Assembly: GCA_013153105.1 (NCBI GenBank)
Contig: JAADFC010000081.1
Coordinates: forward strand, 1 to 33,186
Length of the DNA stretch: 33,186 nucleotides
Origin: Thermoproteota archaeon
GTDB lineage: Archaea > Thermoproteota > Thermoprotei_A > Sulfolobales > Pyrodictiaceae
Reading direction: 5' to 3'
Shown: in pieces, positions 1 to 33,186 of the stretch
Layout: every line of letters starts with the position of its first letter
How positions within the stretch are numbered: the stretch's first letter is position 1
Notes under the pieces: generated by a model
Seen by the model: only the letters and a program-made list of their open reading frames with translations
Told to the model about the DNA's origin: nothing
The model's database searches: none
Made by a program: the position numbers and the translations under genes

Positions 1-78
1 TCGCAAGAGGCGCGGGGGGACAGCGGTGAGACGTGGCAGAGCGAGCACCAGCTCGCGGGAGCCGGCCCCGAGCACGCC

Positions 79-2763
79 ATGTGGGAGGCCGACGCCCCCC
101 CGCAGCCGGGGGAGGCGGCGCCCGAGACGCGGCACGGCGAGGCGAGCGGCCCGGACACAGGCCCCGCGGCGGGCTCAGCTGAGTCTCTCCGGTTCGAGGG
201 CGGGCTGCCAGGGCCCCTGGGTGGCCTCTCGAAGCTCCCCCTAGTGAGAGAGCCCCGTGAGGCGCCGGAGAACCGTAGGCTGTACCTGCTTCAGACGCTC
301 TACGACGGCGACCGCGGCGTAGCGGCGGCCAAGCTCTACGACCCGGAGGCCGAGGAGATATACATACACCATGATGGAAGCGGCTACAAACCCTACTTCC
401 TAACCGACATACCTCCCGACAAGCTGCAGGAGATACCGGCGGTAGTCAGGCACCCCGGCTTCGACCACATAGAGGTTGTCGAGAAGTTCGACCTGCTGCG
501 CTGGCAGCGCCTTAAGGCCACGAAGATAGTAGTCAAAACGCCCGATGTAGTCCCCGCACTCCGCGACAAGGTGCCCAGAGCGTGGGAGGCCAACATAAAG
601 TTCCACCACAACTACATCTACGACAAGGCACTCATCCCCGGGATGATACACCGAGTCGAAAAGGGCGAGCTCCGCTGGGAGACGGTGCAGCTGACCAGCG
701 AAGAAGAGGAGCATATACGCAGCATATTCGAGGGGGAAGACAAGGACACAGTCGAAATGGCGGTCAAATGGTACCCGCTCTTCGAGCAGGAGCCGCCCCG
801 GCCCCGGAGGCTGGCGGTCGACATAGAGGTCTACACGCCCTTCAAGGGCAGGATACCCGACGCCAACAAGGCCAGCTACCCCGTGATAAGCGTCGCCTTC
901 GCCAGCGACGAGGGCTGGAAGGCAGTCTTCATACTCGCACGCCCGGGCCTAACAGCAGGCCACCTCCGCGGGAAGCTGCCGGAGGGCACCATAATCGAGA
1001 TATTCGACGATGAGCGCGCGATGCTGCTAGAGACCTTCCGCATAATCGCTAACTACCCAATAGTCCTCACATTCAACGGCGACTCCTTCGACTTCACCTA
1101 CCTATACAACAGGGCCCTCAAACTCGGCATAGATAGGAGCCTAATCCCGTTCAGGTTCTCGAAGAACTATATAAGCCTCCGCTACGGCCTCCACATAGAC
1201 CTCTATAAGTTCTTCAGCACCAAGGCTATACAGACCTATGCATTCGGCAACGCCTACAAGGAGTTTACACTCGACGCGATAGCCTCAGCGCTCCTGGGCG
1301 AGCACAAGGTAGAAGTGGAAGCCTCCATAAGCGACCTGGGGCTCCTCGAGCTCGCGCGCTACAACGTGCGCGACGCCGAGCTAACCCTCAAGCTCACAAC
1401 GTTCAACGACGACCTGGTCTGGAAGCTGATAATACTTATAATGCGTATCTCCAAGCTACCCATAGAGGATGTTACCAGGAGCCAGGTCTCAGCGTGGGTC
1501 AAGAGCCTGCTCTACTGGGAGCACCGCCGCAGGGACTACCTTATACCCACGAGGGAGGAGATAAAAGTCCTCAAGGGCAAGGTGTTCTCGACCGCACTCA
1601 TAAAGGGTAAGAAGTACCAGGGCGCCCTCGTGCTCGACCCCCCGAGCGGCGTCTTCTTCAACGTGGTTGTGCTTGACTTCGCCAGCCTATACCCGAGCAT
1701 AATAAAGAAGTGGAACCTAAGCTACGAGACTATTAACCCGGTGGAGTGCCCCGGCGGCCGTGTCGTCGAGATACCCGATGTAGGCCATAAGGTCTGCATG
1801 AGCGTCCCGGGTATAACGGCTCAGGTAGTGGGGCTGCTGCGCGACTACAGGGTTAAGATCTACAAGAAGAGAGCTAAGGACAAGAGCCTAGGGGAGAAGC
1901 AGCGTGCCTGGTACAACACGGTACAGGCTGCGATGAAGGTGTATATAAACGCGAGCTACGGCGTCTTCGGGGCTGAGAACTTCCCCTTCTACTCGCCCGC
2001 GCTCGCGGAGAGCGTCACAGCAATCGGCAGGTACACCATCAAGGAGACCCTCCGCAAGGCTGCGGAGCTGGGTCTCTTCGTACTCTACGGGGACACCGAC
2101 TCCCTATTCCTATGGGCGCCGCCTGAGGAGGCCCTCAGCGAGCTGCAGGAGTATGTTGAGCGTAACTTCGGCCTCGACCTGGAGGTGGACAAGGCGTACC
2201 GCTTTGTAACCTTTAGCGGGCTTAAGAAGAACTATATAGGCGTCTACATGGAGGGCGGCGTGGACGTTAAAGGGCTCGTCGCCAAGAAGCGTAATACGCC
2301 GGAGTTTCTAAAGAAGGAGTTCGCGGAGGTTCTAGATATACTCGGAGCGGTCACTGACCCCTTCGAGTTCGTCAAAGCAAAGAACACTATAAAGCAGAAG
2401 CTGAGAGGCATATATGACAAGCTGCGCGGTCTAGAGTACAACCTCGATGAGCTTGCCGTCAAAATGGCGTTGAACAAGCCGGTGAGCGAGTATACTAAGA
2501 ACACACCCCAGCATGTCAAGGCAGCGCGCCAGCTGATTGCAGCGGGGATAGAGGTCCTGCCCGGGGACGTCATCTCGTTTGTAAAGGTGAAAGGCAGGGA
2601 GGGTGTTAAACCCGTCCAGCTCGCGAGGCTCATAGAGGTCGACATTGAGAAGTACATTGAGACTGCTAAGAGCATATTCGAGCAGGTGCTCGCCGCTATA
2701 GGGTTGACGTGGGACGAGGTGATAGGCGCACATAGGCTCGAGATGTTCCTCTTCAACCGGTAG
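79..2763 (+). CDS. polB1: DNA polymerase B1 (family B, crenarchaeal PolB1)
   Basis: Exo motifs LAVDIEV, TFNGDSFDF and YNVRD; Pol motifs DFASLYPSII, KVYINASYG and YGDTDS; GLKKNYIG and VKKRNTPEF; resembles Sulfolobus PolB1 throughout. The frame is open to the window's 5' edge, so the true start may lie upstream. Confidence 0.96.
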   Translation: MWEADAPPQPGEAAPETRHGEASGPDTGPAAGSAESLRFEGGLPGPLGGLSKLPLVREPREAPENRRLYLLQTLYDGDRGVAAAKLYDPEAEEIYIHHDGSGYKPYFLTDIPPDKLQEIPAVVRHPGFDHIEVVEKFDLLRWQRLKATKIVVKTPDVVPALRDKVPRAWEANIKFHHNYIYDKALIPGMIHRVEKGELRWETVQLTSEEEEHIRSIFEGEDKDTVEMAVKWYPLFEQEPPRPRRLAVDIEVYTPFKGRIPDANKASYPVISVAFASDEGWKAVFILARPGLTAGHLRGKLPEGTIIEIFDDERAMLLETFRIIANYPIVLTFNGDSFDFTYLYNRALKLGIDRSLIPFRFSKNYISLRYGLHIDLYKFFSTKAIQTYAFGNAYKEFTLDAIASALLGEHKVEVEASISDLGLLELARYNVRDAELTLKLTTFNDDLVWKLIILIMRISKLPIEDVTRSQVSAWVKSLLYWEHRRRDYLIPTREEIKVLKGKVFSTALIKGKKYQGALVLDPPSGVFFNVVVLDFASLYPSIIKKWNLSYETINPVECPGGRVVEIPDVGHKVCMSVPGITAQVVGLLRDYRVKIYKKRAKDKSLGEKQRAWYNTVQAAMKVYINASYGVFGAENFPFYSPALAESVTAIGRYTIKETLRKAAELGLFVLYGDTDSLFLWAPPEEALSELQEYVERNFGLDLEVDKAYRFVTFSGLKKNYIGVYMEGGVDVKGLVAKKRNTPEFLKKEFAEVLDILGAVTDPFEFVKAKNTIKQKLRGIYDKLRGLEYNLDELAVKMALNKPVSEYTKNTPQHVKAARQLIAAGIEVLPGDVISFVKVKGREGVKPVQLARLIEVDIEKYIETAKSIFEQVLAAIGLTWDEVIGAHRLEMFLFNR

Positions 2764-2765
2764 GG

Positions 2766-4376
2766 GTGACCGGCTTGGCCGTCATCTTCAAGGTCTGCGA
2801 CTGGCTCGACGACAGAGACTACCTCCGGCTTCGCGAGTTCAGCGATTACCTGGGCCGCCGGAGCGGCTGTAGCATATTCGCTTTCAGGCTCAGCGCGCTC
2901 AACTCCTCGAGGCTGCGGGAGTATGTAGAGTACATCGAGCGCCTCGGCGGCGAGATCGTGGAGGGACGCGAGGAGCTGGAGGCTAGGCTCGCGGCGTCAG
3001 AGACGGTTTACGTGAAACCCCACCGCGACGGTTTCCTTCTCAAGAGTATGGTCCGAATAGGAGATTTCCTGGCCGAGCTGAGGATGCGCGGGCTCGTCCG
3101 GTACAGCAGGCTCCACCAGGGTTTCATAGTGAAGCCCTACGCTGCTGTGGACGCCCTGGATGCTCTGCGCAGGGCAGGCCTCAAGGTAGTCGATGAAAGC
3201 TGTCTAATCGAGTGCCGTGAGCGCCGGCTCGAGGTCGAGCTTAACGCGGAGCTGAGGCCGTATCAGGCGGAGGCGCTGCAGGCCTGGCTGTCAAACGGTA
3301 AACGGGGCCTCGTGGCCCTTCCGACGGGTGCGGGTAAGACTGTAGTGGCCCTGGCCGCCTTGGCCGAGGTCAAGCTTCCAACGTTGATAGTCGTGTACAC
3401 GCGTGAGCAGATGCAGGAGTGGCTTGAGAAGATAATGAGGTTCACAAGCCTCCCACGCGGCGAAGTAGGCCTCTTCTACGGGGAGGAGAAGAGGGTCGCC
3501 CCGGTAACCATTGCCACGTATCAGTCTGCGTATCGTAACATAGAGTTGCTCTGGGACCGCTTCTCCCTGCTGGTTGTGGATGAGGCTCACCACCTGCCGG
3601 CCGACAAGTTTAAGGTGATAGCGGAGAGGAGCCTGGCCCCCTACCGCCTCGGCCTCTCGGCTACCCCTTACAGGGAGGATGGCCGCCACGAGTACCTCTT
3701 CGGGCTGCTCGGTGGTCTAGTGTACGAGAAGAGTGTCGAGGAGCTGGAGCGTGAGGGCTACATAGCGTCCTACACTATTATACCGAGGCTGGTCCAGCTC
3801 TCTGGCAGCGAGCTGCGCAGGTACCGGGAGCTGAAGAAGGCCTACCAGGTGCTGGCTAGGGGGCGGAAGGTCGAGGAGCTGGTGCGCGCGGCCGCCGCGG
3901 GGGACGAGTCTGCCCGTAAGGCTCTCCAGCTGCTGAACGAGATACGGATGCTTCTCGCCTCGAGCAGGGCTAAGCTAGAGGAGGCTAGGGCTATAGTGGA
4001 GGAGGAGCTACGCAGAGGCTCCAAGATAATAGTCTTCACGCAGTATGTCAAGCAGGCTGAGCAGCTGGGCAAGCTGCTGGGGGCGCCGGTGCTCACCGGC
4101 CGCATGGACAAGAGGAAGAGGCGCCTAATACTCGAACTCTTCAAGAAAGGCAGGTACAGGGTGCTGGTGCTAACCACTGTCGGCGACGAGGGTATAGACG
4201 TCCCCGACGCGAACGTAGGGATAATCCTCTCGGGAACCTCCTCGAGGAGACAGTTCATCCAGCGCCTGGGTAGGCTCCTCCGGCCGGGCGACGGCAAGGT
4301 GGCACGACTCTACTACATAGCGGTGCGCGGCACGCAGGATGAGGCTACCATGAAGAAGGTTCTAGCAGCCCTATAG
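2766..4376 (+). CDS. xpb: XPB/Ssl2-like superfamily 2 DNA helicase
   Basis: Walker A LPTGAGKTVVALAAL, VVDEAHH, GLSATPYREDG, and helicase C-domain TTVGDEGIDVPDANVGI..QFIQRLGRLLRPG. Confidence 0.9.
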   Translation: MTGLAVIFKVCDWLDDRDYLRLREFSDYLGRRSGCSIFAFRLSALNSSRLREYVEYIERLGGEIVEGREELEARLAASETVYVKPHRDGFLLKSMVRIGDFLAELRMRGLVRYSRLHQGFIVKPYAAVDALDALRRAGLKVVDESCLIECRERRLEVELNAELRPYQAEALQAWLSNGKRGLVALPTGAGKTVVALAALAEVKLPTLIVVYTREQMQEWLEKIMRFTSLPRGEVGLFYGEEKRVAPVTIATYQSAYRNIELLWDRFSLLVVDEAHHLPADKFKVIAERSLAPYRLGLSATPYREDGRHEYLFGLLGGLVYEKSVEELEREGYIASYTIIPRLVQLSGSELRRYRELKKAYQVLARGRKVEELVRAAAAGDESARKALQLLNEIRMLLASSRAKLEEARAIVEEELRRGSKIIVFTQYVKQAEQLGKLLGAPVLTGRMDKRKRRLILELFKKGRYRVLVLTTVGDEGIDVPDANVGIILSGTSSRRQFIQRLGRLLRPGDGKVARLYYIAVRGTQDEATMKKVLAAL

Positions 4377-4467
4377 CCTCGGGAGGGGGCGGCGGCCAGC
4401 GGCTTATACAGCACAGGCCCCTGGGGGTGGACTGTGTGGCCGAAGAGGTAGGGAGGGGCTGTGAGCC

Positions 4468-5463
4468 TTGGCTGTCGAGGGCTCTCTCTCGCTGCTAAGC
4501 AGCGGTGGCCTCCAGGGTGTCGTGTTGTATCAGAACGTGTTCCCCTCGGTCTACCTGGGCCAGACTAGCGGGGTTAGCTTCCGTAACAGCTTCTTCGTCG
4601 AGCAGCCTGAGAAGGTAGTCACGGCGCTGCTTGAGGTTGGCATTATAGCTTCGTCTTCGACCATACGCGGGCTTGTATTGTCCGTGAACGGTATAACGCT
4701 CACAAGGGAGTTTAAGCCTCTAACATGCGCGCCCTATGGAGAGAAGATGTTCTGCAAGGCAGTATACGACATAAAGCCTGTTGTGGAGTCCAAGCCTGCA
4801 ACCGCCTGGACTGTAGAGATAGAGTATAGGGGCCTCCACGAGCTCGCCGTGGAGCATCTAGGCCTGCTGGTGCTCCGGGGCCACGAGTCGGCGGAGAACA
4901 GGCACGCCTACTACAGCGGAGCCCTAAGCCTCCGGCCGGGCGACAGCTACGAGATCCGGCTCCTCGGGGAGGCGGCTGAGGGCGAGCTGAGGATAGTAGC
5001 GCTCATCCCCAGCCAGGAGGCCAGCCTCGTAGTCGAGGCCGGCGGCTCCGCCCACCGGCTCCAGGGGTCCGGCTTCAACGAGTACAGCATCCCCGTCAGC
5101 AGCCTGGAGAGCGTGGTGCTACGCCACGAGGGTGGAGGGAGCTACTATCCCCGCGAGATACTAGTCTCAGCCGTGCTCGCGTACCATGTAAAGGCTCCGG
5201 AGCCTGTGATAGAGGCTAGGCTGGTCAGGATGGAGCAGGGCAGGGCTACGGTCGAGATAGCCAACGCTGGAGGCGAGGCCGCGCACAACATAATAGTGGT
5301 ATCGTTCTCCAAGGGCAACGTGCTTGAGAGGAAGATAATCGAGAGGATAGAGCCCGGTCAGGCCCAGCGGCTCGACCTAAAGGCGGAGCCCGGTGGAAGC
5401 ATAAGGGTGATCTGGAGGTATCTCGACAAGACGATATTCCGTGATATCAAGCTGAAACGGTGA
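4468..5463 (+). CDS. Hypothetical beta-rich protein, possible CARDB-like C-terminal domain
   Basis: 331-aa ORF with TTG start; C-terminal 'VRMEQGRATVEIANAGGEAAHNIIVVSFSKGNVLERKIIERIEPGQ' looks like a CARDB/NEW3-type beta sandwich. Confidence 0.7.
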   Translation: MAVEGSLSLLSSGGLQGVVLYQNVFPSVYLGQTSGVSFRNSFFVEQPEKVVTALLEVGIIASSSTIRGLVLSVNGITLTREFKPLTCAPYGEKMFCKAVYDIKPVVESKPATAWTVEIEYRGLHELAVEHLGLLVLRGHESAENRHAYYSGALSLRPGDSYEIRLLGEAAEGELRIVALIPSQEASLVVEAGGSAHRLQGSGFNEYSIPVSSLESVVLRHEGGGSYYPREILVSAVLAYHVKAPEPVIEARLVRMEQGRATVEIANAGGEAAHNIIVVSFSKGNVLERKIIERIEPGQAQRLDLKAEPGGSIRVIWRYLDKTIFRDIKLKR

Positions 5464-5507
5464 AGCCGGTGCCGGGCCGGGCTATAGCGGCGGGGGAGGG
5501 TGAGGAG

Positions 5508-6005
5508 TTACTCCCGGCCAGAGCCCTCCCCGGAGGAGGGCTGTGAAGACAACTTACCCGGCCGACTCTCCCCTCCTTCCAGCGGGAGGGCAGCGTTGAC
5601 CACGCTCCGGATAAACTCCTCTAGTGTCGGGGCGGTCTCAAGCTCCTCTTCGCCTATCCTCAGCCTACCCGAGGGGGTATAGGCGGCTGACTCGAGGGGG
5701 ACGAGGCGCCAGCCTCGGCGCGGCACCTTGACGGCTATGTAGGCCTCGCCCCCTGCACGCCTGGCGAACTCCTCCAGCCGGCGGGCCTGTTCGGCCTCAA
5801 CGTAGAGGGGCCCCCCGCTCCGGCGGTATTTCACCTCAAAGACGAAGATCCTACCATGGTAGAGTGCCACCAGGTCCGGGTAGATGAGGCGGCGTGCCCG
5901 GCTGCCGCTTGCAGGGCCCCGGACCACGGCGAAGCCCTTGCTCCACAGGCGGAGGGCCAGCTCGCGCTCCGCGTCAAAGCCGCGGCGTCGGGCGGAGCCG
6001 GTCAT
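5508..6005 (-). CDS. hjc: Holliday junction resolvase Hjc
   Basis: GFDAERELALRLWSKGFAVVRGPASGS..YPDLVALYHGRIFVFEVKYRR: archaeal Hjc nuclease motif (RGFxxERxL, PDLVA, xEVK). Confidence 0.9.
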   Translation of the reverse strand: MTGSARRRGFDAERELALRLWSKGFAVVRGPASGSRARRLIYPDLVALYHGRIFVFEVKYRRSGGPLYVEAEQARRLEEFARRAGGEAYIAVKVPRRGWRLVPLESAAYTPSGRLRIGEEELETAPTLEEFIRSVVNAALPLEGGESRPGKLSSQPSSGEGSGRE

Positions 6006-6072
6006 CCCCAGCAGCTCCCCTTCCCGGGCACCCTTACCGGGGCCCGTGGGGAGGCGTGGCTGCTAAACATTC

Positions 6073-7659
6073 TCAGCCGACCATGTTAACTCGTATGGTC
6101 ACGCCGTACTTGTCCTCGAGCTTCTTTATCCTCTTCATCCTCTTCATCAACACTTTAGCCATAACCCTCGGCACGTTGACTATTATCATGTTATCCCTAT
6201 ACTCCACCTCCGCGCCCGGCAGCAGCTTCTCTATGAGGCGCTGCACCTTCTCCGCGACACCCCTGCCGGCGACCTCGCGCACCGGCACCACAACCGTCTG
6301 CTCGCCGAACGTGTATATCTCGTAGGCGAGTTCGCCGGTGAGAGCGTCCCTAACCTCAACCACCGGCCTCGCCAGCTCAGCCTCGCGCAGGCCCGTGGGG
6401 AGCTTGACGGTCATCCTAAGCTCGTACACGGTGTCGACGGTGCCCCTGTCGATGAATATTACAGTATCGATTATGCTCGGCAGCATGCCTATGTCGACTC
6501 GCCGTATGAAGCGCTGGACAGCATCTATAGGCGTGGTAGCGTGCACGACTCCTATCATGCCTATGCCAGCCAGCCGGAGGTCTATATATAGCTGAAAGTC
6601 AGCGTCGCTTCGAAGCTCATCGTAGACCGTGTAGTCCGGGCGGCTGAGGAGCAGTATGTCATGCAGCTCGCCTATGTCCGCGTAGTTCTTGGAGTACTGG
6701 GTTATATCCGGGGGCAGCTGCATGTCCCTAGGCGACTCGATGGTCTTGACAACCTTCCCCTTACGCGCGTAGTACTCTGCGAGCGCCTGAGCGAACGTGG
6801 TCTTACCCATGCCGGGCGCTCCCGCTATCAGTATGCCCTCGGCCCTCTCGTCGAGCCGCGCCATGAGCTTGGCTGGGAGCTTGTAGTCCTCGAGCCTCAG
6901 CTTCTTGACCGGGCGTACTGCTGTTATCTCCCACCCCTCGCTCAACGGTGGCCTCGTTATCACTATACGATAGGGCCCCAGCTGCACTATCGTGGAGCCC
7001 TCACGGTCTATCTCTATGAACCCGTCGCTCCTCCTCTTAGCCACCTCTATTATTTCCCTGGCGTAGCGGGCCACCTCCTCCCGTGTGAGAGGCTTCGCAG
7101 CCAAGTCCACGAGAACCCAGTCCCCGGGACGGCCCTTCTTAGCCCTAGGAGGCGCCCCCTCCTTCAGGTGGACGCTCATAGTAGTCTCGTCGAAGAACTT
7201 GAACAAGCTCGGCTCCTCGCCGCCACGCCTAGGCTCTATGTAGATTACGCTGACCCCCATAGCCTGTGCGGCCAGCGCCTGCACCCTATCCGCCGTTATC
7301 AGGGTGGCGCCGGCCTCGTAGGCGTACTCGCGTATAAGCGCGTCTATAGCACCCAGCCTGGCGTCGCGTATCTCCCTCGGCCCCGGACGCTCGCCGGCAA
7401 GCTCAACGTCGATAAGCCCCTGCCGCGCAAGCTCCTGTATCTCCCTAAGCTCCTCGAGGCCCGCGAACCCCGTGGCCCTCCCCATGTTAGCCTGGTGCTC
7501 CAGCTCGGCTATCACAGCCCGGTGGATGACCACGCGTCCCCGTATCTTGCCTTCACGTATGAGCTTCGAGACCAGCCCCTCAACTACCACGCTTGTATCG
7601 GGTACGTACACCGGCACGGGTCCAATCTCCATGCTCACGGGCGGGCTTCCCCCGGCCAT
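6073..7659 (-). CDS. PIN domain - AAA/VirB11-like ATPase - KH domain protein (PINA-like)
   Basis: N-terminal PIN (VYVPDTSVVVEGL..ITADRVQALAAQ), Walker A AGAPGMGKTTFAQAL, C-terminal KH-like segment (VNVPRVMAKVLMKRMKRIKKLEDKYGVTIRV). The track starts at 7863, but the N-terminal ~70 aa are unlikely; start taken as Met at 7659 (7632 also possible). Confidence 0.88.
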   Translation of the reverse strand: MAGGSPPVSMEIGPVPVYVPDTSVVVEGLVSKLIREGKIRGRVVIHRAVIAELEHQANMGRATGFAGLEELREIQELARQGLIDVELAGERPGPREIRDARLGAIDALIREYAYEAGATLITADRVQALAAQAMGVSVIYIEPRRGGEEPSLFKFFDETTMSVHLKEGAPPRAKKGRPGDWVLVDLAAKPLTREEVARYAREIIEVAKRRSDGFIEIDREGSTIVQLGPYRIVITRPPLSEGWEITAVRPVKKLRLEDYKLPAKLMARLDERAEGILIAGAPGMGKTTFAQALAEYYARKGKVVKTIESPRDMQLPPDITQYSKNYADIGELHDILLLSRPDYTVYDELRSDADFQLYIDLRLAGIGMIGVVHATTPIDAVQRFIRRVDIGMLPSIIDTVIFIDRGTVDTVYELRMTVKLPTGLREAELARPVVEVRDALTGELAYEIYTFGEQTVVVPVREVAGRGVAEKVQRLIEKLLPGAEVEYRDNMIIVNVPRVMAKVLMKRMKRIKKLEDKYGVTIRVNMVG

Positions 7660-7809
7660 CCCCCCTTGTCCCGGGCCCCAAGCCTCCCGGAGGCAGGCGA
7701 GGCTCCGAGACAGTCTCCTCCGGCAGCGCCGTCTAGCCGAGGACCCCGAGTCGGACCCTATTTTAGCTAGCATCCCGCGGTGCGGCGAAGCTCTTGGAGG
7801 CGTCGCGCC

Positions 7810-8124
7810 GTGGCAAAGCCTGTGAAGCTCATACTGGTAACAGCCAAGGACCACCCTCATCATAAGCTCTGGAGCCGCCTGGCAGAGGAGGTTGCCAAGG
7901 AGACGGGGCTCCCGCTTGAGACCAGGATAGAGGACTATCTCCTACTCACCGAGCACGGCGACACTGACGACCTCGGCATGCCCTGGCTGCCTCAGCTCCT
8001 CGTCGAAATGGACGACGGCAGCATAAAGCCGCTACTATCCAGGCTGCCCCTCAACAACGCGCTCCAGCCGGACCTCGAGCAGGCGAAGAAGCAGATACTC
8101 GAGCGACTCAAGAACCTCGGCTAG
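7810..8124 (+). CDS. Conserved hypothetical, thioredoxin-like small protein
   Basis: GTG start giving MAKPVKLILVTAKDHPHHKLWSRLAEE..; compact 104-aa ORF divergent from the PIN ATPase. Confidence 0.65.
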   Translation: MAKPVKLILVTAKDHPHHKLWSRLAEEVAKETGLPLETRIEDYLLLTEHGDTDDLGMPWLPQLLVEMDDGSIKPLLSRLPLNNALQPDLEQAKKQILERLKNLG

Positions 8125-8168
8125 CCCGCATCCACCCCTCTCTCCGGCCCCTCGGAGGGCGGCTCGGC

Positions 8169-8666
8169 TTGGTGTTTCTAGTCCCCTACGTGCCCTCCCC
8201 GATGTACGTCGTTCGCAAGATGCTGGAGCTAGCCGGCGCGGGTCCCGGCGACGTACTCTACGACCTGGGCTGCGGGGATGGTAGGATACCCGTAACAGCA
8301 GTCAAGGAGTATGGCGTGGATAGGGCGTACTGTGTAGAGATTAGGGAGGACCTCGCCGCCCTCGCACGCCAGCGAGTGGAGCGGGACGGCCTGCAGGATA
8401 GGGTCGTGGTAGTGCAGGCTGACATGTTTAAGGTGGACCTCTCCGAGGCGACACTTGTAACCCTCTTCCTCCTCTCCAGCGTAAACGACCGCCTCGCCCC
8501 GAAGCTCTCCCGCGAGCTGCGCCCGGGCGCCCGCGTTGTATCACACGAGTTCCGCATGTCCCAGTGGAGGCCGCTAGTCTACGCCACCCTACACGACGGC
8601 AAGGGCAGCCACGACGTGTACCTCTATGTAATAGGCTTCTCTGATAGTGGAACGGGCACCGGCTAA
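8169..8666 (+). CDS. Archaeal protein lysine methyltransferase, aKMT4-like
   Basis: VPYVPSPMYVVRKMLELA..VLYDLGCGDGRIPVTAVKEYGV..DLSEATLVTLFLLSSVNDRLAPKLSRELRPGARVVSHEF..VYLYVIG resembles the Sulfolobus aKMT family; TTG start. Confidence 0.78.
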   Translation: MVFLVPYVPSPMYVVRKMLELAGAGPGDVLYDLGCGDGRIPVTAVKEYGVDRAYCVEIREDLAALARQRVERDGLQDRVVVVQADMFKVDLSEATLVTLFLLSSVNDRLAPKLSRELRPGARVVSHEFRMSQWRPLVYATLHDGKGSHDVYLYVIGFSDSGTGTG

Positions 8667-8769
8667 TACCCCGCCACAGCTGCCGGGGCAGGGCGGGGGC
8701 TGGAGAGGCCCGGGAGCCTGCGGCCCCGCGGCGTGGAACGGGCAGGCACCCCCTCCGGCTGCGGGGTAT
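8666..8769. repeat. Inverted repeat element, candidate structured leader RNA
   Basis: ATACCCCGC (8666-8674) / GCGGGGTAT (8761-8769), enclosing GCCTGC (8716-8721) / GCAGGC (8742-8747). Confidence 0.6.
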
Positions 8770-8805
8770 GCTCGCTCAGCTGTATTGGGTGGAGGTGCTG
8801 CAGAC

Positions 8806-9336
8806 TTGAAGGTCGTGGTGGTTAGAAGCGAGGAGGGGAAGATAGTCTCAAGCGAAGTCTTAGAAGGCGATATAGGCGAGATAGTGCGTAGAGTCGCCGA
8901 GCAGGCCCTGAAGGAGTGGAACCCCCTGAACAGCGACTTCACCGTGTTGAGGGCACAGTATGAGCTCAGGTATCCTACGCCGCCGCCCGACCCGGGCATA
9001 GTCGACATAGGCAGGGAGCTTGGCCTTGAAATGATGAGGGAGGGTAACGAGCTCGTAATAATAATACCGATCTACACTATAAGCTTTGACAACTCGTGGA
9101 TGGGCGACGCGTACATGGACAGGAAGATGTATGTGGTAGCGGTCTACCTCGACGAGCTTTCGAAGAAGCAGGTGGAGGAGTACGCTGCGGAGGCGACCAA
9201 GGAGCCAAAGAGGCTCGAGGGAGGCGCCGGCGGGCTAACCCTAACAGAGGACCAGCTCAAGGCACTAGAGGAGGGCCTCAAGGAGCTCGAAGAGGAGAAG
9301 CCTAAGAAGAGGCGGAGGCGGAGGAAGAAGAGCTAG
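8806..9336 (+). CDS. Conserved crenarchaeal hypothetical protein (possibly DUF2286)
   Basis: Likely TTG start at 8806 preceded by GGAGGTG; LKVVVVRSEEGKIVSSEVLEGDIGEIVRRVAEQALKEW..; Lys/Arg-rich C-terminus. Confidence 0.65.
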   Translation: MKVVVVRSEEGKIVSSEVLEGDIGEIVRRVAEQALKEWNPLNSDFTVLRAQYELRYPTPPPDPGIVDIGRELGLEMMREGNELVIIIPIYTISFDNSWMGDAYMDRKMYVVAVYLDELSKKQVEEYAAEATKEPKRLEGGAGGLTLTEDQLKALEEGLKELEEEKPKKRRRRRKKS

Positions 9337-9769
9337 AAGCCGTCACCACGCCTATAAGATCTTCGCCAAGCTCCTGCAGGTCGTCGTAGCAGATGTAGCG
9401 GGGAGCCCCCTCGGCTCCGCATCTAACCTCGACACTCTCCAGCGTCTTGCACTCAACCACCGCAACTACTGCGTCGCCCAGCCTCGTCGCGTAGACGGCA
9501 GCGTCACCGGGGACCTGCTCCAGCTTCCTCGCCGCTGGCCCCCGGAGTGCCACCAGACAGCCCACCTCAGCGAGGACCGCCGGCTCCTCGCACCGCATAT
9601 CCCGGGGCCTCGCCCGGTAGACGCGGCCCACAAAGCCCTCGCCATCTTCCCCCCGGCAGCTCCAGAGGAGGACCAGCAGGCCGCAGTCCATCATGCAGGC
9701 GTAGAAGCCGGCGTCCTGCAGCCTCCACTGCTCCGGTTGGGGGGCCTCCATGCGTGGGTTCCTCCCCAC
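9302..9769 (-). CDS. Hypothetical protein
   Basis: 155-aa ORF; TATA-like CTTAAAG (minus strand, ~9790-9797) about 25 nt upstream suggests leaderless transcription; no family recognised. Confidence 0.5.
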   Translation of the reverse strand: MGRNPRMEAPQPEQWRLQDAGFYACMMDCGLLVLLWSCRGEDGEGFVGRVYRARPRDMRCEEPAVLAEVGCLVALRGPAARKLEQVPGDAAVYATRLGDAVVAVVECKTLESVEVRCGAEGAPRYICYDDLQELGEDLIGVVTASSSSSSASASS

Positions 9770-9803
9770 AGCCCTCCCCGAGGCTCGGCCTTTAAGACCC
9801 AGT

Positions 9804-10439
9804 TCATCGGCCCCAGACGCACCTAACCCTAGGCTCGCCGGTTATCACACCACACTCCGGCCCCGCGAGGTAGACGGGCTCGCCTCCAGATAGGGCTAGA
9901 GCATGCTCCACCAGCAGCCTGTCGAGGCAGCTGCCCCAGCCGTCAACGAAGACTGCGAGGGCGCCACCCCGCCCGGCCCTGCTGCAGACCGTGAAGAGCC
10001 TGCCCTCACACTCATGGAGGGTGCATTGGGGCGCTCTCACGTGGAGGCCCTCGATGCTGGAGGCGTAGACGACCTCGGCGTCCATGTAGCCAGCTGCCAG
10101 CGCTGCTGCTGCCGCCGCGTGGTGGGACGAGCCGTGCCTCGCCACCGCGTAGCTCACAGAGACGCCGTCCTCGAGGGCTTTCAAGGCGGCAGCTACAGCC
10201 AGGAGCCTGGCCGCGGTTATGCTGCGGCCCTGCTTGGACGCGTGTGGCGCAACCCTCGGGGCGACCTCGGCGAAAAGGTCGAGCAGCCGCCTGGCCCTAG
10301 CCTCGTCGGGAACCCCTCCGCTGAGATAGCGGCCTAGGACGCTCCTGCTGATACCCGTCCTCCTCTCTATCTCCCTCAGGCTCATGTACTCTCTTATAAC
10401 CCTGAGCGCCTCCACGGCCAGCAGCCTAGCCGAGGCCAT
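9804..10439 (-). CDS. HTH domain plus phosphoribosyltransferase-like regulator
   Basis: N-terminal HTH (MSLREIERRTGISRSVLGRYLSG) followed by PRTase-like Rossmann segments (ALAVFVDGWGSCLDRLLVEHALALSGGEPVYLAG). Confidence 0.6.
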   Translation of the reverse strand: MASARLLAVEALRVIREYMSLREIERRTGISRSVLGRYLSGGVPDEARARRLLDLFAEVAPRVAPHASKQGRSITAARLLAVAAALKALEDGVSVSYAVARHGSSHHAAAAAALAAGYMDAEVVYASSIEGLHVRAPQCTLHECEGRLFTVCSRAGRGGALAVFVDGWGSCLDRLLVEHALALSGGEPVYLAGPECGVITGEPRVRCVWGR

Positions 10440-10531
10440 GGCTCAGCAGCCTACCTGCCGCCCTACCGGCCAAGGCTAGGCGTATTATTCCCTTCAACGG
10501 AACCCCGCGCCTCCCGGGTGCTAGGTGAGCC

Positions 10532-11413
10532 TTGTCGCAGCCCTCGCAGCCAAAGCCCCGTGTGCCTCCAGAGGTGCGGGCCAGAATAGAGGCCTTCAAG
10601 AAGATACGTGAGCAGGAGAAGATGATAGAGGAGAACATGAAGAAGATAAGGTTCAAGATAGCGATACTCAGCGGTAAGGGTGGTGTCGGCAAGTCCTTCG
10701 TGACTGCGAGCCTCGCCTTCGCGCTAAGCTACCTGGGCAAGCGCGTGGGCGTCCTCGACGCCGATATATACGGCCCATCGATACCTAAAATGATGGGCGT
10801 ACAGGGGCAGCCGGTGCTAGCCACGGGCGAGGGCAGGCTGATACCAGTAACAGCGCCTCTGGGTGTAAAGGTGCTATCGATAGGACTCATGCTGCCCGGC
10901 GAAGATGTGCCGGTCATATGGAGAGGCGCCATGACTACATCTGCGATAAGGGAGATGCTAGCCTACGCTGACTGGGGAGAACTCGACTACCTGCTCATAG
11001 ACCTGCCCCCAGGCACGGGCGACGAGCAGTTGACAATAGTCCAGCTAATAAAGGACATGACTGGCGCGATAATAGTCACTATACCCAGCGACGTATCTAG
11101 AGTAGTTGTAGCCAAGGCCATAAACTTCTGTAAGAAGCTAAACTTGAACATACTAGGGATAATAGAGAACATGAGCTACTTCGTGTGCCCCGACGGGAGC
11201 AAACACTACATCTTCGGGGAGGGGGCGGGTAGGAGGATAGCCGAGCAGTACGGCATCGACTTCCTAGGCGAGATACCAATTGACCCCAGGATATCCCGTG
11301 CCAACGATAGGGGGGAGCCGTTCTTCGTTAAGTACCCTGACTCGCCGGCGAGTAAGGCTATGATAGAGCTCGCGCGAAAGGTTATAGAGAAAGTTGAGGG
11401 TGGCCAGGGCTGA
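10532..11413 (+). CDS. Mrp/NBP35-family Fe-S cluster carrier ATPase
   Basis: Deviant Walker A SGKGGVGKSFVTASLAFAL, VLDADIYGPSIPKMMG, LLIDLPPGTGDEQLT, IENMSYFVCPDG. Confidence 0.95.
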   Translation: MSQPSQPKPRVPPEVRARIEAFKKIREQEKMIEENMKKIRFKIAILSGKGGVGKSFVTASLAFALSYLGKRVGVLDADIYGPSIPKMMGVQGQPVLATGEGRLIPVTAPLGVKVLSIGLMLPGEDVPVIWRGAMTTSAIREMLAYADWGELDYLLIDLPPGTGDEQLTIVQLIKDMTGAIIVTIPSDVSRVVVAKAINFCKKLNLNILGIIENMSYFVCPDGSKHYIFGEGAGRRIAEQYGIDFLGEIPIDPRISRANDRGEPFFVKYPDSPASKAMIELARKVIEKVEGGQG

Positions 11414-11429
11414 GCTCCTGGACACAACC

Positions 11430-11436
11430 TATTTAT
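11430..11436 (+). promoter_or_regulatory. TATA-like promoter element of the AbrB-ACT gene
   Basis: ACCTATTTATCC about 41-47 nt upstream of ATG 11477. Confidence 0.5.
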
Positions 11437-11476
11437 CCTTACAAATCGCGCCTTTACGGGCCAGCGGTGGGACGCT

Positions 11477-11887
11477 ATGCGGTTGTCCGAGATAGTTAAG
11501 GTGGATAGCAAGGGGCGTATAACGATACCGCTGGTTGTCCGGGAGGCGTTGAATATCGTTGAGGGGATGACGCTAATCCTCATAGCTGACCCGGATAAGA
11601 GGGAGATCGTCCTGACACCCCTCCCAGGCGAGGAGGGCTCGCTCTACGAGCTGCGCATAGAGTTCCGGGACGTGCCTGGAGCGCTGGCCAGGACCTCGGA
11701 GAAGCTTGCAGAGCTGGGGGTCGACCAGGTGACCACCCAGTGCACCACGGTTAAGAGGGGCGAGTACGCTGAGTGTATAATAGTCGTAGACCTTAGCAAT
11801 GCGAAGGTGGACATAGACGAGCTGAAGAACGTGTTGGCGTCCATGCCGGAGGTCAGGTTTATACAGGCAAAGCCTCTGGGCCGCTGA
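11477..11887 (+). CDS. AbrB/SpoVT-type DNA-binding domain fused to an ACT-like domain
   Basis: SEIVKVDSKGRITIPLVVREALNIVEGMTL (AbrB swapped hairpin), then YELRIEFRDVPGALARTSEKLAELGVD (ACT). Confidence 0.85.
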   Translation: MRLSEIVKVDSKGRITIPLVVREALNIVEGMTLILIADPDKREIVLTPLPGEEGSLYELRIEFRDVPGALARTSEKLAELGVDQVTTQCTTVKRGEYAECIIVVDLSNAKVDIDELKNVLASMPEVRFIQAKPLGR

Positions 11888-11901
11888 AGGGCTGCAAGCC
11901 T

Positions 11902-12681
11902 ATGAGCTGCAGGCTCTACATAGGCTGCTGCGGCTTCCCCTTCGCCAGGAGCAGGTACTACAAGGTATTCCGGACCGTCGAGCTGCAGAGAACCTTCTAC
12001 GACCTCCCCGAGCCCGAGTATGCCGATAGGCTGCGCGGCGAGGCGCCCAGCGGCTTCCACTGGAACATGAAGGCCTGGCAGGCCCTCACACACCCCCTCT
12101 CAAGCCCCACCTGGAGGAGGGCGAAGAGGAGGCCCAGCGGCAACCCGGAGAACATAGGCCTCCTCAAACCCACTAGGGAGAACCTCGAGGCCTGGCGGCT
12201 CGTCCGGGAGTTCGCCGAGCGTCTCGGGGCCCGGGTTGTCGTGCTTCAGACACCGCCGAGCCTCAAGCCCTCGCAGGAGGCCGCCGAGTGGATAAAGCGG
12301 TTCTTCGCGGAGATAAACGCGTCAGAGGCGCCGTTCACTGTGGGCTGGGAGCCCCGCGGCGGCTGGAATAGCAGACCCGACTTGCTGCGAGGCATCCTCT
12401 GCGGCACCGGCGTGATACACATCGTCGACCCGTTCCGGGCCAGGCCGCTGGTATGCAGCGGCCAGCGCATACTCTACTATCGCCTCCACGGCAGGGGCGG
12501 AGGCGAGGTAAACTACAGGTACCGCTACACCGAAGAGGACTTCAGGGAGCTCGCCGAGATACTGGAGAAAGACCTCAACACAGTTGAGACAGTCTATGTA
12601 ATGTTCAACAATGTCTACATGGGCGATGACGCGAGAAGGTTCCGAGAATACCTGACGGGCATAGGGCTGGAGGCCTGTTGA
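11902..12681 (+). CDS. DUF72 family protein
   Basis: YIGCCGFPFARSRYYKVFRTVELQRTFYDLP..FHWNMKAWQALTHP..YYRLHGRGG..YVMFNNVYMGDDARRF. Confidence 0.88.
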   Translation: MSCRLYIGCCGFPFARSRYYKVFRTVELQRTFYDLPEPEYADRLRGEAPSGFHWNMKAWQALTHPLSSPTWRRAKRRPSGNPENIGLLKPTRENLEAWRLVREFAERLGARVVVLQTPPSLKPSQEAAEWIKRFFAEINASEAPFTVGWEPRGGWNSRPDLLRGILCGTGVIHIVDPFRARPLVCSGQRILYYRLHGRGGGEVNYRYRYTEEDFRELAEILEKDLNTVETVYVMFNNVYMGDDARRFREYLTGIGLEAC

Positions 12682-12732
12682 AACAGCATGGGGAGGGTCA
12701 GCCGGTGGTTAGCTCCTCACCGCCCCACGCCG

Positions 12733-12757
12733 GGGGCCGCAGAGAGGCTGCGGCCCC
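12733..12757. repeat. Perfect 10-bp stem / 5-nt loop inverted repeat upstream of pcn
   Basis: GGGGCCGCAG-AGAGG-CTGCGGCCCC. Confidence 0.8.
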
Positions 12758-12887
12758 GCGGGGCTCCAAAGGGCGGGTAGAGCTGCATCACCCCCACCCG
12801 AGGACCCTGGGGGCCGCTGCCTTATCTCCCTGGAGAGCGCCCCTGGCATCCTCCGGGGGTGCCCGAGAGCCCGGGGTGGCGTCTTCA

Positions 12888-13646
12888 ATGTTCAGGGCGG
12901 TCTACCCGGCGGCAACCAAGTTTAAGTATATAGTCCAGACTATTGCGAAGATAATGGACGAGGTCCCCTTTATAGCTACGCAGGAGGGGCTGGAGGTCCG
13001 TGCGCTAACTCCCGACAAGACTACCATGATAATATTGAAGCTGCCTGTTATGGCTTTCGAGGAGTACGAGCTCGACGAGGATAAGAAGAAGTTTATAGTG
13101 GCTGCAGACGAGCTTAACAGGGTTGCAAAGAGGGGGACGCGCAACGACCTTGTCGAGTTGAAGCTCAATGAGGAGCAGCGTAGGCTCGAGATAAACTTCA
13201 TAGACAAGAAGACGGGTGTTACCAGGAGCTTCTACGTGCCTCTGCGTGAGGGGATAGTGGAGGAGCTGGCTGAGCCGCAGGTTGAGCTTACAGTCTCCCT
13301 ACGCATGGAAGCCGACGACCTCAAGGAGATAATAAACGATGCTAAGATAGTCAGCGACGAAGTAGAGTTCGTCGCTTATGAGGATAGGCTAGAGGTTCTA
13401 AGCGTCGAGGCTCAGAAGAAGTATCATGGAGTGTTCAGGGAGGGTGAGCCGCTGCTCAGCCTGACTCTAACCGGCAACCCGCCCGTACGCTCTAAGTACT
13501 CCATAGACCTCCTGAAGGCTAGCACTAAGGCAACATCGGCAGCCGAGACGGCTACGATAGAGTACGGGGAAGCCCTACCCATGAAGATAACGTTTGACCT
13601 GCCGGGCGGCGGGCTACTCGTTTACTGGATATCGCCCAGGGTCTAG
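12888..13646 (+). CDS. pcn: DNA polymerase sliding clamp (PCNA)
   Basis: MFRAVYPAATKFKYIVQTIAKIMDEVPF..EGLEVRALTPDKTTMIILKLP..; internal ATG chosen because the upstream 70 aa of the ORF are intergenic-like. Confidence 0.94.
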   Translation: MFRAVYPAATKFKYIVQTIAKIMDEVPFIATQEGLEVRALTPDKTTMIILKLPVMAFEEYELDEDKKKFIVAADELNRVAKRGTRNDLVELKLNEEQRRLEINFIDKKTGVTRSFYVPLREGIVEELAEPQVELTVSLRMEADDLKEIINDAKIVSDEVEFVAYEDRLEVLSVEAQKKYHGVFREGEPLLSLTLTGNPPVRSKYSIDLLKASTKATSAAETATIEYGEALPMKITFDLPGGGLLVYWISPRV

Positions 13647-13652
13647 AATCGG

Positions 13653-13943
13653 CTAGCCTCCCTCCAGTCTTTTAAGCAGCTCTTCGAGGGCCTTCTTCGC
13701 CTCGCCCCTCTCGTCCCTCTTCACACTCCTCTCAGCGAGCCGTAGGCTTGGATACCACGCGGGCCTCGGGCAGACCCCGCGCTCGGGGCAGGCTATGCAG
13801 CAGTATGGGCACACGCTCCGCTCCGGGTGGAGCCAGCACTGCCTGGTAGGCCGGTGCCTGCCGCAGATGCTGCACCTCTCCCAGAATATGGTCACGCGCA
13901 CCACCCCGTTCACGCTGTCTCCGCGGGGTGGGGTGAGCCTCAT
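13653..13943 (-). CDS. Small Cys-rich (zinc-binding?) hypothetical protein
   Basis: CSICGRHRPTRQCWLHPERSVCPYCCIACPERGVCP: eight cysteines; likely start MRLTPPRG at 13943. Confidence 0.6.
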   Translation of the reverse strand: MRLTPPRGDSVNGVVRVTIFWERCSICGRHRPTRQCWLHPERSVCPYCCIACPERGVCPRPAWYPSLRLAERSVKRDERGEAKKALEELLKRLEGG

Positions 13944-14137
13944 AGGAGGCTTGCCCCAGTCCTCCCGGGGGCCCGGGGCGACCGATGAGCGGGCAGTAAT
14001 CGCGGCGGGGTACACTCGCAGCCGACCGCCCCGCTTTGTAGGCTGCCGCGAGGGATGAAGCCGGCCGCCCCGCTTCTCGCGTGCAACCCTCCTTATAGGC
14101 CGGCCGTGGCAGCCTAGGCTGCTGGGGTCCGGGAGCC

Positions 14138-14521
14138 GTGGCTGGGGATGTCGTGACTGTGGAGGTTGACATGGCTAAGTATAAGCATGTAGACCTCGAC
14201 GCGGAGAACGCGTTGAGGCTTCTGGCTGAGCTGAGAAAGCGCAGGGAGAGCAACGATATAGACGAGGCTATAAGGTATATAAGGAACTTCGACGAGTTCT
14301 ACGAGTACATGAGGAAGAAGTTCAAAGACTATATTGCGCCGCCTCACAGGCCGGAAGACTATATCAGGGGTAGAGCGGTCGTCGACAAGGTCAAGCTGTA
14401 TATTGACGGACAGGGGCGCAAGAGGGTAGTAATAGTCTTCGACAGGAGGGTCAAAACAGACGAAATAGTCGAGGCGCTCAAGACGATCGGGTTCCAGGTA
14501 GAAGTCAAGAAGGCCTTCTAG
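14138..14521 (+). CDS. Conserved crenarchaeal hypothetical protein
   Basis: 127-aa ORF MAGDVVTVEVDMAKYKHVDLDAENALRLLAELRKRRE..; TATA-like CCTTATA about 40 nt upstream. Confidence 0.65.
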   Translation: MAGDVVTVEVDMAKYKHVDLDAENALRLLAELRKRRESNDIDEAIRYIRNFDEFYEYMRKKFKDYIAPPHRPEDYIRGRAVVDKVKLYIDGQGRKRVVIVFDRRVKTDEIVEALKTIGFQVEVKKAF

Positions 14522-14534
14522 CAGGCTGAGCCTC

Positions 14535-14804
14535 TTAGCGGCGTCTCCTACGGCCACCCAGGACGGGCACGCGGACGGCCTCTAGCTCCTCCCTTACCGC
14601 CTCCGGCGGCGCCTCCCCTCTTGCGAGCTTCTCGAGTATCTCGGTACGCCGTACCATGACCTCGAGGAGGGCGGCGTTTATATCTATCTCAGGCTCCTCG
14701 ACCTCCTCCTCGCCGGCCGGCTCGGCGGCCGCCTCGGCAGCCTCGGCCTCAAAGAGCTCCTCCTCCGACACGGATGCCACCCCCATATCGACAGTGTTCG
14801 TCAA
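14535..14804 (-). CDS. Hypothetical acidic protein with Arg-rich tail
   Basis: 89-aa ORF convergent with the 14138 gene; low-complexity Glu/Ala region, conserved-looking EILEKLARGEAPPEAVREELE. Confidence 0.45.
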   Translation of the reverse strand: MTNTVDMGVASVSEEELFEAEAAEAAAEPAGEEEVEEPEIDINAALLEVMVRRTEILEKLARGEAPPEAVREELEAVRVPVLGGRRRRR

Positions 14805-14991
14805 GTAGGACCCGCGGCTCCCCCCGGGGCACGGGGCGGGAAACGGCCACCCTTGACGCAGCTTTTTATGTGCACCACGCCGGCAGCGGGGAGGGCTGGT
14901 TCACAGGCTGCGCCACGGCTTCTGCAGCTGCGCCGAGCCCTTCTAGGGCAGCGTCCCTGCGCAAGGTGGCAGCTGTGTGGTGCGAGCCTGT

Positions 14992-16716
14992 CTAGGCTGC
15001 CTCTTCGCGGGCGGCGTCCTCGTCTGGCAGTAGCAGTAGTAGCGGCTCTGGCGCGTCCCGTGTGGAGGCGACGGCCCACCCGGTGTCTATGACTGCGAGT
15101 GTCTTCATTACAGTGTTTATGGCGTTCTCTTCAGTGTGGCCTGTCACGAGCTGGGCCATGTACCTTGCTTCGCGTGGCTCGGACTGTCGGAGTGCTATGC
15201 GTAGCGCGGCGTTTGAGGGTATTGAATGGTGTATGCTGCTTGGCTGCTGCGTCAGAGCGGTGAGTACTACGCCGTACTTCCTGGCCTCGGCGTACAGTTT
15301 CGCTGCTATGTTGTCCCTGTCTTCTTTCGGCGCGTATATGTGGGCCTCGTCCAGGACTATGAGCAGCCTCGCCCGCGGCCCCGCGTGGCCGAGGAGCTGC
15401 ATATGGGTGTAGACGAGTCTGAGCAGGGTGTCCACGTATAGCCGTTTTTGCTCGTGGCTGCGGAGTTGTGAGAGGTCTATTATCGTGTTGGACTTGAACA
15501 GCTCTCCCACGTTTACGGTAGTCCTCGAGAACGTCGAGCCTGCAAGCAGTGCTATGTAGCTTGCCAGGAGGGCTGCCCGTTTATCGTGGACGGCGAGTCG
15601 GCGTAGATACGCTTCAAGGTCGGCCAGTGTCGGGCCGGGCCGCCGCCACGTGGCGGGGTCGTCGTCCCGTATCTCGCTGGCCTCGTATAGCTCTGACAGC
15701 GCCTGCTCTAGCAGCTGCTGCTGGAGCGGGCCGAGCCGGAAGATGGAGGCTATCAGCTGGGCAGCCTCGGCCGCTCTCTCCCGGGGCGGGGCGCCAGCGG
15801 GGTCTAGGGGGTTCACGGCTGCCCGACGCGGGTCTAGCACCCTAAAGCCTGGCAGCAGTCTAGCATACTCGCCGTGCGGGTCTACGACGAGAACGTGCAC
15901 CCCCTGCGCTGCGGCCTCGGCTGCGAGGCGGGCTGCGAGCCTGGACTTACCGGCGCCGGTGGCGCCGGCTATGAAGCCGTGGGTGGGCCCGTCGACCCTT
16001 AGAAGCCTGGTTCTAGCCTCCGTGGGCTGTAGGGAGAGCAGCCAGCCCCAGGGCCCGTGGCGCGGCTCCGGGAGCTTCACGTGTAGGCAGTTGCACCTGC
16101 TGAGCGCGGCTACAACCCTACCGAGGCGTGTCTCGCCGGTCCCCGCCGGTATGGGGGGCGGCAGCAGGGAGAGCCCGGTCACGGCGGCGGAGGGCTCGTA
16201 GACGGCTATGGCTGCGATGACCGCAGCGGCTGCGGTGGCTGGCGTGCATGAGAGAAGCGTGAACCCGTGGACCATGAAGGCTGCTATTACAGCGCCCGGC
16301 AGCGTCGGCTGGCCAGCCGCGGGCAGGGCTGCGGCGGCCGCGGCTGCGAGCAGGAGGTTGAGCCCGCTTCTCTGGAGGCTGCAGAGCGACTTGGGGGCCG
16401 CCAGCAGGGGGAGGGTAAGTGTGAGCGGGTCCCGGCCGCCCCGGAGGCTGCGGTAGGCGTTGACCAGTGCAGCTATTATCGCGGCGGACACGGCCGGGGA
16501 GGCGTAGCCTCCGAGGCCTGTTGCGGCTGCAACCCACGCAGCCACCGCCACGGAGGCGGCCGCCGAGCCGGTCAGCAGCGTCAGCGCGGCCTCGGCGACG
16601 TGTACCGCCGCCCAGCCGAGGGAACCAGGCTCCAGCATTGGGGCCGGCGCGAGCAGGGCGGCGGTTGCCACTGCTATAAGCGTCAGCCGTCTACACCCAG
16701 AGACCGGCTGCTCCAT
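14992..16716 (-). CDS. HerA/VirD4-like ATPase with polytopic N-terminal membrane domain (CedB-like candidate)
   Basis: ~200 aa hydrophobic Ala/Leu-rich N-terminus, Walker A GATGAGKSRLAARLAAEAA, DPHGEYARLLPG, Walker B LLIVLDEAHIYAPKE, TQQPSSIHHSIPSNA. Confidence 0.85.
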   Translation of the reverse strand: MEQPVSGCRRLTLIAVATAALLAPAPMLEPGSLGWAAVHVAEAALTLLTGSAAASVAVAAWVAAATGLGGYASPAVSAAIIAALVNAYRSLRGGRDPLTLTLPLLAAPKSLCSLQRSGLNLLLAAAAAAALPAAGQPTLPGAVIAAFMVHGFTLLSCTPATAAAAVIAAIAVYEPSAAVTGLSLLPPPIPAGTGETRLGRVVAALSRCNCLHVKLPEPRHGPWGWLLSLQPTEARTRLLRVDGPTHGFIAGATGAGKSRLAARLAAEAAAQGVHVLVVDPHGEYARLLPGFRVLDPRRAAVNPLDPAGAPPRERAAEAAQLIASIFRLGPLQQQLLEQALSELYEASEIRDDDPATWRRPGPTLADLEAYLRRLAVHDKRAALLASYIALLAGSTFSRTTVNVGELFKSNTIIDLSQLRSHEQKRLYVDTLLRLVYTHMQLLGHAGPRARLLIVLDEAHIYAPKEDRDNIAAKLYAEARKYGVVLTALTQQPSSIHHSIPSNAALRIALRQSEPREARYMAQLVTGHTEENAINTVMKTLAVIDTGWAVASTRDAPEPLLLLLPDEDAAREEAA

Positions 16717-16748
16717 GGCTGCACCCCCCTCAAAGGGCTGGAGAGGCT

Positions 16749-19550
16749 ATGGCAGGCGTCTCAGGGAGCTTCCGGCTGCTGCACCCGCGGCTGCAGGCCG
16801 CGCTTGAGCTGAGAGGCTACCGTCAGCCGACGCCGGTCCAGGAGAAGGCTATACCGGCTATACTCCGCGGGGAGAACGTGCTGATTATAGCGCCGACGGG
16901 TAGCGGTAAGACTGAGGCGGCCCTCCTCCCGATATTCTCTAGGCTCATAGGCTCCAGGGAGCCCGGCGTGAAGGCTATCTACGTCACTCCCCTGCGTAGC
17001 CTGAACAGGGACATCTTCCGGAGGCTAGCCGAGCTCGCGGCCAGCGTTGGCCTGCGGCTGGAGGTTAGGCACGGTGACAGCACGTCGGGCGAGAAGAGAC
17101 GCTTCCTCATGAATCCTCCCGACATAATGGTTACCACTCCCGAGACGCTCTACTTCCTCCTCTCTGTGGACCGGTTCCGCGAGTCACTCAAGAGTCTCCG
17201 CTTCATAGTTGTAGACGAGGTTCACGAGCTGGTCTCGAGTAAGAGGGGTGTCGAGTTCAGCCTGGCGCTCGAGAGGCTCGAGCGCTGGTATGCCAGGAGG
17301 AGACTGCAAGTAGCGGCGTTGTCGGCGACGGTGGCCGACCCCTGGAGGGTTGGCCGCCTCGTCTTCTCATGGAGGCGGTTCGTGGTAGTCGAGCCTGCCG
17401 CCTCAAAGAAGCTTGCTGTAACTGTAGACTACGCGGGCCCAGGCGGGGCGGCGTTGAGGATAGCCGAGTATGTTGGTAGTGTGGAGGGCCCCGTCCTAGT
17501 CTTCGCCAACACGCGTGACACAGCTGAGATGCTCGCTGTAGAGCTCGCGGAGATACTCGGGGAGGACAAAGTCCGCGTCCACCATGGTAGCCTTAGTAGA
17601 GAAGTGAGGGTTGAGGTTGAGAGGCTGCTGAAGCAGGGGAGAGTGAAGGTTGTCGTTGCAACGTCAAGCTTAGAGTTGGGCATTGACGTGGGCAGTGTAG
17701 GGCTTGTGGTACAGTATCTATCGCCTAGGCAGGCGCTGAAGCTTACACAGCGCGCGGGCAGGTCCGGCCACCGGCTGGACGCCGAGTCGCGGGCTGTAAT
17801 AGTCTCCGATGGCAGCGTCTTCGACCTGCTAGAGTCGGCGGTTATAGCCGCGAGGGCGGCTCGGGGGGATATAGAGGAGCTGCCGGCGCATAGCCGTGCC
17901 CTCGACGCCCTTGTCCACCAGCTTGTAGGGATGGCTATAGAGAAGGGGAGGTTCAGCGTATGGGACGCCTACGGTATCGTAGCTGCCTCAGCGTATTATG
18001 AGGGTGTTGACATAGACTACATAGCTGAGGCTGTAGATGTCGCGGCTGGGTCGCGGCTGCTCCGCCGCTCCGGCGAGACGCTCTCCCCCGGCGCCCGCTC
18101 GAAGAGCTACTACTTCTCGACAACAATGATACCCGACACAGTCCAGTACATGGTTGTGGACGTGGAGAGTGGCAGGAGGATAGGCAGTCTCGACGAGGAG
18201 TTTGTTGTAACGCTTGAGCCTGGTAGTGTGTTCGTACTCTCGGGGAGACTGTGGGAGGTCGTGGATATTGAAGGGGAAAACGTACGCGTGCGCCCCAAGA
18301 GGGAGGTGAGGCTAGTACTCCCGAGCTGGGAGGGCGACCTCATACCCGTAGACTACAAGGTTGCGAGAGAGGTTGCAAGCCTCCTCCGCCGCTTCGAGGC
18401 CCGAGGCAGGCTGCCCGAGGGCTACCCGCTCGTAGATAGGGCTCGTCGACGGGTCGAGGAGGTCCTCCGCCGCCACCTGGAGACTGCCAAGGTGCTGCCC
18501 CATGATCGTAGGCTTGTCGTAGAGGCTTACGGGGATACCGTGGTTGTCTACTGCTTCCTCGGCAGTAGGGGCTGCAAGGCGATGGAGTACCTCCTCTCCG
18601 CGTACCTAGAGCAGGCGTATGGCATCGTGCCGCAGGCCGGGAGCACGCCATATGTCGTGCTGCTCCGGCTTCCAAGGCCGCTGGCCGTGGAGGAGGTTGT
18701 AAGGGCGCTAAGGAGCCTCGCGGATCTCCCTAGGGAGGAGCGTAGGAGAATGTTAGCTAGCGCGGTGAAGAGAAGCCGCGTCTACGAATGGATACTCTAC
18801 CGCGTCGCCCAGCGCGCCGGAGCCCTGCCCCGCCGAGGCTCTGACGCGGCAGCGGTGAAGGCGATACTAAGGACATTGAAGGATACACCTATAGGCGAGG
18901 AGGCTATGCGCGAGATCATGACCGTAAAGGTTGACTGTAAGCCCCTAGAGAGGCTCTTCGAAGGCATAAAGCGCGGCAGTATAGAGGTTGTGGGCTACCA
19001 GGGGAGGCACCTTACCCCCCTAACCCAGGAGGCGGCGGGCGAGGCCAGGCTGGGCGAGCGTGTAAGCCCCGAGAAGCTCCCTCCAAGCCTCATAGCCGAG
19101 ATAGTCAAGAGGAGGATGGCGCAGCGCGACGCCATACTTGTATGCATGAGGTGCGGCGAGACGACGGTGGTTAAGATATCGAGGCTCCCGAGCTACCCCG
19201 AGAAGCCGCGCTGCCCCCGCTGCGGCGCCTCGCTGCTAGCGCCGGTCTACAGCGAGGAGGAGGCGCACGAGGCGAAACGCCTCCTAGCCGCTGCACGCCG
19301 CGGCAAGTTGAGGGGCGCGGATAGAAAGAGGCTCCAAGAGCTCATGGAGAGAGCTGACCTAGTCCTGCAGTACGGCCGATACGCGGTGGAGGCCCTCTAT
19401 AGCAGGGGTGTGGGTGTCGTTAATGCTCGACGCGCGCTGAAGAACCTTACAGTGTTTGGTGAAGCTGCGTTCTACGAGGCGCTGGTGAAGGCTGAGGCGA
19501 ACTACGCCAGGTATAGGGGTAGGCTCCAGAAGAGCACGGCTCGCGCCTAG
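16749..19550 (+). CDS. lhr: Lhr-type superfamily 2 DNA helicase
   Basis: TPVQEKAIPAILRGENVLIIAPTGSGKTEAALLP, VVDEVHELVSSKRG, ATSSLELGIDVGSVGLVVQYLSPRQALKLTQRAGRSGHR; C-terminal zinc-finger-like CMRCGE..CPRCGA. Confidence 0.92.
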   Translation: MAGVSGSFRLLHPRLQAALELRGYRQPTPVQEKAIPAILRGENVLIIAPTGSGKTEAALLPIFSRLIGSREPGVKAIYVTPLRSLNRDIFRRLAELAASVGLRLEVRHGDSTSGEKRRFLMNPPDIMVTTPETLYFLLSVDRFRESLKSLRFIVVDEVHELVSSKRGVEFSLALERLERWYARRRLQVAALSATVADPWRVGRLVFSWRRFVVVEPAASKKLAVTVDYAGPGGAALRIAEYVGSVEGPVLVFANTRDTAEMLAVELAEILGEDKVRVHHGSLSREVRVEVERLLKQGRVKVVVATSSLELGIDVGSVGLVVQYLSPRQALKLTQRAGRSGHRLDAESRAVIVSDGSVFDLLESAVIAARAARGDIEELPAHSRALDALVHQLVGMAIEKGRFSVWDAYGIVAASAYYEGVDIDYIAEAVDVAAGSRLLRRSGETLSPGARSKSYYFSTTMIPDTVQYMVVDVESGRRIGSLDEEFVVTLEPGSVFVLSGRLWEVVDIEGENVRVRPKREVRLVLPSWEGDLIPVDYKVAREVASLLRRFEARGRLPEGYPLVDRARRRVEEVLRRHLETAKVLPHDRRLVVEAYGDTVVVYCFLGSRGCKAMEYLLSAYLEQAYGIVPQAGSTPYVVLLRLPRPLAVEEVVRALRSLADLPREERRRMLASAVKRSRVYEWILYRVAQRAGALPRRGSDAAAVKAILRTLKDTPIGEEAMREIMTVKVDCKPLERLFEGIKRGSIEVVGYQGRHLTPLTQEAAGEARLGERVSPEKLPPSLIAEIVKRRMAQRDAILVCMRCGETTVVKISRLPSYPEKPRCPRCGASLLAPVYSEEEAHEAKRLLAAARRGKLRGADRKRLQELMERADLVLQYGRYAVEALYSRGVGVVNARRALKNLTVFGEAAFYEALVKAEANYARYRGRLQKSTARA

Positions 19551-19571
19551 AATAGTTTCGCTCGACCCCAA

Positions 19572-19604
19572 CCCGGGGGCGGCAAGCCCCGGGCACCCCC
19601 GGGG
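19572..19604 (+). promoter_or_regulatory. Alternative GC-hairpin leader overlapping the SD of the pilin-like gene
   Basis: CCCGGGG (19572-19578), CCCCGGG (19587-19593) and CCCGGGG (19598-19604): the middle segment can pair with either flank, and the last overlaps GGGGAGG (19601-19607). Confidence 0.4.
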
Positions 19605-19613
19605 AGGCGTGGG

Positions 19614-19877
19614 TTGGCGCAGGGGATAACCGAGCTTATCTCACAGCTGACCCAGCAGGTGGTCAGCGCGGCCTGGGGCCTCTTTCTGCTAACCTGGAGC
19701 CTAGGCTGGATACTTCGCGGCGCCCCTATACCCTTCCTCCGTGTAAAACGCGCAGGCCAGGACCTTGTCGAAGATGCTGTGTGGGCCGCCTTCTGGCTCG
19801 CCGTCGGCTCAACGATATTCGCAGCTGTATCATATATAGCAAACACGATATCGAGCTCTGTAACCGGGGTAGGGTGA
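19614..19877 (+). CDS. Small 2-TM membrane protein, CedA1/VirB2-like pilin candidate
   Basis: 87 aa, two hydrophobic segments around a basic loop (RGAPIPFLRVKRAGQD); TTG start with GGGGAGG SD; immediately upstream of the CedA-like gene. Confidence 0.75.
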   Translation: MAQGITELISQLTQQVVSAAWGLFLLTWSLGWILRGAPIPFLRVKRAGQDLVEDAVWAAFWLAVGSTIFAAVSYIANTISSSVTGVG

Positions 19878-19884
19878 CGTAGCG

Positions 19885-21411
19885 TTGCTGGTATCGCAGC
19901 TGCTGGCGATAGCGACCCAGCTGGCAGTGCTGACATACTACACGGGAGTCCTCATCTACATGTTACCCATACCCCTCAAGAGGCTGAAGAGGCTAGCCCC
20001 CCATCTCATGGTCGACGGGCTCTACGCGGCGCTCCTCATAGGGCTATTCTCCACCCTGCTCTATGTGAGTGACTACATAGGGAGCCTCAGCGGCTACACG
20101 CTGATGGATGTTTTGGTAACGACGCAGGGGTACTTCCGTGGTGTACTCGAGCTGTACTACATGAAGAAGATGTACGAGCTTCTGATGAGCGCCATACCCA
20201 TAGGCAAACCCTCACTCGCAATATCGATAATATTCATACCGCTAATGGTTGTATACACATTCATAGTATCAGCGAGCCTGTCCCTGCTCTCCATCGTACT
20301 CTCCGTGATAAACCTCAAAGCAGAGCTAATGGCACTGGGCGTCGCGCTATACGCCGTACCACTTCGCCTCGCGCGGAGCGCAGGCGCGTCACTGATAGCC
20401 TTCGCCCTTGTAGTCAACGCGGCGCTCCCGTTCTTCCCCCACTGGATGAAGATGATACTAAGCTCGGTAGGCCTCTCAGAGAAGGAGCTGTTCTGGGAAA
20501 ACGAGACGCTGACAACCTATCCAACACCAAGCCTGCACCCCTTCTGGGGAAGAGTTACAGACAGCCTAGGCGACGCGCCGAAGTACGCAGTGGTGGCGGT
20601 AGAGAATTCGACTACAGTCATACTATACCAGACTAACCGCCAAGGATACTATGCAGCATCAAACCCTGCACCCTCCACAGGAACCTATGATATATACGTG
20701 GACTACATGGGCTTGAAGATAACCGAGCCCCCACTGATGCGGGTCAGAGTGCCAGCCGACCTAGAGCCTACATACGAAGCCACCATACTCCCGTACCGGT
20801 TCGACATCAAGCTCTCAAGTATCGTGAAGTTCCTTGAACCGCAGGCCATCCTATGGACGAACTGCGCTATAGAAGACGCAGAACACTACATAGCACCGGA
20901 CGGAGACAGGATAGTGCATAGCAACGTTCTGAAGTGCACGTTCATGATAAGCCCAGAACTGCATGCAATGATGGGTCTACCCTCAGCATGTAGGCTACGC
21001 TCATTCCTGATACAACCCCCAAGCGTTGGCGGAGTCACGAGGGCGACTCTCGAGCAGAGGGACTGGCACGGGCTCCAGGTCGATGTATACAGTATCGTGG
21101 GCCTAGTGAACCTAACAAAAATAGAGAACGGAGGCTTTACGCTAAGGATAGACTACGACTGCCCTAGGAACTATGTGCCCTACCAGCCTCTTGGCGTCTC
21201 AAGCTTGGAGCCTGACAGCCTCTATGCACAAGTAACAGCAGAACTCGAGAAAAGCGTTGAAAAAGCTGATATGATGAATATAATACCGTTTGGTATAGCA
21301 TTCAGCCTCTCAGTATTTTCATTTCTAACAATAGTAATGCTTATCGTTAGAGATACGGCGCGTTTGATTGGCGCGTACTCGCCTTCGATAGTAATCGAGC
21401 CCCTGAGGTGA
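19885..21411 (+). CDS. Polytopic membrane protein, CedA/VirB6-like, with ~270-aa predicted ectodomain
   Basis: Multiple N-terminal TM segments (to ~aa 187), hydrophilic beta-rich region with four Cys, one C-terminal TM; TTG start; operon context with pilin-like and ATPase genes. Confidence 0.75.
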   Translation: MLVSQLLAIATQLAVLTYYTGVLIYMLPIPLKRLKRLAPHLMVDGLYAALLIGLFSTLLYVSDYIGSLSGYTLMDVLVTTQGYFRGVLELYYMKKMYELLMSAIPIGKPSLAISIIFIPLMVVYTFIVSASLSLLSIVLSVINLKAELMALGVALYAVPLRLARSAGASLIAFALVVNAALPFFPHWMKMILSSVGLSEKELFWENETLTTYPTPSLHPFWGRVTDSLGDAPKYAVVAVENSTTVILYQTNRQGYYAASNPAPSTGTYDIYVDYMGLKITEPPLMRVRVPADLEPTYEATILPYRFDIKLSSIVKFLEPQAILWTNCAIEDAEHYIAPDGDRIVHSNVLKCTFMISPELHAMMGLPSACRLRSFLIQPPSVGGVTRATLEQRDWHGLQVDVYSIVGLVNLTKIENGGFTLRIDYDCPRNYVPYQPLGVSSLEPDSLYAQVTAELEKSVEKADMMNIIPFGIAFSLSVFSFLTIVMLIVRDTARLIGAYSPSIVIEPLR

Positions 21412-21416
21412 AGCGC

Positions 21417-21587
21417 ATGGGTAGAGTGATCAGGCTCACACCCTCAACGGCCTCGGCTGCGGCTCTAGCCGTAGCAGCCGCGACGGCTGTCACGAACTAT
21501 GATAGCAGTATAGTATTAATTTTATTCTTTTTAAATGTTTTATTTGGGATTATAGTGTATAGGGTTGCTTGGAGGGATGCAAGTTGA
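21417..21587 (+). CDS. Small 2-TM membrane protein (CedA2 candidate), missing from the ORF track
   Basis: My translation: MGRVIRLTPSTASAAALAVAAATAVTNYDSSIVLILFFLNVLFGIIVYRVAWRDAS*; 56 aa; overlaps the start of the next gene. Confidence 0.68.
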   Translation: MGRVIRLTPSTASAAALAVAAATAVTNYDSSIVLILFFLNVLFGIIVYRVAWRDAS

Positions 21588-22843
21588 TACGTAGTCTCAT
21601 CCCGCAAGGGCTCTTAAGGCTCTTAAGTTCGAAGGGTGGCGAGGAGGGGCGTCTCTGTATAGTACGTGTGCGTAACCGCGAGTGTATAGTGAAGCTCATC
21701 TACCGCGGGCTACTTGCCGACCTCGCGCTGTCCGAAGGGGTCTGTGGAGTAGGGGTGAGCTACACCCGGGCCCCTCTGGGCCCGGCGCTGCGGAGGTTGA
21801 GGTCGGACATACTCAGCCTGGAGGTCATGTTGGAGCAGCGCGAGTCGGCGGCCAGGAGGGAACAGCTAGACCTACTGCGTAGCGTCGAGAAGAGGATAGC
21901 CAGAGAAGCTACGGCGGTTAAGGCTCACCTATACTTTGTTACGTGTGGTGAGCACAGTATTGTAGACGAGCTTAGGTCGCTGGGCTGTAGCGTTGAGGTT
22001 GCATGCGCGAGCGGCGGTGACGTAGGCTTTTTTCGGCCGTTAAGGCTCGGCGGCTACTTCGTCCCGGCAAGCGACGCCGTAGCCTCCGTAGCGTCAGCCG
22101 TCGCCGCCTTAGAGCCGCTCCAGCCGCCAGCAGAGGGTGAAGCAGGGCTCCCTATAGGCGTCGAGCCTAGGCTGCGCGTTGCTGCGTGGCTCGTGCTGAG
22201 GGGACCGGAAGGCGCCAGGCATAGTGTTGTCGTGGGGCCTACGGGGAGGGGTAAGACGTCCCTCCTCGCTCTAGTAGCTAGTCTCGGTGTGCTAGTTGGA
22301 CTCCGTGTGGTCATCCTAGACGCCAAGGGTGACCTTGTACGCTACGTTCTAGAGCTGCTGCCCCCGGCTTGTCTTGAGCGACTGGTAGTGGTAGAGCCGG
22401 AGGAGGGTGAAGCGGTTCTCCGTAGTGTAGCGGAGGAGGCGCGCGCGTCTCCTTCAACCAGGCTCCGGAGGATGCTCATAGTCGACGAGGCTTGGCAGGT
22501 TAGGCGGGGGCTGCTCTCCTCCGTCTACCGGGTGGCTCGGAGCGCGGGGACTGCGGTGATAGCGTCTACACAATACCCAGACGATCTCGGTGGCGTTGTC
22601 TGGAGCAACGCGGCCAACGTTGTCGCTTTCACCTCGGAGGACGAGGATTACATCAAGGCTCTTAGTCGGAGAATGCCGGTGAAGCGTTCCCTTGCAGGGC
22701 TTGGCTTGGGCGAAGCGTTTGTCTGGAGGGGCGGCGAGGCCGTCCTAGTACGGCTCTTCAACCCCTTCGCCCTGCTCGGCGGCCTTAAGGCTAACAGTTT
22801 AAACGGCAGAGCTGCGGCCCGGCCCCAGTCCACGGGGCGGTAA
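21584..22843 (+). CDS. VirB4/HerA-like ATPase of the Ced-like operon
   Basis: Walker A GPTGRGKTSLLAL, LDAKGDLVRYVL, Walker B MLIVDEAWQVRR, STQYPDDL. Start probably TTG 21584 (GGAGGG SD, TTGA overlap with the preceding stop); the track start 21569 is an alternative. Confidence 0.85.
   Translation: MIRSLIPQGLLRLLSSKGGEEGRLCIVRVRNRECIVKLIYRGLLADLALSEGVCGVGVSYTRAPLGPALRRLRSDILSLEVMLEQRESAARREQLDLLRSVEKRIAREATAVKAHLYFVTCGEHSIVDELRSLGCSVEVACASGGDVGFFRPLRLGGYFVPASDAVASVASAVAALEPLQPPAEGEAGLPIGVEPRLRVAAWLVLRGPEGARHSVVVGPTGRGKTSLLALVASLGVLVGLRVVILDAKGDLVRYVLELLPPACLERLVVVEPEEGEAVLRSVAEEARASPSTRLRRMLIVDEAWQVRRGLLSSVYRVARSAGTAVIASTQYPDDLGGVVWSNAANVVAFTSEDEDYIKALSRRMPVKRSLAGLGLGEAFVWRGGEAVLVRLFNPFALLGGLKANSLNGRAAARPQSTGR
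22796..22804 (+). promoter_or_regulatory. Possible internal TATA-like element upstream of rpl2
   Basis: AGTTTAAAC about 41-49 nt upstream of the rpl2 ATG, within the C-terminal coding tail of the ATPase gene. Confidence 0.3.
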
Positions 22844-22844
22844 T

Positions 22845-23561
22845 ATGGGTAAGCGGCTCATAGTCCAGCGGCGTGGCCACGCATCGCCCCTCTACCGCAG
22901 CAGGGGCTGGCTACACCCCGCTCCGGCCAGGTACCCGCCCCTCACCGACGTGACGCTCAAGGGCCGTGTCATGGAGCTGCGCCACGACCCTGGCCGCTGG
23001 GTGCCCCTGGCGAGGATCGTGTTGGAGAACGGGCAGGAGTTCTGGATACCCGCCGCTGAGGGCATGTACGTTGGTCAGGTTATAGAGGTCGGTCCCGACG
23101 CGAAGCCGGCTAACGGCAACATACTCCCCATAGGCAAGATACCTGAGGGCACGCAGATATACAACGTTGAGATACGCCCAGGCGACGGCGGCAAACTGGC
23201 CCGCTCCTCTGGCGCCTACGCGGTCATACTCGGCCGCAGCGGCAACAAGACCATAATACAGCTCCCCAGCGGCAAGGCCAAGGAGATCCCCAACGAGGCA
23301 AGGGCCACTATAGGCATCGCAGCCGGGGCGGGTAGGCTTGAGAAGCCCCTGCTCAAGGCAGGCGCCGCGTTCTACAAGTGGAGCGCCAAGCCGCACGTAT
23401 GGCCGCGCGTACGCGGCGTGGCTATGAACGCTGTCAACCACCCGCACGGTGGAGGCAACCACCAGAGCCCCAGCTTCCCGACCACCGTATCGAGGAACGC
23501 GCCGCCGGGCAGGAAGGTTGGCCACATCGCAGCCAGGACCACGGGCAGGCGCAAGCGATAA
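22845..23561 (+). CDS. rpl2: 50S ribosomal protein L2
   Basis: MGKRLIVQRRGHASPLYRSRGWLHPAPARYPPL..GVAMNAVNHPHGGGNHQS..PGRKVGHIAARTTGRRKR. Confidence 0.97.
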   Translation: MGKRLIVQRRGHASPLYRSRGWLHPAPARYPPLTDVTLKGRVMELRHDPGRWVPLARIVLENGQEFWIPAAEGMYVGQVIEVGPDAKPANGNILPIGKIPEGTQIYNVEIRPGDGGKLARSSGAYAVILGRSGNKTIIQLPSGKAKEIPNEARATIGIAAGAGRLEKPLLKAGAAFYKWSAKPHVWPRVRGVAMNAVNHPHGGGNHQSPSFPTTVSRNAPPGRKVGHIAARTTGRRKR

Positions 23562-23600
23562 ACCAGCTGTTGGAGCCGCCGTGGGTGGGGGTGGTGGTGC

Positions 23601-24065
23601 ATGGCGCAGCAGTTCAAGCTTGATGAAGAGATGAGAAAGTGGCTCGAGACGCTGCCGCAGGAGTGGAAGAAGTTCCGCTACCGCGGCTATAGCCTCGAGG
23701 AGCTGCTAGCCATGCCTATGGATATGTTCGTCAAGCTCCTCCCGGCGCGCCAGCGCCGCAGCCTGCTCCGTGGGCTCACCGACCCGCAGAGGAGGCTCCT
23801 CTGGAAGATAAGGAAGGCCCGAAAGAAGATCCTAGAGGGCAAGAAGGTAGTTGTAAAGACTCACGTGCGCGACATGATAATACTCCCCGAGATGGTTGGA
23901 ATGACTATAGCAGTCTACAATGGGAAGGAGTTCGTGCCCGTGCGTATAGTCCCGGAGATGATAGGCCACTACCTGGGCGAGTTCAGCCCTACATGCAAGC
24001 AGGTGCAGCACGGCGAGCCCGGCCTGAAGGCGACGAGGAGCAGCCTCCACGTGGCGCTAAAGTAG
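23601..24065 (+). CDS. rps19: 30S ribosomal protein S19
   Basis: [66 protein letters not shown]. Confidence 0.96.
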
Positions 24066-24077
24066 GCCGGGCACAGC

Positions 24078-24086
24078 CCTCTTTTA
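24078..24086 (+). terminator. T-tract terminator candidate after rps19
   Basis: CCTCTTTTACTG directly after the rps19 stop; archaeal oligo-T type. Confidence 0.35.
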
Positions 24087-24150
24087 CTGTGTCTCAACTG
24101 CTCCGTGTTGCTTAGCCTCGTTCAGCTCCTTCCGGAGGGCATACAGCTTC

Positions 24151-24687
24151 TTGGAGGCAGCGAAGAAGAAGTATATGCGTGAAAGGTACAACGCCACGGC
24201 GACAGGCTACGACGAGCTCTACCGCGAGGAGCAATATGAGAAGTATGGGGCAACGATAAGCTACCTAGCTGGCGTCGACCGCATATGCGATATAGGCTGC
24301 GGCACCCTGCTGCTCCTCGAGTACCTGGAGGGAAAGGGGCTGGCCCCAGCCTACTATGTAGGCGTGGACCTATCCCCGGGTATGCTCCGCGTTGCATCAT
24401 CGAAACTGCGGGATAGCCGCCTGAGAGGGGTCGCCCATCTAGTAGACCTTGTTGAGGCCGATGCAGAGCACCTACCTCTCCGAGCCGGGTCCTGCACCAT
24501 GGCCGTATCCTACACTGTTATAGACCTCGTAGAGAGGCCGGAGGCTATGCTAGCCGAAATGCGTAGAGTGGCAGGCCGAGCCCTGGTGACCAGCCTCAAG
24601 AAGGCCCACAGGCTTCGGGGTAGGGTGGTCCGTCCTGGAAGGTATTTCGGCGAAACGAGTAAGGACTATATCTTCCTCATCGATTAA
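24151..24687 (+). CDS. Class I SAM-dependent methyltransferase
   Basis: YNATATGYDELYREEQYEKYGATISYL..ICDIGCGTLLLLEYLEGKG..YVGVDLSPGMLRVA; alternative start ATG 24175. Confidence 0.82.
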   Translation: MEAAKKKYMRERYNATATGYDELYREEQYEKYGATISYLAGVDRICDIGCGTLLLLEYLEGKGLAPAYYVGVDLSPGMLRVASSKLRDSRLRGVAHLVDLVEADAEHLPLRAGSCTMAVSYTVIDLVERPEAMLAEMRRVAGRALVTSLKKAHRLRGRVVRPGRYFGETSKDYIFLID

Positions 24688-24706
24688 GCTGGCCGAGCCC
24701 AGCTGC

Positions 24707-26590
24707 TCAGCCCCGCAGCATGGCGTCTAGCAGGATGCGTTGCAGCTTCTTCGGCGTGTCGGCGCGGTAGAGACGTAGCCCAGGAATCCCCTCTACAACG
24801 TTGGGCGGCTCGGCGTCGCCCGGCATTATCACAGCTATCTTCCACCCCCTGGCAGTGGCCTCCGCAAGTGCGGTCTCTACTGGTTTACTCGTGGCCACTG
24901 TCTGCCTAAGGTCTGATATCAATATGAGCTTTGAGGGCGGGTGGCTGCGTGTGGCGTAGTCCAGGGCTCCGCTCACGTCTGTATAGCCTGCGAACCTTGT
25001 GGCGAGGAGCGTCTCGACTGCGCGGAGGGGCGACCTTCGCAGCATAGCCGTGGGGAGGCTCGAAGGCTTCTCGTCGAAGAGTACAAGCCTCGAAACCAGG
25101 GGGGCGAGCGCGGCAGCGGCGGCTAGCGCGTAGAAGGAGTAGGGTGCCATGCTCCCGCTCTTATCTAGAAGCAGCACCAGCCTCCGCCTCGTACCTCTGG
25201 CAAGCCCGACCAGGGGCTGAGGATGCAGACGGATGACCCGGTAAACTGTGTCCCTAACATCTAACGCCACCGCCCTACCTTCAACCTTAACCATCCTCCT
25301 GGCCGCCTCTCCGAAGCCCCTGACAAGCCTACGCCAAAGGATGTGCAGCAGCCTGGCAGCTAGGAGCTTCACCTCGGCGTTGGCGGTGCCCGTGTAGACG
25401 CTGTGGAGTATGCGGAACGCCTCGTAGGGCTCGAGGCCGCGCACAGCCTCCCTCAGCAGCCTCGCCTCGTCGCCCTCTGCGAGCGCCTCGGCCAGGGGGC
25501 CGCTCAGCCTAGCCCGCTCAGCCTCCGCAGCCGCCATGTCGAGATAGCCCCGGTTGCCCGTCTCGAAGTACCGCAGCAGGTAGCTTCGCAGCCTCCCCTC
25601 AGCCCTAAGCCTCTCCGACCCCTCCAGCAGCTCGCCGAGCCTGCCACGCCGCAGAGCCTCCTCGACACCCGGCATGTCCGCAGCCGGCAGCCCAAGGCCG
25701 CGCACCAGCGCTTCAGCCGCCTCCGAAACCCTGCCCTCGCCAGCCATTGAGACAGCCATGTCGATCAGGGCTTCGCGGCCCAGCTCCCGCGCCACCCTGG
25801 GCGCGAGACGGGGCTCAGCCTCCAGCAGAACCCTGGCCCTAGACAATGTCAACAGCCGCCCCCTCGACAGGGCCTCGAAAGCCTTAGCCGCCTCCCCCCC
25901 GCTGGCAGGCCTCTCCCCCCGGTCAAGAGCCTCCGCAATAGCCCTCGCAGCCTGCCTCCTGTCACCCGCCCTCCGAGCAGCCGCGTACACCCGGACAGCC
26001 TCGTCCAGCCTAGGGCTCCGGCCCAGGAGCTGGAGCAGCGCAGCCCCAGCCTCCCCCAGGAGCCGGCCGCCTCTGCGTATCTCAGCCTCAGCCCGGGCCT
26101 TCACAGCCTGCTCGAAGCCCCCATACCTCTCAGCGACCTCCCGCGCTAGCCTGGCAGCCTGCCTCCTGGATACCACGTACTCGCCCCTGCGCCCCCTAGA
26201 GATGAAGCCGAGCAGGCGTAGAGAAATGTAGTCCTGCATCGCCTCCGGCCGAAGCCTCCGGCGCCACTGGACCTGCTCCCCGAAGGAGAGGCCAAGCCTC
26301 CTCAGCCCCTCCTCCACATGCTCCATAACCTCCGCCTCCGGCGCCCCGCAGAGAACCCTCCTCACAGCAGCTGCAACGAGCGCCTCCTCGCCCACCCTCC
26401 TCGCGAACACTGAGGCAACCACGCTGGCGGCCTCACCAGCCCCAAGCTCGCCTGACCCGCTCAAAGCAGCGTATATCGAGAGGAGTCTTGCAGCCTCGAC
26501 CTCCTCCGCCAGGCTCACCTGCAGCCCGGCAGCCCGCAGCCTCCCGGCGACAGCTGCAACGAAGGAAGCCAGCTCCTCTGCATGCTGCAC
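24707..26590 (-). CDS. VWA (CoxE-like) domain protein
   Basis: MIDAS motif LLLDKSGSM..YTDVSGAL..LILISDLRQT; long Arg/Ala-rich helical N-terminus; GTG start at 26590 preferred over 26662 because of overlap with the upstream gene. Confidence 0.82.
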   Translation of the reverse strand: MQHAEELASFVAAVAGRLRAAGLQVSLAEEVEAARLLSIYAALSGSGELGAGEAASVVASVFARRVGEEALVAAAVRRVLCGAPEAEVMEHVEEGLRRLGLSFGEQVQWRRRLRPEAMQDYISLRLLGFISRGRRGEYVVSRRQAARLAREVAERYGGFEQAVKARAEAEIRRGGRLLGEAGAALLQLLGRSPRLDEAVRVYAAARRAGDRRQAARAIAEALDRGERPASGGEAAKAFEALSRGRLLTLSRARVLLEAEPRLAPRVARELGREALIDMAVSMAGEGRVSEAAEALVRGLGLPAADMPGVEEALRRGRLGELLEGSERLRAEGRLRSYLLRYFETGNRGYLDMAAAEAERARLSGPLAEALAEGDEARLLREAVRGLEPYEAFRILHSVYTGTANAEVKLLAARLLHILWRRLVRGFGEAARRMVKVEGRAVALDVRDTVYRVIRLHPQPLVGLARGTRRRLVLLLDKSGSMAPYSFYALAAAAALAPLVSRLVLFDEKPSSLPTAMLRRSPLRAVETLLATRFAGYTDVSGALDYATRSHPPSKLILISDLRQTVATSKPVETALAEATARGWKIAVIMPGDAEPPNVVEGIPGLRLYRADTPKKLQRILLDAMLRG

Positions 26591-26600
26591 CCTCAGGCTC

Positions 26601-27596
26601 CTACACTCCCGGCCCGAAGACCCTGCGGAGCGCCTCGTCAACGACCTCCTCCTCGCCAACACGCTTGTACAAGACTATAGAGGCTGCCTCGACGACATCC
26701 CCGGCCTCAACGCGGTCCCTACCCTTCAGGGCAGCCAGCCTCCCCGCAATACGCGCCCACAACACGGTATCAGCGGGACCCGGCTTGTACACGGCCCTCT
26801 CGCGCAGCAGCCTGGCAGCCTCAACCATCCTAGCAGCCAGCGCGGCATCCAGCCGTGGACCCGCATCGTAGCGGAGCAGTATTATCTCAACCTCCCTCTC
26901 CGGCGGAGGATAGTCGAAGGGAACCCTCACAACCCGCCTCATGAAAGCGTCGCTCAACTCACCCTGGCCGTAATCCTCGGGGTTGCTCGTGAAGATTATC
27001 TGGAAGCCAGGGTCCGAGGCCCTAACAACACTCCTAAGCTCAGGTATGACGACCCGCCGCTTATCAATAATGTCGAGCAGCAGGTTCTGAAACTCCTCGC
27101 TGCTCCTCCTAATCTCGTCGACAAGCACGCCCGCGCCTAGAACCATCGCAGCCAGCAGAGGCCGCGGCACGAAGCTCCTCTCGTTAAACCCGTACCGGAG
27201 AGCCATCAGCGGGTGGAAGTCGCCGATAACCCTATACTCGTTATAGTTCTCGCTGCAAGGTATAACGAAAGCCGGCTTCCCAGCCCAGAGGGTGAGGATA
27301 GCCTCCCCCAGCTCCGTCTTACCCGTACCCGGCGGACCCTCGAACAGCACCGGCCTCCCCGCAAGGAACGCTGCAACCACAAGCCTCACAGTACCCAAGT
27401 CGACAACCAGCCTATAGTCACGCTTCAGCCTCTCAACGATAGCCTCAGGGGAGCGCACCGGCTCACTAGCAGACTCCAATACGAAGCCATAAACGTCCCT
27501 CACCCGCTCCTCTATACTACCCGCCGCCTCCTCGCCACCCCTCTCGTCCTGGGTCAAGGGGAGCCCCGCGAAGCCGCCGGCCTCCATCAAAGCCAC
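26601..27596 (-). CDS. MoxR-family AAA+ ATPase
   Basis: LFEGPPGTGKTELGEAILTLWAG, GVLVDEIRRSSEEFQNLLLDIIDKRRV, FTSNPEDYGQGELSDAFMRR. Confidence 0.9.
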   Translation of the reverse strand: MALMEAGGFAGLPLTQDERGGEEAAGSIEERVRDVYGFVLESASEPVRSPEAIVERLKRDYRLVVDLGTVRLVVAAFLAGRPVLFEGPPGTGKTELGEAILTLWAGKPAFVIPCSENYNEYRVIGDFHPLMALRYGFNERSFVPRPLLAAMVLGAGVLVDEIRRSSEEFQNLLLDIIDKRRVVIPELRSVVRASDPGFQIIFTSNPEDYGQGELSDAFMRRVVRVPFDYPPPEREVEIILLRYDAGPRLDAALAARMVEAARLLRERAVYKPGPADTVLWARIAGRLAALKGRDRVEAGDVVEAASIVLYKRVGEEEVVDEALRRVFGPGV

Positions 27597-27792
27597 CCCA
27601 ATCCAACCTCGAGCCCAGAAGCCGCCTCAAGGAAGCTGAAGAGCAACCCGCGGCGCCCTCCAGAGGCCCCGCATGGACGCTCTACTCTAGGGCTGGCACC
27701 CTAGAGCCTCCGAGAACCCCCGCACACGCTCCGCCGCGGATAAACCCCCAGCCTCCATGCAGCTACAGGGTACCGCAGGGAGGCGGCGAGTG

Positions 27793-28260
27793 ATGAGCGA
27801 CAACGTCATATACAGCGTTAGGATGCGCAGGGGCCCCGACGTGGTACACTACGACCTCATAGTAGAGGAGGAGGGCATCAGGCTCCGCTACCTAGGCGAG
27901 TACTGGAGCCATCACCGCCCCCGCCGCGGCCTGCAGAGGAGCGCAGACCTCCTCCTCTACAGCATCAACAAGAGGAAGAACAGGCGCAGAGACAGCGGCT
28001 ACGATATACGGCTTGACTACTGTGAGATACGGAGCATCACCCTCCACCGGCCGAGGCTCATACGCCGCCGCCTCCGGCGAGCCGGCAGGCTGGAGACCGT
28101 CGAGGAGGCTGTGAACCCTAGACTTGTAATAGTCACGCGGGACGGGAGGCGCTACGAGCTAGAGGCTGCAGCCAAGGTGTACGAGCTCCTCAAAACGCTG
28201 TTGAAGAGAACCGCCAAGCCGCGCCTCGAACGCTGCGGCGCAGCCTTCGAGGTAGCCTAG
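27793..28260 (+). CDS. Hypothetical protein
   Basis: Start MSDNVIYSVRMRRGPDVVHYDLIVEEEG at 27793; beta-rich, basic. Confidence 0.55.
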   Translation: MSDNVIYSVRMRRGPDVVHYDLIVEEEGIRLRYLGEYWSHHRPRRGLQRSADLLLYSINKRKNRRRDSGYDIRLDYCEIRSITLHRPRLIRRRLRRAGRLETVEEAVNPRLVIVTRDGRRYELEAAAKVYELLKTLLKRTAKPRLERCGAAFEVA

Positions 28261-28343
28261 CAGCAGCCCCCAGTCCACCGCCGGAGGCCGCGGTGATGTG
28301 AGCCCGATAGGCCGAGCCCCGCGGCAGGGGCGATGGAGAGGGA

Positions 28344-28634
28344 TCAACCGGCTGAGTCCTCCCATCCCACGACATACGCCTTGACCCCGAACACGGTGTC
28401 GGACACGGCTCTGGCTGTGGCGGCTAGCTTCTCCGCAAGCCGGGCCGCCTCCTCCCTCGACTCGACGCCCGCGAGCGGTATCTCGACGTAGTACAGCTCG
28501 GGCACGACCCTCGAGCGTGTTACCCTAACCTTGCTGGGCGCGGCCTCCCTTTCGAGAGCCTCTATAACCCTCTTCGCGTCCTCCTCGTAGTAGGTGTTGA
28601 AGAACAGCCTGATGAGCCTCCGCAGGGCCGTCAT
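28344..28634 (-). CDS. Hypothetical small protein
   Basis: Start MTALRRLIRLFFNTYYEEDAKRVIEALEREAAPSKVRVTRSRVVPELYYVEIPL; start lies 4 nt after the upstream gene's stop. Confidence 0.6.
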   Translation of the reverse strand: MTALRRLIRLFFNTYYEEDAKRVIEALEREAAPSKVRVTRSRVVPELYYVEIPLAGVESREEAARLAEKLAATARAVSDTVFGVKAYVVGWEDSAG

Positions 28635-28638
28635 GCTG

Positions 28639-29232
28639 TCACCCGAACCTTGTAACGTAGTCGTCGAAGTCATAAACCTCGCTGCAGCCCTCCACGCTGT
28701 CAACCCTCTTGAGCCCGTGCTTCTCCGCGTACTCCAGCGCCGAGGCCGCCTCGAGGAAGGCGGCGCGCGCCGCATCGAACTCGGCGGGGAACACCCTCGG
28801 TATAAGCTGCGGCTGCGCGTTCAGCCTCTCTATAAGCCGCCTACCCATCCTACGGACCCACTCGCACTTCCCGGAAACCATTAGCCTACCAGTGTTAACC
28901 TCCAAGAGCAGAGGGTACATCCTGCATGCTAGCGGCTTGCTCCCGTGGATGGTGCACCTCCGCGTCCCCCTGTCGAAGAAGGGGCAGAACCCCCTTATGA
29001 CCCAGCGGTAGAGCGCGACAGCACACCTTCCCTCGCCGTCCCGGAATACTAGCAGGGGCTCGAACTCCAGGCTCACCCCCCTCTCCTCCGCAAGCTCCTC
29101 CAGCAGCCGCTTCTCCTTAGGGAACACAGTGGGCATCTCGACGGGGTCCTCGAAGTAGCAGCACAGCTCGCAGAACAGGCACTCGAACCGCGGCACCCTG
29201 CCCAAGACGGCCCTCCCCTGCATAGGCTCCAT
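28639..29232 (-). CDS. YkgJ-type CxxCxxCC zinc/iron-chelating domain protein
   Basis: RFECLFCELCCYFEDPVEMPTVFP..GFCPFFDRGTRRCTIHGSKPLACRMYPLLLE; TATA-like CTTATTG (minus strand) near 29267. Confidence 0.78.
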   Translation of the reverse strand: MEPMQGRAVLGRVPRFECLFCELCCYFEDPVEMPTVFPKEKRLLEELAEERGVSLEFEPLLVFRDGEGRCAVALYRWVIRGFCPFFDRGTRRCTIHGSKPLACRMYPLLLEVNTGRLMVSGKCEWVRRMGRRLIERLNAQPQLIPRVFPAEFDAARAAFLEAASALEYAEKHGLKRVDSVEGCSEVYDFDDYVTRFG

Positions 29233-29492
29233 GCGGCCCCTGGGGGTCTGGCCGCGGCCCCAACAATAAGGCCGGCCTCGCCGCCTACAGGCTGCGGGCA
29301 GCATCCAAAGGCTCGGCCTCGGGGCTGTGAGGAGGGGTGCAAACGCAGACCACCGCCGGGATGAAGAGGTGAACCCGTCCGAGCCGCCTCCCCGGTTCTT
29401 CGTCGGCGGGTGCGGTGGGGCCTCGGGAGAAGAGGTCTACGCCATCGCCCCGGGCGGCTCGGCACTCGGCAAACTCGTCAGCGGCCCCGCGG

Positions 29493-29539
29493 GGAGGCCT
29501 GCAGCCCCGTGGGGTGCCAGATATTTCCCGCAGGCCTCC
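29493..29539. repeat. 10-bp perfect inverted repeat with 27-nt loop
   Basis: GGAGGCCTGC (29493-29502) / GCAGGCCTCC (29530-29539); neighbouring hairpin CCCCG-TGG-CGGGG (29550-29562). Confidence 0.7.
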
Positions 29540-29684
29540 AGCGCGTTTGCCCCGTGGCGGGGTGTGGCTGGTATGGGTGGTAGGCAGCGGACGAGCCTGT
29601 TCATGACGAGGGAGGAGTCTAAGCAGAAGAGGGAGCGCCGCGGCAAGGGACGCCGCTAGCGCCGCCTGGCTGAGGGCGGCCCCC

Positions 29685-30533
29685 ATGCCCTCGAGGGTTT
29701 TCCGGGTCCCGCCCAGGGGGCTGCGTCTCCTGGTCGCCGTCGCCGCCTCCTACGGCCTCGCTGAGCGGTCCCCACTGCTCCGGGCCTACAAGTGGGGGGT
29801 TCTGGGCAGGCTGCTGGCGGTCTTCCGCGTCTCCGACCTTGTAGTCTACGTCGACGAGCCCGCCGCGGCGTCGGAGGCTGAGAGGGCCAGGAGGCTTCTG
29901 GAGTACATGGTTGTCGCCCCCTATCTCCGGCGCGCGGTGTTCCCGATGCTGCCGGAGCTGCGGTATGCGGGCGTGCTGCCGCCCCTCCAGCTCCCGACCC
30001 ACGGCGTGGGCGGGGTGAAGGCGGGCGAGTGCCGTGAGGCCCTCCTGCTCGGCGGCGACGTGGTTGATGCCGGGCTCGGGGAGCCCGTCCGCGTTCCCGG
30101 GGTCTCGAGGGCGCCGAGGCCTCCGGGGCCCGGGAGGAGAGTGGTGGTCTGCGTGGAGAGCCTAGAGCCTCTACGCCTCCGCCCCGCCAGGCCCGGAGAG
30201 GTGTACATGGGGTACCGGGTTCTCCTCCGCCGCAGCCTGCGCGGCGCTCTCGGCCTCGGCGTCCCGGTGCTGGCGACGAGCAGGCTTGGGAGGGTGGCAG
30301 GCCAGCGGGAGCTCGCCTCTGTCGCCGAGGCGGCCCGCCGCCGGGGAGGGCTGCTCGTCGCGTTCGGCTCGCCGAGCAGCGGCCTGGCGGAGATAGCCTC
30401 CCGCGAGGGGTTCCGCCTGGAGGACGCTGTCGACTGGGTATACAACACCGTGCCCGGCCAGGGGACGCTCACCGTGCGGGTTGAGGAGGCTCTCGCGGCG
30501 ACGCTGGCGCAGCTGAACCCGCTGCTGGGCTAG
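29685..30533 (+). CDS. SPOUT-class RNA methyltransferase (DUF171/MTH1-like)
   Basis: LVAVAASYGLAERSPLLRAYKWGVLGRLLAVFRVSDLVVYVD..VFGSPSSGLAEI..YNTVPGQGTLTVRVEEALAATLAQLNPLL; located directly upstream of rpl3. Confidence 0.82.
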   Translation: MPSRVFRVPPRGLRLLVAVAASYGLAERSPLLRAYKWGVLGRLLAVFRVSDLVVYVDEPAAASEAERARRLLEYMVVAPYLRRAVFPMLPELRYAGVLPPLQLPTHGVGGVKAGECREALLLGGDVVDAGLGEPVRVPGVSRAPRPPGPGRRVVVCVESLEPLRLRPARPGEVYMGYRVLLRRSLRGALGLGVPVLATSRLGRVAGQRELASVAEAARRRGGLLVAFGSPSSGLAEIASREGFRLEDAVDWVYNTVPGQGTLTVRVEEALAATLAQLNPLLG

Positions 30534-30617
30534 AACCATAAAAGGCCCCGGCGGGTGGCCGCGGCTGCGTGGGGTATTGGTCCACGCCGCCTACCAGCGC
30601 AGGGATGGTGGTGGGTC

Positions 30618-31661
30618 TTGGGCGCACGTAAGAAGCATGCGCCGCGACGTGGCAGCCTCGCGGTGAGGCCGAGGAAGAGGGCTTCGAGGCTGGTACCCAG
30701 GGTGAAGTCCTGGCCCGAGGTGGAGTCCCAGGAGCCGCTGCCGCTGGCGTTCCTAGCCTACAAGGCCGGTATGACACACGCCTATATTATAGACGATGAG
30801 CCCGGCTCGCTCACCCACGGGCGCGAGATATTCGTCCCGGTCACAGTGCTCGAGGCGCCGCCGATGGTGGTCGCCGCCGTCCGCGTCTACGGCTACGATC
30901 CGAACATAGGCCTCTACACCCTCGGCGAGGCCTGGGCGCAGCCCGAGCAGCTTAAGCAGCAGTACAACCTTGACGTGGACCGGGTGGTACCGAGGCTCCG
31001 TGTCGCCGACCCCGACAAGGCGGCAGAGAGGCTGCGCAGTATGGTGGACAGCGTCTATGACGTGAGGATAATAGCGATGACTCAGCCGAGGCTGGTCGGC
31101 GGGCTCAGCAAGAAGAAGCCTGACGTGCTCGAGATAAAGATAGGCGGCGGCAGCGGGATAGAGGCTAGGCTCGACTACGCCCTCAAGCTCCTGGGCGGCG
31201 CCATCAAGGTAGACAACGTCTTCAAGGAGGGCCAGTTCGTCGACGTGATAGCCGTCACCCGAGGCAAGGGGTTCCAGGGCGTGATAAAGAGGTACGGCGT
31301 TAAGGAGCTGCCCAGGTGGCACAAGCACCGCAAGGGCAGCCGCAGCGGCCCCGGCACCCGCGGCCCCGCGACCACGTTCTCCTGGAGCGAGGTCCCCCAG
31401 CCCGGCCAGACCGGCTTCCACCGCCGCACCGAGTACAACAAGAGGATACTCCGCATAGGCGAGAACGGCTACGAGGTAACCCCCGCCGGCGGCTTCCTCC
31501 ACTACGGCATAGTCCGCAGCACCTACATACTCCTAGCCGGCAGCGTGCCCGGCACACCCAAGAGGCCGATAGTGCTGCGGCACCCCGTGAGGCCGCAGTG
31601 GACCCCCGAGGCGCCGCCCAAGATAACCTACCTCAGCCTCGCGAGCAAGCAGGGCAACTAG
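30618..31661 (+). CDS. rpl3: 50S ribosomal protein L3
   Basis: GARKKHAPRRGSLAVRPRKRASRLVPRVKSWP..FVDVIAVTRGKGFQGVIKRYGVKELPRWHKHRKGSRSGPGTRGP; TTG start with upstream GGTGGTG. Confidence 0.95.
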   Translation: MGARKKHAPRRGSLAVRPRKRASRLVPRVKSWPEVESQEPLPLAFLAYKAGMTHAYIIDDEPGSLTHGREIFVPVTVLEAPPMVVAAVRVYGYDPNIGLYTLGEAWAQPEQLKQQYNLDVDRVVPRLRVADPDKAAERLRSMVDSVYDVRIIAMTQPRLVGGLSKKKPDVLEIKIGGGSGIEARLDYALKLLGGAIKVDNVFKEGQFVDVIAVTRGKGFQGVIKRYGVKELPRWHKHRKGSRSGPGTRGPATTFSWSEVPQPGQTGFHRRTEYNKRILRIGENGYEVTPAGGFLHYGIVRSTYILLAGSVPGTPKRPIVLRHPVRPQWTPEAPPKITYLSLASKQGN

Positions 31662-31686
31662 CCCCCGCAGACGGAGGTGTAGGGCC

Positions 31687-32517
31687 ATGGCCAAGCTGGG
31701 CTCCATGATATTCCTCCTCGCCGAGGAGCCGCCGAAGGCTCCGGTCTACAGTCTCGACGGCTCCGTTGCAGGCGAGGTGCAGCTGCCCAGGGTCTACGGG
31801 CTCCCGGTGAGGAAGGACCTCATACGCCGCGCATACCTCTCGGAGTTCACAGCCCGCCTCCAGCCCAAGGGCCGCGACCCGATGGCGGGCAAGAGGACTA
31901 CCGCGAGAAGCTTCGGCGTCGGCCTCGGCATAGCGAGGGTGCCAAGGATACCCGGCCTCGGCAGGGCGGCATTCATAAACTCGGCCGTGGGCGGCCACCT
32001 GGCGCACCCGCCCAGGCCCGAGAAGAGGATCCACGAGGAGATCAACAAGAAGGAGAAGAAGCTAGCTACGGCCAGCGCGCTGGCCGCCACCGCTAGGCCC
32101 GACTTCGTCCGCGCCCGCGGCCACGTGTTCACCGCGGAGAGCCTACCTATAGTCATAGCAGACGAGGTCGAGGAGAGTATATCGAGGGTTAAGGAGGCCA
32201 AGGCGCTGCTCGAGAAGCTGGGCGTGTGGAGCGACATAGAGCGCGCCAGGGAGAAGACGAGGATACGCGCCGGCAAGGGCAAGCGCCGCGGCCGCCGCTA
32301 CGTGACGCCGAAGAGCGTGCTGTTCATAGTGGCCAACCACCGCTCCCCCCTGGCCCGCGCCGTGGCAGGGCTGCCCGGGGTCGACGTGGCGGAACCGGAG
32401 CTGGTGAACGTGCTCCAGCTCGCGCCCGGCGGCGTGCCCGGCAGGCTCACCGTGGTGACGCGCTCCGCGCTCGACAGGATCGCCGCGAGGTTCGACGGTC
32501 TACTCATGCAGCCCTAG
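31687..32517 (+). CDS. rpl4: 50S ribosomal protein L4
   Basis: [89 protein letters not shown]. Confidence 0.96.
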
Positions 32518-32534
32518 AATGGGGGTGCCGCGGC

Positions 32535-32807
32535 TTGAGCCAGGTGTTCGACCCCTGGAAGATAATCATAAGGCCTGTGCAGAGCGAGAAGGCGCTCCGC
32601 CTAATAGAGGAGGCTAACACCCTGACCTTCATAGTGGCGAGGTCGGCCACGAAGCCCGACATAAAGAGGGCCGTGGAGAAGGCGTTCGGAGTAAAGGTAG
32701 TCAAGGTTAACACGCTGATAACTCCGAGGGGCGAGAAGAAGGCCTACGTCAAGCTCTCCCCGGAGCACAGCGCGGCCGACGTGGCTGCGAGGCTGGGCCT
32801 ACTCTAG
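32535..32807 (+). CDS. rpl23: 50S ribosomal protein L23
   Basis: [76 protein letters not shown] start with GGGGGTG upstream. Confidence 0.93.
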
Positions 32808-32844
32808 CCGGGCCACCCCTTTTAACCGGCTAGAACACCCAGGC

Positions 32845-33074
32845 CCTGCTTCTCCCCGGGAGCAGGCCCGCGCGAGGCCCCCGGGTCCCGGGGGACCGTG
32901 AGCGCGCGGAGGCTCCACCCCTAGGCGTCAGGCCCCTCGCACACTCCCTCCCGCTTCTCCAGTCTCGCCGGCGCAGGGTGGCGGGGTCGCTGCTGCTCGT
33001 GCCTCCCCACCGCCCCCGCGAGGGATGTGCCTCGGGGGGCTCGGTGCAGGTCAGCTAGCTCATCCCCCTCGCGG
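32845..33074. repeat. Series of inverted repeats downstream of rpl23
   Basis: CCTGCTTCT-CCCC-GGGAGCAGG (32845-32866), CCCCCGGG-T-CCCGGGGG (32878-32894), CCGCGAGGG (33016-33024) / CCCTCGCGG (33066-33074). Confidence 0.6.
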
Positions 33075-33100
33075 CCGTGTCTCGGGGCTGCCTTGAGGCT

Positions 33101-33109
33101 TTATATTAG
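33101..33109 (+). promoter_or_regulatory. TATA-like element near the 3' edge of the window
   Basis: GGCTTTATATTAGG, an isolated AT-rich motif in GC-rich intergenic sequence. Confidence 0.35.
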
Positions 33110-33186
33110 GGGCCTCCTCGGCGGCGGCTCTGGGCTGCGCTGGAGCCGGTGATGGGTCGCGGTGGGGTGTAGCGGTTGCCTGTGTG

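Follow-up and report, generated by a model that had tools for sequence, protein, structure and literature searches.

The DNA analysed here, referred to as the window, is a 33,186 nt stretch on contig C148 of G000, a 72% complete genome of the archaeal family Pyrodictiaceae. It contains a run of four plus-strand open reading frames (ORFs) between positions 19614 and 22843, lying exactly where the initial annotation had placed them (Table 1). The start codon is TTG for cedA1, cedA and cedB, and GTG for the 59-aa ORF. The junctions had been described as overlaps or gaps no longer than 7 nt; this holds for the 7-nt gap between cedA1 and cedA and for the 4-nt overlap between cedA and the 59-aa ORF, but the last overlap, between the 59-aa ORF and cedB, is 19 nt. 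The four ORFs are real genes, since the three large products have relatives at E values far below chance and the gene order recurs in those Pyrodictiaceae loci that are complete across the region. Together they are the known, standard Ced gene set, and the naming proposed initially was largely right.

Table 1. Features of the Ced locus and its flanks in the window
Feature	Position	Strand	Basis
Membrane-anchored HerA-class ATPase, 574 aa, divergent from Lhr	14992..16716	-	Pfam DUF87, 59 bits
Lhr-type helicase, 63 nt upstream of cedA1	16749..19550	+	Pfam DEAD, DEAD_assoc, WH_Lhr
cedA1, 87-aa two-helix conjugative pilin (VirB2-like)	19614..19877	+	NF041797, PDB 8dfu
cedA, 508-aa membrane channel protein (VirB6-like) with predicted beta ectodomain at about 217-427, before the last helix	19885..21411	+	NF041796, alignment, AlphaFold
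59-aa two-helix membrane protein in the cedA2 position	21408..21587	+	ORF; same slot in relatives
cedB, 424-aa HerA/VirB4-class ATPase, short form	21569..22843	+	Profiles, N-terminal domain, trees, alignment
rpl2 (ribosomal protein L2), 1 nt after cedB	22845..23561	+	Pfam PF03947, spacing, conservation

The 87-aa product of the first gene scores 126 bits (E 4.5e-37) against NCBIfam NF041797, the CedA1 equivalog, for which the cut-off is 100 bits, and its residues 4-81 match chain B of PDB 8dfu, the CedA1 pilin of Aeropyrum pernix, with an E value of 9.1e-25; the structure of the A. pernix pilus has been published. CedA1 was found in 122 of the 147 sampled genomes of the order. The 508-aa product is matched over residues 3-193 by NCBIfam NF041796 (CedA) with 101 bits (E 8e-29). 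Because this score is under the equivalog cut-off of 330 bits, the protein is named here a long-form CedA homologue and kept out of the NCBI equivalog. Both NF041796 and NF053657 match its helical part, and the CedA1 model aligns with its N-terminus (31.6 bits, E 1.3e-7), an internal relation between CedA and CedA1 that has already been published (PMC9905601). The profile searches suggested as a check in the initial annotation thus place the presumed pilin and the polytopic membrane protein with CedA1 and CedA, respectively.

CedA was aligned across 36 relatives. The protein is 447-532 aa long outside Sulfolobaceae, compared with about 252-288 aa in Sulfolobaceae. An AlphaFold model of the window CedA, with a mean pLDDT of 86, consists of helices up to about residue 194, beta structure at about 217-427 and a long final helix. 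CedA outside Sulfolobaceae bears a pair of beta domains, together about 220 aa long, which probably lie outside the cell, as the layout of the helices suggests; charges near the helix ends are few in number. The first beta domain resembles carboxypeptidase-regulatory and pilin-type sandwiches (PF13620 under its cut-off; best Z 9.0), and the two beta-sandwich domains resemble those of the surface pilins and adhesins BcpA and RrgA. When the whole CedA model was searched with Foldseek, almost all matches were to the beta domains, and no VirB6 match to the helical part was among those listed. The fold matched by the modelled domains is a common beta-sandwich and gives no indication of function. 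No published description of the beta domain pair in CedA outside Sulfolobaceae was found.

Taken alone, the 424-aa ATPase scores 36 bits against NF041017 (CedB), whose equivalog cut-off of 700 bits is reached by only 21 genomes in the sampled order. Given this weak single-sequence score, the operon ATPases were aligned and compared as a profile built from 29 relatives. The profile matches Sulfolobaceae CedB with an E value of 9e-40 and a score of 307, compared with scores of 194 for CedD-like proteins, 206 for the membrane HerA group described below and 112 for HerA. A profile of their N-terminal domain alone also matches Sulfolobaceae CedB (E 3.8e-9), with no match to CedD, HerA or membrane HerA. 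In motor-domain trees, the operon ATPases group with Sulfolobaceae CedB at a branch with a support of 99, and of 100/99 in a more careful tree; one wrong ORF labelled as CedD-like (locus L144) was excluded from the tree and from a repeated profile comparison. The profiles, the N-terminal domain and the trees place the protein, initially described as a VirB4/HerA ATPase, in the CedB clade. Since CedA and CedB both score below the curated equivalog cut-offs, their proposed orthology depends on profile comparisons, trees and gene order. CedB of Pyrodictiaceae is mostly short, at 411-530 aa, while that of Sulfolobaceae has about 600 aa, and the alignment indicates that the window CedB lacks the bulk of the region that separates Walker A from Walker B. 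With this region mostly missing, the activity of the short CedB may differ from that of the full form.

For the 59-aa protein, no matching family was found in the databases searched. A hydrophobic ORF of 49-74 aa follows cedA in each of the 14 Pyrodictiaceae relatives with coverage of this slot, and several other families also hold a small hydrophobic ORF after cedA. The ORF is missing from five loci of family f6, to which A. pernix belongs, and from two of family f8; in these loci, CedB starts with a hydrophobic segment. Sulfolobaceae have a similar small two-helix ORF directly after cedA, which we take to be the cedA2 position. Homology between the 59-aa protein and Sulfolobaceae CedA2 could not be demonstrated, as column-shuffled controls reached the hhalign E value of 0.018. 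A VirB3-like role was considered for the 59-aa protein, since its ORF precedes and overlaps a VirB4-like gene.

These genes add a Pyrodictiaceae genome to those with a Ced system. The Ced system described in Sulfolobales comprises CedA, CedA1, CedA2, CedB and CedD, and the source genome of the window has homologues of CedA1, CedA and CedB, a small ORF after cedA, and CedD. Sulfolobaceae differ from the window in that their CedA has no ectodomain, their CedB is longer and encoded elsewhere, and their small protein is not demonstrably homologous. The initial annotation noted that cedB lies apart from cedA in Sulfolobus, and this is true for Sulfolobaceae; in genome G022, for example, CedA1 is encoded at 1762519 and CedB at 1737518. 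The suggestion that an operon containing the ATPase is a special version of the system was not borne out, as the arrangement is common in the order and present in A. pernix. Among the loci that were fetched, cedB comes straight after cedA or is separated from it only by the small ORF in Pyrodictiaceae and in families f4, f6, f8, f9 and f10, while CedB next to cedA was not found in families f2, f3 and f5 or in Sulfolobaceae. Outside Sulfolobaceae, cedB lies directly behind cedA in most of the Ced loci examined. The compact cedA1-cedA-cedB operon is a common arrangement, and dispersed genes are seen in Sulfolobaceae and a small number of further families. The locus of A. pernix K1, recognised by a CedA1 that contains the exact 8dfu stretch, is like the window in its cedA1-cedA-cedB-rpl2 order, in its CedA of the same extended type (452 aa) and in an operon ATPase that belongs to the CedB clade. 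Unlike in the window, no separate gene for a small two-helix protein stands between its cedA and cedB, and its CedB is among those that begin with a hydrophobic segment. A trio of VirB2-, VirB6- and VirB4-like proteins is also encoded in one region in the Ted system of Thermoproteales, which is reported to have no recognisable sequence similarity to Ced (PMC9905601).

On its downstream side, cedB is probably co-transcribed with rpl2. In Pyrodictiaceae loci with both genes, rpl2 lies within about 85 nt of cedB or in a short apparent overlap with it, the corresponding gap in A. pernix is 12 nt, and rps19 follows rpl2. No published description of the run-on of cedB into rpl2-rps19 was found. The Ced system of Sulfolobales is UV-induced. 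The published preparation of the A. pernix pilus describes no UV treatment, which, together with cedB running into rpl2-rps19, suggests that the Ced operon here is constitutive rather than damage-induced. The ced genes of Sulfolobaceae also lie in the vicinity of translation genes: upstream of them is a series of small genes and, before these, a gene for a 10-helix protein that is SecY-like by size and helix number only.

On the upstream side, predicted RNA folding of the gap between the Lhr gene and cedA1 is indistinguishable from that of shuffled sequences. In loci L093 and L101 and in other loci of families f9 and f4, a protein of about 650 aa with a PAPS-reductase domain and ferredoxin-type Fe-S motifs is encoded between Lhr and cedA1. 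The membrane-anchored HerA-class ATPase, 3 kb upstream of the ced genes, forms a clade distinct from CedB, CedD and HerA, and no published description of it was found. It is present in 72 of the 122 CedA1-positive genomes and in 4 of the 25 negative ones (Fisher p 1e-4, a value that ignores shared ancestry and uses a hand-drawn family list), and it is a possible partner of Ced. Gene neighbourhood was rejected as evidence for this link, because in many families the gene is divergent from Lhr and near PCNA, and it keeps this position in Sulfolobaceae, although ced is often elsewhere there; the genes to which it is stably linked are those of Lhr and PCNA. The gene is split by a stop codon in one relative (L082), and in two loci of family f3 (L098 and L113) the only ORF beside Lhr at its position is a multi-helix one.

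We interpret the locus, with a probability of roughly 0.9, as the chromosomal Ced operon of a Pyrodictiaceae archaeon, acting with CedD in DNA import. This reading draws on the identities, order and conservation of the genes and on the location of cedD, while pilus formation and DNA import are proposed by analogy with studies of Sulfolobales and A. pernix. By that analogy, CedA1 would polymerise into a thin conjugation-type pilus, which would rise from a membrane pore formed by CedA, whose own N-terminal hairpin is pilin-like. The small two-helix protein probably assists this pore or connects CedA to the ATPase, and the beta domains of CedA may have a role in extracellular contact or anchoring. 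CedB at the cytoplasmic face, together with CedD from elsewhere in the genome, would drive the ATP-dependent movement of DNA into the cell, where it could be used for recombinational repair.

The initial annotation described the operon as a self-contained version of the apparatus, implying that these four genes suffice for a full DNA importer, whereas Sulfolobales need dispersed genes. While the pilin, channel, small membrane protein and ATPase genes are indeed contiguous, the location of cedD makes this highly unlikely. The source genome encodes a CedD orthologue at 8161-9177 of contig C153, separate from the contig that carries the operon; the protein scores 181 bits against a CedD-like profile compared with 53 bits against HerA, and falls inside the CedD clade in the tree. 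An insertion divides its profile match in two, and a supposed absence of CedD from Pyrodictiaceae proved wrong, the match being merely split. In five near-complete relatives (G007, G028, G039, G056 and G063), CedD is likewise encoded hundreds of kb from the operon or on another contig. In Saccharolobus islandicus, CedD was reported to be indispensable for DNA import, and a joint equivalence of CedB and CedD to VirB4 has been proposed (PMC11868833).

It is highly unlikely that the machinery mainly exports or secretes non-DNA cargo, or serves attachment with the beta domains of CedA as an adhesin. The resemblance of these domains to BcpA and RrgA fits such a role, and CedA1 also affected export in S. 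islandicus (PMC11868833), but a match to a common beta-sandwich shows no function, CedB is retained with CedD, and DNA import is the phenotype measured in relatives (PMC11868833). Resemblance to conjugation parts could similarly suggest a mobile conjugative element that has integrated into the chromosome and uses type IV secretion of the plasmid type. The types of component, a pilin and VirB6- and VirB4-like proteins, are shared with bacterial type IV secretion according to the literature, and matches to a HerA/TrwB-type motor are seen here. Unlike those systems, however, the Ced locus is chromosomal, no relaxase or coupling protein was recognised, and the direction reported is import. Moreover, in most Pyrodictiaceae loci Lhr and rpl2-rps19 flank the same gene order, the neighbours (Lhr, PCNA, rpl2 and rps19) are chromosomal housekeeping genes, CedA1 occurs in most genomes of the order, and inspection of the window ORFs that were read, part of which were searched, revealed no relaxase or integrase. 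A mobile element is therefore extremely improbable, and a resident Ced operon remains the preferred interpretation.

A more speculative extension, which we consider unlikely, is that outside Sulfolobaceae the external pilin/adhesin-like beta domains of CedA act as built-in cell contact, that expression of the operon is constitutive and goes together with that of ribosomal genes, and that the membrane HerA ATPase is a further DNA motor resembling a coupling protein. If true, the beta domains of CedA would do locally what Ups pili do in Sulfolobaceae. The CedA ectodomain, the short CedB, the separate or missing small protein and the ribosomal read-through are testable contrasts with the well-studied Sulfolobales, and they bear on DNA exchange in lineages without Ups pili.

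Further along the window, inspection of the minus strand at 24707-27596 indicates a 651-aa protein whose C-terminal part is VWA-like (DxSxS), beside an ORF for a MoxR-like AAA ATPase.

Follow-up and report, generated by a model that had tools for sequence, protein, structure and literature searches.

A pilin-like hairpin at the start of the CedA channel protein and its resemblance to the partner pilin CedA1 in an archaeal Ced locus

The window (the whole stretch of 33,186 nucleotides analysed here, from a heat-loving archaeon whose incomplete assembly measures 1.22 Mb) carries a gene cluster of the Ced system for crenarchaeal DNA exchange, by whose membrane channel DNA of neighbouring cells is imported; the cluster is composed of cedA1, cedA, a small ORF with two transmembrane (TM) helices and a CedB-like gene on the plus strand, and of a CedD-like gene on the minus strand (Table 1). 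The order cedA1-cedA, the family models that recognise the products and a pilin with a solved pilus (8dfu) are those of the Ced system of Sulfolobales and Aeropyrum pernix; indeed, the pilin of the window exceeds the curated cut-off of the CedA1 model NF041797 and is a relative of the solved A. pernix pilus subunit (phmmer E 9e-25). The CedD-like ATPase, encoded some 3 kb away, upstream of cedA1 and on the opposite strand, is likely another Ced component, presumably the second half of a VirB4-like motor belonging to the same cluster.

Table 1. Features of the Ced cluster in the window (nucleotide positions of the window; residue numbers are those of the respective protein).
Feature	Position	Strand	Basis and details
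CedD-like HerA/VirB4-type ATPase, 574 aa, N-terminal hydrophobic segments	14992..16716	-	CedD model 3e-26, best NCBIfam match, below cut-off
cedA1, conjugative-type pilin of the Ced system	19614..19877	+	87 aa, TTG start; NF041797 126 bits, cut-off 100
CedA1 hairpin homologous to the CedA N-terminus	19647..19838	+	residues 12-75; BLASTP 21/64, E 2e-9
CedA1 loop PIPFLRVKR, common to CedA	19725..19751	+	G(-7), P0, P2 invariant; I1, K7 conserved (35 CedA1)
cedA, VirB6/CedA-like channel protein	19885..21411	+	508 aa, TTG start; NF041796 8e-29, below cut-off; 35 orthologues aligned
CedA pilin-like hairpin	19888..20079	+	residues 2-65; model cross-matches, BLASTP, hhalign, Foldseek to 8dfu
CedA loop PIPLKRLKR, common to CedA1	19966..19992	+	hairpin holds 4/6 CedA-invariant columns: G21, P28, P30, K35
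CedA beta-rich ectodomain	20542..21165	+	residues ~220-427; AlphaFold2; Pfam CarboxypepD_reg 5.4e-6, below cut-off
CedA C-terminal helices	21211..21372	+	residues 443-496; AlphaFold2
Two-TM ORF in CedA2 position, 59 aa	21408..21587	+	overlaps the 3' end of cedA; 5/8 families conserve its position and size
CedB-like HerA/VirB4-type ATPase, 424 aa, without N-terminal TM helix	21569..22843	+	CedB model 2.6e-9, best NCBIfam match; HerA_C

The channel protein reaches 101 bits over residues 3-193 with the CedA model NF041796 and misses its curated cut-off of 330 bits; this model has 259 positions, in keeping with the short CedA of Sulfolobaceae (250-265 aa), which is without the beta ectodomain of the window protein. 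The additional ectodomain and C-terminal helices are found also in the sampled families outside Sulfolobaceae; the protein adjoins cedA1, and its multi-TM core aligns with that of its orthologues. In Saccharolobus a second copy is present, the CedA paralogue CedE, the model of which matches both CedA and CedA1 of the window; no CedE was found in the (incomplete) genome of the window. As to the relationship with VirB6, a Pfam search of the window CedA for VirB6/TrbL returned no match, the CedA profile reaches a z of 2.3 against VirB6, and VirB6 of R388 (7o3v, chain 7o3v_I) resembles the CedA model only weakly in structure (rank 31, 15.7 A); the homology of the two proteins is taken here from the literature, by way of TedA (PMC9905601).

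The initial annotation had counted 18 identities over 53 ungapped positions between the pilin and the start of the channel protein; the count proved exact (pilin nucleotides 19680-19838 against cedA nucleotides 19921-20079), and BLASTP lengthens the ungapped match to 64 positions (the E-value in Table 1 being that of a single comparison). Two-TM hairpins being of low complexity, chance or TM composition had to be weighed as an explanation; when, however, CedA was permuted separately within TM1, loop and TM2, the shuffled sequences gave 5.1+-2.0 identities and none in 20,000 trials attained either 18 identities or the BLOSUM score of 77. With the PIPxxRxKR loop left out, the remaining match still exceeded all 20,000 shuffles, and the second-best position in CedA for the pilin segment scores 7. 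The curated models cross-match as well: the window CedA is matched by the CedA1 model (1.3e-7) and the window CedA1 by the CedA model (3.3e-7); over the whole host genome the CedA1 model finds, at E <= 10, CedA1 and CedA only, a specificity which likewise speaks against chance, and the CedA N-terminus alone retrieves the 8dfu pilin from the PDB (phmmer 1.9e-4). The copy is old, since the hairpins share 42% of their nucleotides and the agreement at third codon positions (23%) is what chance would give; this chance-level agreement also rules out that the duplication, or a gene conversion, took place recently in this genome.

The resemblance is a property of the family. In a survey of 300 genomes of the phylum with the CedA1 model, CedA1 was present in 44, that of the window among them, and in 43 of these the same model also matches the start of a CedA-type ORF (E <= 0.01); in the lone exception (G074) the CedA hairpin is degenerate. 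The other matches of the model in the 300 genomes are CedE, one distant CedA-like ORF (G049) and two weak stretches. Profiles built from 35 CedA1 and 36 CedA sequences align in register over 62-69 columns (hhalign E ~1e-11 to 1e-13; z 17 against column-shuffled nulls), while the CedA1 profile stays at background level against the other small two-TM families CedA2 and VirB3. A similarity confined to this one pair, or due to TM composition, is thus refuted by the shuffles, the profile z, the decoy families and the genome-wide specificity, and we regard chance as practically negligible. Numbered from the PIP motif, G(-7), P0, P2, K7 and D16 are near-invariant in both proteins, and four of the six invariant columns of CedA fall inside the pilin-like hairpin. 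In the hairpin phylogeny CedA1 and CedA separate with support 100 along a long branch, so that the duplication is older than the radiation of Sulfolobales. CedA1 and the hairpin formed by TM helices 1 and 2 of CedA are therefore paralogues, and the proposal that the channel protein acquired a pilin-like module by duplication is borne out by the curated models, the family profiles and the fold. This homology is already known: Beltran et al. described in 2023 almost the whole of CedA1 as homologous to the N-terminus of CedA (PMC9905601), and our literature search found no later work going beyond theirs on this point.

The predicted fold of the module agrees with that of the pilin. Template-free AlphaFold2 predicts two helices for the CedA hairpin, 2-26 and 32-53 (pLDDT 94-98), and models the 205-residue core with pLDDT 92 and pTM 0.81; Foldseek superposes the modelled hairpin on 8dfu with 1.2 A over 58 columns (prob 1.00, 34% identity). 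Among the matches listed for the core, 8dfu is the sole confident one in the PDB, the others having prob < 0.6; its E-value of 0.79 is not significant alone, the match being short. Foldseek with the whole CedA was set aside, weak ectodomain matches dominating its result.

Other conjugation-type systems are likewise composed of a pilin and a multi-TM channel, among them Ted of Thermoproteales (TedC/TedA). Five were compared: Ced, a system of Thermofilaceae (L106-L111), the Ted system of Vulcanisaeta-like genomes (L159-L161, L151), a system of the families f16/f20 (one pair each from L102 and L069), and a bacterial set of seven VirB2/VirB6 pairs from R388 and related plasmids; the three archaeal systems other than Ced were assembled from distant CedA matches, and Pyrobaculum is absent because a TedC of the P. 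calidifontis type was not recovered. In Thermofilaceae a pilin with a signal peptide lies directly upstream of a CedA/TedA-like channel, a Ced/Ted-like pair also seen in L133-L135. The pair had no NCBIfam name in the one member scanned; a public genome scan with the channel gave three loci only, through which the group was assigned to Thermofilaceae, and a search of the PDB for TedC with the Thermofilaceae pilin profile gave no match. In the Vulcanisaeta-like genomes, unlike in Ced, the TedC-type pilin is encoded directly 3' of the channel gene (divided between two frames in L151), and pilin and channel have in common the loop motif Y..[GH]PT...R. The f16/f20 pair, again a signal-peptide pilin beside a CedA-like channel (L102 831-2129 +; L069), occurs in 2 of 44 genomes of its order; this apparently sporadic distribution suggests a mobile element.

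As raw hhalign scores between systems vary with profile depth, the pairing comparison was redone with single sequences (Smith-Waterman against block-shuffled nulls). The mean z of a pilin against the channel hairpin of its own system is 9.9 in Ced, 2.2 in Ted, 2.1 in Thermofilaceae, 2.0 in f16/f20 and 0.8 in the plasmids, whereas foreign pilin-channel pairs, pilin-pilin pairs and channel-channel pairs have group means of 0.2-0.9. In all four archaeal systems the pilin scores higher with its own channel hairpin than with that of any other system. Summed over systems, the true pairing of pilins and channels is the best of 120, and with any single system dropped it still ranks first of 24; these tests were devised post hoc on five systems, with within-system z values of about 2 or less outside Ced. 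Eleven of the 12 own-partner alignments displayed join corresponding parts of the hairpins, that of L110 being out of register; the f16/f20 pilin matches CedA1 no less closely than the channel of its own system, and in the R388-type plasmids, unlike in Ced, the similarity of VirB2 and VirB6 profiles is not significant (seven sampled, z 1.0). Within Sulfolobales, the number of residues common to CedA1 and CedA is higher for same-family pairs than for pairs drawn from different families (family-level permutation p 0.0004), the excess being 0.097 in the correct register and at most 0.038 at other offsets; inside individual families no cognate excess is present.

These comparisons bear on a reading in which VirB2 and VirB6 derive from one duplication before the split of archaea and bacteria and evolved independently thereafter, the Ced pair being merely slow. 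Beltran et al. report the same homology for VirB2/VirB6 of A. tumefaciens at lower significance (PMC9905601), and some matches do cross the systems (P_ced-P_16 among the pilins, C_ced-C_16 and C_bac-C_16 among the channels); this scenario is nevertheless disfavoured, since it would make own and foreign partners equally distant, while the own pairing is found to be the best and, apart from its own channel, nothing is clearly related to the Thermofilaceae pilin, and we judge it quite improbable. Lineage-specific copying or coupled evolution, on the other hand, predicts a partner-specific resemblance, as the sequences suggest. It may tentatively be proposed, though we would not yet wager on it, that on several independent occasions archaeal conjugation-type pilins originated as copies of the N-terminal hairpin of the cognate channel, or have been kept homogeneous with it, because the contacts that a pilin makes with other pilins are also required of it on the channel; pilin and channel would then have co-evolved system by system and would not descend unchanged from one ancient VirB2/VirB6 pair. 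The partner-specific resemblance is possibly new and is offered as a lead, not as a result; the core of the observation being known, it is this testable extension that is worth following, and it predicts that the CedA hairpin and the pilin should be able to replace each other within one system only.

For the Ced system itself, we lean towards the view that the CedA hairpin is a pilin paralogue kept in a VirB6-type channel, where it would bind pilins, the two copies having been coupled since, or having arisen within the Ced lineage. After a duplication preceding the Sulfolobales radiation, one paralogue would have become the subunit of the Ced DNA-transfer pilus and the other would have been retained as the first module of the channel; either coupling or an origin within the Ced lineage could account for CedA1 and CedA resembling each other above the pilins and channels of other systems. 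Both hairpins would insert N-out/C-out with the PIPxx(R)xKR loop inside, and the CedA hairpins around the channel would bind those of CedA1 in the way CedA1 subunits pack against one another in the pilus; thereby they may gather pilins and offer a pilin-like surface from which the lipid-bound pilin helix could grow.

The suggestion of the initial annotation that the module is a docking or nucleation site for the pilus is plausible by analogy with R388, because there the strongest co-evolution of VirB2 and VirB6 falls on helix 1 of VirB6 and mutants lend it support. All 50 top co-evolving pairs lie on this helix, the proposed VirB2-recruitment site; mutations in it reduce conjugation, and in the proposed model it captures pilins, which then move up to where they are assembled on the VirB6 pentamer (PMC9259494). 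With its twist of 76.5 degrees (PMC9905601), the A. pernix pilus contains about 4.7 subunits per turn, and a ring of some five CedA hairpins with a pilin fold would be a natural docking or starting surface. Recruitment is probably the sounder part of this proposal, a literal helical template the less likely one. Beltran et al. have suggested a common export pathway as the meaning of the homology (PMC9905601), in which case the hairpin would be an insertion or export signal directing CedA and CedA1 along the same membrane route, and the CedA copy would never bind pilins. A conserved basic loop would indeed suit membrane topogenesis; conservation, however, runs through both helices, an in-register and partner-specific resemblance would be superfluous for a mere insertion signal, and helix 1 of R388 VirB6 is proposed to recruit VirB2 (PMC9259494), so that we consider this explanation unlikely. 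Were the channel to have a built-in pilin, as favoured here, the pilus base would be supplied with a template, and one could test whether conjugative pili go back to one ancient pilin or to repeated budding of pilins from channels; for bacterial work a caution follows, since a co-evolution signal between segments that are possibly distant homologues can partly reflect homology.

The 59 aa ORF of the window fits CedA2 in position, length and its two TM helices and is not matched by the CedA2 model NF041798; CedA2 has been described as non-conserved and VirB3 as absent in archaea. A two-TM ORF of 50-63 aa lies directly 3' of cedA in five of the eight families (L032-L071 and the window), being CedA2 in Sulfolobaceae. 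It is missing in f3 (with Aeropyrum), f5 and f6, where cedB follows cedA directly and starts with a TM helix of its own, a helix which CedB of f2 and of the window is without. CedA2-type proteins show no detectable similarity to VirB3 (profile z 0.6), so that CedA2 as a sequence homologue of VirB3 is not supported; the arrangement itself resembles that of VirB3, which adjoins VirB4 or is fused to it. Finally, the ectodomain of about 200 residues carried by CedA outside Sulfolobaceae weakly resembles carbohydrate-binding and adhesin domains in fold, the pneumococcal pilus adhesin RrgA among them, and might bind the surface of the partner cell.
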